From: Bacteroidetes bacterium HGW-Bacteroidetes-16
Lineage (GTDB): Bacteria > Bacteroidota > Bacteroidia > Bacteroidales > F082
NCBI GenBank assembly: GCA_002840975.1
Contig: PHDN01000018.1
Location: 1-64,000 of the forward strand
Reading direction: 5' to 3'
Length of the DNA stretch: 64,000 bases
Shown here: piece by piece, positions 1-64,000 of the stretch
How the letters are laid out: each line of letters starts with the position of its first letter
Numbering within the stretch: position 1 is the stretch's first letter
The notes under the pieces: model-generated
Database searches by the model: none
What the model saw: the letters and a program-made list of their open reading frames with translations, nothing else
What the model was told of the DNA's origin: nothing
Translations under genes and position numbers: made by a program

Positions 1-64
1 CGTCAAAGCCCAACCAACTCAAAAAATGATGGAGCTTATCGCAAAATTAGAGTCACCGCACTAA
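1..64 (+). CDS. 3' end of an unidentified protein (partial)
   Basis: Reading frame 2 is open from the window edge to a TAA at 62-64 and encodes a short tail ending in KLESPH. The tail overlaps the 3' end of the convergent deacetylase gene by 12 bp, a usual arrangement for convergent genes. Twenty codons are too few to assign a family. By position it probably belongs to the same polysaccharide locus, but that is inference only. Confidence 0.4.
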   Translation, partial: VKAQPTQKMMELIAKLESPH

Positions 65-913
65 AAGGGACAAGTCAGGCCCAGCCGCAAAACTCTTAAT
101 GTCAACAAATGAATTTTGTTGTTTATTGATGATTTTACGGATTTTTTTTTCAGTATTTCTAATATTCCAATAAAAAATTAAGCTTTCCTTTTTGCTCAAA
201 TTCACTTTTGGAATATTAACATCAATTTCATGAGGATGAAGATAGACAAAAACACTATTCCCCTGTTTGTTCATTTGGGTAATAGTTCTATTAATAAACC
301 AAGATGGGAAAACCCGTAGGAAAAAACCACCGCTGAAACCAACATTTTTACCAAACATACTTATTAAACTTTGGGGTATTTCAAGAACCTTTTTTGTTTT
401 CCCATTAATAATTGGGTAGTGTATATGTGAAGGAAAATCCGGCAATCCATACATATAAGTTTTCGCAGGATAAACCGAGGATGAATATTCAATTCCGTTT
501 GAGTATAGAACATCGTAAAACCATTCCAAATTTGTTTCACTCACAGACCAGGAAGGTGCCCTGAACCCAACAATTTTTTCACCTGTTAAACTTTCTAAAA
601 TTTGACAAGTTCTTTTTGTGTCTTCGTCAAATTCCTCTGCAGTCATATTATAAATTAATTTATGGTTATAACTATGACTAGCGATTTCATGACCTGCGTT
701 GTATAATTTTTTTATAATTTGTGGTTTATTCTGAGCTAATTTACCAAGAACAAAACATGTTGATTTAACACTATACTCCGCACAGATATCAATGATTTTA
801 TCAATATTAGACTCCAAATTGGATGGACTGTCCTTATATAATCTAAGGTCAAGGCTACTGAAATTGGCATTATGCCATTCCTCTATGTCAAAGGTTAAAA
901 AATTTGGTGTCAT
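53..913 (-). CDS. Polysaccharide deacetylase family protein (DUF3473-like)
   Basis: A 286-residue NodB-fold carbohydrate esterase that probably removes N-acetyl groups from an exported or lipid-linked polysaccharide. Motif 1 is TFDIEEWH near the N-terminus, the D-x-E-D/E-W form typical of the exosortase/exopolysaccharide-locus subfamily. The zinc-binding motif 2 is ASHSYNH, motif 3 is FRAPSWS, and the late YLHPHEID resembles the DUF3473 C-terminal block. No signal peptide is visible, which fits a cytoplasmic or membrane-face enzyme. It follows the GNAT gene at 962-1813 on the same strand with a 48-bp gap, so the two are probably co-transcribed. The substrate cannot be read from the sequence. 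The gene is very A+T rich compared with the rest of the window. Confidence 0.85.
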   Translation of the reverse strand: MTPNFLTFDIEEWHNANFSSLDLRLYKDSPSNLESNIDKIIDICAEYSVKSTCFVLGKLAQNKPQIIKKLYNAGHEIASHSYNHKLIYNMTAEEFDEDTKRTCQILESLTGEKIVGFRAPSWSVSETNLEWFYDVLYSNGIEYSSSVYPAKTYMYGLPDFPSHIHYPIINGKTKKVLEIPQSLISMFGKNVGFSGGFFLRVFPSWFINRTITQMNKQGNSVFVYLHPHEIDVNIPKVNLSKKESLIFYWNIRNTEKKIRKIINKQQNSFVDIKSFAAGPDLSLLVR

Positions 914-961
914 TTGATTAATAATTTTATAAAAAAATTGAGAACGAAGTAGCCTAGCTAC

Positions 962-1813
962 TTAAAATGCATCAAAATCAATGCACTGAAACTTAATTGT
1001 TTCTGAATTTAAAACTAAACCGCTATTGGTCAAATCTTTAAATATTAAATTTAATGGTGAGGGCTTTAATCTATTAGGAAAACTAATATACGCAGACTTT
1101 TTCCAGGTAATTCTATCATTAACCCCCATCCATATATAAACGTTACTAGTTAAACCTTTATTAACGAAGTTGATTTCTTCAGATTGAATGTTGTCAAATA
1201 CTCCAATTATAGCATTTATTCCCCATTTTCCAGTTTGCGCTAAAATATACGTGCTCTCATTTTTCTTTTTTACTCTATATTTTTTAATAGGATTAGATAG
1301 TCTCCAATTTATTGATTTTCTGTCCCATACTCGAAAAAAACTATAGGTGTAATTTTGAAACTCTTCATGTATACCGAGTCCGATTTTCACATCTAATGGT
1401 TTAATTAAATCAAAACCTAAATGTTTTACAAAACCCCTGATGCTGTTTTGATTAGCCACACCAATTACAAAGGAATACCCTTCTTTTGCTGCATATTCAT
1501 AGGTCATCTCTGCTAATATAGTAAATAACTTTTTGCCTCTGTGATCAGGATGTGTTGCTGTATTTAGAGATAGCAACCCTCTTGTTTCAACACCATTAAT
1601 GCTGGCTTTTATAGGTTGTGTAACATAATGCGCGGCTAAACAATTGTCCAAATATGCATTAAATCCAATAGCATTACCTTCTGGATTATGGTTATACTCC
1701 CAATCCAAATATTCAACACTATTTACATTAGTGTTCGGGAAAACAATATTTAATAAATCCGAAACCTCTTGTATTCCGACCATGGATAAATCCAGTTTTT
1801 CAAATTTATACAT
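962..1813 (-). CDS. GNAT family N-acetyltransferase
   Basis: A 283-residue protein with a GNAT fold in its first ~150 residues. The acetyl-CoA pyrophosphate-binding motif A is visible as THPDHRGKKLFTIL, followed by GVANQNSIRGFVKHLGF, the usual beta5-alpha4 region. The second half is not recognised and may hold a second degenerate GNAT lobe or a specificity domain. It lies upstream of the polysaccharide deacetylase on the same strand and probably acylates a sugar or amino-sugar in the same pathway (inference from context). The start ATG at 1813 is followed by a normal N-terminal segment. A TAATTTTG motif lies about 65 bp upstream. Confidence 0.75.
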   Translation of the reverse strand: MYKFEKLDLSMVGIQEVSDLLNIVFPNTNVNSVEYLDWEYNHNPEGNAIGFNAYLDNCLAAHYVTQPIKASINGVETRGLLSLNTATHPDHRGKKLFTILAEMTYEYAAKEGYSFVIGVANQNSIRGFVKHLGFDLIKPLDVKIGLGIHEEFQNYTYSFFRVWDRKSINWRLSNPIKKYRVKKKNESTYILAQTGKWGINAIIGVFDNIQSEEINFVNKGLTSNVYIWMGVNDRITWKKSAYISFPNRLKPSPLNLIFKDLTNSGLVLNSETIKFQCIDFDAF

Positions 1814-2151
1814 ATTAGCTAATTCCTTCCTGGTATTTTTTATTCGTATTAATCAACATTAAATGGTGACCTTTGCAAAATTAAAATAAATTCTGAGCAT
1901 TTGAGTTTGAAGTAAAATATGTAACTATTGATTAATCGTTGCATTTTAAACAAAGCATAATACTGATAGTTGACTAAGAAGTTGAAACAGTTTTATACTA
2001 ATTTTGTTTTTATTAATTTGACAATAAATTAATTTAAGGATTGATTGTATTTTTATTTTTCAAGTCCTTAATTTAAGAAAAAAGATAGATACAACTATTA
2101 AAGAAAAAGTAAATCCTTAACTAGAGTTCTCTCATTCTTTATCAATCAAAA
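1814..2151. promoter_or_regulatory. A+T-rich divergent intergenic region with candidate promoters
   Basis: This 338-bp gap separates the leftward GNAT/deacetylase pair from the rightward glycosyltransferase genes. It contains no convincing ORF. Matches to the Bacteroidetes -7 consensus TAnnTTTG are seen on the minus strand at 1876-1883 (TAATTTTG, facing the GNAT gene) and on the plus strand at 1999-2006 (TAATTTTG, facing the glycosyltransferase). Neither has a correctly spaced TTG at -33, so both are tentative, and such motifs occur easily by chance in DNA this rich in A+T. Confidence 0.35.
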
Positions 2152-3099
2152 ATGTACAAAAACCATAAGATAGGTATAGTTATCCCAACGTATAAATCAA
2201 TTGATCATATTCAATCAGTAATAGATGGATTGCCTTTGTGGATTGATCATATCATTATTATTGATGACAAATGTCCTCTGCATACAGGCAAGTCTGTACA
2301 AGAAAATTATCAATATGATATACGCATACTAGTTTTATTTCATGAAGTAAATCAAGGAGTTGGTGGAGCAACAGTGACGGGATATAAAAAAGCAGTTGAA
2401 ACTGGATGCCATATTGTTGTAAAAATGGACAGTGATAATCAAATGGATCCTGATTATTTGGAATTACTTATAGAGCCATTGGTTTCTAGATCAGCTGAAT
2501 ACACCAAAGGTAATAGGTTTGTGGATTTTAAGGCTTTAAAATCCATGCCGCTAGGACGGCTACTTGGAAACAGTGTATTGTCATTTATGGTAAAGGCTTC
2601 CAGTGGATATTGGAATATGATGGACCCTACCAATGGATATACTGCCATATCAAGTTCTGCATTATCAAAAATAAATCTCGACAAGTTGGAAAAAAGGTAT
2701 TTCTTTGAATCTGACATGCTAATTCATCTCAATATCTACAACATAATCTTAGCTAATGTTCCCATTCCTGCACGATATGGTGACGAAATTAGTTCGCTAA
2801 ATATATGGACAACTATGATCAAGTTCCCGCCTAAATTAATCAGAGGAATTATGAAACGATTCTTTTATAAATACCTGATTTATGATTTTAATATGGCCTC
2901 AGTTTACGTGTTGATCGGCTTACCTTTATTTATCTGGGGTGTAGTATTTGGATTAGTAAAATGGATACATAATGCATCAATAATGGTTGAAACAACCACC
3001 GGAACAGTGATGCTATCAGTATTGCCATTAATACTTGGTACGCAGTTTTTACTCGCTGCCATAAATATTGATATCGATTCAACACCGGGAAAAAAATAA
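2152..3099 (+). CDS. Glycosyltransferase family 2 with C-terminal membrane segments
   Basis: A 315-residue GT-A fold glycosyltransferase. The N-terminus shows the Rossmann-like start [10 protein letters not shown] and an acidic IIIDDKCP where most GT2 enzymes have VDDGS. The metal-binding DxD region is [10 protein letters not shown], and [13 protein letters not shown] is the usual G-x-G-x-A segment. Two hydrophobic helices lie after residue ~245, as in polyprenyl-phosphate glycosyltransferases (dolichol-P-mannose synthase/ArnC/GtrB type). It probably transfers a nucleotide sugar to a lipid carrier or to a membrane-bound glycan. The next glycosyltransferase starts 38 bp downstream on the same strand, so the two are likely co-transcribed. 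Donor and acceptor are unknown. Confidence 0.85.
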
Positions 3100-3137
3100 T
3101 CTTTTTCTTTATATTTTCGCATCTGCAAAAACTTTTT

Positions 3138-3860
3138 ATGCAACGAACCCTCTCAATTCTTATCCCTTCATACAACGAGGGTAAAACCATTCATAAAATA
3201 CTTGACAAGATTTTGGACGTCAATTTAATTGATGAAGTTGAAAAGGAAATACTCATTATTAACGACTGTTCTACTGATAATACATCAGAAGTTGTTGCAG
3301 AATATATCTTAACCCATAGCAATAAAAACATTACGTTATACGAGCACCATACTAACATGGGAAAAGGTGCCGCTATTCACCGGGGAATTAAAGAAGCAAC
3401 GGGCGATTATATCATCGTTCAGGATGCCGATTTGGAATACGACCCCAATGAATATAATTTGCTGTTAAAACCCATTTTGGATGGATTTGCTGATGTAGTA
3501 TATGGTTCGCGTTTTATGGGTGGAAATCCACATCGTATTTTATTCTTTTGGCATTCCATTGGAAACAAGTTCCTGACCCTGTTGTCAAACGCCTTTACCA
3601 ATTTAAACCTGACCGACATGGAGACCTGTTACAAGCTCTTTAAAGCGGACATCATCAAATCATTGAAACTAAACGAGCCCCGTTTTGGTTTTGAGCCGGA
3701 GGTAACAGCCAAAATTTCAAGAATCCCCAGGATCCGGATCTATGAAGTTGGTATCTCCTACTACGGTCGTACTTATCAGGATGGAAAAAAAATTGGATGG
3801 AGAGATGGCGTCCGGGCTATTTACAGCATTTTGAAGTATAATTTATTCAACAGCAAATAA
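3138..3860 (+). CDS. DPM1-like glycosyltransferase family 2
   Basis: A 240-residue soluble GT2 enzyme of the dolichyl-phosphate mannose synthase type. Visible motifs are [11 protein letters not shown] at the start, [11 protein letters not shown] (nucleotide-binding aspartates), [11 protein letters not shown], and [10 protein letters not shown], the DxD metal site. The late segment with DMETCYKLF and RFGFEPEV is typical of bacterial DPM1 homologues that make polyprenyl-phosphate sugars. It has no C-terminal membrane helices. It sits 22 bp before the multi-spanning protein at 3883, which could use the lipid-linked sugar on the periplasmic side (inference). Base composition returns to the window average from here on. 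Confidence 0.88.
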
Positions 3861-3882
3861 TTTAAACCTAAATCAAAATAAT

Positions 3883-5346
3883 ATGATGGAGTCCCGTATC
3901 ACCAACCGTATTATTTATTTTTTTTTAGCGTTAGGCCTGGTCGCCGGAGTAATGGTCATATTGTATACCCCAAACAGTTATGGCGGAGGCGATAACTTCT
4001 CACATTACAAATTTGCCCACTGGGGTTGGAAATACCCAAACCTTTTGTTTGACCACTGGGGAAAACCGGTATTTACATTGCTGGCTTCCCCGTTTGCGCA
4101 AATGGGTATCAATGGTGTCAGGGTTTACAATTTACTGATGGGTTTTCTTACTGCTTTAATAATTGGGGAATTGGCCAACCATTTTAATTTTAAAAACCGG
4201 GCCGTGGGTATATTGCTGGTTCTGTTTACCCCTGTTTATTTTATCATGATGTTCACCTCGCTCACCGAAGTGACCTTTAGCTTTTTTCTGGCATTGGGTG
4301 TCTTGTTGTTTTTTAAAGAAAAATATTTTTTTTCGGCAGTCATTTGGTCGTTCCTGCCCATTATCAGGACAGAAGGATTTGTGCTTTTTCCATTGTTCAT
4401 CCTGGTCTTTGGTCTAAAGAAGCAATTTTTTGCTTTGCCATTACTGTCCGCCGGATTCTGGCTGATCAGTTTCTTAGGATATTTCTTTTACGAAAATTTC
4501 TGGTGGCTGATTACCAACATGCCTTATGTAGGAAATAATGCCCGGGATATATATGGAAGCGGATCATTACTCCACTATATTCATCATACCGAAGGAATCC
4601 TGGGCTATCCCCTGGCAGGCCTGTTCGTTGTTGGTTTTGGAGTCATACTTCAAAAATGGGTGACCGCTGAAAGGAGAAAGCTGACCTCCTCATTTTATTT
4701 CCTGATCCTGATTCCCGGGTCGTTTTTTACATTTCTGGCAGCACATTCCATCGTTTGGTGGCTGGGCACAGGAAGCTCCCTTGGGCTAGTGCGGGTGATG
4801 GCTTCTGTAACACCATTGGTCGCCCTGACAGCATTGCCGGGATTTAATTTTCTGGAATCCTGGTTGAAGGAAAAAAATAAAGGGGTTGGCCGTGTTATAG
4901 TTGCAATTCTGCTCACCGCGATTGTTTGGCTGGGTATCAACTCGCATTTGGGAGGATTTAGGATTTCACGCGAGGACCGTTTAATGGATCAGGCGGGGGA
5001 CTTTATTTTGAAAAATAAATTGGACAGGTTTAAACTCTATTATTTTAGCCCGCACCTGGTTGCCAAACTTGGAATAGACCCTTTTGATCAATCATTAAGC
5101 AAAGAAGGATTGCCCGACAAACAAAACCCTGCCCGCTTACTGCCTGACAGCAGTATCGTTGTATGGGATGCGCATTTTGGCCCTAATGAAGGAGGCATTC
5201 TACTGGAAAAACTTAAACAAAATGACAGAATGATTTTAATAAAGGAGTTCAAACCAGACAATTCTTTTAAAGTGTTGGGCGGTTATGATTATGCCATTTA
5301 TATTTTTCAGAGAATTCCTGAACCCGGTAAAACAATAAATGATTAA
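3883..5346 (+). CDS. Multi-spanning membrane protein, probable GT-C type glycosyltransferase
   Basis: A 487-residue integral membrane protein with roughly ten hydrophobic helices between residues 10 and 370 and a soluble ~120-residue C-terminal part. The first periplasmic loop after helix 1 carries an acidic GGDNFSHYKFAHWGW segment, similar in position to the catalytic Asp loop of GT39/ArnT/PMT-like (GT-C) enzymes that use polyprenyl-phosphate sugars. Following directly after a DPM1-like gene supports that role. The second Met at 3886 is an equally possible start. It could instead be an unrelated polysaccharide membrane protein, since no full family motif is evident. Confidence 0.7.
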   Translation: MMESRITNRIIYFFLALGLVAGVMVILYTPNSYGGGDNFSHYKFAHWGWKYPNLLFDHWGKPVFTLLASPFAQMGINGVRVYNLLMGFLTALIIGELANHFNFKNRAVGILLVLFTPVYFIMMFTSLTEVTFSFFLALGVLLFFKEKYFFSAVIWSFLPIIRTEGFVLFPLFILVFGLKKQFFALPLLSAGFWLISFLGYFFYENFWWLITNMPYVGNNARDIYGSGSLLHYIHHTEGILGYPLAGLFVVGFGVILQKWVTAERRKLTSSFYFLILIPGSFFTFLAAHSIVWWLGTGSSLGLVRVMASVTPLVALTALPGFNFLESWLKEKNKGVGRVIVAILLTAIVWLGINSHLGGFRISREDRLMDQAGDFILKNKLDRFKLYYFSPHLVAKLGIDPFDQSLSKEGLPDKQNPARLLPDSSIVVWDAHFGPNEGGILLEKLKQNDRMILIKEFKPDNSFKVLGGYDYAIYIFQRIPEPGKTIND

Positions 5347-5362
5347 TTTGGTTTTATCCCCC

Positions 5363-5379
5363 TTACGTGAAACACGTAA
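5363..5379. promoter_or_regulatory. Palindrome upstream of gdhA (candidate operator)
   Basis: A 7-bp perfect inverted repeat, TTACGTG-aaa-CACGTAA, lies 60 bp upstream of the gdhA -7 element. It is followed within 35 bp by the palindromes CCTAGG and GTAATTAC. The location and symmetry suggest binding by a dimeric regulator. It has no following T-run, so it does not look like a terminator for the upstream gene. No regulator is identified. Confidence 0.4.
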
Positions 5380-5438
5380 TCTCCTAGGCAATCCCCGTAA
5401 TTACGCAGTGTTGCTGTAAAAGCCGCCTTTTTTCTTGT

Positions 5439-5446
5439 TAAGTTTG
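5439..5446 (+). promoter_or_regulatory. Bacteroidetes -7 element of gdhA
   Basis: TAAGTTTG matches the Bacteroidetes sigma-ABfr -7 consensus TAnnTTTG and lies 38 bp upstream of the gdhA start codon. No TTG sits at the expected -33 position, which may mean activator dependence. Confidence 0.5.
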
Positions 5447-5481
5447 AAGCATCAATTCTGATTGTTTAATCAAACTTATAA

Positions 5482-6834
<1,353 letters not shown>

Positions 6835-6863
6835 TCATAAATCAGTTGTTTTTTTAACAGAAA

Positions 6864-6893
6864 AAGCTGCCCTTTAGGGGGTGGCTTTTTTTT
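6864..6893 (+). terminator. Rho-independent terminator of gdhA
   Basis: A 9-bp stem (AAGCTGCCC with GGGTGGCTT, two G-U pairs) and a short loop are followed by a run of T, 30 bp after the gdhA stop. Confidence 0.85.
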
Positions 6894-6898
6894 GTAGG

Positions 6899-7014
6899 CC
6901 CGGGATTAAAATCCCGGGTTACAATTTCGGTCATCCCAACGGGATTGGGAAGTTTGCCACGGATCAGTGCCATCGGTACAACCGATATTGTATCGATGGA
7001 ATTTATTCCGTCGG
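6899..7014 (+). repeat. REP-like structured repeat, copy A
   Basis: This ~116-bp repeat begins with the perfect palindrome CCCGGGATTAAAATCCCGGG. It continues through a conserved core (ttacaat-tCGGtcATCCC-ACGGGAT, then GTGCCATCGGtAC) and ends in ATGGAATTTATTCCGTCGG. Internal inverted repeats suggest a multi-stem single-stranded fold. It is the first of four same-orientation copies that flank the broken transposase. Confidence 0.9.
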
Positions 7015-7048
7015 ATTCCGTCGTTAAAAAACAGAAATCCCATAATGA

Positions 7049-7174
7049 CCTGGATTAAAATCCAGGGTTACAATCTCGGCCATTCCTACGGGATTAGGAA
7101 CTAAAACCTCAAAGTGCCGATTGCCATCGGATATGAACCACCGATATTGTATCAATGGAATTTATTCCGTCGGA
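7049..7174 (+). repeat. REP-like structured repeat, copy B (diverged)
   Basis: The same layout as copy A, but the leading palindrome is CCTGGATTAAAATCCAGG. Its left and right arms have changed in a compensatory way, so the pairing is kept. The middle carries a small length change (GTGCCGATTGCCATCGG). The end, ATGGAATTTATTCCGTCGG, is identical to copy A. The paired changes argue that the structure is under selection or was copied from another family member. Confidence 0.85.
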
Positions 7175-7227
7175 TATAACAAATAAACATTTTTGCTTAC
7201 TTTGGTCATGATCCTAAACCCATCCAC

Positions 7228-7689
7228 ATGGCCAACACTTATCATCAAATACTTGTTCAGACAGTTTTTCCAGTGAAGTATTGGGAAGCCATTCTGGAAA
7301 AAAGCTGGAGAGAAGAATTGTTTTCAGTAATTGGAAATCTGATAAATGAAACAGGATGTCATACCATGATCATCAATGGGGTATAAGATCATGTCCATTG
7401 TTTTTTTGGGCTAAAGGCTTCAGTTTCTGTTTCAGATGTAATGAAAAATGCCAAGGCAAAATCATCAAAATGGATCAATGAAAGCGGCTTTTTGGAATAT
7501 AATTTTGAATGGCAGCCAGGTTTTGGTGCATTTTCTTACAGTCGTTCACAAGTGAATCAGGTGTACCAATATATCTTAAATCAGGAAAAACATCACGAAA
7601 ATCAAACCTTTTTTGATGAATATATCGAACTCTTAGACAAGTTTGAGGTAGACTATGATGAGAGGTATCTTTTCTGTAAATTGATTTGA
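7228..7689 (+). pseudogene. IS200-like/RAYT tyrosine (HUH) transposase, interrupted by one in-frame stop
   Basis: The ATG at 7228 opens a 153-codon frame to a TGA at 7687-7689, broken once by TAA at 7384-7386 (codon 53). Both halves fit the Y1 transposase family (PF01797): MANTYHQILVQTVFPVKYW at the N-terminus, the HUH motif HVH at residues 55-57 just after the stop, AFSYSRSQV near 101-109, and the catalytic Tyr115 in YILNQ with Gln119. The length is normal for short REP-associated transposases. The stop falls where relatives usually have Glu (GVEDHVH), so a single GAA-to-TAA change explains it. Four copies of a palindromic repeat flank the gene, the layout of a RAYT with its REPs. A sequencing error or readthrough cannot be excluded. 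Confidence 0.85.
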
Positions 7690-7701
7690 GATGGCTGTTT
7701 G

Positions 7702-7817
7702 CCCGGGATTGAAATTCCGGGTTACAATCTCGGTCATCCCTACGGGATTGGGTCGTTTGCCACGGATCAGTGCCATCGGCACGACCGATATTGTATCGAT
7801 GGAATTTATTCCGTCGA
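7702..7817 (+). repeat. REP-like structured repeat, copy C
   Basis: This copy is ~116 bp and starts with CCCGGGATTGAAATTCCGGG, 12 bp after the transposase stop codon. The core contains ATCCCTACGGGAT and GTGCCATCGGCAC, and the end is ATGGAATTTATTCCGTCG. It has the same orientation as copies A, B and D and is very close in sequence to copy A. Confidence 0.9.
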
Positions 7818-7841
7818 CCTAAGAACAACAATACCACATTG

Positions 7842-7954
7842 CCCGGGATTAAAATCCCGGGTTACAAGATCGGCCATCCCTACAGGATTAGGACATTCGC
7901 CACAGATCAGTGCCATCGGCACGACATATTGTATAGATGGAATTTATTCCGTCG
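7842..7954 (+). repeat. REP-like structured repeat, copy D
   Basis: This copy is ~113 bp and starts with CCCGGGATTAAAATCCCGGG. It has a 3-bp deletion near the end (ACGACATATTGTATAGATGG versus ACGACCGATATTGTATCGATGG), which weakens one internal stem. It ends 17 bp before the stop codon of the convergent gene at 7971 and could also act as that gene's 3' hairpin. Confidence 0.88.
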
Positions 7955-7970
7955 CAATTTCGTCGCCCCC

Positions 7971-10793
7971 CTAAAACGAAAACCCAAACAACATTTCGAA
8001 AGCTGTGTTCTGATCATCCAGCCGATAACTGCTACGAACTCCTAAAGTAATCTCGGGCAACAATCCCAAAAAATGCCAGTCGGTATAAAGCTCTATCCCG
8101 GTGGAGGCAAAAGTTTGATTGATGTGGTGAAAATCCTGTCCGCTGGTGATATCGTAAAAAAGATGCGTGCTGATACGCTTTAAATAAATCACCGAAGGTA
8201 TATCCCAATCAGGGTAAGCCACCGGAAACGCATAATCTGCTTTCATGACGAACATTTCAGTCAATGAAATCCCGGTATATCCTCTGGACGAACTCAGCAG
8301 ATTGCCGTAGCTGTAATTTCCGTTTTCCATCATTTGATATCCTGTGAAGATTCTGATGCCATGATGTTTCATGATGCCTTGAAAATAGGTTACAGAACTG
8401 ATTGCCAGCTCGCTGCTCACAGAATCAGAAAAGGGAGTGTGCCTGAAATTCACCTCCAAACTCTGCCCCCACTTTGGATACAAATCGCGCAAGGACCGTT
8501 TGTACTGTACGTATCCATAAAATCCATAATTCAGTGAGGTGACCTGATCTTCACGAAATAGAACCTGAACATCCTGATCCATTTTCAACAATTTTTCGGT
8601 GATCCCCACCGAAGGTTGAATGCCTTTCACCCACCTGCTGCTTGTAAAATTCAAAGGCACGGAAATTCCAACCGAAAGATTGGTTTCGCGCCACCGGGCT
8701 TCCTGCACCAAATGCTGATTGTCGAGATAATTTTGCTTTCTCCTGCCCGTTTCGGCAGTGAGGCTGATCACCGGATACCACCCCATATAATCCAATCCGG
8801 CCTTGAACTTTCCGGTTTGTTCGTTGCGATCGTAATAATATCCGGCATAGGCTGTAGAAGTGCTTAACAAGTTCTGCGATAGCAGGTTGACACCTGGTGA
8901 AAATGAATAGTTTTGCAGATCAATGGCGGTAAGTCCCCAACTGTGGAAGTTAAACAGATGGCCGAGGCGGCTGTATTTCTTAACAGGATAAACAGAATCA
9001 GGTATGTTGACATCATCCAGATTAAACTGATCGGTGGACAGCAACCGATCCACAGGATAACTCACCTGAATTTCAGCCAGATCCACAGATTGATATATTT
9101 TTTTGGTCAGATCAAGTCTGGCAATCCGGTAACCATCTGCGGTATAATCCACATAATACAAACTATCACCCGAAGCCGAAAATGCAGGATCGGAGACTCC
9201 ATACCCTGAGGTGGTTAGTTTTCGTGTAACTCCTGTAGCCAGATCAAGGCTGTATAAATTGCTGGTTCCATCATAAGCCCCTTTGTATACCAGATTTTGA
9301 TGATGCAAAACAGGCTTGCTGATATTGGTAAAGCCGAACGGAACCAGCACTTCAGTCTTCTTCTGTTCTACATCCACCCTGATTACAGCCATCCCTTCAT
9401 CTCCCAATGCCACCATCACCAACGACTTGTCATCGTCGGCCCAGGAAGGGAAAGTTAAAAACCAGTTTTCAGGTGTGGAGATTTCGTTCACAACATAACC
9501 ATCATGACTATCAATCAACTGAAGTAAATAATGGCTTTGCTCATCCACCCGGATGGCGGCAATAGTGGTGGCATCATGCGAAAGCACCGGGGCAAACAAA
9601 CTTGTTTTATTGATTAACCGGTGTGTTTTTCCGGTATTGGCATTCCATATTTTTATCACTGAATAATCGCGGTTTGTCCATCGTGGATCGAACTCTTTTT
9701 CATTCCAGACCAACAAGCTATCGTTACCGGATAAGGCTTGCATAAAATCAAATCCGGGAGTTTTTAACAGGGTTTCAACCCCATTTGTATCAATTAACAC
9801 AAACCGATTGATGTCGTCCATGCTCATCTTTTCTGCCACTATTTCTCCGCTTTTCAGCGGAAATGCGAACCTGTAATTGGTAAAATCAGCAGGATTGGGT
9901 TGATGAATGAACCCGGTATTTGTAGGAAAATCCCCATCTGTTTTCCATTGTTTTTGCAAATCACCTATCACCTTTTTGTAATAACCCACTTTCCCTGTTC
10001 CGGCAAACCGCTTGATTCCGGTTGAAAAAGGCACCAAAGTAAAAGGCTTTCTGGCCACCTGATTCAGGGTTTGATCCCAGAATTCATTTCCATATTCCAA
10101 AAAACCTTGCAACACAAGTTGGTAACCCAAAGTATAATGATCGGGGACGTAATCCCGGTACGAACCGTATTGGGCCTTGTCGTAGGAATACACTTTTTTC
10201 TGAGCCAACTGAGCCTTCAAATCCATAACAAATTCAGGGGACCTTCCACGACCACTTTTACTGTTAATGGTTTCACAAAATACGGCATCCCCCTCAATAA
10301 ACCAAAAGGGCAAAAAACCTCCTATAATGATACCAATGGCCTGGTCACCAAAGGCCACATGCAATCCTTCGGTGAAGCCCTGCCTCAGCTTAAGCATCTG
10401 GACAACATGCCGGTATTCGTGCAAAGCCAACTGTTTTGGCCATCTTTGCGCATAAGTAACCTGATCGGGCGTATGGTAAAAATTGGCATGAAAAGGGGTA
10501 GGCGAAACCATGGCATTTGAAACCGTACCCCGGGTGTGCATCACAATGTGGACGCGCCTGAGTTTTGGGAAATAGTGTGTGGACACTGCCTTTTGAGAAA
10601 TCTGTATCAGGTTGGCGTATTTTTGAGCAAGCTCAACAGCTTCTTTTGGGAATATGATAGTGGCCGAAGGTGTTTTTAATTGTTGCCAATGAACAGAAGC
10701 CGGATCCTGACCGTTGACATAAAATTGGGATTTTCCATCCAGGACCACCAGGAACAATAAAAATCCAACACCGTATTTTACCAGATTTTTCAT
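7971..10793 (-). CDS. Secreted HEXXH peptidase / beta-propeller / outer-membrane barrel protein
   Basis: From the Met at 10793 the protein has 940 residues and a signal peptide (MKNLVKYGVGFLLFLVVLDGKSQ). The longer frame from 10811 adds only MQYLCD, so the internal Met is preferred. Residues ~125-129 are HEYRH, an HEXXH zinc motif, and about 40 residues later FIEGDAV supplies a Glu ligand, as in peptidase MA-like gluzincins. The middle (~270-590) contains TolB/WD40-like repeats such as DPAFSASGDSLYYVDY. The last ~300 residues alternate aromatic and polar residues and end in LFGFSF, typical of an outer-membrane beta-barrel. This suggests a surface-anchored peptidase or a barrel with a large N-terminal periplasmic part. 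The substrate is unknown, and no operon partner is seen. Confidence 0.75.
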   Translation of the reverse strand: MKNLVKYGVGFLLFLVVLDGKSQFYVNGQDPASVHWQQLKTPSATIIFPKEAVELAQKYANLIQISQKAVSTHYFPKLRRVHIVMHTRGTVSNAMVSPTPFHANFYHTPDQVTYAQRWPKQLALHEYRHVVQMLKLRQGFTEGLHVAFGDQAIGIIIGGFLPFWFIEGDAVFCETINSKSGRGRSPEFVMDLKAQLAQKKVYSYDKAQYGSYRDYVPDHYTLGYQLVLQGFLEYGNEFWDQTLNQVARKPFTLVPFSTGIKRFAGTGKVGYYKKVIGDLQKQWKTDGDFPTNTGFIHQPNPADFTNYRFAFPLKSGEIVAEKMSMDDINRFVLIDTNGVETLLKTPGFDFMQALSGNDSLLVWNEKEFDPRWTNRDYSVIKIWNANTGKTHRLINKTSLFAPVLSHDATTIAAIRVDEQSHYLLQLIDSHDGYVVNEISTPENWFLTFPSWADDDKSLVMVALGDEGMAVIRVDVEQKKTEVLVPFGFTNISKPVLHHQNLVYKGAYDGTSNLYSLDLATGVTRKLTTSGYGVSDPAFSASGDSLYYVDYTADGYRIARLDLTKKIYQSVDLAEIQVSYPVDRLLSTDQFNLDDVNIPDSVYPVKKYSRLGHLFNFHSWGLTAIDLQNYSFSPGVNLLSQNLLSTSTAYAGYYYDRNEQTGKFKAGLDYMGWYPVISLTAETGRRKQNYLDNQHLVQEARWRETNLSVGISVPLNFTSSRWVKGIQPSVGITEKLLKMDQDVQVLFREDQVTSLNYGFYGYVQYKRSLRDLYPKWGQSLEVNFRHTPFSDSVSSELAISSVTYFQGIMKHHGIRIFTGYQMMENGNYSYGNLLSSSRGYTGISLTEMFVMKADYAFPVAYPDWDIPSVIYLKRISTHLFYDITSGQDFHHINQTFASTGIELYTDWHFLGLLPEITLGVRSSYRLDDQNTAFEMLFGFSF

Positions 10794-10797
10794 GTCA

Positions 10798-10805
10798 CAA
10801 AGATA
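10798..10805 (-). promoter_or_regulatory. -7 element immediately upstream of the peptidase-propeller gene
   Basis: On the minus strand TATCTTTG matches TAnnTTTG and ends 4 nt before the preferred start codon (10793). Transcription from it would give a nearly leaderless mRNA and would exclude the longer start at 10811. No clear -33 TTG is present. Confidence 0.35.
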
Positions 10806-10898
10806 TTGCAAGAATGCGTATGAGTAAATGTTACTGATAGAAACTTCATTTTGTAGGTGTTTATCAATTTAAAACCAATCTAAATAGAATTATTTGTG

Positions 10899-10906
10899 TA
10901 GTTTTG
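10899..10906 (+). promoter_or_regulatory. -7 element of the slyD gene
   Basis: TAGTTTTG matches the Bacteroidetes consensus TAnnTTTG and lies 31 bp upstream of the SlyD start codon. The -33 box is not evident. Confidence 0.5.
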
Positions 10907-10937
10907 CAGCCTAATTCATACTAAACAGTCGATTGTC

Positions 10938-11642
10938 ATGAAAATTACTGGTAATACGATAGCCGAAGTGGCTTATAAAATAAAATTGGATGATCAACAT
11001 GGTGAAATGATTGAGTTTGCTGACGAGCGAAGCCCACGTTCCATGATGTTTGGCTATCAAAAGATGATTCCTGGTTTTGAAACCCACATGGATGGTATGG
11101 AACCAGGCCAATCATTTGAATTCTCACTTAATCCTGAAGAAGCCTTTGGGAATTACAATGAAAACCTGCTCATCAATGTTCCCAAAACCGCTTTTTTTGT
11201 CAATGGCAGCTTAAAGGAAGACCTGCTTTTTCTTGGCAATGAAATCGCCATGATGGATAGCCATGGAAATCCTGTAAACGGCAAAGTACTTGAGCTTACG
11301 GAGGAAAATGTACGAATGGATTTTAATCATGGACTGGCCGGGAAAAATCTATTTGTAACGGGTCAGGTGATCAGTGTGCGCGAAATTACCGAAGCTGACC
11401 TGGCTCCTCAAGGAGGTTGTGGATCAGGGTGTGGATGCAGCAGTAAAAAGTCCAAAGCCGAAGACTCGTGCTGTGGTGGTGGTGGCGGACATCACGAACA
11501 TGGAGGTGGCGGTTGTGGCTGTAGCACAGAAGGGTCGCATCACGATCATCACCATGATCACGAATATACTGAAGATTGTCCCGCTTGTGGCAACCCTGCC
11601 GAATTGCGTGGGAAAGGCCATGGCGATTGTCAGTGTGCGTAA
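10938..11642 (+). CDS. slyD: FKBP-type peptidyl-prolyl cis-trans isomerase, SlyD-like
   Basis: A 234-residue cytoplasmic prolyl isomerase and chaperone. Residues 1-155 form the FKBP and insert-in-flap domains: MFGYQKMIPGFETHMDGM and SFEFSLNPEEAFGNY are the SlyD landmarks, and MDFNHGLAGKNLFV is the end of the FKBP fold. From ~158 the tail is extremely rich in Gly, Cys and His, with clusters such as GCGSGCGCSS, SCCGGGG and HHDHHHDH. In SlyD this region binds Ni(II)/Zn(II) and feeds hydrogenase maturation. Here it is long and ends with CPACGNPAEL, resembling a zinc knuckle. It has its own promoter and terminator. Confidence 0.93.
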   Translation: MKITGNTIAEVAYKIKLDDQHGEMIEFADERSPRSMMFGYQKMIPGFETHMDGMEPGQSFEFSLNPEEAFGNYNENLLINVPKTAFFVNGSLKEDLLFLGNEIAMMDSHGNPVNGKVLELTEENVRMDFNHGLAGKNLFVTGQVISVREITEADLAPQGGCGSGCGCSSKKSKAEDSCCGGGGGHHEHGGGGCGCSTEGSHHDHHHDHEYTEDCPACGNPAELRGKGHGDCQCA

Positions 11643-11659
11643 TATTTGATTAATCATTA

Positions 11660-11687
11660 AACCCTGCCTTACATGCGGGGTTTTTTT
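11660..11687 (+). terminator. Rho-independent terminator of slyD
   Basis: Stem AACCCTGC with GCGGGGTT (one G-U pair), loop CTTACAT, then seven T, starting 18 bp after the stop codon. Confidence 0.85.
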
Positions 11688-11752
11688 ATATCAAGACTTG
11701 TTTGTGTTTCTTTATTTAATTTTCACCACCACAAGCAAACCTGCTAATTCTC

Positions 11753-11760
11753 TATATTTG
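11753..11760 (+). promoter_or_regulatory. -7 element of the REC-PPDK gene
   Basis: TATATTTG matches TAnnTTTG, 23 bp upstream of the ATG at 11784. The resulting 5' leader would be short. Confidence 0.5.
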
Positions 11761-11783
11761 CAGTCAATTCAATACTCGCGGAA

Positions 11784-14700
11784 ATGATTAATGCCAAGGC
11801 AGAATTGCTCAAGCAGGGTTTTTATGATAGTGATGCTGCGTTTATTAACCTGATGAAAAAGCGCATCCACCATGTGCTGCTTATATCGAGTGTTTACGAT
11901 GCTTTTATGCTGGAGGAAGATGGCCGTATTGATGAACAAATTTTCCAGGAATATACTTCTCTGAGTCTGCGTTATCCTCCTCAGTTCTACAAGGCTACCA
12001 CACCATCAGAAGCTTTACTTGTGCTGAAAGAAGAAAAGATCGACCTCGTGATCACCATGCTCAGCACAGAAAAAAGTGATACATTTTCCCTGGCCCAGGA
12101 CATTAAAAAGGAGTTTCCGAAAGTTCCTATCGTGATGTTGACTCCTTTTTCTCGTGAAACAAGCCTGAAAATCACCAAACTAAAACATGAGTCCATCGAC
12201 TACATTTTTAGCTGGCTTGGAAACGCTGATATTTTGTTGGCTATTATTAAACTGATTGAGGACAAGATGAACGCTGAATACGACGTGATGGAAATCGGTG
12301 TTCAGGTGATCATTTTGGTGGAAGATAACATCCGCTTTTATTCCAGTTATCTGCCTATCATGTACAAAATCATTTTTAAGCAGGCACAAACTTTTGTGTC
12401 GGAAGGACTAAACGAACACCAACGTATGTTGCGAATGCGCGGGCGTCCTAAAATATTGATGGCCACAAATTACGAGGAGGCGGTTTCGATTTATGATAAA
12501 TATAAACACAATGTGTTGGGTATTGTTTCGGATATTTCCTATCCTCGCAATGGTGTGATAGACAAGGAAGCCGGATTCAGGCTGAGCAAGAAAGTAAAAA
12601 AAGACAACAAGTATACACCCGTGTTGTTGCAGTCGTCTGACCCAAAGAATCGCTGGAAAGCAAAAGAAATCAGGGTTGGGTTTTTGGATAAAAACTCGAA
12701 AAGCCTGACATTCGATTTGCGAGAGTTTATTAAGGAGTATTTTGCCTTTGGTGATTTTGTTTTTAAAGATCCCCACATGGGACTTGTGGTAGGCCGTGCA
12801 CGCGATTTGAAAGACCTTCAGGAAAAAGTGTACAAAATCCCGACTGCTTCATTGAGGTATCATATCGAACGCGATCACTTTTCAAAATGGTTGCGGGCCA
12901 GAGCTCTTTTTCCATTGGCAGAACTTTTCAGGGCATTTAAATCTGACGATTTCATTGATAGTGATGAGACTAAGAAGTTTATTTATGATTCTATTTCCGA
13001 ATTTAGGATGGCTAAAGCCAGGGGGGTCATTTCTTCTTTCAACCGTGATAATTTCGACAAATACTTTAGCATATCACGCATTGGTCAGGGGTCTGTTGGT
13101 GGCAAAGCGCGCGGATTGGCATTTCTCGATTCTTTAATCAACAGAAACAAACTATATCATCATTTTGATAAAATTGAAATAGCCATCCCTAAAACAGTTG
13201 TGTTGGGAACCGACGTGTTTGATGAGTTTATGGACCAAAATAAATTGTATCAGGTTGCTTTTAATAACGACCTTTCGGATGAGGAGATTTTGACCCGGTT
13301 TTTAAATGCAAAACTGCCACAGCAGGTTTATGGCGATTTATTTACTATTTCAGTAGCCATTTCAAAACCAGTGGCTATCCGCTCCAGTAGCTTGCTCGAA
13401 GATTCACATTACCAACCTTTTGCAGGAATATACAATACTTACATGCTTCCGCTTATCGATCATGATAGAAGTCAGATGTTTGAAATGATGGTTACTGCCA
13501 TCAAAGCAGTATACGCCTCCGTTTATTATCATGACAGCAAGGCTTATATGACGGCAACATCCAATATGATCGATGAGGAAAAAATGGCCATTGTCATTCA
13601 GGAAGTCTGTGGTACTGCGTATGGCAATCGGTATTATCCGACTTTTTCAGGGGTAGGCCGCTCCATCGATTATTATCCATTGTCTCCTTGCAAACCTGGA
13701 GATGGTACGGTGAGTATCGCCCTGGGGCTGGGAAAATATATTGTGGATGGCGGTCTTTCGCTCAGATTTAGTCCAACCTTTCCGAAAAATGTTTTGCAAA
13801 CCTCAACACCTGACATGTCCCTGAGGGAGACCCAAAAGGAGTTTTTCGCGCTGGATCTTAACCGCATTACTTTTGTGCCAACTCCCAACGACAGTGCTAA
13901 CCTTCTTATACTCAAGATAAAATCGGCAGAGGAAGATGACGCCATCCGCGACATTTCATCTACCTACGATATGCATAACCATGTGGTTCGTGATGGTTAT
14001 GGTAGTAGCGGAAAAAAGTTGATCACATTCTCAAATATACTCAAACACAATAGTTTTCCAATAGCCGAAATTTGTCAAAAAATACTTAAGCTCGGCGAGC
14101 GGGAAATGGGAAATCCGGTAGAGATTGAATTTGCCGTGGATTTGAATACACGCAAAGGCGACAAAGCAACTTTTAACTTACTCCAGATCCGTCCCATTGC
14201 CGTTAAAGAAGAAACGGTAACCCTGGATTTGGATAAAATTAACCGGGAGAACACCCTGATCATTTCCCAGTCAGCTCTCGGAAACGGAACCATTGACGAT
14301 ATTTTTGATGTTGTTTATATCCGGCCAGAGCTGTTTAATGCTGCAAACAACCAGAAGGTGATCCCTGACATTGAGCAAATTAACAGTGACTTTTTAAAAT
14401 CAGGGAGGAACTACATTTTGATAGGACCGGGCCGATGGGGATCAAGCGACCCATGGCTGGGCATTCCGGTGAAATGGCCACAGATTTCAGCAGCACGTCT
14501 GATTGTGGAGGCAGGCCTTGACAAGTACCGCATTGACCCAAGTCAGGGAACCCATTTTTTCCAAAACCTGACCTCTTTCAGGGTGGGGTATTTTACCATT
14601 AATCCCTTTATTGACGAAGGATATTACGACCTGGGGTTTTTGGATGCCATGCCTGCCGTGTTCGAAAATCAGTATATCAGGCATATTCATTTTGAACAAC

Positions 14701-14813
14701 CTCTCGTGATCAGGATTGATGGTAAACACAACCTGGGGGTGATAGAAAAACCAGTTCACCCAACAATGCCAGGGGAAGAAAGTCAGTCGGTTAATATAGA
14801 AATAAGTGAATGA
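11784..14813 (+). CDS. Receiver-receiver-PPDK ATP-grasp fusion (PEP/pyruvate-binding domain protein)
   Basis: A 1009-residue protein. Residues ~28-155 resemble a receiver domain, but the phosphoacceptor position is Thr91 (DLVITML), so it is probably inactive. Residues ~172-320 form a second receiver with acidic E180-D181, candidate phosphoacceptor Asp250 (GIVSDISYPRNG), Ser284 and Lys303. Residues ~430-805 are the ATP-binding domain of pyruvate phosphate dikinase/PEP synthase: QGSVGGKARGLAFLD, PVAIRSSSLLEDS and LLQIRPIA. A C-terminal domain with GPGRWGSSDPWLG follows. The swivelling phosphohistidine domain and the PEP barrel of true PPDK/PpsA are not seen, so a normal dikinase reaction is unlikely. 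It may be a phosphorylation-controlled ATP-dependent phosphotransferase (inference). The gene stands alone, with no histidine kinase nearby. Confidence 0.82.
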   Translation: MINAKAELLKQGFYDSDAAFINLMKKRIHHVLLISSVYDAFMLEEDGRIDEQIFQEYTSLSLRYPPQFYKATTPSEALLVLKEEKIDLVITMLSTEKSDTFSLAQDIKKEFPKVPIVMLTPFSRETSLKITKLKHESIDYIFSWLGNADILLAIIKLIEDKMNAEYDVMEIGVQVIILVEDNIRFYSSYLPIMYKIIFKQAQTFVSEGLNEHQRMLRMRGRPKILMATNYEEAVSIYDKYKHNVLGIVSDISYPRNGVIDKEAGFRLSKKVKKDNKYTPVLLQSSDPKNRWKAKEIRVGFLDKNSKSLTFDLREFIKEYFAFGDFVFKDPHMGLVVGRARDLKDLQEKVYKIPTASLRYHIERDHFSKWLRARALFPLAELFRAFKSDDFIDSDETKKFIYDSISEFRMAKARGVISSFNRDNFDKYFSISRIGQGSVGGKARGLAFLDSLINRNKLYHHFDKIEIAIPKTVVLGTDVFDEFMDQNKLYQVAFNNDLSDEEILTRFLNAKLPQQVYGDLFTISVAISKPVAIRSSSLLEDSHYQPFAGIYNTYMLPLIDHDRSQMFEMMVTAIKAVYASVYYHDSKAYMTATSNMIDEEKMAIVIQEVCGTAYGNRYYPTFSGVGRSIDYYPLSPCKPGDGTVSIALGLGKYIVDGGLSLRFSPTFPKNVLQTSTPDMSLRETQKEFFALDLNRITFVPTPNDSANLLILKIKSAEEDDAIRDISSTYDMHNHVVRDGYGSSGKKLITFSNILKHNSFPIAEICQKILKLGEREMGNPVEIEFAVDLNTRKGDKATFNLLQIRPIAVKEETVTLDLDKINRENTLIISQSALGNGTIDDIFDVVYIRPELFNAANNQKVIPDIEQINSDFLKSGRNYILIGPGRWGSSDPWLGIPVKWPQISAARLIVEAGLDKYRIDPSQGTHFFQNLTSFRVGYFTINPFIDEGYYDLGFLDAMPAVFENQYIRHIHFEQPLVIRIDGKHNLGVIEKPVHPTMPGEESQSVNIEISE

Positions 14814-14918
14814 TTCTGGAAGGATTGGATGATATGAATCCCATCGTTACCTAATCGGCTATGGTCGCGTCATTTTGAGCCTTACACTTAACATCTTGCT
14901 CATTAATTTCCTCCCGTT

Positions 14919-15977
14919 TTATTTTTCGTAATAACTAATTGGGTTCAGCAGTTTATCAAAAACAAAATACTGGAGAAGTACAAAATCATCACCCCCATTT
15001 ATCAATCCGTAAAATCGGTCATGATCCATTGGCACCAGCTGATCGAAATCAGCTTCTGCCAATTCTTCAGGAACGAAACCCTTTTTGAACATTTTTACAT
15101 AGGTGGTGTCGTTGTTGATATCGACCACGGTGAGTTCGTATAAGCCGGGGGATTGCACTATTGAGTCGATACGGACTTTGGGGATCAGGTTATTCATCCT
15201 GGTTTCGTAGCGAACATCTGTAAAAGAAGTTAACAGGTTCAAAACCTTTAAGGTATCATAGTTGTCAACACGGCTGTCATCTGTCAATCGCCGCAGATCG
15301 TAATGCCCGGATGCATCTATTACTTGCAGTGAAAACCCCTCTTCAGGCTTTTCTATCATGTTAAGCCGGATGCTTTTAATGCTTGAGAGGGTTTGCTTAA
15401 ATACTTCATGGCTTTTCCAGTTATCGGGATCAGGAGAGAATTGTGCTGAAAGGTATCCCCTGAATCCTGGAATATAAGTTATGTAAGGTTGTGAAGCTCC
15501 TTCCATCAGCATATAAGTGCCCAGGTTGTTGGAGGTTGCGTCACCAACATAAAATACCCTGGTGAGTTTTTCGTGTGGAAAAAGTTTTATTTTATTGAAC
15601 CAATCGATGTAATATACCTGCTGATATACTTCTACCTTAACCCCGATGGCGGCCATCCGGCTAATCACGTTGTCGAAACTGATGGTTGAAACAGGTGATT
15701 TTACTTTTATCCTGTTCAAGGTACCCAGCAATGACTCCACTCCCTGTTCATTGGTTTTGAATTTTCCATCCAGCAACCATCCTTTTGAGGTTCGTTGTAA
15801 GGTGATCGAATTAAGTCCTTTATCTGCAATAAACAACTTGGTAACTGATGCTGTGTCAGCTATCGAAAAATCGGCTTCATTTTCCTTTAAAGTTGAATAG
15901 TGGTTTTGTGCCAGCAAATAAATGGCAATGGCAGCCAGTACCAACAAAACAATCAGGTAAATCCGGTTTTTTTTCAT
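14919..15977 (-). CDS. DUF4340 domain-containing protein
   Basis: A 352-residue protein with an N-terminal membrane anchor (IYLIVLLVLAAIAIYLLA) and a soluble extracytoplasmic part. The DUF4340 core pattern is visible around residues 40-110, with LFIADKGLNSITLQR and GWLLDG, followed by a repeat-like beta-rich region. It begins 9 bp after the gldG stop, so it belongs to the gldF-gldG transcription unit. DUF4340 proteins are frequent third partners of GldG-like ABC-type auxiliary proteins. The molecular role is unknown. Confidence 0.82.
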   Translation of the reverse strand: MKKNRIYLIVLLVLAAIAIYLLAQNHYSTLKENEADFSIADTASVTKLFIADKGLNSITLQRTSKGWLLDGKFKTNEQGVESLLGTLNRIKVKSPVSTISFDNVISRMAAIGVKVEVYQQVYYIDWFNKIKLFPHEKLTRVFYVGDATSNNLGTYMLMEGASQPYITYIPGFRGYLSAQFSPDPDNWKSHEVFKQTLSSIKSIRLNMIEKPEEGFSLQVIDASGHYDLRRLTDDSRVDNYDTLKVLNLLTSFTDVRYETRMNNLIPKVRIDSIVQSPGLYELTVVDINNDTTYVKMFKKGFVPEELAEADFDQLVPMDHDRFYGLINGGDDFVLLQYFVFDKLLNPISYYEK

Positions 15978-15986
15978 ATTCGATGT

Positions 15987-17723
15987 TTATTGTGCATATT
16001 TTCTTTTACGGAGGGAAATCAACAAAAGACCTGTAAGAATGATGATAAAAACAGGTGCCAGTACATTAAAAAACTGCCATATCATTTTTGATTCATTTAC
16101 TTTGGCTTTATCCAGCAACCGCAATTTCATTTCCCTTGAGCGAATGGAAATCAGGCCAGGACCTTCCGTCAGATAATTAATCGCGTTCAACACAAAATCT
16201 TTATTTCCAAAGGTTTCACGTGTGTATTGGTCATATCCCAGTGGCAACGGCTTCCCTTGTTGAAACTGATTTATGATTAAATCGCCATCCGAAACTACCA
16301 GCATCGCGGTAGAGACGCTGTTTTCTTTAAATCCGATGCCTTTGTCGTTCATTATTTCGGGAGGAATCCGGTTGCGGAAATCCGATAAAAAATTGCCTTC
16401 GAGCAATACGGCAATCACCTGTGGTGGAGTGGTGTATTGACGGGGGTCAGGTTGTTCGCGCAGAATAGACAAGCTGATAAGTGCCGGAACCTGTTCGGTA
16501 CGTGAATAGGGTGAAGTTGAAAGCAATACGGTTTTTTTTACATTTTTTGTCGTCAGCGTGTCGATGCTGCTCACAAATTGTGTTTTAATGGCATTCAGGT
16601 TTTTACCGATGGGATGTTTGGTAATGGGTGTAACAATCGGAAAATAATACCATGGAAAAAATTCAATTTGTGGCTGGTTGCCCACCTGGCCTGTGCGGAT
16701 AGGAATGGAGGCGGCACTTAAATCCATGATTAAGTCGTTGTTAAGGCGAACTCCGTATGTAAAAAGCTGCGATTGTATATCCAGTTTTTTTTCGATGGCC
16801 ACCGTGTTTTCTGATCCGCTGATGCTGTCCATGCTGGCTAATACCGGATCAAGAAACCACAATATTTTTCCTCCATACATCAGGTATTGATCGATGATGA
16901 AGCGGTCCTTGCCCGAAAACATGGAATCGGGTTTTGCAATGATAATGGCTGCATATTTGGGGATAATTTCCCATTTTTGGCTTACAGAGTCAATTAACGT
17001 GCGGTTAACCAATGCATTCAGGCTGCCTTGAATGCGAATCCTGTCTACATGATAATTTTCGTTTAGTGTTTTTGTGAGGTCGAAAGTCTCCTGGTCGTTT
17101 AGTTCGCCTTGACCTTCGATGAAAGCAATGGAAGGTTTTTTCAATCGGGTAATTTTGTGGATAGCACTGGCGAATTTAAATTCCAGGTTTTCGATTGAAT
17201 TATTCAATACAGCTTCGGGGGGGATGTTCATCTGTGCATCGAGTAATTCAATAGCGATTTCATTGTTGCGGTACGATGCCAATGCTCCCGGAAAAATCAC
17301 TTGTTGTTCCAGCCCGCTTTTTGTCTTCACTTGTAAATTGGTAGGCTGTAGCCCTTGTTGCACAAGCAACTGATAGGTGGCATTTCGCTCTTGTTGATTT
17401 TCGCTGGCCGATGGATTAATAAACTCGTAGGCAATGTTCTTGTTATAGGCCCTGAATTCATCGAGCAGCTCCTTGGTTTCACGTTTTAATCTTTTAAAAC
17501 CGGCAGGAAATTCTCCTTCCAAAAAAATCCTGAAATAGACAATGTCATCTACATTTTTTAATAGCTCGCGTGTTTCAGCGGAAAGGGTATAGCGTTTTTC
17601 GTTGGTCAGGTCCACACGCGTAAAAAGGAAAGAGCTGATGAGGTTGCCCACAAGAATGATCCCGATAACCAGGAGAAGTTGCGACCACGATTGACGAACG
17701 ATTGAAGATTTCTTTTCTTTCAT
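15987..17723 (-). CDS. gldG: GldG, gliding/T9SS-associated ABC transporter auxiliary protein
   Basis: The protein has ~578 residues from the Met at 17723. A Met at 17747, overlapping the gldF stop as ATGGTAA, is an alternative that adds eight residues and may give translational coupling. An N-terminal membrane helix (LLLVIGIILVGNLISSFLF) is followed by VDLTNEKRYTLSAETRELL, the hallmark start of the GldG/ABC-type uncharacterised family. A large extracytoplasmic domain follows, with a C-terminal helix and a basic tail (FIIILTGLLLISLRKRK). In Flavobacterium, GldA-GldF-GldG form an ABC complex needed for gliding. Here gldA is not adjacent, as is common in Bacteroidetes. Confidence 0.9.
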   Translation of the reverse strand: MKEKKSSIVRQSWSQLLLVIGIILVGNLISSFLFTRVDLTNEKRYTLSAETRELLKNVDDIVYFRIFLEGEFPAGFKRLKRETKELLDEFRAYNKNIAYEFINPSASENQQERNATYQLLVQQGLQPTNLQVKTKSGLEQQVIFPGALASYRNNEIAIELLDAQMNIPPEAVLNNSIENLEFKFASAIHKITRLKKPSIAFIEGQGELNDQETFDLTKTLNENYHVDRIRIQGSLNALVNRTLIDSVSQKWEIIPKYAAIIIAKPDSMFSGKDRFIIDQYLMYGGKILWFLDPVLASMDSISGSENTVAIEKKLDIQSQLFTYGVRLNNDLIMDLSAASIPIRTGQVGNQPQIEFFPWYYFPIVTPITKHPIGKNLNAIKTQFVSSIDTLTTKNVKKTVLLSTSPYSRTEQVPALISLSILREQPDPRQYTTPPQVIAVLLEGNFLSDFRNRIPPEIMNDKGIGFKENSVSTAMLVVSDGDLIINQFQQGKPLPLGYDQYTRETFGNKDFVLNAINYLTEGPGLISIRSREMKLRLLDKAKVNESKMIWQFFNVLAPVFIIILTGLLLISLRKRKYAQ

Positions 17724-17740
17724 GTTACACAAACTATTGG

Positions 17741-18472
17741 TTACCATTTTCTTCGCGCGAGCGAAAACTTGGTTAAAAATAAAAACAGGGCGATGGCACT
17801 AAGAAAATAGACTACGTCGCGTGTGTCGATTACGCCGCGGCTGAGTGAGCTGTAATGAGCGCTGATTCCAAGAGAGCGGATCAAAAGGTCGACCGGACCA
17901 AATAGTTCAAAAGAATAAATCAGTTCGAAACCCAGGTATAAAAAGGCACTCAGCAGTCCGGCTATCACAAATGAAGTAACCTGGTTATCGCTGATGGAAG
18001 AGGTAAATATCCCGATAGAGGTGAAGGCCGCACCTAAAAACAGCAAGCCGATATAACTTCCCCAAATACTTCCCGAGTCGATGTTGCCCTGAGGAAAACT
18101 AAGCAGATATACAGAGATATAATATAATAAGGTTGGCAGCAACGCGATAACCACCAGAGTAAATGATGCCAGAAATTTGGCCAGTATGAGCTGCATGTCG
18201 GTTAAGGGTCGGGTAAAGAGCAATTCGATGGTGCCACTTTTTTTTTCATCGGCAAACGACCGCATGGTGATGGCAGGCACCAGAAAAATAAATACAAATG
18301 GCGCGATGACGAACAATCCGTCGAGGTTGGCATATCCATAATCGAAAATATTGAAATCGTTTGGAAATACCCAGAGAAATAGACTGATGGTAACCAGAAA
18401 TACCAGAATAATGACATAGCCCATGAGAGAACTGAGAAAACTCCGGATTTCTTTAAAATACAATGCTGACAT
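17741..18472 (-). CDS. gldF: GldF, ABC-2 type transporter permease
   Basis: A 243-residue permease with six hydrophobic helices. The conserved ABC-2 features are the N-terminal FKEIRSFLSSLMGYVI, the loop RSFADEKKSGTIELLFTRPLT after helix 2 (the coupling region that meets the ATPase), and the C-terminal LFLFLTKFSLARRKW. It is the first gene of the leftward gldF-gldG-DUF4340 unit. The ATP-binding subunit GldA must be encoded elsewhere. Confidence 0.92.
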   Translation of the reverse strand: MSALYFKEIRSFLSSLMGYVIILVFLVTISLFLWVFPNDFNIFDYGYANLDGLFVIAPFVFIFLVPAITMRSFADEKKSGTIELLFTRPLTDMQLILAKFLASFTLVVIALLPTLLYYISVYLLSFPQGNIDSGSIWGSYIGLLFLGAAFTSIGIFTSSISDNQVTSFVIAGLLSAFLYLGFELIYSFELFGPVDLLIRSLGISAHYSSLSRGVIDTRDVVYFLSAIALFLFLTKFSLARRKW

Positions 18473-18496
18473 CCTTATGGTATTTTATTGGAGACG

Positions 18497-18504
18497 CAAA
18501 AATA
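18497..18504 (-). promoter_or_regulatory. -7 element of gldF
   Basis: Minus-strand TATTTTTG matches TAnnTTTG, 24 bp upstream of the gldF ATG. No clear -33 element is seen. Confidence 0.4.
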
Positions 18505-18626
18505 CTATTTTTTGGGAGAGCAGACAGGATTGAATTTGGAGAGAATTCGCTTTGTTAACCTCTTTTAGGACTTGGTGGTGCTGCGTTATTTTTTTATTTT
18601 TACCAGGATAAAAAATCGAACTGTTT

Positions 18627-19097
18627 ATGAGCTTCAATTCAAACCAGAATATACAACAAGAAGGCATTCAGGATGTACTAAAAAATGCGCAAATCATGCG
18701 TGTTGCCATGGTTGATGACAACAAACCCTATGTAGTGCCTGTTAATTTTGGTTATGGCGATGGTCGCCTTTATTTTCATTCAAAAATGAATGGAAAGAAA
18801 ATGGATATTCTGGCTCGAAATCCTGAGGTTTGTTTTGAGATGGACTATGGCTTCGAACTCATTACCAACGAACTGGCGTGTAAATGGAGCTCGCGTTTCA
18901 AATCGGTGGTGGGCTTCGGGACCGCCTCGATATTAAACGATGCCAAAGACAAAATCGCAGGTTACGATACCATCATGCGCAAATACGGAGGGGATAAAAA
19001 GTTTGAATACGATGAAAAGCAAGTGGCACATTCATCTGTTGTGTGCATTACCATCAGCGAAATGAGCTACAAATTCAAAGGGAAATGGGATGAATAA
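18627..19097 (+). CDS. Pyridoxamine 5'-phosphate oxidase family protein (NimA-like)
   Basis: A 156-residue split-barrel flavoprotein. The N-terminal region reads MRVAMVDDNKPYVVPVNFGY and LYFHSKMNGKKMDILARNP, the FMN-binding strand-turn pattern of the NimA-like pyridox_ox_2 family (PF12900). WSSRFKSVVGFGTASIL is the following barrel strand. Family members bind FMN or, in related groups, haem or F420. Some reduce nitroimidazoles, but that activity cannot be inferred here. The gene is divergent from gldF and has no obvious partner. Confidence 0.82.
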   Translation: MSFNSNQNIQQEGIQDVLKNAQIMRVAMVDDNKPYVVPVNFGYGDGRLYFHSKMNGKKMDILARNPEVCFEMDYGFELITNELACKWSSRFKSVVGFGTASILNDAKDKIAGYDTIMRKYGGDKKFEYDEKQVAHSSVVCITISEMSYKFKGKWDE

Positions 19098-19108
19098 ATG
19101 ACAGGTAA

Positions 19109-20827
<1,719 letters not shown>

Positions 20828-20852
20828 TTGTGAATGGATACGGTGACCCATT

Positions 20853-20894
20853 AAAAATCTGAAAGCACCAACACGTGCTTGCCGGATTTTTGCT
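20853..20894 (+). terminator. Probable terminator of the ABC-F gene
   Basis: An outer AAAAATC/GATTTTT pairing encloses an inner 6-bp stem AAGCAC/GTGCTT, ending in a T-run 26-67 bp after the stop codon. Confidence 0.5.
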
Positions 20895-20994
20895 TTACAG
20901 ATCGTCTGTCTCAATACCAGCTTTCTGTAGAATGGAACAAAAACAGACCTTTATTATTTGCATATCGCACTCAGAGGTGAACATAATTAAGTTC

Positions 20995-21095
20995 GGTCTA
21001 AAAAGGTAATAGAACGATTTCAGCCACTTTTACCCCTCAATCCCCTAAAGGGGAAGTGGCTGAAAATCACTTATCATGATTCACCTTTTTAGACC
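20995..21095. mobile_element. MITE-like element with 12-bp terminal inverted repeats, copy 1
   Basis: A 101-bp element is bounded by perfect inverted repeats GGTCTAAAAAGG (20995-21006) and CCTTTTTAGACC (21084-21095). The interior is a long imperfect hairpin with arms TTTCAGCCACTT and AAGTGGCTGAAA around CCCCTAAAGGGG. It has no coding capacity. A related copy in the opposite orientation lies at 33738-33876, so it is a dispersed repeat. It ends 28 bp from the stop of the gene at 21123 and could form that gene's 3' hairpin. Whether it is transposon-derived or a REP-like element is not decided by sequence alone. Confidence 0.7.
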
Positions 21096-21122
21096 AGGCT
21101 CATGTTTGTAATGCGAAATGCC

Positions 21123-24065
21123 TTACCTCACCAAAATCCGTTTCACCTTTCCAACTTGTGGCGATCCCAATCTCACAATATAAGCACCAGGTTTGGCATA
21201 TGATAAATCCAGGTGGTACTGATACTTGCCATTTACATTGTGCACCCTGTTCTCAACCAGCTTTTGACCAAGTACATTGTGCAGGTTGATCATGAGGGTC
21301 TCGTTGATAGTGGTACTCTCCAGTGAGATGTCAAAAATATTGTTTCCAACGGTCTTTATCACCATGTCAGCATTGTTAAAGGGAATAGTTTCCACACCGA
21401 TATGCAGCACCAGGTTTACTTTGTAGTCTTCTGTTTCTCCATAAGTGGTTGCATAGCAGGCATCTTCAGGAACCGGGCCGTTGAGGCTTGTTTTAGCCCT
21501 CAAAATATGTTCTCCCAGGTTAACGCCATCAGGTATGGTCAACGACATGGTTTCCACATAATACCCATTCGTCATGCCGGGTGCTATTTCGTAATTGTCT
21601 ACAACCACCTCTTCTGTTTCGAATATGAAATTATCGTTCAGATCGATCCAAACTTTAATGTATTGACTTCCATAATAGGTAGCGATGGTTAAGTCGTTGA
21701 TGCTGTTATTCTCCAATTCGGTTGAAAGTTCGGTATAATCACCATAGCCTTTTGGTGAACAATCTGTGGTGTTGTCGATGGTTCCCAGTTGGAACAGAAA
21801 AATTCCGCTTCCTGTGTGGCAATTTGATTGAGGCTGGCACAAGGTGTTGATTATCTCAACATTAATGGTGTCGTTTCCATCAAAGGCATCGCCAGGCAGC
21901 GAGGTATAGGCAGCTAACTGATAGGCTCCAAGCGCCATCATATCGCCGGTTTGTGAAAAGGTGAAATTGATAGGTGAAGCTGGAGTCAATGGCCCCGGGA
22001 CCTGTTCGGTTACCAATACATCATTCAATTGATAGCTTACCTCAAAATTGGTTTGATCGGCTGTACCGAAGTTGCTGAGGGAAACTGTAATGTCTTCTTC
22101 GCTCGTCAACCCACTACCTGAAACGGGTGAAATGATACTGGTGACACCGATATCGTCAGGAAATAAATACAGGACACTTTTCGTGATGGTGTCGTTTGAA
22201 CGGAATTCATCCCCTGCCAGATTGGTAAAAGATTTTATGGTATATGTTGAGCCGACAAAACCCAGGTTGGCTGTGGTGTTAAACGTGTATTGCATGGATG
22301 TGCCTGTTGCCAAAGGCCCCGGTATGATCTCACTAACCACCGCACCACCATCCACTTGATAACTCACTGGAATGTTTATTTGTTCGTCTTCACCATAGTT
22401 AAAAACCGTGATGGTAATGGGTTCGGTTTCCGATAAAGCACCATCCACAGGTTCGTCGATGCTAACTGCTCCCATGTCCTGGGCATAGTTTGAGGCAATT
22501 TGAAAAACACCCACCACATCGGTTCTCTGGTTATTAATAAAATACTCAGCGATATGCCAAAAGGTCTTGTCGTTGGCCGGATCAACCGATATCTGGACGT
22601 AGTCGGCAAGCCTGTTTGATGAATTATTGGACAAGCTTTGCGCGATGAGTGTTTCATCAACAGTCATTTGTCCCAAAGGGTCGGAGGCATATCGTCCGGT
22701 AAAATAAATGGCAATTTTTTCGTTGGAACTAACGGTGGTATATCCCATGCCAATATTCCCTTGTCCGTCCATTACCATGCTTCCTGAAAAAGCATGTTTG
22801 TTGTTATATGGGGAAATATAGGTTCCTTCCTGATAAATTGACCACGGATCGCCATCGTTGTCCTGACGCATTTCAAACCAACGAATCCCTGCCAGTTCGG
22901 CTCCTGACCCATCGGTGTCGACCACAAAATTAAATATCGCTGAATTGTAACCCGGGAATCTTCGGTATTGAGCCTGGTTCATGATGGTTGCCTGAAGCAC
23001 ATCCTGATCGGGACCGCCTGGCTGTGGAACATTACTAAATGAACCCCCATCAAACACGGATATAAAAGGGGTGGTAGGTATTTCCATGGGAGCAGAAATG
23101 GTCGAGCTGGCCACATCTGTCCAATCCACATTCACAGTCCACAATTTTAAATGGTCTGTCGAAACGCCACTCCAGGCATCGTCTTGCATATAAACAACCG
23201 TTGCATTTCCGTCCGGTGGCAGGTCGTTATTGGTCACATTAAAAAACTGCGGGCTATAAAACCCTGAAGTTGAGATTCCTGTGAGTGGAAATCCTACAAA
23301 TTGAGCCGCATTGCCCAGGAGCATTTCGGCACGTTCTATCGCAAACACTTTATTATTGGCTCCAATATTGGCTGTAACATAATATGCATCCGACCAAACA
23401 GAGAATTTGGTGTAGTCGGGAAATTGTCCGGTTCCAAAACCGGTAGTGTAAATATACCAGCCATCGTTTACGGGGTCGGGTCCCTGGCAAACGGCTACGT
23501 TAAAACCGTTTGGGTTATTATCAAATTCGGTGATCACAAAACGGTCGGCTTCTGCATCATAAAATACAATCGGATCGCCAGTGTTATTGCCCGGAAATAA
23601 GGTGCTTAAGGAGGCCGTGGGTGTTAATGGGTTGCCTGCTTTATCAAAGATTCTAAATCCCACATTCCATCCGCCAACAAAATGGTTTGGTCCAACAGCC
23701 CCGGTGGGGTCAGAAGGGGTGTAAATGGCAGTATTGGCGTCAAAAACCAGTAATGGATCTTTTGCATCATATTTAATTGATCGTAGCTGATTTTCTACCA
23801 AGGCATCGCCTCCAACAGGAAGTCCTTTTCCGGGAACTGTGATGTTGGCTCCTCTTCTTTTGGGAGGACCTGGTTTAGTGGTTTCATTGGGATCAACACC
23901 AATAAAAGTACCGTCTATAATTTGCTGTGCAATACTTGGCACCAGAATAGGTTTCTGGATCATTCCAAAAGTCCCGGCTTTTTCACCTTCACCGTTTTGA
24001 GCGAAGAGGGTAGGAGCGTGAGATAGGGTTGCGATTAAAAGGAAAAGGAGTCGAAATAGTTTCAT
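21123..24065 (-). CDS. Large secreted T9SS cargo protein with CARDB-like and GEVED domains
   Basis: From the Met at 24065 the protein has 980 residues and a clear signal peptide (MKLFRLLFLLIATLSHAPTLFAQ). The longer start at 24104 puts 13 residues before it and is less likely. The first ~500 residues form an unrecognised beta-rich region with many Asp/Asn turns (for example DPTGAVGPNHFVGGWN). Two CARDB-like repeats follow (~540-740, with MGAVSIDEP and IGVTSIISP starts), then a GEVED domain (WIDLNDNFIFETEE ... YGETEDYKVNL). The last ~75 residues are a type A T9SS sorting domain (PGAYIVRLGS). It should be exported through the outer membrane and anchored or released. The ligand is unknown. Confidence 0.85.
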   Translation of the reverse strand: MKLFRLLFLLIATLSHAPTLFAQNGEGEKAGTFGMIQKPILVPSIAQQIIDGTFIGVDPNETTKPGPPKRRGANITVPGKGLPVGGDALVENQLRSIKYDAKDPLLVFDANTAIYTPSDPTGAVGPNHFVGGWNVGFRIFDKAGNPLTPTASLSTLFPGNNTGDPIVFYDAEADRFVITEFDNNPNGFNVAVCQGPDPVNDGWYIYTTGFGTGQFPDYTKFSVWSDAYYVTANIGANNKVFAIERAEMLLGNAAQFVGFPLTGISTSGFYSPQFFNVTNNDLPPDGNATVVYMQDDAWSGVSTDHLKLWTVNVDWTDVASSTISAPMEIPTTPFISVFDGGSFSNVPQPGGPDQDVLQATIMNQAQYRRFPGYNSAIFNFVVDTDGSGAELAGIRWFEMRQDNDGDPWSIYQEGTYISPYNNKHAFSGSMVMDGQGNIGMGYTTVSSNEKIAIYFTGRYASDPLGQMTVDETLIAQSLSNNSSNRLADYVQISVDPANDKTFWHIAEYFINNQRTDVVGVFQIASNYAQDMGAVSIDEPVDGALSETEPITITVFNYGEDEQINIPVSYQVDGGAVVSEIIPGPLATGTSMQYTFNTTANLGFVGSTYTIKSFTNLAGDEFRSNDTITKSVLYLFPDDIGVTSIISPVSGSGLTSEEDITVSLSNFGTADQTNFEVSYQLNDVLVTEQVPGPLTPASPINFTFSQTGDMMALGAYQLAAYTSLPGDAFDGNDTINVEIINTLCQPQSNCHTGSGIFLFQLGTIDNTTDCSPKGYGDYTELSTELENNSINDLTIATYYGSQYIKVWIDLNDNFIFETEEVVVDNYEIAPGMTNGYYVETMSLTIPDGVNLGEHILRAKTSLNGPVPEDACYATTYGETEDYKVNLVLHIGVETIPFNNADMVIKTVGNNIFDISLESTTINETLMINLHNVLGQKLVENRVHNVNGKYQYHLDLSYAKPGAYIVRLGSPQVGKVKRILVR

Positions 24066-24321
24066 GATCGAAATTAAGTTTAAAAAGGGTGATGACTTGA
24101 TCATTAATAAATAATGATATGGCGGCTAAAGTAATTATTATTACATAAGTAGGTGTATTTTCTGATTCAGGTTAACCAAATATTAACAAAAAATATCGTA
24201 GGTGGTAATCATTCAGGCAGATGATTATTGATTTTGTCTGAATAGCAGTTTGTTAGAGCTTATTTGCGACTGCAAGTTACCTCATTTTCATCATGTAACA
24301 GGACCTTTTTGTATTGCAGGA

Positions 24322-25392
24322 TCAGATGATCAAAAAATGATCCCTTAGCAAATTGGCCGTTAAACAAGAATGAACTGGCATAATTCCCACCAGGTCTCCC
24401 GGTTTAAAAGTAAGCAATTCCTTTTCAGGCATGCTGATTAAACCATGTTCCTGTGAAAGTGAATGCACAAATGCGCCGGTGATGGGATCGCCCCACCGCA
24501 GGTTTTCATCCAGCCTCACCACATAACCATACAATTGAAATCCCTGATCGGCTTCGATGTGTTCTTTTGACAAATGAACGGCTCCCCCATAAATGGCCAA
24601 TTCTTCACGCTCCTTAAGGATTGAAACTACCGGACAGGCCGTAACAACCGCGATATCACCCGGAGAACATACTCCCAGGTGGAGCTGCATCACATCGTTA
24701 TAAACAAAATTTCCCGGACGGATTTCATCAAATCCATGAAAATGGGTGGCCAAATTGCATGAAGGCGTGTCTCCATACGAAATGATAAATTTGGGGTAAA
24801 ATCGTTCATGGTGGTGTTTTAAGGAAATGAGTTGTTCGCGTGATTTTTCCATGATGTCAAGTATTCCATCCTTTTCTCTTGCCTGATAGGTGTGGCCGGC
24901 ATGGGTAAGAAATCCTCCAAACGTTAATTTTGGAGAGGCAGCAATCTCCTTTAGTATGTCATCTATTTCAGGATCATGGGGTAGCAGCCCGGTTCGGTGA
25001 TAGCCTGTATCGATTTTGATCAATACTGTCAGATGGTTTGAAGCATGTTGATCCAAAAAACGGGTAGTGAAAAGGGAGTCAACGAGCAAGTTCAATTGGA
25101 TATTTTGTGACAACCGGTTGATTTGGCTCATTTCCAGCAGGTTAACCGGAAAGGCTATGGTAATGTCCTTCCAGCCTTGACCGGCAAACTCTTCAGCCAT
25201 CGAAACGGATGAAACGGTGATCTTACTTACCCCTTCCTGCCTGAAAAATTCGGCCACCTGAAGGTTTTGATGGGTTTTAAAATGGGGACGGAAAACAACT
25301 CCGCTTTCATCGGCTTTCTGTTTCATCCTGCGGATGTTGTTGAGAACTTTTTTGCTGTCGATCAACAGGGTGGGTCGTGTTATGGATTTCAT
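24322..25392 (-). CDS. D-threonine aldolase / D-serine dehydratase-like PLP enzyme
   Basis: A 356-residue fold-type III PLP enzyme with an alanine racemase-like N-terminal barrel. The PLP lysine is Lys39 in FRPHFKTHQ, KIDTGYHRTGL is a conserved substrate/PLP loop, and the C-terminal metal site is visible as His341 and Cys343 in MPVHSCLTANL, as in D-serine dehydratase and D-threonine aldolase. It likely cleaves or dehydrates a D-beta-hydroxy amino acid; sequence alone does not separate the two reactions. Its ATG overlaps the stop of the upstream gene by 4 bp (ATGA), implying translational coupling with a secreted beta-helix protein, an odd pairing. Confidence 0.85.
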   Translation of the reverse strand: MKSITRPTLLIDSKKVLNNIRRMKQKADESGVVFRPHFKTHQNLQVAEFFRQEGVSKITVSSVSMAEEFAGQGWKDITIAFPVNLLEMSQINRLSQNIQLNLLVDSLFTTRFLDQHASNHLTVLIKIDTGYHRTGLLPHDPEIDDILKEIAASPKLTFGGFLTHAGHTYQAREKDGILDIMEKSREQLISLKHHHERFYPKFIISYGDTPSCNLATHFHGFDEIRPGNFVYNDVMQLHLGVCSPGDIAVVTACPVVSILKEREELAIYGGAVHLSKEHIEADQGFQLYGYVVRLDENLRWGDPITGAFVHSLSQEHGLISMPEKELLTFKPGDLVGIMPVHSCLTANLLRDHFLII

Positions 25393-27182
25393 CGGGTGAT
25401 TAGTATTTTCGTGATCAGTTGTTTATTATTCTGAGAACAAACCGCCAGGTAAAGACCGGGGTAAATTGAGTTTGGCAAATCTATTTTAACCCGGACACCC
25501 CGGGGTATATCGAGGTATTTTGTAAAAAGCAGCCTTCCCTGAAGATCCATTAACCTGAAGTATAGTTTACCGGAAAGGAGTGAGGAGAGATAAAGATGGT
25601 CTGTAGCCGGATTAGGACCAATTTGTATGTTGTCAATTGCATTGTTTTTTGATATCCAGGTGGCGATGGTATCGTATGGACAAACCGTAAGTTTGTGACC
25701 GTCAAGATAGCGCTGTCTGGCTGGAATAGTGCCTGAACTGAGAGGCATGGGTAACCCTATCGAAGGCCAATCGCCGGCATGCCAGAACGCAGGTTGCTCC
25801 TCTAAATAGTAACTCGAATCAGGCAAATCGTCTGTTCCGGCAGGCGTGGTGATTCCTTTAATGTTGTTTCCAAATTCAAAATGATCTTCCCCTGTTAAAA
25901 AATACAACCCAAATAGCAATTCGCTATTGGTGACCTCGTTGCCCACAAAGTTTTGGCGATTTGTCATGAGTGTGTCACTACTGGTCATGACAATTCCGTA
26001 TAGTTCCGCACGGTTTCTAAATAAGGTATTTTCAGGCCCGGAGGGCCCCCAGTAATGATCAATGATCAGGTTTTGGACGATGTTGCCTTCAAATAGGTTG
26101 GCGTAGGCATAATGTCCATGCAAGCTGATGTCACCCGAAAAATCGGGAATGGGTTCCGTTCTGAAAGGTTCGATTGAATAGTTATAAGCGATGACATTGC
26201 CATTTGAGCCGGTCTTCACCATCATGGCATGACGGAGTTTTTTAAAAATATTGTTCACAACCCGACATTCGCTGCTGTGCATTGAAAAGGTGACGCCATA
26301 ACCCCGCATACCTGTTCCATCGTAAGTAAAACCATGATGGAAATAGCAACCCTCGAATAGCAGGTAGGCGGATGCGTTCACGTCAATGTGGCTGCCAACA
26401 CTGCTGTCGCTTTCCACACCACGTACCACGCAATTTACCGCATAGCTAAAGCTGATATTCGACCCGGCTCCTTCGTCCGGGGCATCCAAACGTTTGATCT
26501 TTAAGCATTCAACACCGGCATTCCGGATGGGTTCGATGGGACGTACCTGCGGGTTGAGTTCCGGAGAATAATCGATTCGTAACAGACTTTCGAGAGATAG
26601 TTTTGAACCGGAAATTTCGATGATCCGCGTAATTTGCCCGACAGAATAATCGGCCCATGAGATGGGAACCACATCCCAATCACCATTTTCTTCGCGTATT
26701 TCAATGGTTTGTCCTACAGTAAATGAGGAAGCGTTTTCCACCTGAATCCAAGGGCTGTCTTTTTCAAATCCTGCTGTAATAGGTACAAAATCTGATGATT
26801 GTCCTTTTTGGATGTTGATGCAGTTAATGGTCTGTTGTCCCAGCCGGAACATCAAGGTGGTAGAGTCGGAACTAATTCCCTGCAACACCGTGCTATCGAA
26901 TAATCTGATGGAAGAGGTGAAAAGATAGTTCCCTGATGGAAAAAAAACAGCTCCCAAACGGCCATTGAGTGAATTGATAGCTGCCTGAACGGCGGGCTGA
27001 TCGTTGGTGAGACCATCACCTTGTGCCCCAAAGTCTTTTACATTGATTCGCTGCTCAGGATTGATAAAATGATGGTTTGCAACAACATGGTGCCAGTCAA
27101 CACGCCGATTCTCCGGGATTACCTGAGAAAAGGCAGGGCAAATTGTTGCGAATAAACCAACCAAGCATAATATCTGCTTCAT
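25389..27182 (-). CDS. Secreted right-handed beta-helix (pectate lyase superfamily) protein with T9SS sorting domain
   Basis: A 597-residue protein with a signal peptide (MKQILCLVGLFATICPAFSQ). Residues ~45-110 hold the pectate lyase superfamily start (INVKDFGAQGDGLTNDQPAVQAAIN ending in a PSGNYLF turn), seen in GH28-like and phage tail-spike beta-helices. The middle has repetitive short strands with Asn and Val ladders. The last ~75 residues match a T9SS type A sorting domain (IGPNPATDHLYLSS ... YPGLYLAVCSQ). It is probably a polysaccharide-degrading or -binding surface protein. Catalytic residues were not identified, so enzyme activity is uncertain. It is the first gene of a two-gene unit with the PLP enzyme. 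Confidence 0.85.
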   Translation of the reverse strand: MKQILCLVGLFATICPAFSQVIPENRRVDWHHVVANHHFINPEQRINVKDFGAQGDGLTNDQPAVQAAINSLNGRLGAVFFPSGNYLFTSSIRLFDSTVLQGISSDSTTLMFRLGQQTINCINIQKGQSSDFVPITAGFEKDSPWIQVENASSFTVGQTIEIREENGDWDVVPISWADYSVGQITRIIEISGSKLSLESLLRIDYSPELNPQVRPIEPIRNAGVECLKIKRLDAPDEGAGSNISFSYAVNCVVRGVESDSSVGSHIDVNASAYLLFEGCYFHHGFTYDGTGMRGYGVTFSMHSSECRVVNNIFKKLRHAMMVKTGSNGNVIAYNYSIEPFRTEPIPDFSGDISLHGHYAYANLFEGNIVQNLIIDHYWGPSGPENTLFRNRAELYGIVMTSSDTLMTNRQNFVGNEVTNSELLFGLYFLTGEDHFEFGNNIKGITTPAGTDDLPDSSYYLEEQPAFWHAGDWPSIGLPMPLSSGTIPARQRYLDGHKLTVCPYDTIATWISKNNAIDNIQIGPNPATDHLYLSSLLSGKLYFRLMDLQGRLLFTKYLDIPRGVRVKIDLPNSIYPGLYLAVCSQNNKQLITKILITR

Positions 27183-27235
27183 GCGATCGTTTCTTTTTGG
27201 TAAAATTAATTAATTTTATGCCCAAAATCAACGAT

Positions 27236-27778
27236 ATGAAAATCCTGACTTTATTTCTGTTTGTCCTATTGATTGCCTTATTTTCTTCTTGTAAACAAGG
27301 AAGTCGGCAATTGGTAACAGAGAAAATCCAATACGATGTCAGCCTGATGTCTCCTGATCCCACCTACGATTGGTGGATACAAAATTTGGTGGGACCGCAA
27401 CGGGAAAAATTGGTAGATATGATGATGCAAAGTGCTTTGGAAGGAGGAGTTCAGGCGTATGATTATTTTAATGAACCCATAACTCCATTCGACATCAAAC
27501 AGATGTTATCTGATACAACGTTGGTTACCTTTCGACGGATTGAACCTCCTTACGAACTTTTTGACTCATTGGTCATACATACCATTGAACGTGAAGACAT
27601 CCAGCGCATCCGGTTTATGGAAGAATGGACCATTAATCCCACTACCATGCAAATGGAGAAAAAGATATACGGAATTGCACCCATCGCCCGCCGCATCGAT
27701 GCTCAAGGCATTGAGCGCTGGCAACCCTTGTTTTGGCTTTATACTGATAAAGACTTTATCAATCAATTAAAAAACTAA
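27236..27778 (+). CDS. GldN-like lipoprotein
   Basis: The protein has ~180 residues from the Met at 27236; an upstream in-frame extension to 27077 overlaps the divergent gene and is not believed. The N-terminus is a lipoprotein signal (MKILTLFLFVLLIALFSSCK) with a lipobox cysteine. The remainder resembles GldN/PorN of the T9SS core complex: EGGVQAYDYFNEPITP, then IRFMEEWTINPTTMQMEKK, YGIAPIARRID and PLFWLYTDKDF, corresponding to the conserved IKEEWFFD-GIAP-PLFWIYF pattern. It lacks neighbours gldK, gldL and gldM, so it may be a paralogue or an accessory form. The family assignment is from remembered motifs and should be treated as moderate. Confidence 0.6.
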   Translation: MKILTLFLFVLLIALFSSCKQGSRQLVTEKIQYDVSLMSPDPTYDWWIQNLVGPQREKLVDMMMQSALEGGVQAYDYFNEPITPFDIKQMLSDTTLVTFRRIEPPYELFDSLVIHTIEREDIQRIRFMEEWTINPTTMQMEKKIYGIAPIARRIDAQGIERWQPLFWLYTDKDFINQLKN

Positions 27779-27833
27779 CAACATACGCAAACCAATACTG
27801 CCAAAAGAAACAATACTATAAACTACCAAACCA

Positions 27834-28184
27834 ATGAAAATTATTTCTCTCTCAGACGTAACCACAACCAAAGTCACCATGGAAGGTGCTTCAGGTGCAA
27901 CCAAACAGATACCTCTTGCTGCCGAAGACGGTGCCCCTGTATATGCCTACCGGGTTTTCTCCCTGGAGGGCGATGGGTTTACTCCTTACCACCAGCATCC
28001 CTACGAACACATGAACTATATTATTGAAGGCGAAGGCTTTCTGGTGAACGAGCAAGGCGAACAACAGTCTGTTAAAAAGGGCGACTTTGCCATGGTACTT
28101 CCCAATGAAAAACACCAGTACCGCAATGCTTCGACCACCGAAAAGTTTGTGATGATTTGCGGTGTGCCGAAAGAGTTTCAGTAA
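27834..28184 (+). CDS. Small cupin domain protein
   Basis: A 116-residue single-domain cupin. Motif 1 is YHQHPYEHMNYIIEGEG, with metal ligands His53, His55 and probably Glu58. Motif 2 is GDFAMVLPNEKHQYRN, with His94. Single cupins of this size can be isomerases, dioxygenases or binding proteins, and the substrate cannot be predicted. It lies 55 bp after the GldN-like gene on the same strand and may share its transcript. Confidence 0.85.
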   Translation: MKIISLSDVTTTKVTMEGASGATKQIPLAAEDGAPVYAYRVFSLEGDGFTPYHQHPYEHMNYIIEGEGFLVNEQGEQQSVKKGDFAMVLPNEKHQYRNASTTEKFVMICGVPKEFQ

Positions 28185-28317
28185 GATAACATACTTATCT
28201 GATAATTGAATATCGAACCAGGGACGGACAAGAGAGAGTTCCCTGTCAAAATCCGCTTGCTACAATAGCATCTTGCCAATTATGTCTTTAACAGGTGAGC
28301 ATCAAATACTTTTTCCT

Positions 28318-29442
28318 TTAAGGGCCAGGTGTCGTCTCCACAGGTCTGCTGACATACAAATTATGTCCTGATACATTATAATCGGTGAGATGTCCTGAAC
28401 TGTTGTATGTTTTTTCCACATTGGTCTCACTCCCGGTAATGGTATTGAAAACCAGTATGCTGCGATCGATCACCCGGATATAACCCGGATCGTCGCGTTG
28501 CAGTAGTCTGTTAATTTCATCTTCCCTGGAGCCACTCAAACGTTCTTTAAATTTGTTAACCTGGTTGCTGACAATTCTTGAAAACAGGCTTTTGCGCTCA
28601 GGTGAAACTTCTCCGGCATCAGCCAACAACATCGTTTGAGGTTCGAAATCAGGGGTGCTTAGTTTTTCATAATCGTAAATATCAACCAAAACGGTAGTAA
28701 CCGGTTTTTGGGGCAGACTGGTCATGGCCAAAGGCTGGTCCTCGATGGCAACCACTCTTCCGACAGGAGGTTTAACGTTGGCTGCCGGTTTCGGCGCAGG
28801 AACATTTTCTTTAACCGGGGGTTGTTTTTTCTGTGGAACGATTAATTCAGATGAACTGCTTTTGTTTGGAATCACCCTGGTGGTGCGATAAGCATAGGAT
28901 TGAAGAATGATCTGGTTGCCTTCCGTTACAGGTTGATTTCTTAAAAAAAATGAAATTGCAAGAAGCAATGCCAGTCCGGCTGCCACCGATGACACCCGGG
29001 TAAGGGTGATCACTTTTCGTTTTTTCAACGAACTTTTTCCGGGAAATAAAATATTCGTGTCTGGTTCAAGACGAAGTTTCTGATGCAGTTCGAACTCCTT
29101 GTGCAACATCGGGTTGACCGATAAAAACTGATTCAGGTGTTCGGTTTCTTTGTTGTTCAGGTCCTTTTCAGCGGAAGCGATAAAAAAAGTTTCATAGTTG
29201 GTTTCATCAATGCCGGCAACCTTTATGACGGGTGTTTTTTTTAACTCTTGTTTAAAGTCGGCTTCAATGGTAAGGGGTTCCAGGGTGGCCAGTTCGAGTC
29301 CTTCGAATTCGTCTTTCAGGTCAGGATGCTGGTCGAGGAAAGCCAGCAAAGCGGTTTCTTCAGCCTTCGAAAGCTGCCCATCGAGGTAGTCGATCACGAA
29401 AACTTCGTAATTCTGTAAATCGATCAGTGGTTGCTTTTTCAT
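28318..29442 (-). CDS. Putative anti-sigma factor with duplicated N-terminal domain
   Basis: A 374-residue protein. It starts 2 bp after the stop of the ECF sigma gene, the usual place for the cognate anti-sigma. Residues ~11-46 and ~83-117 are an internal repeat: NYEVFVIDYLDGQLSKAEE and NYETFFIASAEKDLNNKE, each followed by LxxFLxxxPxLxxEF. The pattern resembles the helical anti-sigma domain, but no HxxxCxxC zinc motif is present. A single membrane helix lies near 150-168 (VSSVAAGLALLLAISFFLR). The ~200-residue C-terminal part is extracytoplasmic and Pro-rich in its first part. Function is inferred from position and topology. Confidence 0.75.
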   Translation of the reverse strand: MKKQPLIDLQNYEVFVIDYLDGQLSKAEETALLAFLDQHPDLKDEFEGLELATLEPLTIEADFKQELKKTPVIKVAGIDETNYETFFIASAEKDLNNKETEHLNQFLSVNPMLHKEFELHQKLRLEPDTNILFPGKSSLKKRKVITLTRVSSVAAGLALLLAISFFLRNQPVTEGNQIILQSYAYRTTRVIPNKSSSSELIVPQKKQPPVKENVPAPKPAANVKPPVGRVVAIEDQPLAMTSLPQKPVTTVLVDIYDYEKLSTPDFEPQTMLLADAGEVSPERKSLFSRIVSNQVNKFKERLSGSREDEINRLLQRDDPGYIRVIDRSILVFNTITGSETNVEKTYNSSGHLTDYNVSGHNLYVSRPVETTPGP

Positions 29443-29444
29443 GA

Positions 29445-29930
29445 CTAAAGTACGGTTTCGGTACTGATTAAATATTGTTTCAAACTCAAGCGTGCCCGGT
29501 AGATATACACTTTTACCTGAGCTTCGTTCAATCCGGTTATTTCTCCAATTTCCTCATAGCTGTAACCTTCGTAATCGCGCAACAGCACTACGGTGCGTTG
29601 GATTTCTGAAAGCCTTGATAAAGCCACGTCCAGCACTTCTTTCAGGTCGCTGTAGCCATGGTTTACCGGTTCACTTTCATGCTCATGGCCTTCCATACGT
29701 ATCATCCGGCTGTTTTTGCGATAACTGTCGATCATGGTGTGATAGGCCGTAGTAAACAGATATGATTTTCCTTTTTCCACCTGAACCTCTTTCCGCCTTA
29801 TCCACAACTTCATAAACGACTCCTGCACCAGATCGCGCGCGGCTTCGGTGTCGCCCGTGTTTTTCAGCAGAAACCGGAAAACTCCGTCGCTGTGTTCATC
29901 TACGCAGTTGTTATATTCGCTGACAGTCAT
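29445..29930 (-). CDS. ECF-type RNA polymerase sigma factor
   Basis: A 161-residue sigma-70 family protein containing only regions 2 and 4. Region 2 is seen as DLVQESFMKLWIRRKE, and region 4 as LSEIQRTVVLLRDYEGYSYEEIGEITGLNEAQVKVYIYRAR, a helix-turn-helix for -35 recognition. It is the first gene of a sigma/anti-sigma operon, so autoregulation is likely, but no repeated promoter motif marking its regulon was found in this window. Confidence 0.93.
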   Translation of the reverse strand: MTVSEYNNCVDEHSDGVFRFLLKNTGDTEAARDLVQESFMKLWIRRKEVQVEKGKSYLFTTAYHTMIDSYRKNSRMIRMEGHEHESEPVNHGYSDLKEVLDVALSRLSEIQRTVVLLRDYEGYSYEEIGEITGLNEAQVKVYIYRARLSLKQYLISTETVL

Positions 29931-30089
29931 TCGCTAAAAGTAAAAAACTTCCATATTACCTGTGACGGATAAGCATGGAAAATGTTACAGAGAGGGAGTA
30001 AATTTTTTTAATAATTCCACTATGAGTGACAACTCACGAAAACGAGTTTTCAATATTCAAAGGATTTGATTAAAGTTCAGTTTGTTTTC

Positions 30090-30130
30090 AACCGTGCAAT
30101 ATTAAAATTAAAATTTAATATTACACGGTT
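30090..30130. other. Strong hairpin in the lepA-sigma factor gap
   Basis: Two 17-nt arms, AACCGTGCAATATTAAA and TTTAATATTACACGGTT, pair with a single mismatch around a 7-nt loop. It lies 57 bp past the lepA stop codon and 160 bp upstream of the sigma gene. No T-run follows on either strand, so it is not a classic terminator. It may be an mRNA-stabilising 3' structure of lepA or an operator. Confidence 0.6.
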
Positions 30131-30187
30131 AATAATGGTAAATCCTCCAGAATAAGATGATTTTCTTTTCGGATTGTTATATAAATC

Positions 30188-31978
30188 CTAATCGTTCAGC
30201 TTAAGCACCACCAAAAACGCCTGTTGGGGAACTTCCACATTGCCTACCTGGCGCATGCGCTTTTTCCCTTTTTTCTGTTTTTCGAGCAGTTTCCGCTTCC
30301 GCGTGATGTCGCCGCCATAACATTTGGCTGTTACATCCTTGCGCACTGCTTTGATGGTTTCGCGGGCGATGATTTTTGCTCCGATGGCTGCCTGGATGGC
30401 AATATCAAACTGTTGCCTGGGAATGAGATCCTTTAATTTTACACAAATCCTCCGTCCAAAATCATAGGCATTATCCACATGAATCAAGGCAGACAAAGCA
30501 TCTACAGGCTCCGAATTTAACAGGATGTCAAGTTTTACCAGTTGAGCAGGTTTATAGCCGGTAATATGATAGTCGAATGAAGCGTATCCTTTTGAAATGC
30601 TTTTTAGCTTGTCGTAAAAATCGAACACAATCTCTCCCAATGGCATATCCACAGTCAGTTCTATCCGGCTGGTGGTCAGGTAGGTCTGGCTTTTTAACTC
30701 GCCACGTTTGTCGAGGCAAAGCTTAATGATGGGGCCGATATAATCAGTTCGGGTAATAATCTGCGCCCTGATATAGGGTTCTTCAATGTGGTCGATGTAT
30801 TTCTGTTCGGGCAATCCGGATGGATTGTGAACTTCTATGATTTCTTTTTTGTTGGTGATTACCCGGTACGATACATTGGGCATGGTAGTGATCACATTCA
30901 TGTCGAACTCACGTTCGAGGCGCTCCTGGACAATTTCCATGTGCAGCAGGCCCAGGAATCCACAACGAAATCCAAATCCCAACGCCAGTGACGATTCAGG
31001 TTCAAAAGTCAGCGAAGCATCATTCAACTGAAGTTTTTCCATGGATGAGCGAAGTTCTTCATACTCTTCGTTATCGATGGGATAAATACCGGCAAAGACC
31101 ATGGGTTTTACGTTTTCGAAACCATCGATGGCCAATTTGCAAGGGTTGTTTACATGGGTAATGGTATCGCCTACTTTTACTTCTTTTGAAGTTTTTATGC
31201 CTGAAATAATATATCCTACATCGCCTGTTCGCAATATATCGCGTGCTTCAGGCTTAAGCCGAAGCACACCAATTTCGTTGGCTTCGTATTTTTTTGCTGT
31301 GTTTACAAATTTCACCTGGTCACCTTTACGTATTTCGCCACTAAAGATTCTAAAGTATGCGATAATGCCCCTGAAATTGTTGAAAACAGAGTCGAAAATC
31401 AAGGCTTGCAAGGGTGCGTCTTCTTCTCCTTTGGGCGAGGGAATCCGTGTGACGATGGCTTCAAGAATTTTATCAACGCCATATCCTGTCTTGCCGCTGG
31501 CCTCGATAATATCCTCATAATTGCAGCCTAAAAGGTCTACAATCTGGTCTTTCACTTCATCGGGCATGGCATTTTCCATGTCCATTTTATTCAACACCGG
31601 AATGATTTCGAGGTCGTTTTCGATGGCCAGATAGAGGTTTGAAATGGTTTGTGCCTGTATACCCTGGGTGGCATCAATTACCAGCAAGGCTCCTTCGCAG
31701 GCAGCAATCGAACGTGAAACTTCATAGGAAAAATCCACATGGCCGGGAGTATCAATCAGGTTGAAGACGTAATGCTGGCCATCTTGTTCGTAATCCATTT
31801 GGATGGCATGACTCTTAATGGTGATACCGCGTTCGCGCTCAATATCCATGTCGTCGAGCACCTGGGCTTGTTGGTCACGGCCCGAAACAGTATCGGTGAG
31901 TTCCAGCAGCCTGTCGGCTAACGTGCTTTTACCGTGGTCGATATGGGCAATAATGCAAAAATTCCTGATCTCTTTCAT
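30188..31978 (-). CDS. lepA: Elongation factor 4 (LepA)
   Basis: A 596-residue translational GTPase that acts on stalled or mistranslocated ribosomes. The N-terminus [19 protein letters not shown] contains G1. DTPGHVDF is G3 and NKMD is G4. The LepA-specific C-terminal domain ends in [19 protein letters not shown], which identifies EF4 against EF-G. The length is normal. A TATTTTTG motif ends only 5 nt upstream of the start codon. Confidence 0.98.
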
Positions 31979-31983
31979 GGGCG

Positions 31984-31991
31984 CAAAAATA
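31984..31991 (-). promoter_or_regulatory. -7 element abutting the lepA start codon
   Basis: Minus-strand TATTTTTG matches TAnnTTTG and is separated from the lepA ATG by CGCCC only, predicting a leaderless or nearly leaderless message. No -33 TTG at normal spacing is visible. Confidence 0.4.
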
Positions 31992-32173
31992 CGATTTTAA
32001 CTGATTGGTTTAGTACTTTGTTATTGCCCGGTGAAAAGAAATACAAAGGTATTGACATATATAATCCTCCCTGTGTTATCGCCGATGATGTCGTTCTGTT
32101 TTGGCTTGTATCTTGTTTGGCATTTTAAGCGACCTGATTCACCGAAGAAATCCCCCTGTTCGCCGAAATGTTG

Positions 32174-32204
32174 TTTGCCAGGTTTGCATTACAACCTACA
32201 TTTG
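32174..32204 (+). promoter_or_regulatory. Bacteroidetes promoter of the PspC/LiaF-like operon
   Basis: TTTG at 32174-32177 and TACATTTG at 32197-32204 are separated by 19 nt, a full match to the -33/-7 architecture, 50 bp upstream of the first start codon. Confidence 0.75.
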
Positions 32205-32253
32205 CCTCTGAAATCAATTAAAAATCAGAATTCGTAATTCAATCTATAAAAAA

Positions 32254-32733
32254 ATGGAAACTTCAAAAAGACTTTATCGCTCCTCAACCCACAAGGTAAT
32301 TGGTGGTGTTGCAGCCGGGTTGGCTGATTATTTTCTCATCGACCCTGTATTGGTCAGGGTGTTATTTGTTTTGGTGGCGTTTTTTGGTGGCGGGGGCGTA
32401 CTGATTTATATAGTACTTTGGATTGTTGTGCCTATTCAGGTGAGCAATCCTAACGACATGTATCGTCATGCATCCACTCACTATAAAAGTGCCGAAAATA
32501 CCGGAGTTAAATCGGATGAAACGTTCATGCCGATTGTAACTCCACGTCAGTCGAATACCGGACTTATTGCCGGTATAGTACTTATTTTTGTTGGCTTGTT
32601 ATTTCTTATTGATCGCCTGATGCCATGGTACAACATTACTTCTTTGTGGCCGCTTATCCTGGTAGCCTTAGGCGTTATTATTATAAAACCCGACTTATTT
32701 AAAAACTCTAAAAACCAAAACAATGAAATTTAG
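32254..32733 (+). CDS. PspC domain membrane protein
   Basis: A 159-residue protein. Residues ~5-62 are the PspC domain (KRLYRSSTHKVIGGVAAGLADYFLIDPVLVRVLFVL), with one membrane helix of the GGVLIYIVLWIVVP type. A charged linker follows, then two C-terminal helices (TGLIAGIVLIFVGLLFLID and LWPLILVALGVIII) resembling DUF5668/LiaF transmembrane segments. PspC proteins sense or respond to envelope stress. It overlaps the next gene by 11 bp, so the two are co-translated. Confidence 0.9.
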   Translation: METSKRLYRSSTHKVIGGVAAGLADYFLIDPVLVRVLFVLVAFFGGGGVLIYIVLWIVVPIQVSNPNDMYRHASTHYKSAENTGVKSDETFMPIVTPRQSNTGLIAGIVLIFVGLLFLIDRLMPWYNITSLWPLILVALGVIIIKPDLFKNSKNQNNEI

Positions 32734-33619
32734 AAATATTTTTTGGGGAATTATCCTGATCTTTTTAGGGATACTGTTTACACTTGAAAACCTAAACGTC
32801 CTCGACTTCGACTGGTACAACATGTGGCGCTTGTGGCCTGTGATTTTTATCCTATGGGGAATCTCTATCCTGCCCATAAAAGACATAATTAAAATTGGGT
32901 TTGTCGTGGTGGTACTTGTAGGAAGTATTTATTACATGTTGAACGACAATGTTCGCTGGCGAATGGAAGAAGACAACTACACTGAAATTAATTCGCATGC
33001 CGTCAATCAGGAATTTCAGGTTCCTTACAACGACACCATGACGATTGCCTCACTTGATATGGAAATGGCTGCCGGTTCATTTACCTTGTACCAAACCAGT
33101 GATCAATTGGTGAATTTTGTCAAAAGCGGCTCGTTGGTTACCTATAAATATATTGTAAAGCAAGAAGATACCATAACCGAAGTGCGAATTATGATGGAAG
33201 ACGGCGTACGCCTCAATTCCAAAAAGAATAACCGTGTCGATGTTCAACTGAATTCAAATCCTGTTTGGGACATGGATTTTGAAATAGGCGCGGCAGAAGT
33301 GGACCTCGACCTGAGTCCTTTTCGGCTGAAATCGTTTCGGCTGGAAGGCGGAGCTGCTGACATCAACATAAAACTGGGTGATCAATACCCTGATACTTAT
33401 TTAGAAATTGAGGCAGGTGCTTCCTCCATCGAATTAAGAGTACCCGAATCATCCGGATGTGAATTGAAAATCAGCACCGTACTATCAGGAAGGACCATCT
33501 CGGGTTTTAATCAAGTAGAACATGGTTTGTATCGTACCGGGAATTTCGAGGAGGCCACGCATAAAATCTATATGGATGTAAATGCAGCCGTATCCAATTA
33601 TTCGGTGATTAGATATTAA
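32723..33619 (+). CDS. LiaF-like membrane protein (DUF5668 plus toastrack-type domain)
   Basis: A 298-residue protein. Three hydrophobic helices fill residues ~5-75 (IFWGIILIFLGILFTLENL, then MWRLWPVIFILWGISIL). They are followed by a ~200-residue beta-rich soluble domain with repeating strands (FEIGAAEVDLDLS, LEGGAADINIKLGD, LEIEAGASSIELRVPE), the pattern of LiaF-like/toastrack domains. Coupling to the PspC gene suggests a bacitracin/envelope-stress type response module, though no LiaRS-like kinase or regulator is nearby. Confidence 0.82.
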   Translation: MKFRNIFWGIILIFLGILFTLENLNVLDFDWYNMWRLWPVIFILWGISILPIKDIIKIGFVVVVLVGSIYYMLNDNVRWRMEEDNYTEINSHAVNQEFQVPYNDTMTIASLDMEMAAGSFTLYQTSDQLVNFVKSGSLVTYKYIVKQEDTITEVRIMMEDGVRLNSKKNNRVDVQLNSNPVWDMDFEIGAAEVDLDLSPFRLKSFRLEGGAADINIKLGDQYPDTYLEIEAGASSIELRVPESSGCELKISTVLSGRTISGFNQVEHGLYRTGNFEEATHKIYMDVNAAVSNYSVIRY

Positions 33620-33658
33620 TACCAGAAACCTGAAATACAATATTACTTGTGGGCTTGG

Positions 33659-33695
33659 CGGCGTTTTCAAAAGATTTTGAAAGCGCCGTTTTTTT
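33659..33695 (+). terminator. Rho-independent terminator of the PspC/LiaF-like operon
   Basis: A ~14-bp stem (CGGCGTTTTCAAAA with TTTTGAAAGCGCCG, one G-U pair) is followed by seven T, 39 bp after the stop codon. Confidence 0.88.
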
Positions 33696-33737
33696 CGTGC
33701 GCCAGGAGAATGCTTTTCAGTTTTATTTAATGAGTCC

Positions 33738-33876
33738 GATCTAAAAAGGCGAATTATAAAAATAATTGAAAATCAGAATGAACCCCTCCCGATATTGACA
33801 TCGGGACTAAAGGGAGTTCTGATTTTCAGCCACTTCCCCTTTAGGGGATTGAGGGGTAAAAGTGGCTGAAATCGTT
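33738..33876. mobile_element. MITE-like element, diverged copy 2 (inverted relative to copy 1)
   Basis: It begins with GATCTAAAAAGG, one base from the end of copy 1, and contains the same core hairpin TTTCAGCCACTT ... AAGTGGCTGAAA around CCCCTTTAGGGG, in reverse orientation to 20995-21095. An additional inverted repeat is inserted before the core (CCCGAT-ATTGAC-ATCGGG, and AAAATCAGAA/TTCTGATTTT). The right terminal repeat has decayed. It lies just upstream of the TonB receptor gene at 33905. Confidence 0.6.
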
Positions 33877-33904
33877 TTTCTTTGAATAAACATAATTTGC
33901 GATT

Positions 33905-36235
33905 ATGAAAATTAGATACCTTCATGTTTTTTTATTTGTTTTTTGCCTGTCGCTCGCACAAGTTTCATTAAAAGCCCAGGAGGCAACCGTACGGGGATTT
34001 TTGTATGAGGAAGAATCGGGCGAACCTGCCATATTTGCCAACGTGGTACTTAAAGGAACCAACTTTGGCGCTTCCACTGATGTAAACGGGTATTTTTTAA
34101 TTTCAAAAATCCCTCCCGGCGACTATACACTCATGGTCACTTATCTTGGATTTGATACCATCAGTGAATTGATCTCCTTGTCAAAAGGAGCATTACTCAA
34201 TAAAAAGCTGTTTATAAAAAAAGGGTCTTTCAATCTGGAGACGGTAACGGTGAGTGCCGAACGAACGGAAGCCCGGACAGAGACCAAGATGTCGGTGGTC
34301 AAGATTTCGCCCAAAGACATCAAGCAAATTCCAAGCGTGGGAGGCCAGGCCGACTTTGCTCAATATTTACAGGTAGTTCCGGGAGTTGTTTTCACAGGCG
34401 ATCAGGGTGGGCAGTTTTATATCCGTGGGGGATCTCCCATTCAAAATAAGGTGATGTTGGACGGGATGACCATCTACAATCCGTTTCATTCCATCGGGTT
34501 GTTTTCAGTTTTTGAAACCGATTTGATTCGCAATGCCTCCATTTATACTGGTGGGTACAATGCCGAATATGGGGGAAGAATTTCTTCCGTCATGGATATA
34601 ACTACCAAAGACGGGAACAAAAAGCGCATGTCGGGTGTGTGTGGAGCATCTACTTTTGGTGCCCGTGCAATGGTTGAAGGTCCCATAAAAAAGCAAAATT
34701 CACCCGATGAGGGAAGTGCTTCTTTTGTTTTGTCCTTTAAAAATTCATATCTGGCAGAAAGTTCAAAGGTTTTATACGAGTATGTGGATAAAGACGGGCT
34801 CCCGTTTAATTTTGCCGATATTTACGGAAAAGTAACCCTCAATGCAGCCAATGGCAGCAAGATTAGCCTCTTTGGATTTAATTTCACCGACAATGTAAGC
34901 AACTATAAGGCTATTTCCGATTTTGGATGGAAATCGTTTGGGGGAGGTTCGAGTTTTGTGGTCATCCCCGGAAAAGCACCTGTACTCATCGAAGGAATTG
35001 TGGCCTTTTCCAAGTACGAAACCAAGGTAAAATCAACCACGCTCAACGACAGAAAAAGTGCGATCAGCGGATTCAATGCGGCCATCAATTTTACTTATTT
35101 CATGGGGAAAAATGAATTGAAATATGGTGTTGAACTCGAAGGATACCGCACTGAATATCTGTTTAAGAATTTTGTGAATACGGAAATTAATCAAACCGAA
35201 AACACTACACAGCTTGGCTTATATGCCAAATACAAGTTTATCGTGAACAAGTTTATTTTTGAACCGGGCTTTCGCCTGGAATGGTATGCCTCTCTCGCCG
35301 AAGCCAGTCCTGAACCCCGGTTGGCCATTAAATACAATGCCAACGATTGGTTTAGGTTGAAATTTGCCGGAGGCGTCTATTCGCAAAATTTTATCGCGGC
35401 GTCATCCGATCGTGATGTGGTGAACTTGTTTTATGGATTTCTTTCGGGACCAGAAAACCTGCCTGATCAGTTTGATGGAAAGAAAAGAACCAGCAGGATT
35501 CAGAAATCCGATCATTTAATTCTTGGAGCCGAGTTTGACCTGAGCAACTCCATTAGCCTGAACGTGGAAGGATACTACAAATATTTTCCGCAACTTACCA
35601 ACATCAACCGAAATAAATTGTACAACGAGTCGGAGGCTCCTCAGGGAGCGTCTGAAGTGGAATATAAGGATTTTATCCTTGAAAAAGGTAATGCTTATGG
35701 AATGGACATGGTGCTGAAGTATGACTATAAAAAGGTTTATGTGTGGCTGGTTTATTCACTGGGTTTCGTCACCCGCCAGTTTGAAGACAAATATGGTGAG
35801 ATGGTCAGCTATACGCCTCACTTCGATCGCCGCCACAATGTGAACTTTGTATTTTCTTACATTACCGGTCCAAAGCTTCAGTGGGAATTTGGTGCTCGTT
35901 GGAACCTGGGAACAGGCTTTCCTTTCACCCAGGTGCAGGGATATTATGAATCACTCTCATTTCCGGATGGAATCAATTCAAACATTGGAACCGAAAATGG
36001 CAATCTGGGCGTGATTTACGGCGATTTATACAATGGCCGACTGCCCGTGTACCACCGTCTGGACATAGATGTGAAACGAAACTTCTTCCTGAGCGCCAAT
36101 ACCAAACTGGTGGCCGACCTGAGTGTGACCAATGTATACGACCGTAAAAATGTTTTCTATGTTGACCTGATTACCAGCAAGGTGGTTTATCAGTTGCCCT
36201 TTATGCCCAGCTTTGGTTTGAGCTTATATTTTTAA
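33905..36235 (+). CDS. TonB-dependent outer-membrane receptor with carboxypeptidase-regulatory-like domain
   Basis: A 776-residue protein with a signal peptide ending near SLKAQ. Residues ~27-110 are a CarboxypepD_reg-like beta-sandwich (EEESGEPAIFANVVLKGTNFG ... GYFLISKIPPGDYTL). The plug (~130-240) contains LQVVPGVVFTGDQGGQFYIRGGSP and MLDGMTIYNPFHSIG. The rest is a 22-strand-type barrel ending in the typical SFGLSLYF. No SusD-like partner follows, so it is not a standard PUL pair. The ligand is unknown. Confidence 0.92.
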   Translation: MKIRYLHVFLFVFCLSLAQVSLKAQEATVRGFLYEEESGEPAIFANVVLKGTNFGASTDVNGYFLISKIPPGDYTLMVTYLGFDTISELISLSKGALLNKKLFIKKGSFNLETVTVSAERTEARTETKMSVVKISPKDIKQIPSVGGQADFAQYLQVVPGVVFTGDQGGQFYIRGGSPIQNKVMLDGMTIYNPFHSIGLFSVFETDLIRNASIYTGGYNAEYGGRISSVMDITTKDGNKKRMSGVCGASTFGARAMVEGPIKKQNSPDEGSASFVLSFKNSYLAESSKVLYEYVDKDGLPFNFADIYGKVTLNAANGSKISLFGFNFTDNVSNYKAISDFGWKSFGGGSSFVVIPGKAPVLIEGIVAFSKYETKVKSTTLNDRKSAISGFNAAINFTYFMGKNELKYGVELEGYRTEYLFKNFVNTEINQTENTTQLGLYAKYKFIVNKFIFEPGFRLEWYASLAEASPEPRLAIKYNANDWFRLKFAGGVYSQNFIAASSDRDVVNLFYGFLSGPENLPDQFDGKKRTSRIQKSDHLILGAEFDLSNSISLNVEGYYKYFPQLTNINRNKLYNESEAPQGASEVEYKDFILEKGNAYGMDMVLKYDYKKVYVWLVYSLGFVTRQFEDKYGEMVSYTPHFDRRHNVNFVFSYITGPKLQWEFGARWNLGTGFPFTQVQGYYESLSFPDGINSNIGTENGNLGVIYGDLYNGRLPVYHRLDIDVKRNFFLSANTKLVADLSVTNVYDRKNVFYVDLITSKVVYQLPFMPSFGLSLYF

Positions 36236-36401
36236 GATATTTCAAATCGATTATCCTTTTTTTTTCCGGAACTTCGGTTTCCGGGATGATTTTTGTCACT
36301 AATCAAATCCAATCCGGGTATGAAATTACCTTTGTAAGAAAAGGGAGTAAGACGTTTTAATCAGGAGTTAGGTTTAAGAACCACAAACAGTTTTCACCCT
36401 T

Positions 36402-37697
36402 TTATCTCATCAATCCCTCAATTTCATCCGGTTCAATTGGAATATTGGCCATCAGATTAATTGGCTCGCCTTCGGTAATCAGGATGTCATTCTCAAGGCG
36501 GATACCCAGATTTTCTTCCGCGATATAAATTCCCGGCTCGCAGGTAAGCACCATGCCCGGAGAAAGGATGCTCTCTTTTGGGCCAACATCATGCACATCG
36601 AGACCAAGAAAATGAGCCGTACCATGCATAAAATAATTTTTAAATAAAGGAGATTTCAGATCTTGAGCCTCCAATTCAGACAAAGTAAACAAACCCAGAC
36701 CGATCATTTCCTGTTCCATTAGCTCCTCCGTTCTCCTGTTGATTTGGTTGATGCTGTTTCCGGGCACATACAACTTGATGACTTCCCGTTGTACACGCAA
36801 TACCGCCTGGTAACAAGCACGTTGCCGATCAGAAAAATGCCCGTTGACAGGGATGGTACGGCTCATGTCAGCTGAGTAGTTCGCATATTCGGCACCCACG
36901 TCCAACAACACCAGATCCCCGTCCTTGCATTCCTGATCATTCTCAATATAATGCAAAATGCAGGCATTCTTCCCTGAAGCTATAATGGGCTGATATCCAT
37001 GACCATTTGCCCGGTTGATGGTAAATTCATGTTCAATTTCTGCCTGTACTTCCATTTCATTCATGCCGGGTTTGATGGTGTTTAGTACCCTGCGAAAGGC
37101 TTTGTTGGTGATTTCGCACGCTTCCTGAATCAACTTGATTTCCTCCTCCGATTTGATCATTCTTAATTGAGTGATTAATGGAGCTGCCCTATGATAGGTA
37201 TGCAATGGAAAACTTTCTTTGAGTGCTAATCCAATTCGCTCATTTCTGTCTTTAACTTCACTAAAAAATTTAGGATATTCATTAAAATTCAGATAGATAT
37301 TTATTGCCCAGGCAAGCAATTCGCGTAAAACCAAGTCATAATCTTCAACAAATCGAATTTGATGGACACCCGAAATTGCCCTGGCTTCTTCAGCAGTGTA
37401 TTTATGTCCTTCCCATTGTGCCATGGTCTCATTGCTCCTGATGATGAACAATACTTCTTGTAGCTTAGCATTGGGTGCTCCCGGAGCAATCACCAGTATG
37501 GTTTTTTCTTGTTCTATACCGGTTAGGTAGAACAGGTCCGACTGTTGCCGAAAGGGAAAGAACTGGTCGCCGTTTCGTGGATACTGTTCGTTGGAATGAA
37601 AAATCGCCACCGATTTATTCGGAAGCAGGTTGGCAAATCGATTCCTGTTATCCGAAAAAAGTTTTGATTGAATGGGTAAATAGCGCATAAGCTTCAT
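36402..37697 (-). CDS. pepP: Xaa-Pro aminopeptidase (aminopeptidase P, M24B)
   Basis: A 431-residue cytoplasmic metallopeptidase that removes the N-terminal residue preceding Pro. An N-terminal creatinase-like domain (~1-165) is followed by the pita-bread fold. The dinuclear metal ligands are visible as Asp in LLDVGAEYANYSADMSRT (two), His in HGTAHFLGLDVHD, Glu in LTCEPGIYI and Glu in GIRLENDILIT. The length fits bacterial PepP. MRYLP at 37688 is an alternative start, but MKLMRY at 37697 is kept. A -7 element lies 13 bp upstream. Confidence 0.95.
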   Translation of the reverse strand: MKLMRYLPIQSKLFSDNRNRFANLLPNKSVAIFHSNEQYPRNGDQFFPFRQQSDLFYLTGIEQEKTILVIAPGAPNAKLQEVLFIIRSNETMAQWEGHKYTAEEARAISGVHQIRFVEDYDLVLRELLAWAINIYLNFNEYPKFFSEVKDRNERIGLALKESFPLHTYHRAAPLITQLRMIKSEEEIKLIQEACEITNKAFRRVLNTIKPGMNEMEVQAEIEHEFTINRANGHGYQPIIASGKNACILHYIENDQECKDGDLVLLDVGAEYANYSADMSRTIPVNGHFSDRQRACYQAVLRVQREVIKLYVPGNSINQINRRTEELMEQEMIGLGLFTLSELEAQDLKSPLFKNYFMHGTAHFLGLDVHDVGPKESILSPGMVLTCEPGIYIAEENLGIRLENDILITEGEPINLMANIPIEPDEIEGLMR

Positions 37698-37709
37698 AGT
37701 TTAAGGTTA

Positions 37710-37717
37710 CAAATCTA
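37710..37717 (-). promoter_or_regulatory. -7 element of pepP
   Basis: Minus-strand TAGATTTG matches TAnnTTTG, 13 bp upstream of the pepP start codon. Confidence 0.45.
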
Positions 37718-37817
37718 ATTAAACCTCTGATTTAACCGGCACATCGCAACCAGTTTTGGACACTATTTAACATTGTTAAAAATAAACAGTATGCCAAAAA
37801 TCCGTTGAAAAGTTTCA

Positions 37818-37825
37818 TACTTTTG
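37818..37825 (+). promoter_or_regulatory. -7 element of the sdh/frd operon
   Basis: TACTTTTG matches TAnnTTTG, 50 bp upstream of the cytochrome b subunit start codon. A -33 TTG at the expected distance was not seen. Confidence 0.5.
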
Positions 37826-37874
37826 TTGCATAATTAACACCTACGTTTACAAAAATCACATAAAAAGCGTAATT

Positions 37875-38546
37875 ATGAGTAAATTTTATTCTTCGGTCAC
37901 TAAGAAGATATGGATGTCGTTTATGGGTTTATTCCTGATGACATTTTTAGTTGTGCACCTAAGCATCAATCTTTTACTGGTTTTCGACCCAACCAAAAAC
38001 CTGTTCAACGAAGCATCCCATTTTATGGGGACCAATCCTTTTATTCAATTATTTCAATGGGTTCTGTTTGCAGGATTTGTAGTTCACATCATCCTTGGCC
38101 TCATTCTGCAAATAGAAAACTGGGTGGCTCGCCCCAAAGGATATCGCTTAAAAGCGATTTCGGAAGATTCTTTTTTTAGTAAATACATGATCCACACAGG
38201 AGTCATTATTTTCATTTTCCTTTCCATTCACTTCGTAAATTTCTTTTTGGTCGCTAAAGGCTTTATTGGTGAAATTCCCAAAATCCAAATAGACGGTAAA
38301 ACCGCTGACGATATGGGAGCCTTGGTAATTGCCCTGTTTCAAATGCCATATTATGTGGTTGGTTATCTAATCGCGCTCATGATACTGGGTTTTCACCTTG
38401 ATCATGGATTTCAATCAGCATTTCAGTCGCTCGGACTCAATCATCCAAAATACACACCTTTTATTAAAGGGTTTGGACATTTCTTTGCTGTCCTCATTAC
38501 CCTTGCTTTTATGTCGATTCCGCTGTTTATTTACTTTTCAAAATAA
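37875..38546 (+). CDS. sdhC: Succinate dehydrogenase/fumarate reductase cytochrome b subunit
   Basis: A 223-residue membrane anchor with five hydrophobic helices, the single-subunit (B-type) anchor of Bacteroidetes and epsilonproteobacterial complexes. Histidines sit within or at the ends of several helices (VVHLSINLLL, VHIILGLIL, HTGVIIFIFLSIHFVNFF, HLDHGFQSAF), as expected for a dihaem b cytochrome that exchanges electrons with quinone. It is first in a three-gene operon, 6 bp before the flavoprotein gene. Confidence 0.95.
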   Translation: MSKFYSSVTKKIWMSFMGLFLMTFLVVHLSINLLLVFDPTKNLFNEASHFMGTNPFIQLFQWVLFAGFVVHIILGLILQIENWVARPKGYRLKAISEDSFFSKYMIHTGVIIFIFLSIHFVNFFLVAKGFIGEIPKIQIDGKTADDMGALVIALFQMPYYVVGYLIALMILGFHLDHGFQSAFQSLGLNHPKYTPFIKGFGHFFAVLITLAFMSIPLFIYFSK

Positions 38547-38552
38547 GATATT

Positions 38553-40499
38553 ATGACAAAGCTAGAATCAAAAATACCGGACGGACCATTGGCCGAAAAA
38601 TGGACTAATTATAAAGCTCATCAAAATCTGGTCAATCCGGCCAACAAACGAAAAGTGGATATCATTGTCATTGGTACCGGATTAGCCGGTGGTGCGGCCG
38701 CGGCAAGTCTCTCAGAACTTGGTTTTAACGTGAGTGTATTTTGTATTCAGGACAGTCCGCGCCGGGCTCACAGCATTGCCGCCCAGGGCGGGATCAATGC
38801 TGCTAAAAATTACCCCAACGATGGCGACAGTGTCTATCGTCTGTTTTATGATACCATCAAAGGTGGTGACTACCGTGCCCGTGAAGCCAATGTTTATCGT
38901 TTGGCCGAAGTGAGCAACAATATCATCGACCAATGTGTAGCACAGGGAGTTCCATTTGCACGCGAATACGGTGGACTGCTCGACAACCGTTCATTTGGTG
39001 GCGCTTTGGTTTCCCGGACATTTTATGCGCGTGGTCAAACCGGTCAGCAGCTTTTGCTGGGTGCCTACAGTGCGTTAAGCAAACAAATAGGCAAAGGTGC
39101 GGTTAAGATGTACACCCGTCGTGAGATGCTTGACGTGGTTAAAATTGACGGACGGGCCCGTGGAGTGATTGTACGCAACCTGGTTACAGGAAAGTTAGAG
39201 CGTCATGCTGCCCACGCTGTACTATTGGCTACCGGTGGTTATGCCAACGTGTTTTTTCTCAGTACCAACGCAATGACCTCCAATGGAAGTGCTGCCTGGC
39301 GGGCATATAAAAGAGGTGCATTTTTTGCCAATCCAAGTTTTGTGCAAATTCATCCCACCTGTATTCCCGTTCACGGCGACTACCAGTCGAAGCTGACGCT
39401 GATGAGCGAAAGCCTCCGCAATGATGGCCGCATCTGGGTTCCGAAGAAAAAAGAAGACGCTGAAAAAATACAAAAAGGTCAATTAAAAGCCACCGATATT
39501 GCTGAGGAAGACCGTGATTATTATCTCGAACGCCGTTATCCTGCTTTTGGCAACCTGGTTCCCCGTGACGTGGCTTCCCGGGCCGCCAAAGAGCGCTGTG
39601 ATGCCGGTTTCGGAGTGGGTTCCACCGGATTGGCCGTGTATCTTGATTTTAAATCATCCATCGCCCGGCTGGGCAAAAATGTGATCGAAGCACGCTACGG
39701 GAACCTCTTCCAGATGTACGAAAAAATTGTAGATGCCAATCCATATGAAACACCCATGATGATTTACCCTGCCATCCATTATACGATGGGAGGAACCTGG
39801 GTGGATTATGAATTGCAAAGCACCATCCCCGGCTTGTTTGTGGGTGGTGAGGCCAATTTTAGCGATCATGGAGCCAACCGTTTGGGAGCTTCGGCACTGA
39901 TGCAGGGCTTGTCCGATGGTTATTTTGTATTGCCTTATACCATGCAGAATTATCTGGCCGATCAGATTACAGTTCCTCACTTTAAAACCGATTCAGCTGA
40001 ATTTGAAGCCGCTGAGAAAGAAGTGCAGGAGCGCATTAACAAACTCCTGGCAGTAAAAGGCGATCATACCGTAGATTCGTTCCACCGCCGTTTGGGTCTC
40101 ATTATGTGGGACAATGTGGGCATGGCCCGCAACAAGGCCGGCCTGGAAAAAGCCATTGAAGAGTTAAAAGCTTTACGCAAAGAATTCTGGCAACAAGTTA
40201 AAGTTCCCGGAACAAACGATGGCTTGAATGTAGAACTGGAAAAAGCCTTGCGGGTGGCCGATTTTCTCGAATTGGGTGAGTTGTTGGCTTATGATGCTTT
40301 AAACCGCAACGAATCGAGCGGAGGTCACTTCCGTGAAGAATACCAAACTCCTGAAGGCGAAGCCCTGCGCAACGACAAAGAGTATATGTACGCCGCTGCC
40401 TGGGAATACAAAGGCGATGATCAGGAACCGGAACTTCACAAGGAACCCCTCATCTATGAGAACATCGAAGTGAAACAGCGTAACTATAAAACTGCTTAA
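38553..40499 (+). CDS. sdhA: Succinate dehydrogenase/fumarate reductase flavoprotein subunit
   Basis: A 648-residue catalytic subunit that interconverts succinate and fumarate. The N-terminal FAD-binding Rossmann segment is [31 protein letters not shown] contains His73, the covalent FAD attachment site. [27 protein letters not shown], the active-site region [14 protein letters not shown] and [22 protein letters not shown] follow. The length and sequence style fit the non-classical (B-type) flavoproteins. The enzyme may work as a fumarate reductase in anaerobic metabolism. Direction cannot be told from sequence. Confidence 0.97.
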
Positions 40500-40520
40500 T
40501 TAACATAAAATACCGGAACA

Positions 40521-41261
40521 ATGGATTTAAAACTTAAAATATGGAGACAACCCTCCGCCCATGCTGATGGTAAATTTGTTGACTATCAGGTGCATGAAAT
40601 TTCAAAAGATGCTTCTTTCCTCGAAATGCTGGATATCCTCAACGAGGAACTGGTAAACAAAGGTGAAGACCCTGTGGCCTTTGACCACGACTGCCGCGAA
40701 GGCATTTGCGGCATGTGTAGTTTATTTATCAATGGACGACCTCACGGTCCCGATAATGCCATCACCACCTGTCAGTTGCACATGCGCAGGTTTAAGGATG
40801 GTGAAACCGTAACCATCGAGCCCTGGCGTGCAAAACCTTTTCCTGTTATTAAGGATTTGATGGTTGACCGGAGTGCTTTCGATGAAATCATCCAGGCCGG
40901 TGGATTTGTAAGTATTGCTACCGGCGGTGTCCCCGATGCCAACGCCATCCCCATCCGCAAACAAAATGCTGATTTGGCCATGGATGCCGCAGCCTGTATT
41001 GGATGTGGTGCTTGTGTGGCAGCCTGTAAAAATGCATCGGCTATGTTGTTTGTGGCGGCGAAAGTATCGCAGTTTGCCCTGTTGCCACAAGGCAAGGTAG
41101 AAGCAAAGGAGCGTGTACAAAAAATGGTGGCCAAGATGGATGACCTGGGATTTGGAAACTGTACCAACACCTATGCCTGCGAAGCCGAATGTCCCAAAGA
41201 AATTTCTGTTACCAACATCGCCCGCATGAACCGGGAGTTTTTGGTAGCGAAATTGTCGTAG
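40521..41261 (+). CDS. sdhB: Succinate dehydrogenase/fumarate reductase iron-sulfur subunit
   Basis: A 246-residue electron-transfer subunit. The plant-type 2Fe-2S site is CREGICGMC plus a distal Cys in TTCQLH. The 4Fe-4S site is [11 protein letters not shown], and the remaining Cys for the 3Fe-4S centre are in [12 protein letters not shown]. It connects the flavin to the b haems of SdhC. It is last in the operon and is followed at once by a 20-bp perfect hairpin. Confidence 0.97.
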
Positions 41262-41262
41262 C

Positions 41263-41305
41263 AACCTTACCCTGCAAGGGTTCAAAACCCTTGCAGGGTA
41301 AGGTT
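41263..41305 (+). terminator. Perfect 20-bp hairpin after sdhB, probable terminator
   Basis: AACCTTACCCTGCAAGGGTT pairs perfectly with the following arm across a 3-nt loop, beginning 2 bp past the stop codon, and the stem ends in TTTT. Its length exceeds that of ordinary terminators and resembles dispersed hairpin repeats of Bacteroidetes. A small second palindrome, GGTAGGT-AA-ACCTACC, follows near 41320-41335. Confidence 0.7.
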
Positions 41306-41417
41306 TTATCCTGCCGAAGGTAGGTAAACCTACCGAAGGTATTAGTCATGAAACACAAACGAAAAATGGGGACAAATAAAACAGGTTATATCCTTACTCA
41401 AAATACAGGTCCTCTGG

Positions 41418-42857
41418 TCACGGAAACCATTTCCTGTAAATCGCAACGTAGGTACCATCTGTTTTCGCGGCATCCAGTGCATCCTGCCATTGATTGACAA
41501 TTGATGCTGAAGTTCCTTTTGAAAATGCAATATAATAATCTGAAGACATCAGCACAAAGGCAGGGTTTACTTCATTATATTGATAACCAGATGCTTTAAG
41601 TATGTCAGGAAAGGTAACATCGGTACAAACGGCGGCATCTATCTGACCAGACATGAGCTTTTCGACCATCACGGCCGGATCGCCATCGGAAATCAGGTTT
41701 GTAAAACCATTCTCACGCAGATATTGATCAGAAAACCAGGAACTGACGGTGCCAATCGCGTTTAAACTCCTGGCTTCATCCAGGGTGGTGATTGAAATCC
41801 CCGAACCTGCCTTGGTGTAAAAATAAGTTGTATTGGTACCTATCGGGCCAACCCAGTTGAACAATTCCTCGCGGAGTTCTGTGCGATCCATAGTGAAGAG
41901 GCAAAAGTTTGGATTATTCAGGGCCAGTTCATAACCATTGCTCCACAATGAAAGTTTTATTTCACAAAAGGATTGATTTCGTTTCATGATTTCATTCACA
42001 ACGTCAGTGCCGAATCCGGTGATTTGTCCAAAACTGTTCCTATATGACAATGGGGGATATTGTTCCGTATAAATTTGTAAAATCTCCGGAGCATCCGGTG
42101 ATTGCATAAATTTCTGATAAAGTGCCTTCAAGGTGCCATTTAATTTCAAAGCATCTATCTCGTGCTGGAAATCAGCCACTACGGCATCAGGTGTGTTTTT
42201 ATTAAAGGCAAAATAAACCAGGTCAGTTCTGATGGTAAGCTTATCGGTAACATCGTATATCGATTGATTCAAAGCGTTTAATGCTGCTTCGGCAGTGATC
42301 TTGTCAGATGGGAAAAGATCAATTTCACCTTTCAACAATTTATTAAAGGCATCGATGTTGTTTTCGCAGTAAACAAGATTGGTAAATCCCTCTCCAACCA
42401 GGTATTGTTCTATCGAATAATCTTTTATCACGCCAATATTGGCAACCAACTTTGCGTCTTCCATCGAACTTATGAGGACCTGGTTTTGTGAAGAAGCGTA
42501 AAACAACCAATCGAGGGATGCAAAAGGGCCAGCCCATTTAAACAAATCTTTTCTTTCGGTATTCAGGATTGTTGAAAAAAGGACCGTGTTTTCATTGCTT
42601 TGAACCAATTCAAACCCTTCGGCCCATGGAAGTACTTTCACTTCATACGGAATTCCCAGCCGGTTGCATATCTCTTTCAACAGTTCGGGCGCCAGTCCGG
42701 TAAGTGCTCCATCCTCGGTGTAATTGAATGGTTTGTATTCTTCAGTTAAAAACTGAACCTGATATTGATAGTTGCCGGCGTTTTTATTTGTACAGCCCGA
42801 AAACAGAACTACCATTATCGGCAGCAGCAAAAAGAATAATAAGGTTTTCTTGTTCAT
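41418..42857 (-). CDS. Lipoprotein with two tandem SBP_bac_3 (amino-acid-binding) domains
   Basis: A 479-residue lipoprotein (lipobox LFSGC, Cys22). Residues ~30-255 and ~258-478 are two copies of a family 3 solute-binding domain. Each starts with a typical strand (FLTEEYKPFNYTEDGALTGLAPELLKEI and IYTEQYPPLSYRNSFGQITGFGTDVV) and contains the E/R-DLFKWAGP or ELREELFNWVGP hinge segment and a terminal LYQKFM or IYRKWFP. Duplicated SBPs without membrane domains are uncommon. No permease or ATPase lies nearby. Ligand sensing or scavenging is possible (inference). Confidence 0.85.
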   Translation of the reverse strand: MNKKTLLFFLLLPIMVVLFSGCTNKNAGNYQYQVQFLTEEYKPFNYTEDGALTGLAPELLKEICNRLGIPYEVKVLPWAEGFELVQSNENTVLFSTILNTERKDLFKWAGPFASLDWLFYASSQNQVLISSMEDAKLVANIGVIKDYSIEQYLVGEGFTNLVYCENNIDAFNKLLKGEIDLFPSDKITAEAALNALNQSIYDVTDKLTIRTDLVYFAFNKNTPDAVVADFQHEIDALKLNGTLKALYQKFMQSPDAPEILQIYTEQYPPLSYRNSFGQITGFGTDVVNEIMKRNQSFCEIKLSLWSNGYELALNNPNFCLFTMDRTELREELFNWVGPIGTNTTYFYTKAGSGISITTLDEARSLNAIGTVSSWFSDQYLRENGFTNLISDGDPAVMVEKLMSGQIDAAVCTDVTFPDILKASGYQYNEVNPAFVLMSSDYYIAFSKGTSASIVNQWQDALDAAKTDGTYVAIYRKWFP

Positions 42858-43070
42858 GATGATGGTTAAAGGATTGATTTAACAAATGTTGTGTATTCTA
42901 TACGTTGTGGTTTGAGCTACCTTCTAAACCGGGTTAAATGTATTTTTGAAATGCGTAGCCATTTTAATTTATGCGTCAAAGTTAGGCTTTTTGCTTCAAC
43001 TCAAATAAGTGGAATAAAGACATAATCGAATGACGGTGCTTATAGAATGAAATTTGCCTTTGGTCAAGGC

Positions 43071-44297
43071 TCATTTATACCTGCCGGCACACACCACATA
43101 TAGTTTTCCATCGCTGCCCGTGGTTAAGTTGTAATAGGTGGTCTTATAATATAAACCGCTCTGGTCGGGTTTAGTATAAATATAATCTTCCCAACCGGTA
43201 CCATGAGCAAGTGCACCACTGACGATCTGATCGCGAAAAGGTTTTCCGGCAGCATCCGTCTTTCCTCTGAAATTTACGCCTACCAACAGAGGATTGGTCG
43301 CATGCGCTACCATGGTCACCGCGGTATCGTAAGCAAAAGCATATAGTGAAGGATTTATGAGATCATGATAAGGAGCCTCTCCCGCGTTGATTTTATCCAG
43401 GGTAGCAGAGGAGTTCTCTTCGAGGTGCTGCGAGGTTGTACTCACAAGATCAATCACCATTTGTTCTGTAATGTTATCCTCCACATGCTCAATGACCTGA
43501 TATTTATTGAGTATCTTTTCATACACACTGCTCCCGTCTTCGGTTTTATCCAGTTTAAACTCATCCAGCACAGCCTGCATATAATCAACCAGTTCGTTGG
43601 AGATACCGGGATTGAATGCGTAATACAACTGTGTAACCTGTAAGTCATAAACGATATCGAAATCATCAGGATTATAACCCATTGAGACCACTGCCAACCC
43701 ATGGCCAATCTCCGAATAGGCAATACATTCAAAGGATTGGTTAGTCAGTCCTGCGTATAAATCACTCATGCTGTTCACCTCGACGAGCATTGATTGCGGA
43801 ACTCCCAGGTTGAGTAACAGTGTTATATTGCTGTATCCTGCTATCACACCAATGGTATGCGTCGCCAGGTCGGCAGCATTGGTAATGTTGAGTTGCTGTG
43901 ATGATAACGCAATAACTACGTCTTTTTGAGGGGCAATCGGCCCGACCCATTTAAACAGGTTTTCCCGTTCAGGAATCCTGACAACTGAAAACAGCATGGT
44001 ATTGGGCTGATTCAGAGTCCTCTGATATACGGTGTCCCATTCATTTATTTCCAAAGTAATGTCGGTTGGTTCGATGTTCATTTTGGTGAACAATCCATTA
44101 AGGATATCTGCCGAAACACCATAAATTTCTCCCTCATTCTCGTAATTAAATGGCGGATAATTTTCTGTCAGATAGGAAATGGCCTTCATTTTGTCGGAAT
44201 AATCCGGAGAGTCAGGGGTGTTCTTTTTGCAGCCCGACAACAAAAATAATCCTAATGCCAAAAACATCAATACGTTTAAAAAAATTATTATTTTCAT
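43071..44297 (-). CDS. Lipoprotein with SBP_bac_3 domain and C-terminal Cache domain
   Basis: From the Met at 44297 the protein has 408 residues and a lipobox (FLLSGCKK). The longer frame from 44321 adds eight residues before the signal and is less likely. Residues ~30-265 are a family 3 solute-binding domain closely similar in layout to the neighbour at 41418 (YLTENYPPFNYENEGEIYG, ENLFKWVGPIA). The last ~125 residues are a single Cache-2 type domain: YAFAYDTAVTMVAHATNPLLVG, KTDAAGKPFRDQIV, GTGWEDYIYTKP and DGKLYVVCAGRY. Cache domains normally form receptor ectodomains, so a soluble lipoprotein pairing is unusual. It is 213 bp from its paralogue on the same strand. Confidence 0.85.
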   Translation of the reverse strand: MKIIIFLNVLMFLALGLFLLSGCKKNTPDSPDYSDKMKAISYLTENYPPFNYENEGEIYGVSADILNGLFTKMNIEPTDITLEINEWDTVYQRTLNQPNTMLFSVVRIPERENLFKWVGPIAPQKDVVIALSSQQLNITNAADLATHTIGVIAGYSNITLLLNLGVPQSMLVEVNSMSDLYAGLTNQSFECIAYSEIGHGLAVVSMGYNPDDFDIVYDLQVTQLYYAFNPGISNELVDYMQAVLDEFKLDKTEDGSSVYEKILNKYQVIEHVEDNITEQMVIDLVSTTSQHLEENSSATLDKINAGEAPYHDLINPSLYAFAYDTAVTMVAHATNPLLVGVNFRGKTDAAGKPFRDQIVSGALAHGTGWEDYIYTKPDQSGLYYKTTYYNLTTGSDGKLYVVCAGRYK

Positions 44298-44471
44298 GCT
44301 GTGATATTTATAGGACGTCATTTTAAACTTTATGGTTAAACACAGGGCAGCAAAATAATTACCAAATTTAACTATATAAATGGATGTTTAAATCATCTCC
44401 CCGGATTTTAATTTCAGCAATGAGGGTACCTGTGACTTGAATTTAGAAGTGATTACTTCCCGACTTTTTCC

Positions 44472-44501
44472 TTGCAACCTCATCTCTTTTATCTATCTTT
44501 G
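44472..44501 (+). promoter_or_regulatory. Bacteroidetes promoter of holB-tilS
   Basis: TTG at 44472-44474 and TATCTTTG at 44494-44501 are separated by 19 nt. The -7 element lies 19 bp upstream of the holB start codon. Confidence 0.75.
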
Positions 44502-44520
44502 AAGCCTCACAAAAGATGCC

Positions 44521-45678
44521 ATGCAGTTTGAACACATCGTTGGTCAGCAGGAAGTTAAAGAACGGTTAATCACCAGTTTCCGTGGTGGGCGTTTGGCTCA
44601 TACCCAGCTTTTTCTGGGACCGGAAGGCTCCGGGGCATTGCCACTGGCCATTGCTTTTGCTCAGTTTGTCAATTGCAAACAACCAACCGAAACCGATAGC
44701 TGTGGTGATTGCCCGTCCTGTAAAAAGTTTCAGAAATACGCCCATCCTGATTTGCATTTTTATTTCCCCACCACCACTACCGATGCCGTAAAAAAAGAAC
44801 CCAAATCGGAGTTGATGCTCACCGAATGGCGCACCTATCTGTCAAAAAATCAGGGTTATGCCACCCAAAACAGTTGGTACGATTTTCTGGGCGTTGGCAA
44901 TAAGCAGGGCACCATTTATGTACGCGATGCGGCCGATATCATTAGCAAGATGGCCCTGAAGGCTTATGAAGCAAAGTACAAAGTAATTGTTGTTTGGATG
45001 GTGGAGAAACTCCATGAATCGGCATCCAATAAACTGCTGAAAACCCTGGAGGAACCGCCTGACAATACATTGATTTTGCTGGTGGCAGAGCGTTTCGAAT
45101 TGTTATTGCCTACCGTTCGTTCGCGTGCTCAACTGGTGAAAGTGCCCAAAATAACCGACCCGGACATTTTTCAATGGCTGCAGGATCAGTATTCAGATGC
45201 TACTGCTGCTCAATCGGTTACCCGGCAGGCCAATGGAAACCTCAACGCGGCCCTCGAAATATTAAACAATGTGGATGAATCACAATCAAATTTCATCCTG
45301 CTAAGTCAATGGCTCCGGCTGTGTTATAAACCGGGGAATTTCGTGCCGCTTCACCAGTTCAACCAGGAAATGTCTAAACTGGGACGAGAGCGACAAAAGA
45401 GTTTCCTGAAGTTTGCCCTCGAAAGCATTCACAACAGTTTAGCCATCAATCATGGAAATGCACAATTGGTTAAAAGTACCGGAGAGGAGTTGACCTTTGT
45501 GCAAAAGTTTGCTCCATACATTAATAAGGCCAATCAGATAAAAATAGTCGGGATACTCAACCAGGCCATCTTTCATATCGAACGCAATGCCCATGCTGCC
45601 ATTTTATTTACCGACTTGAGCTTTCAAATGGTGGATTTGATGGAAGCTGGAAAGAAATTTGTGAAAAACCCGTTTTAA
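44521..45678 (+). CDS. holB: DNA polymerase III delta' subunit
   Basis: A 385-residue clamp-loader subunit. The AAA+ fold starts with FEHIVGQQEVKERLITSFRGGRLAH. The P-loop is GPEGSGALPLA and lacks the GKT/GKS lysine, as expected for non-hydrolysing delta'. A zinc module is visible as C-x8-C-x2-C-x2-C (CKQPTETDSCGDCPSC). Sensor region LLKTLEEPP and RSRAQLV follow. It has a full -33/-7 promoter and is followed 27 bp later by tilS. Confidence 0.92.
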   Translation: MQFEHIVGQQEVKERLITSFRGGRLAHTQLFLGPEGSGALPLAIAFAQFVNCKQPTETDSCGDCPSCKKFQKYAHPDLHFYFPTTTTDAVKKEPKSELMLTEWRTYLSKNQGYATQNSWYDFLGVGNKQGTIYVRDAADIISKMALKAYEAKYKVIVVWMVEKLHESASNKLLKTLEEPPDNTLILLVAERFELLLPTVRSRAQLVKVPKITDPDIFQWLQDQYSDATAAQSVTRQANGNLNAALEILNNVDESQSNFILLSQWLRLCYKPGNFVPLHQFNQEMSKLGRERQKSFLKFALESIHNSLAINHGNAQLVKSTGEELTFVQKFAPYINKANQIKIVGILNQAIFHIERNAHAAILFTDLSFQMVDLMEAGKKFVKNPF

Positions 45679-45705
45679 TCGTTACCCAACATTTACCCTT
45701 TAAAA

Positions 45706-47046
45706 GTGGAAACCGAATTCTTTCAACAGTTTAAGACTTTTATTACGAAGAACAAACTTTTTTCGTTCAACGACAAAATTCTTTTGGCCGTGAGCGGGGG
45801 AGCCGATTCGGTGGTGATGGCCCACTTGTTTAAAGAACTGGAATATTCTATTTCCATTGCACATGTCAACTTCCGGTTAAGAGGTGATGAATCGGATGAA
45901 GATGAGCGATTTGTTCGGGAGTTGGCCCATCAATTGAATATTCCTGTTCATGTGAAAATGGTAGCAACAAAAGCCTATGCCGCCCAACACCATTTGTCAA
46001 CCCAGGTAGCTGCCCGCGATCTTCGTTACGCGTATTTTGATGAACTCTGTCAGGAGAATGGATATACACGGGTAGCACTGGGTCACCACCTCGACGATCA
46101 GGTGGAAACATTTTTCATCAACCTGATGCGGAGATCCGGATTGAAAGGCCTTGGAGGGATGCCCCTGACACGAAATAAATTCATCCGGCCTCTGTTATTT
46201 GCCCGCCGCAGTGAAATTGAACAATATGCCCGGCATCAGGGGATTGCTTTTCGCGATGATTCCTCCAATGGCGGGGACCTGTATCTGCGCAATAAAATTC
46301 GCCACCACCTGGTTCCGCCTTTGGAGGCGAACTTACCCGGATTTTCTGAAGCCCTTGCCTCAGGCATGAATCTTCTGAAGGAGGATGCGGAGCTCATTCA
46401 ACAGGTGGTTGCAGAAAAAAAGCAATTACTTTTCGCAATAAAAGGGGAGGAGATCCACCTCCCTGTAAGTGAATTAAAAAAACTGCATCCTCTTCATACC
46501 TGGCTCTATTACCTGCTGAGCGAATTTGATTTTAATCCACAGGTGCTTCATTCGGCTACAGAGGCCATTCTCAATTCCGAAAGCGGCAAATTGTTCGGGT
46601 CACACACCCACAGGATGGTGGTCGATCGAACGGAGGTAATTATCGTGCCTCTTGCTCAAAATCAGGTGGCACAAGCAAATTGGATTGATGTTGATCAAAC
46701 GGAAGTCCAATTTCCGGTGCATCTCCTGCTGGAAGTGATGGAAAACTCCCCCCGGCTGACCTTACAAGTCTCAAACAACATGGCGCTGTTCGATCGTGAC
46801 AAATTGCATTTTCCTTTATTGCTGCGGCCATGGCAGCAAGGCGATCGGTTTGTGCCATTTGGCATGAAAGGGTCGAAGCTGGTTAGTGATTTTTTGATCG
46901 ACCAAAAGATAAGTGTGGTAGAAAAAGAGCATGTTTTTGTTCTGGTTTCCGGCGATGAGATTATATGGGTGGTGGGACATCGTGCCGGCGGGCATGCTTC
47001 TGTAACAAATACAACACGTTTGGTTTTGAATGCCTGTCTGGTTTAA
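45706..47046 (+). CDS. tilS: tRNA(Ile)-lysidine synthetase
   Basis: A 446-residue enzyme that forms lysidine at C34 of tRNA-Ile(CAU). The N-terminal PP-loop ATPase motif is SGGADS at residues 30-35. ALGHHLDDQVETFFINLMRRSGLKGLGGM is the conserved tRNA/ATP region, and FRDDSSN..LRNKIRHHLVP is the family signature. C-terminal TilS domains follow (RPWQQGDRFVPFGMKGSKLVSDFL). The start codon is GTG, 27 bp after holB. Confidence 0.96.
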   Translation: METEFFQQFKTFITKNKLFSFNDKILLAVSGGADSVVMAHLFKELEYSISIAHVNFRLRGDESDEDERFVRELAHQLNIPVHVKMVATKAYAAQHHLSTQVAARDLRYAYFDELCQENGYTRVALGHHLDDQVETFFINLMRRSGLKGLGGMPLTRNKFIRPLLFARRSEIEQYARHQGIAFRDDSSNGGDLYLRNKIRHHLVPPLEANLPGFSEALASGMNLLKEDAELIQQVVAEKKQLLFAIKGEEIHLPVSELKKLHPLHTWLYYLLSEFDFNPQVLHSATEAILNSESGKLFGSHTHRMVVDRTEVIIVPLAQNQVAQANWIDVDQTEVQFPVHLLLEVMENSPRLTLQVSNNMALFDRDKLHFPLLLRPWQQGDRFVPFGMKGSKLVSDFLIDQKISVVEKEHVFVLVSGDEIIWVVGHRAGGHASVTNTTRLVLNACLV

Positions 47047-47124
47047 AACCTCACCTCTGCAACATTATTTTGTTAAAGGTTGTCAAAGGAAACATATCTG
47101 AGCAAGTGACTATGATAAACATGT

Positions 47125-47132
47125 TATTTTTG
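47125..47132 (+). promoter_or_regulatory. -7 element of dsbD
   Basis: TATTTTTG matches TAnnTTTG, 33 bp upstream of the ATG at 47166. No clear -33 box. Confidence 0.45.
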
Positions 47133-47165
47133 CAAACTAATTATTCAGTATAAATTAAGATTGAA

Positions 47166-49199
47166 ATGAAGGGACGATTAATAAGTTTATTGCTGTTATT
47201 TTCGCTTTTTTCGCACCTGCAGGCGCAAATATTGGAGCCTGTAAAATGGAGTTTTTCTTCAGAAAAGGTGAGCGAAGCGGAATATGACCTGGTGTTCAAG
47301 GCTGGCATCGATATGCACTGGCACCTGTATTCACAAGATATTCCCATGTCGCCACCTGCCACCACATTTAGCTTTACCGATAGCCGGGATTATTCACTGC
47401 AGGGACCGGTTATGGAAGAAAGTAAGGTGATTGAGGAATACGACCCCAATTTTGAAATGGTACTTAAATTCTTCGCCGAAGAAGCGATTTTTAAGCAAAG
47501 GGTAAAAATCGATGGAACCGGACAGGTTACCGTTGCAGGATATTTAAACTACATGTGTTGCGACGACACCAAATGTCTGCCACCCGAAGATGTGGAGTTT
47601 AGTTTTGTCCTGAATCCGCAGGAAACAGCTACGGTGACGGCAGGGAAATCAGACGGTGCCGACCAGGAAACAATTTCCGCATCCGGTGGTGACCTTGAAA
47701 AATACAAGACCATGTCGTTGTGGGCGTTTTTCTTCGTAGCACTTGGCGGCGGCTTTATTGCCTTGCTCACACCTTGTATTTATCCAATGATTCCCCTCAC
47801 GGTTTCATATTTTATGCACGGCAGCGAAAATAAATCCAAATCAATCTCAAAGGCCATTGTGTATGGCCTCTCCATCGTGCTTATCTATGTTTTTGCCGGA
47901 ACAATTGTGGCCGTGACGCTTGGAGAATCGTTCACCAATTGGTTGAGTACGCATTGGTTACCCAATATATTCTTCTTTTTACTGTTCACGGTTTTCGCGG
48001 CCTCCTTCTTCGGGATGTTCGAGATTGTTCTGCCTTCCTGGATGGTAAATCGTTCTGATAAACAAGCGGATAAGGGAGGTTATCTGGGTGCTTTTTTCAT
48101 GGCTTTTACCCTGGTGTTGGTTTCGTTTTCTTGCACAGCTCCCATCGCCGGATTTATTTTGGCCCTTTCCACTCAGGGCGAAGTCATCCTGCCCATTGTC
48201 GGGATGCTTGGGTTTTCGTTGGCCTTTGCCATACCATTCACCATTTTTGCTATTTTTCCAGCAGCCCTCGACAATCTTCCAAAATCAGGCGGATGGTTGA
48301 ACGCAGTGAAGGTGGTTATTGGTTTCATCGAACTGGCCCTGGGATTAAAGTTCCTGAGCGTTGCCGACCAGACCTATCACTGGCAAATTCTCGACCGCGA
48401 AGTGTACCTGGCCCTTTGGATCGCCATTTTTACCATCATGGGACTCTACCTGTTAGGAAAGATCAAATTCGCCCACGACAGCGAAGTGAAATACCTGGGT
48501 GTGCCTCGTATGATATTGGCCATCATCACCTTCAGTTTTGTGGTTTATTTGATTCCGGGAATGTTTGGCGCACCCTTAAAGGCCCTTTCAGGATGGACAC
48601 CTCCCATGACAACCCACGATTTTGATTTAAACGGTGTCATCCGTGATAACGTAAAACTCTACTCGGTTTCGGGAGAGAGCAATCAACCGGTGGAGATTTG
48701 TGAAAAACCCAAATACAGTGAGACGTTGCATCTTCCCCATGGACTGGAAGGATATTTCGACTTCAATCAGGCCCTGGCCTGTGCAAAAGAGCAAAACAAA
48801 CCCCTGTTTATCGACTTTACAGGCCATGGCTGTGTAAATTGCCGCGAAATGGAATCCAACGTGTGGTCCGATCCTAAAGTATTAAAACGCCTTCGCGAGA
48901 ACTACATCGTGCTGGCCATGTATGTGGACGACAAAAAAATTGTATTGCCCGAATCGGAATGGTATACTTCCGATTATGATGGCAAACTGAAGAAGACACT
49001 TGGTGCGGTAAACTTCGACTTCCAGAAAACAAAATTTGGCGTTAACGCGCAACCATATTATGTTTTGCTTGGTCATAATGGTCAGGTGTTGGCGCAGCCA
49101 AGGGCTTATGACCTTGATATAGACGCTTTTGCTGAGTTTTTGGACCTGGGTGTTGAGCATTTTAAAAACGGGAAAAGTGTTGCTCAAATAAACAAATAG
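47166..49199 (+). CDS. dsbD: Thiol:disulfide interchange protein DsbD
   Basis: A 677-residue protein that carries reducing power across the inner membrane. A signal peptide precedes the periplasmic N-terminal domain, which holds CCDDTKC in place of the usual CxxxxxC pair. The CcdA-like membrane domain has about eight helices and the two redox cysteines in LLTPCIYPMIP and SFSCTAPIAG. The C-terminal thioredoxin-like domain has the CVNC active site in FIDFTGHGCVNCREME. The domain order alpha-beta-gamma is complete. Such proteins supply electrons for periplasmic disulfide reduction or cytochrome c assembly. Confidence 0.94.
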   Translation: MKGRLISLLLLFSLFSHLQAQILEPVKWSFSSEKVSEAEYDLVFKAGIDMHWHLYSQDIPMSPPATTFSFTDSRDYSLQGPVMEESKVIEEYDPNFEMVLKFFAEEAIFKQRVKIDGTGQVTVAGYLNYMCCDDTKCLPPEDVEFSFVLNPQETATVTAGKSDGADQETISASGGDLEKYKTMSLWAFFFVALGGGFIALLTPCIYPMIPLTVSYFMHGSENKSKSISKAIVYGLSIVLIYVFAGTIVAVTLGESFTNWLSTHWLPNIFFFLLFTVFAASFFGMFEIVLPSWMVNRSDKQADKGGYLGAFFMAFTLVLVSFSCTAPIAGFILALSTQGEVILPIVGMLGFSLAFAIPFTIFAIFPAALDNLPKSGGWLNAVKVVIGFIELALGLKFLSVADQTYHWQILDREVYLALWIAIFTIMGLYLLGKIKFAHDSEVKYLGVPRMILAIITFSFVVYLIPGMFGAPLKALSGWTPPMTTHDFDLNGVIRDNVKLYSVSGESNQPVEICEKPKYSETLHLPHGLEGYFDFNQALACAKEQNKPLFIDFTGHGCVNCREMESNVWSDPKVLKRLRENYIVLAMYVDDKKIVLPESEWYTSDYDGKLKKTLGAVNFDFQKTKFGVNAQPYYVLLGHNGQVLAQPRAYDLDIDAFAEFLDLGVEHFKNGKSVAQINK

Positions 49200-49276
49200 A
49201 GCAATACGACCATTTAAAAGGTCGGGTTGAAGTTGCAAGAAAGTAATGAGTTTATATCATCGATTATGGTTTGTTG

Positions 49277-49307
49277 TTTGCGTTCTCATTAAAAGTATAT
49301 ATATTTG
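49277..49307 (+). promoter_or_regulatory. Bacteroidetes promoter of the first BNR-type T9SS paralogue
   Basis: TTTG at 49277-49280 and TATATTTG at 49300-49307 are separated by 19 nt, 34 bp upstream of the ATG. Confidence 0.75.
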
Positions 49308-49341
49308 TAGATTAAACAATTAATAATTTAAATTTATCACC

Positions 49342-51159
49342 ATGAAAAAAACACTACTATTTATTATGTTGGTGGCTGTTGGCAGTTTATCCTTTGCTCA
49401 AAGTGCCATGATGAAGCAACATGACAGGCTTCAGGAAATTAAAATGGAAAAACAAAAAGCAGTGAAGGATCAATCTTCATTTACAAGTGAAGTGGTTAGT
49501 CCTTATATAGCCAATGATAGAGCTGCTGATGTGGTTATCGGAAATACCGTTTACGATCTGCAATCAAATGCTACCATGCAACACCGTGCCTATATTTTTC
49601 CTGATGGCACCATGAGTGCTGTCTGGACGATGGGTTTTGTGCCTTCTTCTTACCCGGAACGCGGAACCGGATATAACTACCATGACGGAACCTCATGGGG
49701 ACCTGTTCCGACTGATCGGATAGAAGGTGAACGTGTGGGTTGGCCATGTATTGCTCCTTACGGTGAAACGGGTGAAATTGTATGTGTACACACCGCTGCA
49801 GATGGACTTTTGTTTAGCTGGCGTCCTGTAAAAGGTGAAGGTGACTGGAGCACTTTTAACCTGTATGGACCAGCAAGCACTGGTGGTTTAACATGGCCAC
49901 GCATGATCACTTCCGGCGAAAATAATGAGGTTATACATGTGATCGCCACACTATATACTGAAACATTTGCCGGACAAACAGCCCCAATTCTTTATTCGCG
50001 CAGTATGGATGGAGGTGTTACATGGGATCCGGAAAATATGATATTTGACGAAATCGGACCGGATTATACCGATGGTTTTGGTGGAGATGAATACTGTTGG
50101 GCACCAGCTGAAGGCAACACCATCGCATTTGTTGCTTTTGGTGGATTTACCGACGGAGCCGTTATGAAATCAACCGATGGTGGTGACAACTGGGATCGCA
50201 TTACTTTTTATAACAGCCCGGAACCTATGTATGACGGAACACAAGCTTTGCCTCGTTTTGGAGGTGGTGATTCGTATAATTCAGCTGTAATAGATGCTTC
50301 AGGGAAAGTTCATGTGGCTTTTGGTCGTATGTTGCACGCGTCAGATGGAACCGGTACAAGCTCTTATTATCCTTATACTGATGGGTTGATCTATTGGAAT
50401 GAAGACATGCCACCCCTCGACAGTGCTATGATTGGTAGTGATGTATTCGATCTGGATAACCTCGAAGCCAGTGGTTATTTACTGGCCCGTGCTCAAGATC
50501 ATGGTGATGATACGATAGTTGGTATTGCTACTTATCAGGCTTCACTAACATCTATGCCTCAACTTGTTTATAATGATGGTTTTATTTATGCTCAATACTC
50601 TGCCGTAAGCCTTGGGTTCGATAATTCTGAATTCAACTTCCGCCATATTTGGGGAGAAGTTTCAGAAGGTGATGGTTTATGGAGTACGCCAACAGATTAT
50701 ACGGGAGATGTCTTCCATATTTTTAGCGAATGCGTTTTTCCTTCGAGTTCGCCAACTATTAATACAGACATTCATACTATTTATCAAACCAGCAACATGC
50801 CTGGTATTGCTGAGCGTTACACCGGTCACGATCCAATCGACAATAACATAGTTGATTTAAAAATCCCATTGCATGTGGGCGTAAACAACCTGGATGTTGC
50901 CTCTTTTGAGGTATCACAGAATAGTCCTAATCCTGCTGTAAACAATACTACTATTGTGGTGAACACCTCAAAAATTGGACAAATCCAACTTAGGATTAAC
51001 AATATTCTGGGTCAGGAAGTTTATACTGAAATCGACAGAGGAACAACATTGGGATCGCATGCATTCCGCTTGGATGTATCCAATTATGAATCAGGGTTGT
51101 ACTTCTATACCATTACTGTTGGAAATCATTCTGTTACAAAAAAAATGCTGGTGAAATAG
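49342..51159 (+). CDS. T9SS-sorted BNR/sialidase-like propeller protein, paralogue 1
   Basis: A 605-residue secreted protein with a signal peptide (LLFIMLVAVGSLSFAQS). The body has Asp-box (BNR) motifs: SMDGGVTWDPEN and STDGGDNWDRI, typical of beta-propellers of the sialidase superfamily. GTGYNYHDGTSWGPVPTDRIE and SAVSLGFDNSEFNFRHIWGE are landmarks shared with the next two genes. The last ~75 residues are a type A T9SS sorting domain (SQNSPNPAVNNTTIVV ... GLYFYTITVGNHSVTKKMLVK). No sialidase arginine triad was recognised, so enzymatic activity is doubtful. It is the most diverged of the three tandem copies. Confidence 0.88.
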   Translation: MKKTLLFIMLVAVGSLSFAQSAMMKQHDRLQEIKMEKQKAVKDQSSFTSEVVSPYIANDRAADVVIGNTVYDLQSNATMQHRAYIFPDGTMSAVWTMGFVPSSYPERGTGYNYHDGTSWGPVPTDRIEGERVGWPCIAPYGETGEIVCVHTAADGLLFSWRPVKGEGDWSTFNLYGPASTGGLTWPRMITSGENNEVIHVIATLYTETFAGQTAPILYSRSMDGGVTWDPENMIFDEIGPDYTDGFGGDEYCWAPAEGNTIAFVAFGGFTDGAVMKSTDGGDNWDRITFYNSPEPMYDGTQALPRFGGGDSYNSAVIDASGKVHVAFGRMLHASDGTGTSSYYPYTDGLIYWNEDMPPLDSAMIGSDVFDLDNLEASGYLLARAQDHGDDTIVGIATYQASLTSMPQLVYNDGFIYAQYSAVSLGFDNSEFNFRHIWGEVSEGDGLWSTPTDYTGDVFHIFSECVFPSSSPTINTDIHTIYQTSNMPGIAERYTGHDPIDNNIVDLKIPLHVGVNNLDVASFEVSQNSPNPAVNNTTIVVNTSKIGQIQLRINNILGQEVYTEIDRGTTLGSHAFRLDVSNYESGLYFYTITVGNHSVTKKMLVK

Positions 51160-51187
51160 TACAGTTATTTTTATCAAAATTGATGGA

Positions 51188-51218
51188 GGCTGCCTGAAAT
51201 TTTCAGGTAGCCTTTTTT
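51188..51218 (+). terminator. Rho-independent terminator after paralogue 1
   Basis: A near-perfect 12-bp inverted repeat, GGCTGCCTGAAA with TTTCAGGTAGCC (one G-U pair), is followed by six T. Confidence 0.85.
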
Positions 51219-51341
51219 CGTTGTTTTATTAAAGGAGCATCGCAAAGATTTACTTATCATGTTGTTCTCAAACAAAAGGGTTTATTGTATTTCAAAAAAA
51301 GGAAAATTTTTCATTCATCCTTTTATATGAATAATTATTAT

Positions 51342-51349
51342 TAAGTTTG
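51342..51349 (+). promoter_or_regulatory. -7 element of BNR paralogue 2
   Basis: TAAGTTTG, followed by TCC, lies 52 bp upstream of the ATG. The same octamer at almost the same distance precedes paralogue 3, suggesting that the promoter was duplicated with the gene. Confidence 0.5.
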
Positions 51350-51401
51350 TCCCCTAAATAAAAATTCTTATTAAACTATTGTAAATTTAAATGATTGAAA
51401 C

Positions 51402-53273
51402 ATGAAGAAAATTTTACTTTTTGCAATCGCACTTGGGTTTGTAAGTGTTGGGATTGCTCAGGTTAGCCAGTATGCTCCAAAAGCCTGGTACAAAACCGTT
51501 AAGCAAAATAACAAGGTGTATATTGCCGAACAGGAAGTTTCCTTTACCGGTGAGATTAATCCTACCGTAGCCAGCGATCGGGCTGCCGATAAGGTAATTG
51601 GCGAAACCTGGTACGACTTACAGTCGAATTCATCCATGGCAAACAGAATTTACGCCTTTGATGACGGAACCATTGGTGCTACCTGGACAAGAGGAATGAA
51701 CCCAACTGCCTATGCTGATCGTGGTACCGGTTATAATTATTTTGATGGAACCAATTGGGGAGCCTATCCTACCGAACGTATTGAAGATGTTCGCACAGGC
51801 TGGCCCAGCTTAGCACCTTACGGTCAAAATGGTGAAATCGTTGTTTCGCACCTTGGTGCAAATGGCCTGCAATTTAGCTGGCGCGAAAACAAAGGCACAG
51901 GCGACTGGAATTATTTCAACCTCGTAGGTCCTGCTGCTCAACCTGACTTGTTATGGCCCCGTATGATTACTTCCGGTGAAAACCATGACGTGATCCATGT
52001 GATTGCCTGTGCCGGTAACGCAGTAACCTATGAAGGTTTGACCATGGCCCTGCTTTATTCACGTTCTACTGATGGTGGCCTTACCTGGGATCCAGAAAAT
52101 GTAATTCTCGATGGTCTGGGTTCAGACTATACAAATGGCTGGGGTGGTGATGATTACAGCTGGGCACAGCCTGTGGGCGAAACCCTCGCTTTTGTTGCCT
52201 TTGGCGGTGTGGCTGACGGTGTATTGATGAAATCGACCGATGGTGGCGACAACTGGACCAGGACTACTTTCTATCAAAGCCCTGATCCATTTTTTGATGG
52301 TAATGGCGGCGACCTTCCACAATGTGGTGGTGGTGACGGATACAATGCCGTGGCACTTGATGACGAAGGCATGGCCCATATAGCCTTCGGACGTCAGATT
52401 CATTTGGATGATACCCCGGATGATGATAGCTGGTCATATTATCCCTACTCAGATGGATTGGTGTACTGGAATGAAACCATGCCTGCCCTTGATACAGCCA
52501 TGATTCAGGCAGATATCCTTCCTTCAGACTGGACAACCATGAACCTGTATCAAAATGGAAACCTGGCTGCCTGGACTCAGGAGCACGGTACCGACACCAT
52601 TGTGGGTGTTGCTCCTTATTATGGATCGCTTACCTCTATGCCACAGCTCGTGATTACACGCGATGATTTTGGAACGCAAATCGTACAGGTATTTTATTCG
52701 GCTGTTTCTGTTGGTTTCGATAACAGCGAATTTAACTTCCGCCATATCTGGGGTCGTTTTACAGAAGGTGATGGCAGGTTTAGTGCTTTTACCGATTACA
52801 CCAGCGATGTATTCCACATTTTCAGCGAATGTGTATTCCCAAGTGTTGCGCAAACCATGCCTGATAACAAATATCATATTTTGTATCAAACAGATAACAT
52901 GCCAGGAAATAGTTTGCAACCCAACACCGCACCCACCCACGATCCTGTTTTGAATAACATGGTTTACCTGACAGTTAGCCCGCTTCCTGTGAATGTAAAC
53001 GAAAATGTTGGTCAGTCACTCGAAATTTCACAAAACTATCCAAACCCATTTAATGGTAAAACTTATGTTGAAGTAACCCTGAACAAGGCCTCCAATGTGA
53101 GCATGGAAGTTTATACCTTAACGGGGCAAAAGGTGGCCATGAACGACTACGGATTTAGAGCCGCAGGTTCACACAACATAGCCATCGATGGCAGCCAACT
53201 CACCACCGGAATTTATTTCTACACCGTAACTGCAGGTGAAAGCAAAGTAACCCGCAAAATGATGGTTGACTAA
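51402..53273 (+). CDS. T9SS-sorted BNR/sialidase-like propeller protein, paralogue 2
   Basis: A 623-residue secreted protein (signal peptide MKKILLFAIALGFVSVGIAQ). It is nearly collinear with paralogue 3: QYAPKAWYKTVKQ, ADRGTGYNYFDGTNWGAYP, STDGGLTWDPENV, STDGGDNWTRT, PDDDSWSYYPYSDGLVYW, SAVSVGFDNSEFNFRHIWGRF. The sorting domain ends GIYFYTVTAGESKVTRKMMVD. Asp boxes indicate a propeller. The QCGGGDGYNAVALDDEG loop replaces the shorter loop of paralogue 1. It has its own promoter and terminator. Confidence 0.88.
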   Translation: MKKILLFAIALGFVSVGIAQVSQYAPKAWYKTVKQNNKVYIAEQEVSFTGEINPTVASDRAADKVIGETWYDLQSNSSMANRIYAFDDGTIGATWTRGMNPTAYADRGTGYNYFDGTNWGAYPTERIEDVRTGWPSLAPYGQNGEIVVSHLGANGLQFSWRENKGTGDWNYFNLVGPAAQPDLLWPRMITSGENHDVIHVIACAGNAVTYEGLTMALLYSRSTDGGLTWDPENVILDGLGSDYTNGWGGDDYSWAQPVGETLAFVAFGGVADGVLMKSTDGGDNWTRTTFYQSPDPFFDGNGGDLPQCGGGDGYNAVALDDEGMAHIAFGRQIHLDDTPDDDSWSYYPYSDGLVYWNETMPALDTAMIQADILPSDWTTMNLYQNGNLAAWTQEHGTDTIVGVAPYYGSLTSMPQLVITRDDFGTQIVQVFYSAVSVGFDNSEFNFRHIWGRFTEGDGRFSAFTDYTSDVFHIFSECVFPSVAQTMPDNKYHILYQTDNMPGNSLQPNTAPTHDPVLNNMVYLTVSPLPVNVNENVGQSLEISQNYPNPFNGKTYVEVTLNKASNVSMEVYTLTGQKVAMNDYGFRAAGSHNIAIDGSQLTTGIYFYTVTAGESKVTRKMMVD

Positions 53274-53291
53274 TCGCATCCAACTTTTTTA

Positions 53292-53325
53292 AAAAAAGAG
53301 GTTCCGGCAGGAGCCTCTTTTTTTT
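53292..53325 (+). terminator. Rho-independent terminator after paralogue 2
   Basis: Stem AGAGGTTCC with GGAGCCTCT (one G-U pair), loop GGCA, then a run of eight or more T. The preceding A-run also makes it a candidate bidirectional terminator. Confidence 0.85.
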
Positions 53326-53353
53326 ATTTCTATAAAACCTGAAAAAAATAGTT

Positions 53354-53361
53354 TAAGTTTG
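53354..53361 (+). promoter_or_regulatory. -7 element of BNR paralogue 3
   Basis: TAAGTTTG, followed by TCA, lies 44 bp upstream of the ATG. It is identical to the octamer upstream of paralogue 2. Confidence 0.5.
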
Positions 53362-53405
53362 TCACTCACAGAAAATGATCTTTTGTTAAACTAATTAATT
53401 AAACC

Positions 53406-55277
53406 ATGAAAAAAATAATACTCATTGCACTGGCTATGGGTTTTGCCGGTGCCGGCATAGCCCAGGTAGCTCAATACAAGCCAAAAGCCTGGTACAAAAA
53501 CGTAAAACAGGCCAACAGGGTGATGAATGACGAGCCCGGTACAACTTATATCGTCGATCTGAATCCTACTGTTTCCAATTCGCGTGCTGCCGATGTGGTG
53601 ATTGGTGACAGCTGGTACGACAACCAATCGAATGCCGCCATTGGCACCCGGATTTTTGCCTTTGATGACGGGACCATGGGCGCCACCTGGATCAGGGGCA
53701 TGACACCTACTGCCTATGCTGATCGTGGTACCGGATATAATTATTTTGATGGAACCAGTTGGGGTGCTATTCCAACCGAAAGGGTGGAAGAGGTGCGCAC
53801 CGGATGGCCGAGTTATGCACCTTATGGTATCAATGGAGAAATTATCTGTGCGCATACCGGTGGAAACGCTGGTCTCCAGTTTAGCTGGCGTGAAAACAAA
53901 GGCGAAGGCGACTGGAATTACTTTACCCTTGCCGGACCGGCTGCTCAGCCTGATTTAACCTGGCCTAAAATGATGACCTCAGGAGAAAATAACGAGGTGA
54001 TTCATGTAATTGCTTGTGCCGGAAACGCAGTAGCCTACGAAGGCCTGATTAACGCGTTGCTCTATTCTCGTTCTATGGATGGAGGCCTCACCTGGGATCC
54101 CGAAAATGTCGTCCTCGATGGCATGGGTTCAGATTATACCAGCGGATGGGGTGGTGATTCCTATTCGTTCGCACATCCTGTGGGCAATACCCTTGCCTTT
54201 GTTGCATTTGGTGGTATAAAAGATGGTATTGTGATGAAATCAACCGATGGAGGTGACAATTGGGAACGGATTCTTTTTTATGAAAGCCCCGATCCCTACT
54301 TTGATGGCAACGGTGGCGACCTGCCACAATGCGGGGGTGGTGATGGTTATAATGACATTGTCATCGACGACCAGGGCGTGGTGCATGTGGCCTTTGGACG
54401 CCAGATTCATTTGGATGATATTCCTGATGATGATTCGTGGTCGTATTATCCCTACTCAGATGGATTGGTGTATTGGAAAGAAGGCATGCCTATACTGGAT
54501 ACAGCCATGATTCAATCGGTAATTTATCCTGAAGACTGGACAACCATGAACCTATATCAAAGCGGCATGTTGGCTGCCTGGACACAACCTCATGGAGGAG
54601 ATACCCTCATTGGTGTTGCCACGTACCAGGCCTCGCTCACCAGCATGCCTCAATTGGTGATTACCCGTGATGCCTTTGGAACACAAATCGTTCAGCTATT
54701 TTATTCCGCGGTTTCTGTTGGGTTTGATAACAGCGAATTCAATTTCCGTCATATTTGGGGCAGGTTTACCGAAGGCGATGGCAGGTTTAGTCCTTATACT
54801 GATTATACAGGTGATGTATTCCATATTTTTAGCGAATGTGTTTATCCCAGCGTGGCTCAAACCATGTCCGATAATAAATTTCATATGTTGTATCAAACGG
54901 ATAACATGCCCGGGAACAGCATTATACCTACCACGCCATCACACGATCCGGTTTTAAACAACATGGTTTATTTGGAAATCAGTCCACTACCGGTAAATGT
55001 AACCGACAATGTAGCACAATCGCTCGAAATTTCTCAAAACTTTCCCAATCCATTTAATGGGAAAACCTATGTGGAAGTAACCTTAAATCAGGCATCCAAC
55101 GTGAGCATGGAAGTTTATACCCTGACCGGACAAAAAGTGGCCATGAGCGATTACGGATATAAAACTACCGGACTGCACACCATCGCCATTGATGCAAGCC
55201 AGCTTAATACCGGTGTTTATTTCTACACCATTACTGCCGGCGAAAGCAAAGTAACCCGCAAAATGATGGTTGAATAG
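53406..55277 (+). CDS. T9SS-sorted BNR/sialidase-like propeller protein, paralogue 3
   Basis: A 623-residue protein of the same length as paralogue 2 and very similar over the full length, with a signal peptide (LIALAMGFAGAGIAQ) and a T9SS sorting domain ending GVYFYTITAGESKVTRKMMVE. Propeller motifs are SMDGGLTWDPENV and STDGGDNWERI. Long blocks differ from paralogue 2 mostly at third codon positions, which points to an older duplication under purifying selection. Some blocks around PYSDGLVYW are almost identical at DNA level, possibly from gene conversion. Function is unknown, perhaps surface binding. Confidence 0.88.
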   Translation: MKKIILIALAMGFAGAGIAQVAQYKPKAWYKNVKQANRVMNDEPGTTYIVDLNPTVSNSRAADVVIGDSWYDNQSNAAIGTRIFAFDDGTMGATWIRGMTPTAYADRGTGYNYFDGTSWGAIPTERVEEVRTGWPSYAPYGINGEIICAHTGGNAGLQFSWRENKGEGDWNYFTLAGPAAQPDLTWPKMMTSGENNEVIHVIACAGNAVAYEGLINALLYSRSMDGGLTWDPENVVLDGMGSDYTSGWGGDSYSFAHPVGNTLAFVAFGGIKDGIVMKSTDGGDNWERILFYESPDPYFDGNGGDLPQCGGGDGYNDIVIDDQGVVHVAFGRQIHLDDIPDDDSWSYYPYSDGLVYWKEGMPILDTAMIQSVIYPEDWTTMNLYQSGMLAAWTQPHGGDTLIGVATYQASLTSMPQLVITRDAFGTQIVQLFYSAVSVGFDNSEFNFRHIWGRFTEGDGRFSPYTDYTGDVFHIFSECVYPSVAQTMSDNKFHMLYQTDNMPGNSIIPTTPSHDPVLNNMVYLEISPLPVNVTDNVAQSLEISQNFPNPFNGKTYVEVTLNQASNVSMEVYTLTGQKVAMSDYGYKTTGLHTIAIDASQLNTGVYFYTITAGESKVTRKMMVE

Positions 55278-55300
55278 TCTTCAATTGTTTCAATAATGAG

Positions 55301-55328
55301 AAGGCTCCCGAAAGGGGGCCTTTTTTTT
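55301..55328 (+). terminator. Rho-independent terminator after paralogue 3
   Basis: Stem AAGGCTCCC with GGGGGCCTT (one G-U pair), GAAA tetraloop, then eight T, 23 bp past the stop codon. Confidence 0.88.
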
Positions 55329-55442
55329 GTAGTCAGTTGCAAAGAGCGGGGTTCGTCGGGGGAGCATCTGTATTATTCTTCTTGTTTCTTTTGAAGTCAG
55401 AACTGCCTCCATGCCTACGGCAGATAAACCGGCAGTCAAACC

Positions 55443-55512
55443 ATCGATTAACGATTTTAGAATGTCGACCCCGAAAACTTTCGGGGTCAAACTTCATCAT
55501 TCGTTAATCGAT
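55443..55512. repeat. Nested inverted repeat between BNR paralogue 3 and murA
   Basis: Outer arms ATCGATTAACGA (55443-55454) and TCGTTAATCGAT (55501-55512) are perfect inverted repeats. They enclose a strong hairpin, GACCCCGAAA/TTTCGGGGTC (55467-55488). The element lies in the convergent gap, 52 bp from the murA stop. No T-run follows either strand. It may be a dispersed hairpin repeat or a 3' stabiliser for murA. Confidence 0.65.
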
Positions 55513-55563
55513 ATTTGATATTCTTTCTATTCATTTTGAAACAAGTAGAAAATTCCCGGAAAG

Positions 55564-56868
55564 TTATATCCGCTCTATCATCGCTCCCAGTTGCTGCAAC
55601 CGGCCTTCAATATTCTGGTATCCCCGGTCGATTTGTTCAATGTTGTCGATGATGCTGGTGCCTTGGGCCGACAAGGCCGCGATCAGCAAGGCTACTCCTG
55701 CCCTGATGTCGGGCGAACTCATTCTGATGCCGCGTAAGGGGGTGGAATGATTTAAGCCGATTACCGTGGCACGGTGCGGGTCGCAGAGGATGATCCGGGC
55801 TCCCATATCGATTAGTTTATCAACAAAAAACAAGCGGCTTTCAAACATCTTTTGATGAATCAACACGCTGCCTTCTGCCTGGATGGCAACGACCAGTACA
55901 ATGCTGATTAAATCGGGAGTGAACCCGGGCCAGGGTGCATCCGCAATATTCATGATCGATCCATCGATAAATGTCTCGATGGCATAATGTTCGTGTTTGG
56001 GCACCAGGATGTCGTTGCCTTTTTGTTCAATGGTGATACCCAATCTCCGAAAGGTTGTCGGGATGAGACCCAGGTTCTCGAGTTGTACATTTTTAATGGT
56101 GATTTCCGACCTTGTCATGGCGGCCAAGCCAATAAAACTACCCACCTCGATCATGTCGGCCAGCATGGTGTGATTGGTGCCATGAAGCCTGTTTACACCA
56201 TGAATGGTAAGTAAATTACTGCCTATTCCTGCGATGTCTGCCCCCATATTGTTCAGCATCTTGCACAACTGAACCAGATAGGGTTCGCATGCCGCGTTAA
56301 AAATGGTGGTTGTCCCTTGAGCCCTCACGGCTGCCATCAGGATATTGGCTGTTCCTGTAACAGAGGCTTCCTCGAGTAACATATAATCCCCCACAAGTTG
56401 TTTGGCTGTTACTTCATAGCTTTTTTTGTCAGGATGGTATAAAAAGGTTGTTCCCAATTTTTGCAGGCCAACAAAATGGGTGTCAAGCCGCCTTCTGCCG
56501 ATTTTGTCGCCGCCAGGTTGAGGCAAGGTTCCTTTTCCGAACCGGGCCAGCAGGGGTCCCAGAAGCATCACGCTTCCACGGATTGAGGTGGCTTTTCGAT
56601 AAAAGTCTTCCGTGTCGAGATATTCCAGGTTGACTTTGGTAGCTTTCAATAACCACGATGAAGGTCCGGTTTTTGTTACATCCACTCCAAGGCCGGCGAG
56701 CAATTCTATCAGTTTGTTTACATCACTGATATCTGGCACGTTGTGCAGATGGACTTCCTCATCGGTAAGTAAAACAGCACAAAGGATCTGTAAAGCCTCG
56801 TTTTTCGCTCCCTGGGGAATGATTTCTCCGGAAAGTCTTTTTCCGCCTGTTATTTTAAATGATGTCAT
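55564..56868 (-). CDS. murA: UDP-N-acetylglucosamine 1-carboxyvinyltransferase (MurA), Cys-to-Asp form
   Basis: This 434-residue enzyme catalyses the first committed step of peptidoglycan synthesis, transferring enolpyruvate from PEP to UDP-GlcNAc. The N-terminal GAKNEALQILCAVLL contains the Lys-Asn pair of the active site. The catalytic loop reads LPQPGGDKIGRRRLDTH, with Asp121 where E. coli has Cys115 (PGGC). The C-terminal DIRAGVALLIAAL is conserved. The Cys-to-Asp change is known from other bacteria to keep activity and give resistance to fosfomycin, which alkylates the Cys. The gene lies downstream of a DUF4290 gene, with a terminator between. Confidence 0.96.
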   Translation of the reverse strand: MTSFKITGGKRLSGEIIPQGAKNEALQILCAVLLTDEEVHLHNVPDISDVNKLIELLAGLGVDVTKTGPSSWLLKATKVNLEYLDTEDFYRKATSIRGSVMLLGPLLARFGKGTLPQPGGDKIGRRRLDTHFVGLQKLGTTFLYHPDKKSYEVTAKQLVGDYMLLEEASVTGTANILMAAVRAQGTTTIFNAACEPYLVQLCKMLNNMGADIAGIGSNLLTIHGVNRLHGTNHTMLADMIEVGSFIGLAAMTRSEITIKNVQLENLGLIPTTFRRLGITIEQKGNDILVPKHEHYAIETFIDGSIMNIADAPWPGFTPDLISIVLVVAIQAEGSVLIHQKMFESRLFFVDKLIDMGARIILCDPHRATVIGLNHSTPLRGIRMSSPDIRAGVALLIAALSAQGTSIIDNIEQIDRGYQNIEGRLQQLGAMIERI

Positions 56869-56976
56869 AGTTCACAAATCTTAAACGACCAAAGTAAAGA
56901 CGTCAACTCAAGCAGCAAACAGGTTTTTGGATGACAAAAAAGCTGTGCCGGCTTAATCGACAGGTTGTAAAATAAC

Positions 56977-57008
56977 AAAAAAACAGCCATATAGGGACTG
57001 TTTTTTTT
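56977..57008 (-). terminator. Terminator of the DUF4290 gene
   Basis: On the minus strand AAAACAG-CC pairs with the GG-CTGTTTT arm, followed by a run of T, just past the DUF4290 stop. The sequence is symmetric enough to work on either strand. Confidence 0.7.
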
Positions 57009-57059
57009 AATTATTTATTTATTCAGGAAAATGTCGAAACGATTGGTTCGAAGGGGCAC

Positions 57060-57692
57060 CTATTTGGTGTATTTTTTTTTGGTGTTGCTTCCAAAACCTT
57101 TTTGTGGTTTCTTCTTCAATTTGTTGACAGGTTTATTTTTTACAACCACTTCACTCACACTAATCAATGGGGTCAGTTGATTAAAAATCAGTTTGCCATC
57201 TGACATTTCCTCCAGGTGTTTGGCAATGGTGGCATCGCTTACTGATTCCCTGTTCCAGGTAAGGTAAGAACGTTTTAAGTAATTGGCGATTGATAATATC
57301 AACGCGTCTTTTTCTTCACCCTCTTCAAATTCGTTGCTTTTGGCAATAATATTTTCGATGGTTTTCCCATAGTGCCTCAGGCTTATTTTTTTGTCGCTGT
57401 ATTGAATCCTGTCAGGTTTACGCATCAGGTTTTCTTTCACAGGCTTTGGATAAGGGCTGTCGACATCAAGTTTGAAATCGGCAATCATGTGCATGTGGTC
57501 CCACAGGGTTTGAATATAATCACTCGATTCTTTGATGTCAGGATTCATCTGACCCATCACACGCACTACAAATTGAGCCGACTTATTGCGTTTTTCACGA
57601 TCTTCAATGCCTACGGTGTATTCAATCATTTTTTGGATATTCCGGCCGTATTCGGGGATTATCATGTGTTCGCGGGTTGTGTTATAATCCAT
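57060..57692 (-). CDS. DUF4290 domain-containing protein
   Basis: A 210-residue cytoplasmic protein of a Bacteroidetes-specific family. The N-terminal MDYNTTREHMIIPEYGRNIQ and the later LWDHMHMIADFKLDVDSPYP are the family landmarks. The C-terminus is Lys-rich (KKKPQKGFGSNTKKKYTK) and may bind nucleic acid. Family members are often found beside murA, as here. No function is known. A -7 element lies 53 bp upstream of the start codon. Confidence 0.85.
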   Translation of the reverse strand: MDYNTTREHMIIPEYGRNIQKMIEYTVGIEDREKRNKSAQFVVRVMGQMNPDIKESSDYIQTLWDHMHMIADFKLDVDSPYPKPVKENLMRKPDRIQYSDKKISLRHYGKTIENIIAKSNEFEEGEEKDALILSIANYLKRSYLTWNRESVSDATIAKHLEEMSDGKLIFNQLTPLISVSEVVVKNKPVNKLKKKPQKGFGSNTKKKYTK

Positions 57693-57745
57693 TCCTTTAT
57701 TAGTATGTGATTTGAATCAATTAGTTGCCTAAGCAACAGAGGCCG

Positions 57746-57753
57746 CAAAATTA
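57746..57753 (-). promoter_or_regulatory. -7 element of the DUF4290 gene
   Basis: Minus-strand TAATTTTG matches TAnnTTTG. The leader to the start codon contains GTTGC-CTAA-GCAAC, a small hairpin at 57724-57737. Confidence 0.4.
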
Positions 57754-57829
57754 ATACTTTATTTCGCGATAATCTAATGTGACGAAGTTATTATTTTTTT
57801 GTGAATGATTTTCATACCTGCTATTTATG

Positions 57830-57916
57830 TACTTTTGCACCGAATTTCGAGGCAGCCTGCCAAACTTCAGTTCGAAGTTGGTTTGTAAACTTTATTCACA
57901 AATAAATGTTTACAAA
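57830..57916 (+). promoter_or_regulatory. Upstream promoter and structured leader of rplM-rpsI
   Basis: TACTTTTG at 57830-57837 is a -7 match. The following 80 nt hold several inverted repeats: AACTTC/GAAGTT (57863-57868 with 57874-57879) and TTTGTAAAC/GTTTACAAA (57882-57890 with 57908-57916). This could be an autogenous regulatory leader, but a second promoter starts downstream of it and would bypass it. Confidence 0.4.
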
Positions 57917-57948
57917 TTTGGTAGTTAGTGAAATAGTTTCTATTTTTG
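57917..57948 (+). promoter_or_regulatory. Proximal promoter of rplM-rpsI
   Basis: TTTG at 57917-57920 and TATTTTTG at 57941-57948 are 20 nt apart and fit the Bacteroidetes promoter. The rplM ATG is 53 bp downstream. The rest of the 308-bp divergent gap (57693-58000) holds no gene. Confidence 0.7.
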
Positions 57949-58000
57949 CACCCCAATTTTCAAGGCTTTTGATTAAACGGCTTAAGAAACAATTAATTAG

Positions 58001-58456
58001 ATGGATACATTAAGTTATAAAACAGTTAGTGCCAATTCAAACACCGTCACCAAGGAGTGGGTGTTGATTGATGCTGAGAATGAAGTACTGGGTCGCTTGG
58101 CCAGTAATGTTGCCAAACTGCTACGCGGGAAGCTCAAACCAAATTTCACTCCTCATGTGGATTGTGGCGACAATGTGGTAATTATTAACGCTGAGAAAAT
58201 CAGGTTAACCGGTAATAAACTCAATGCCAAAGAATATATTCGCCACAGTGGATATCCTGGTGGCCAACGGTCGAAAACCGCACGTGAAATCTTGGCGACG
58301 AAACCTCAAATGATCGTGGAAAAGGCCATCAAAGGGATGTTGCCAAAAAATAAGTTGGGAGCGCAACTTTATGGCAACCTGTATGTTTATGTTGGAAGCG
58401 AGCACAAGCAGGAAGCCCAGAAACCAAAGAAAATAAATATTAATACAATCAGATAA
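58001..58456 (+). CDS. rplM: Ribosomal protein L13
   Basis: A 151-residue large-subunit protein. The conserved segments are [58 protein letters not shown] and [11 protein letters not shown]. It is first of the L13-S9 pair, with rpsI starting 7 bp later, the universal gene order. Confidence 0.98.
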
Positions 58457-58463
58457 AAAACCT

Positions 58464-58850
58464 ATGGAAGTCATTAATTCATTAGGCAGGAGAAAAACTG
58501 CAGTAGCCAGGGTTTATCTTCAGGAAGGCACCGGGAAAATCACCATTAACAAGCGTGATTATAAAGAATTTTTCCCTACAGCTATTTTGCATTATGTTGT
58601 TGAACAACCTTTTCAACTGACCGAAAATTTAGGTAAGTTCGACATCAAAGCAAATCTGGATGGCGGTGGTATTACCGGTCAGGCCGAAGCCTTGCGTTTA
58701 GGTATTGCCCGGGCACTCGTCAAACTTAATCCTGAATATCGTCCGATTTTGAAGAAAAACGGATTGATGAAGAGAGACCCACGTATGGTTGAACGCAAAA
58801 AACCCGGACAGCCTAAAGCACGTAAGAAATTCCAGTTTAGTAAACGATAG
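58464..58850 (+). CDS. rpsI: Ribosomal protein S9
   Basis: A 128-residue small-subunit protein. SLGRRKTAVARVYLQEGTGKITIN at the start and the basic tail RKKFQFSKR, whose Arg contacts P-site tRNA, are characteristic. It is co-transcribed with rplM. The 109-bp gap to rpsB may hold a further promoter, although no clear TAnnTTTG match was found there. Confidence 0.98.
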   Translation: MEVINSLGRRKTAVARVYLQEGTGKITINKRDYKEFFPTAILHYVVEQPFQLTENLGKFDIKANLDGGGITGQAEALRLGIARALVKLNPEYRPILKKNGLMKRDPRMVERKKPGQPKARKKFQFSKR

Positions 58851-58959
58851 ATTTCAATTACAACGGAATGTGTTTAGTATCCAAATTGTTGAAATTCCTT
58901 GTCATAATTCAGGACTATTCAGCAATTGAGTTTAGAGAATGTAAACAAAAATAATCAAC

Positions 58960-59838
58960 ATGGCAAAAGTTAGTTTCGACGAATTACTCGATGCAGGTGT
59001 ACATTTTGGTCACCTGAAAAGAAAATGGAATCCGGCAATGGCTCCTTATATTTTTATGGAGCGCAATGGAATTCATATTATTGACCTGTATAAAACACAG
59101 GCAAAACTTGAGGAAGCTCAGAACGCCCTCAAACAAATGGCTATTTCAGGACGCAGAATACTTTTTGTGGCCACAAAAAAACAAGCCAAAGTGATTGTTT
59201 CTGAAATGGTTAAAAATATCAACATGCCCTACGTTACTGAACGTTGGCCCGGTGGTATGTTAACCAACTTTGCTACCATCCGCAAAGCAGTGCGTAAAAT
59301 GTCGAATATCGACAAGATGGTTACCACCAGTTCATGGGGGAACTTATCGAAAAGAGAACGCCTGCAAATTACCCGCGAACGTGCCAAACTTGAGAAAAAC
59401 TTAGGAAGCATAGCGGATATGAGCCGACTTCCGGCTGCCATCTTTGTTGTAGATATCAACAAAGAGAAAATTGCTGTAGCCGAGGCCCGCAAATTAAACA
59501 TCCCTGTATTTGCCATGGTGGATACCAATACCGATCCAAACCTGGTGGATTTCCCTATTCCTGCAAACGATGATGCTTCAAAATCAATATTTATTATTTT
59601 AGATGCCGTCATCCAGTCCATTATTGAAGGTTTGAACGAAAGACGTTTGATCAGAGACAAACAGGATGAAGCTGATAATGAATTGGATGATATGCAGGAT
59701 GATGACCTGAAATCAAAATCTGATAACCTAAAGGTAGCTGAAGAAGAAGCAGATAAGAATGCTGAAAGGAAAGCCAAGTTAGGAGTAAAAGAAGTCGCCA
59801 AACCAAAACGGAAGCGCAAAGAAATTACTAAGAATTAG
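58960..59838 (+). CDS. rpsB: Ribosomal protein S2 with extended C-terminus
   Basis: A 292-residue S2, about 45-50 residues longer than the usual ~240. The core is conserved: ELLDAGVHFGHLKRKWNPAMAPYIF, ERWPGGMLTNF, DTNTDPNLVDFPIPANDDASKSI. The extra C-terminal part starts near residue 225 with an acidic stretch (NELDDMQDDD), then a charged segment, and ends basic (KPKRKRKEITKN). The tail is low-complexity and probably disordered. tsf follows after 29 bp, the usual rpsB-tsf pair. Confidence 0.97.
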   Translation: MAKVSFDELLDAGVHFGHLKRKWNPAMAPYIFMERNGIHIIDLYKTQAKLEEAQNALKQMAISGRRILFVATKKQAKVIVSEMVKNINMPYVTERWPGGMLTNFATIRKAVRKMSNIDKMVTTSSWGNLSKRERLQITRERAKLEKNLGSIADMSRLPAAIFVVDINKEKIAVAEARKLNIPVFAMVDTNTDPNLVDFPIPANDDASKSIFIILDAVIQSIIEGLNERRLIRDKQDEADNELDDMQDDDLKSKSDNLKVAEEEADKNAERKAKLGVKEVAKPKRKRKEITKN

Positions 59839-59867
59839 AAATAAAAATCTTCTGAAAAAAATTAATC

Positions 59868-60698
59868 ATGAATATTACTGCCCAACAGGTAAATGAATTA
59901 AGAAAAGTAACGGGTGCAGGTATGATGGATTGCAAGAAAGCTTTGATTGAAGCTGAAGGCAATATGGAAAACGCCATCGACGTGTTGCGTAAAAAAGGAC
60001 AAAAAGTGGCCGCAAATCGCGCTGACCGTAGTGCCTCTGAAGGTGTTGTACTGGCGAAAACCTCTGCTGATGGTAAATTCACCGGAATCGTGATGATCAA
60101 TTGCGAAACGGACTTTGTTGCAAAGAATGCCGATTTCGTTGGATACGTACAATCTGTTTTAAATGTGGCTGTTGAAAACAAGGCCAAAACTGCTGAGGAA
60201 TTGTCAGCCATGTCGTTAAACGGTCGCACCGTTGGCGAAACCATTGTAGACCAGACCGGCGTTATTGGAGAAAAAATCGAAATTGGCAAATATGCCTGCG
60301 TTACTGGCGAAAGTACCTACGCGTACATTCATCCCGGAAACAGAATAGCTACCATCGTCGCTTTTAACAAAGCTGGTCAGCAACTTGCGCAGGCCGGAAA
60401 AGATGTGGCCATGCAGGCAGCGGCTATGTCGCCTATCGCACTCGACAAAGGTGATGTGACCCAGGATGTAATCGACCGCGAAATTGAGATTGGAAAAGAT
60501 CAGGCCCGTCAGGAAGGTAAAGCTGAGGAAATGCTCGAAAAAATTGCTTTGGGTAAACTGAATAAGTTTTACAAAGAAAACACCTTACTCAATCAGACTT
60601 TTATCAAGGATGCAAAGAAAAGTGTTGCAGAATACCTGACTGATACCGAAAAAGGTTTAACTATAACCGATTTCAAAAGATTTGCGTTGGGAGCTTAG
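59868..60698 (+). CDS. tsf: Elongation factor Ts
   Basis: A 276-residue nucleotide exchange factor for EF-Tu. The N-terminal UBA-like domain reads VNELRKVTGAGMMDCKKALIEAEG, and NCETDFVAKNADF contains the TDFV motif that contacts EF-Tu. The length is normal for this family. It ends in a strong bidirectional terminator shared with the convergent GatB/YqeY gene. Confidence 0.98.
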   Translation: MNITAQQVNELRKVTGAGMMDCKKALIEAEGNMENAIDVLRKKGQKVAANRADRSASEGVVLAKTSADGKFTGIVMINCETDFVAKNADFVGYVQSVLNVAVENKAKTAEELSAMSLNGRTVGETIVDQTGVIGEKIEIGKYACVTGESTYAYIHPGNRIATIVAFNKAGQQLAQAGKDVAMQAAAMSPIALDKGDVTQDVIDREIEIGKDQARQEGKAEEMLEKIALGKLNKFYKENTLLNQTFIKDAKKSVAEYLTDTEKGLTITDFKRFALGA

Positions 60699-60711
60699 AT
60701 TTCCCAGTGAT

Positions 60712-60743
60712 AAAAAAAGCCCGGCTTCAACCGGGCTTTTTTT
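60712..60743. terminator. Bidirectional terminator between tsf and the GatB/YqeY gene
   Basis: A perfect stem GCCCGG/CCGGGC with loop CTTCAA is flanked by A7 on the left and T7 on the right, so it can end transcription on both strands of this convergent pair. Confidence 0.92.
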
Positions 60744-60758
60744 ATGCTATAATGATTT

Positions 60759-61211
60759 TTAACTCAACAGTTTCTTTACAATTCCCGATATGGTTTTGTT
60801 GTCGGCCTTTCCTTCAAGTCTGGCTGAGGCAGCACCCATTACTTTACCCATGTCTTTTATAGAGTGGGCTCCGGTTTCTTTTATGATGAGAGCCACAAGT
60901 TCTTCCACTTCCTGCGTGGTTAATTGCGCCGGCAGGTAAGCTTCAATAATGACGGTTTGATACAATTCGTCTTCTTCTAAATCAGGTCGGTTTTGCTCCT
61001 TATAGATGATGGCAGCCTCCTTACGTTGTTTTACCAACTTTTGAAGAAGTTTTATTTCCAGCGTTTCTGGGATTTCACCGCTGGTCACATCTTTCCCTGT
61101 TTTTAACAGAAGCAATTCGGCTTTTATGGCACGTAGTGCATCCAATTTGCGCTTGTCTTTAGCAAACATGGCCACTTTGATGTCATTGTTTATGAGTATT
61201 TCAAGATTCAT
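60759..61211 (-). CDS. GatB/YqeY domain-containing protein
   Basis: A 150-residue YqeY-like protein, related to the tail domain of GatB that recognises tRNA. Landmarks are LDALRAIKAELLLLKTGK, LQKLVKQRKEAAIIYKEQNRPDL and the end KDMGKVMGAASARLEGKADNKTISGIVKKLL. It is 18 bp from ftsZ on the same strand; this pairing is common in Bacteroidetes. It may assist tRNA-dependent amidation, but free YqeY proteins have no settled function. Confidence 0.92.
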   Translation of the reverse strand: MNLEILINNDIKVAMFAKDKRKLDALRAIKAELLLLKTGKDVTSGEIPETLEIKLLQKLVKQRKEAAIIYKEQNRPDLEEDELYQTVIIEAYLPAQLTTQEVEELVALIIKETGAHSIKDMGKVMGAASARLEGKADNKTISGIVKKLLS

Positions 61212-61229
61212 TTTAATGCCTTAAAGGTG

Positions 61230-62834
61230 TTAATCAACGTTGTCGTGAAGAAACGAGTTGTCGGATTTGATGACGGGTTGGTTTTTCCCGTCTTCACCGA
61301 GTGTGTATCTTGATACATTGGATTCTGATGAATGGATAGTTTCGCCCAGTTCCACTTTTTTGCGCAGATAGGCCGGCTGGTTTTCCAATTCGGCTAATTT
61401 TTCAGGTGAGCGTAAATTGATACTTAGATTTTTAAGTTTGTTAATTCGCTCATTGGCATTTTTTGAAATATTTTCTTCATCTTCATTTGGTGAGGGAGCG
61501 TGCTCGATGATTTTCTCAGCTTCTTTTTCTGGTAATGAAGAAATAGTATGGCCTACACTTAAATATGGATTCGGGCTCTGTCGGATTAAATTGATGGGAT
61601 TTTTGATTGACGCGGACATGGTGGTCTCCGGGGCCTTTTCAGCTGAGGTTGATAGGTCCATGTTATGAACAACTTTTTGGGTGGGTGCCTCAATGGTGGG
61701 TTCAGTTTTTGTTTCGGCTAATGGATTGATTTTTTTTACCAGTTTGATCTCCGATTCAACCTCTGTATTGTCTTCTGTAAATATTGTTTTTTGTAGTGGT
61801 TCTGGTGGTTTTACGTTGAACGACAGTCGATTTTGTCCAATGGTCCCAATCACCGTGTGTTCTGCTTCCACCTGAGGTTTTGTGTTTTCGAAACCGGTGG
61901 CAATAATGGTGATACCAATGGCTTCACCCAGCGTTTCATCTGAACCGGTACCCCAAATAATGTCGGCGTCTTCACCGCTTTCTTTTTGAACGTATTCGGT
62001 GATTTCGGTTATCTCATCCATGCGGATGTCTTTGGTGCCGGTCATAATGTACAGTAAGATGTCTGTAGCGCCTTTCACCTCATTGTCGTTGAGCAAAGGT
62101 GAATTCATGGCTTGTTCAATAGCCCTGATGGCACGATCTTCGCCTTCGGCCCTGGCCGAACCCATGATGGCCTTACCGCTATCTTTTATTACTGTTTTAA
62201 CATCTTCAAAGTCAACATTCACATATCCGGTAACCGTGATGAGTTCGGCAATACCTTTTGCGGCAGTTGTTAATACATTGTCGGCTTTGGCAAAGGCATC
62301 TGAAAGAATGAGATCGCCGAATTGTTGTCGAAGCTTATCATTGCTGATAACTAATAACGAATCCACGTATTTCTTAATTTCGGCAATACCCAGTTCGGCC
62401 TGTTTACGGCGTTTGCGGCCCTCGAAATTGAAAGGTAATGTCACAATACCTACCGTTAGAATCCCCATTTCGCGTGCCAGCTTGGCAATTACCGGCGCCG
62501 CTCCTGTTCCGGTACCACCGCCCATTCCTGCCGTAATAAACAGCATTTGTGTGGTTTCATCCGCTAGCAACTCTTTTATTTTATCAAGCGAGCCTTCTGC
62601 TGCCAATTTGCCTACTTCCGGATTGGCTCCTGCACCCAGTCCGTTCTTGTTACCAATTTCAATTTTGATAGGCACGGGACTCGACTCCAGTGCCTGTACA
62701 TCGGTGTTGCAGATTGCGAACTCAACTCCTGTAATACCTTGTTTAAACATGTGGTTTACAGCATTTGATCCACCACCGCCCACACCCAGGACTTTAATGA
62801 TGGACGGATGTTGCTTTGGTTGAAAAGTAATCAT
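61230..62834 (-). CDS. ftsZ: Cell division protein FtsZ
   Basis: A 534-residue tubulin-like GTPase that forms the Z ring. The GTPase core (residues ~10-320) has the GGGTGTG signature at 106-112 (AGMGGGTGTGAAPV), the FEGRKRRKQAELGI helix and the T7-type DVKTVIKDSG segment. The remaining ~200 residues are a long, Pro/Glu/Ser/Thr-rich linker, ending with a conserved ELENQPAYLRKKV segment that is the Bacteroidetes-type C-terminal interaction peptide, followed by a further short tail. It lies between ftsA and the GatB/YqeY gene. Confidence 0.98.
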   Translation of the reverse strand: MITFQPKQHPSIIKVLGVGGGGSNAVNHMFKQGITGVEFAICNTDVQALESSPVPIKIEIGNKNGLGAGANPEVGKLAAEGSLDKIKELLADETTQMLFITAGMGGGTGTGAAPVIAKLAREMGILTVGIVTLPFNFEGRKRRKQAELGIAEIKKYVDSLLVISNDKLRQQFGDLILSDAFAKADNVLTTAAKGIAELITVTGYVNVDFEDVKTVIKDSGKAIMGSARAEGEDRAIRAIEQAMNSPLLNDNEVKGATDILLYIMTGTKDIRMDEITEITEYVQKESGEDADIIWGTGSDETLGEAIGITIIATGFENTKPQVEAEHTVIGTIGQNRLSFNVKPPEPLQKTIFTEDNTEVESEIKLVKKINPLAETKTEPTIEAPTQKVVHNMDLSTSAEKAPETTMSASIKNPINLIRQSPNPYLSVGHTISSLPEKEAEKIIEHAPSPNEDEENISKNANERINKLKNLSINLRSPEKLAELENQPAYLRKKVELGETIHSSESNVSRYTLGEDGKNQPVIKSDNSFLHDNVD

Positions 62835-62929
62835 ATAAGGTTAGAATTAATAGTGTTATAAAAATAGTTTATTCAAAATTGGCGGGTAATATATCGTTCA
62901 GTAGTTTTTAACAAACGAAAGTTAATTGC

Positions 62930-64000
62930 TTAGGCCGATGTATCATTTTCAAACCAATCCTTAATGGTGTTTAAAAAGCGGGATGTACCGGAATCTGTTT
63001 TTGGCATTTTGGGTTTTTCCTTTTTTTTACCCTTCTTTTCATCGGGCACCTCCTCAGGTGTAATCAGGTCGCCTTCTTTTCTTTTTTCATAGTCGTAGCG
63101 CCTGATTCCTTCAATAACCAATCCAATTCCGGTGGCGTACATGGGAATGGCCATTTCATCTGCTACATCATTGGCCAGATGCTCATTTGGATAGCCAATA
63201 CGTGTATCCATTCCGGTGGTAAATTCCGTTAGCTGGTCGATGTGTTTAAGTTGCGCGCCTCCTCCGGTGAGTACGATACCAGCAATCAGTTTTTTTTCGA
63301 AACCGGAGTTTTTGATTTCAAAATAAACATGTTCAATGATTTCTTCCATGCGCGCCTGGATAATAAAAGCCAGGTTTTTAAGCGTAATTTCCTTTGGTGA
63401 CCTGCCACGCAATCCGGGAATGGCCACTACTTCATCATCCCGGTTTTCGCTGGCCAGGGCCGATCCAAATTTTACTTTAAGCTCTTCGGCATGTTTTTTA
63501 ATAATCGTACATCCTTCTTTAACATCCTCGGTCACTATATCACCACCAAAGGGTATCACAGCGGTGTGCCTGATGATATTGTCTTGAAAAATAGCCAGAT
63601 CGGTGGTTCCGCCGCCAATATCAACCAACACTACGCCGGCCTCCTTTTCTTCTTCACTCAACACCGCTTCTGCCGAAGCAATAGGTTCCAGAATCAAATT
63701 AACCATTTCGAGTCCTGCCTTCTTAATGCATTTATAAATATTTTTGGCCGCAGCAGTTTGCCCGATAATGATGTGGAAATTGGCTTCTAACGTACTTCCT
63801 AACATGCCAACAGGTTGTCTTACGCCTCCTTCGTTGTCGATGATATATTCCTGCGCGATGACATCAATGATTTCTTCACCGGGCGACATGTTCAGTTTAT
63901 ACATGTTTTGATTCAGCCGATCAATTTCATTGGTGTTGATTTCTTTTTCAGGATCTTCGCGCATGATGTTACCGCGGTGCTGGTAACTCTTAATGTGTTG
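62930..64000 (-). CDS. ftsA: Cell division protein FtsA (C-terminal part; N-terminus beyond window)
   Basis: The frame stays open past the Met at 63964 to the window edge, and the extra residues QHIKSYQHRG match the conserved FtsA segment GQHIKSLQHRG, so the true start lies outside. About 356 residues are visible. The actin-like ATP site shows VVLVDIGGGTTDLAIF and GIVLTGGGAQL. A Lys/Glu-rich linker (~300-330 of the visible part) precedes the C-terminal amphipathic helix RFLNTIKDWFEN, which anchors FtsA and thereby FtsZ to the membrane. It is 95 bp upstream of ftsZ. Confidence 0.96.
   Translation of the reverse strand, partial: QHIKSYQHRGNIMREDPEKEINTNEIDRLNQNMYKLNMSPGEEIIDVIAQEYIIDNEGGVRQPVGMLGSTLEANFHIIIGQTAAAKNIYKCIKKAGLEMVNLILEPIASAEAVLSEEEKEAGVVLVDIGGGTTDLAIFQDNIIRHTAVIPFGGDIVTEDVKEGCTIIKKHAEELKVKFGSALASENRDDEVVAIPGLRGRSPKEITLKNLAFIIQARMEEIIEHVYFEIKNSGFEKKLIAGIVLTGGGAQLKHIDQLTEFTTGMDTRIGYPNEHLANDVADEMAIPMYATGIGLVIEGIRRYDYEKRKEGDLITPEEVPDEKKGKKKEKPKMPKTDSGTSRFLNTIKDWFENDTSA

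Follow-up and report, generated by a model that had tools for sequence, protein, structure and literature searches.

A REPtron-like locus in a Bacteroidetes genome: an IS200-like subclass 1.2 transposase and its probable DNA elements of the Acido-Lenti-1 type

Introduction

Why is a single transposase gene of a Bacteroidetes genome bordered on both sides by structured repeats, and do gene and repeats belong together? The question arises at positions 6899-7954 of the window, by which we mean the whole stretch of 64,000 nucleotides analysed (Bacteroidetes bacterium HGW-Bacteroidetes-16, contig PHDN01000018.1, positions 1 to 64,000), where the original prediction placed a REPtron-like block made of a RAYT transposase and four long repeats. 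We hold with good confidence that this block is a REPtron-like locus, consisting of a resident TnpA_Y1 transposase of the IS200 lineage (subclass 1.2) and its own DNA elements of two hairpins each.

Architecture of the repeat block

Four repeats in one common register lie two on each side of the Y1_Tnp frame, exactly where they had been predicted: doublets A (6899..7013, +) and B (7047..7172, +) upstream of the gene and doublets C (7702..7816, +) and D (7842..7954, +) downstream of it. The block is bordered upstream by a Glu/Leu/Phe/Val dehydrogenase gene (5485..6834, +), a locus border conserved in sister species, and downstream by a long ORF without Pfam match (7971..10811, -), where the border is conserved as well. 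Doublets A and C share 92% identity over 121 nt, and B is about 11 bases longer than the other repeats. The compensatory change predicted for copy B stands for one pair, altered on both sides, and fails for the outermost pair, which is lost.

The right ends of the repeats, when reverse-complemented, match the design of the left ends, namely a 20-nt hairpin, a linker of the TTACAATnTCGGTC type and a mini-hairpin, and each repeat is thus an inverted doublet of a monomer of about 48 nt. The monomer comprises an 8-bp hairpin, a linker of about 12-14 nt and a 5-bp mini-hairpin. The paired monomers lie at 6899-6946 (+) and 6966-7013 (-) in A, 7048-7095 (+) and 7113-7172 (-) in B, 7702-7749 (+) and 7769-7816 (-) in C, and 7842-7889 (+) and 7909-7954 (-) in D, the right monomer of B being degenerate. 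As each repeat of about 115 nt is such a doublet, a single long REP of 116 nt was rejected, and the claim of a unit much longer than classic REPs is not supported. The doublets at the gene carry their large hairpins outermost and follow each other in tandem steps of about 140 bp.

Folding as single-stranded DNA gave doublets A-D a higher stability than their dinucleotide-shuffled versions (z -4.3, -2.1, -4.4 and -3.7, respectively); A and C form two outer hairpins and a central stem built from both linkers, a fold that B and D show only in part. The covariance model R1 of the monomer recovered eight strong monomers in the 64-kb window, namely both halves of each doublet, followed by a weak overlapping match of E 0.045 and two further ones of E 0.28 and 0.75. 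Both hairpins of the window and genome monomer are backed by covariation, as 94.6% of cells are paired and both-side changes number 24 where shuffles give 10.5. The motif GT[AG]G at the hairpin foot was found by eye in none of 38 monomer contexts; GTAG near the foot was seen, again by eye, only at doublet A among the four doublets of the window.

Several other Rfam candidates were set aside. Matches to FTHFS, snoRNA, miRNA and Esr41 were dropped at E 0.65 or worse, and a GcvB match at 6755-6893 (E 0.0084, below the gathering score) was read as the end of the dehydrogenase gene with its terminator.

Identity and state of the transposase

The reading frame between the doublets (7228..7689, +) encodes an IS200-like subclass 1.2 TnpA of the Y1/HUH type over 153 codons. 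A single in-frame TAA (codon 53) stands immediately ahead of the DHVH motif, so that this copy is either broken or mis-sequenced. Because the gene carries this stop, its elements in this species are probably relics or rely on a different enzyme.

With PF01797 the intact orthologue scores 84.5 bits; HUH and Y...Q are conserved, and the transposase aligns with TnpA of ISHp608 (E 9e-4). The orthologue also matches the IS200 model NF033573 (61.1 bits, cut-off 55), and the RAYT model NF047646 gave no match to it at E 0.001, so that the predicted name RAYT does not hold in the strict sense. The Y motif YILNQEKHH together with the length of 153 codons points to subclass 1.2 of the 2018 TnpAY1 classification, as given in the accessible text of PMC6006769. 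On these sequence features the protein is classed as an IS200-like TnpA_Y1 of subclass 1.2 and not as a classical RAYT.

The Y1 gene, described as single-copy, is not the only one in the genome, since PF01797 has four matches there and another of them, C22:147744, also belongs to subclass 1.2. This second transposase (C22:147744-148085; loci L009 and L091) is intact, with parts of its flanks read as N, and scores 34.9 bits against NF047646, below the cut-off of 80. The two subclass 1.2 genes are strongly divergent and are accompanied by different repeat families, that of C22 having GGCTAAAGCC hairpins which also occur as inverted pairs. Where an IS200/IS605 insertion sequence is recognised by several near-identical whole copies, the genome holds one copy of the window's gene type. 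A long ORF that otherwise resembles the HsdR subunit of a type I restriction system contains, in frame at C13:259254-259505 (L010), a RAYT-type Y1_Tnp domain (NHVH, YILENP).

Distribution in the genome and in relatives of the same genus

R1 detected 19 monomers in the own genome, of which eight form the block and 11 stand singly elsewhere, the latter number being possibly a lower bound since 150 of 3798 first-look candidates were scored. Ten of these 11 dispersed monomers lie outside ORFs of at least 100 aa, as do 199 of 1100 positions drawn at random from these loci. The locus thus shows what characterises a REPtron, a gene flanked by hairpin repeats that are also dispersed between genes. Across 61 relatives, matches were obtained in 15 (the own genome, four other genomes of the genus and ten others), with 19 to 62 monomers in the four genomes of the genus and 1 to 4 in the ten others; the covariance-model search originally proposed for genome and relatives has thus placed monomers far from the gene too.

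As the original prediction had asked for intact homologues and their flanks, we looked at the sister genomes G201 and G199, and both were found to encode an intact 153-aa orthologue beside the same neighbour genes and accompanied by the same doublets. Five doublets are present at the locus in G201, and the arrays of G199 are broken by contig ends. The number of doublets varies between sisters in steps of about 140 bp, which is consistent with recombination or enzyme-driven amplification. Pairwise dN/dS of the transposase was 0.16-0.19 by NG86 and 0.22-0.24 by YN00, and the gene is under purifying selection.

Two further genomes of the genus, G198 and G200, contain monomers and have no assembled orthologue. 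The contigs of G198 end within about 60 bases of both block borders, and its orthologue may lie in the assembly gap.

Among the monomers listed for the genus (146 of 162), all 32 that lie no farther than 1 kb from the gene belong to doublets, a count in which six monomers on C146 of G199 are taken as gene-proximal as this contig breaks off inside the array. Elsewhere 108 of the listed monomers are single and six are in doublets, all six in G199. One array of monomer doublets in G199 (C91:27681-28361, L311) has no subclass 1.2 match among those listed for its contig.

A clean empty site differing by the monomer only was found at none of four sites compared among genomes of the genus. The monomer on C32 of the own genome is common to three sisters. 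At C31 (L325, 2517-2937) the own genome carries an extra segment of 421 bp, which contains the monomer together with a portion of a different dispersed repeat and is absent from three genomes of the genus. The monomer on C47 of G201 is common to G199 and partly to the own genome, and it is a different repeat that differs there; the site on C36 of G201 gave no clean comparison. The differing repeat at C47 (L321:2740-2916) is an element of about 177 bp with long inverted repeats, which has many partial matches in the own genome and is present at this site in G201 and not in the own genome or G199, with a junction that is not clean.

Flanking repeats across subclass 1.2

To place the locus among its relatives, genes of the subclass were surveyed with a subclass profile, which matched 93 of 198 Bacteroidota genomes at E 1e-20. 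The Bacteroidota sample comprised 80 loci among the places listed, mostly the best-scoring ones and with several near contig ends left out, and the named set drew 80 loci from named genomes belonging to a wide range of phyla. Two of the latter duplicate the former (L184 and L222 correspond to L158 and L156) and were kept in the flank, Rfam and identity counts and dropped from the tree and the R2 counts given below. The Y...Q..H motif was present at all 80 loci of the Bacteroidota sample and at 78 of the 80 named loci.

Flanks were tested by searching the 600 nt on either side of each gene for a repeat of at least 30 bits shared between the upstream and the downstream side, four of the 80 Bacteroidota loci and 12 of the 80 named loci not being usable. 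Shared repeats were found at 51 of 76 genes of the Bacteroidota sample, whereas shifted controls gave 1 of 149 and cross-genome pairs 0 of 76; without the nine loci whose repeats or RF01687 neighbours had been seen beforehand (L141, L148, L151-L156 and L091) the count was 44 of 67. The named set gave 55 of 68 against 3 of 122 controls, and pooling both sets brings 106 of 144 testable genes with flanking repeats. The accessible text of PMC6006769 presents subclass 1.2 as being without REP and mostly from Cyanobacteria and Bacteroidetes, and our flank survey disagrees with this 'no REP' status.

Similar flanks become more frequent with the protein identity of the pair, counting from 0 of 384 pairs below 30% identity to 7 of 5827 at 30-40%, 49 of 3893 at 40-50%, 46 of 1593 at 50-60%, 84 of 497 at 60-70%, 84 of 185 at 70-80% and 17 of 24 above 80%, classes which include the two duplicate pairs. 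Transposase and flanking element have thus co-diversified. The closest transposases outside the genus (63% and 62% identical) correspond to the two best R1 loci among the 80 Bacteroidota loci.

Relation to the Acido-Lenti-1 family

The window monomers resemble an Rfam family, RF01687 (Acido-Lenti-1), which the accessible text of PMC2864571 describes as a likely RNA of Acidobacteria and Lentisphaerae. Matches were obtained at 7702-7749 in doublet C (27.6 bits, E 0.00055) and at 7842-7889 in doublet D (26.5 bits, E 0.0011), both below the gathering score of 37 yet full-length (1-46/46). At E 0.001 the family occurs in 42 of 198 Bacteroidota genomes and passes the cut-off in 20 of them, often in many dispersed copies, these copy numbers being lower bounds as at most 29 candidates were scored per genome. 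A subclass 1.2 gene is present in 31 of the 42 RF01687-positive genomes and in 62 of the 156 others (Fisher p 1e-4, hand counts). By hand count, 16 of the RF01687 matches listed, found in eight genomes, have a listed gene no more than 0.7 kb away, and the other listed matches do not.

The original prediction held that occurrence of the repeat in genomes without the transposase would make the link accidental, and two results of this check speak against the link: 11 of the 42 RF01687-positive genomes have no subclass 1.2 gene at the cut-off used, and G198 and G200 have monomers and no assembled orthologue. The REPtron-like character holds in kind, through the orthologues with doublets, the dispersed monomers and the survey.

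The 80 named loci were scanned with all 4227 Rfam families at gathering scores, and the 28 hits were two tRNAs and 26 copies of RF01687, spread over 15 loci with the labels Bacteroidota, Ignavibacteria, Chlorobiaceae, Planctomycetota, Chthonomonas and Deltaproteobacteria. All 26 copies lie within 700 nt of the gene, a zone that makes up 25% of the non-gene sequence there. Half of the Bacteroidota sample, 40 of its 80 loci, was scanned in the same way; the first 20 yielded no RF01687 at gathering score, and the second batch of 20, which included six loci seen beforehand, yielded 12 hits in five loci.

When RF01687 and window-type monomers were pooled (32 sequences), they aligned to one common structure with 97.1% of cells paired and 110 both-side changes, against a mean of 27.8 and a maximum of 43 in shuffles; in this alignment the gap of the 19-nt hairpins was placed in the loop and not in the hairpin foot. 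The alignment A8 gave 69 both-side changes against 19.4 in shuffles. Of the 32 aligned monomers, 26 carry CT after the first hairpin and 28 after the second.

A joint monomer model (R2, from 17 sequences free of the hairpin-foot gap, hits taken at E 0.001) was applied to both sets. It placed monomers within 700 nt of the gene at 60 of 78 named loci (56 of 74 without training loci) and, in the Bacteroidota sample, at only 21 of 80 (18 of 77 without them). By hits, 155 were near and 17 beyond 700 nt in the named set, of which 21 and two, respectively, came from training loci; in the Bacteroidota sample 61 were near and none beyond. The two-hairpin monomer thus stands near 81 of the 158 genes of both sets, and 30 of the 158 have neither a flank repeat nor an R2 monomer, some of them with contig ends close by. 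It is common and not general, and other members of the subclass have other repeats or none, as the different family at the C22 gene shows. At locus L101 (G169 C1), weak R2-like matches lie about 190 bases apart downstream of the transposase, at about 950-2850, and that downstream side also gave the sole shifted-control hit of the Bacteroidota sample (584 bits).

Among the loci with near R2 hits are L177 and L247, which carry the label Acidobacteriota, and L238, labelled Lentisphaerota. The type had been thought possibly Bacteroidetes-specific; this was not borne out, as it also stands beside relatives whose labels include Planctomycetota, Verrucomicrobiota, Armatimonadota and Acidobacteriota, the phylum labels being those of record titles and some short MAG contigs being perhaps mis-binned (e.g. 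L177, L215). Mapped onto the protein tree, the RF01687/R1 label is scattered with weak clustering: it takes 18 changes, compared with a mean of 20.9 in shuffles, of which 13 of 500 came out as low.

Taken together, Acido-Lenti-1 is probably a DNA element, the DNA target of the transposase rather than an RNA. At slightly lower confidence than for the locus itself, it appears probable that the family is the DNA recognition element of a widespread IS200-derived subclass 1.2 lineage. The two would make up a second REP system, lacking GT[AG]G and standing beside RAYT/REP, which spans nine or more phylum labels and in which protein and element have co-diversified.

Possible mode of action and alternative explanations

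In the most likely mode of action, when the region becomes single-stranded, for example on the lagging-strand template, TnpA would recognise the monomer hairpin and its tyrosine would cut beside it; for action on that template we infer from the cited papers on IS200/IS605 elements. In the accessible text of PMC8266576, TnpAREP cleaves at CT beside REP hairpins, which makes the conserved CT after each hairpin a candidate cut site, and its conservation suggests that cutting takes place there. TnpA would then move or copy monomers to new sites, and the gene itself would stay in place.

The arrangement around the gene invites a different reading, in which the gene and its two nearest divergent monomers make up an IS-like unit, a 'TIRtron', and the doublets and single copies are MITE-like, internally deleted remains of it. 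Over both sets the nearest monomers are indeed mostly divergent: of 69 nearest upstream monomers 55 are '-', and of 59 nearest downstream ones 50 are '+', orientations that turn the large hairpin towards the gene and that the window monomers follow as well; many flank matches are also inverted around the gene, and tyrosine transposases flanked by TIRs and having repeat families are described in the accessible text of PMC3733652. A mobile unit of this kind is, however, hard to reconcile with a gene that occupies the same locus in three species and with the strong divergence and separate repeat families of the genome's two subclass 1.2 genes, and the accessible text of PMC6006769 gives the subclass a mean of 1.7 copies at 36.2% identity. 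We regard this reading as unlikely, though it is the one among the alternatives that deserves most weight.

It is considerably less plausible that the repeats act as RNA, with Acido-Lenti-1 being either a true small RNA or a 3' element that stabilises mRNA, and with its position near the transposase being secondary. In favour of this, it is listed as a likely non-coding RNA by Weinberg et al. 2010 and by Rfam, the covariation suits RNA as well as ssDNA, and many RF01687 copies are far from any subclass 1.2 gene. Copies on both strands and as inverted pairs speak against an RNA, as do the flank sequences, which track the relatedness of the transposases, and the R2 hits, which in the loci read lie within 700 nt of the gene in 61 of 61 cases (Bacteroidota sample) and 155 of 172 (named set). 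An ordinary tandem duplication linked by accident to a dead transposase would suit the broken gene of the window and the steps of about 140 bp by which doublet numbers differ among sisters, as tandem duplication gives, but is contradicted by the survey controls (1/149, 3/122, and R2 near versus far) and by intact orthologues carrying the same doublets, and is thus very improbable.

Comparison with known systems

The preferred REPtron-like reading can be set beside several published systems. The nearest printed idea that we found are the TIRtrons/TIRYTs of PMC3733652, which in its accessible text are likewise tyrosine transposases bordered by inverted structured repeats forming dispersed families, and which differ in belonging to other species and in having no tie to subclass 1.2 or RF01687 there. 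Among open-licence papers, no accessible text was found to link RF01687 or subclass 1.2 with flanking repeats; RF01687 copies are reported without function in that of PMC10059132, and copies near protease genes are suggested to regulate them in that of PMC13298647. With subclass 1.2 as set out in the accessible text of PMC6006769, our genes share the Y...Q..H motif, a length of about 150 aa and low copy number, and differ by their flanking repeats and by relatives under many phylum labels. RF01687 agrees with the window monomers in its two-hairpin anatomy (a stem, CTA/TTA, a linker and a small stem ending in CT), whereas the latter score below its gathering score and have a linker two bases longer.

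These pairings give a probable substrate to a subclass described as being without REPs and without IS properties, and would explain an orphan Rfam 'RNA' family as DNA elements. The many natural pairs of enzyme and element, with their strong covariation, offer a route to hairpin recognition by HUH transposases and may also serve the study of how such transposases become resident genes.

Inverted doublets as in REPINs are found here (32 of 32 gene-proximal monomers among the 146 of 162 listed), whereas the doublet is not the dispersed unit (108 single copies against six). From the REPtrons of E. coli, Stenotrophomonas and Marinomonas, in which RAYT/TnpAREP is joined by REPs or REPINs, the system differs in its IS200-like class 1 protein in place of a class 2 RAYT, in a monomer of two hairpins without a GT[AG]G foot, and in dispersed copies that are mostly single, the doublets standing at the gene. 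It resembles them in a Y1/HUH gene kept at one site, in flanking hairpin repeats that also lie between genes elsewhere, in inverted doublets, and in that related genes share repeats and unlike genes do not.
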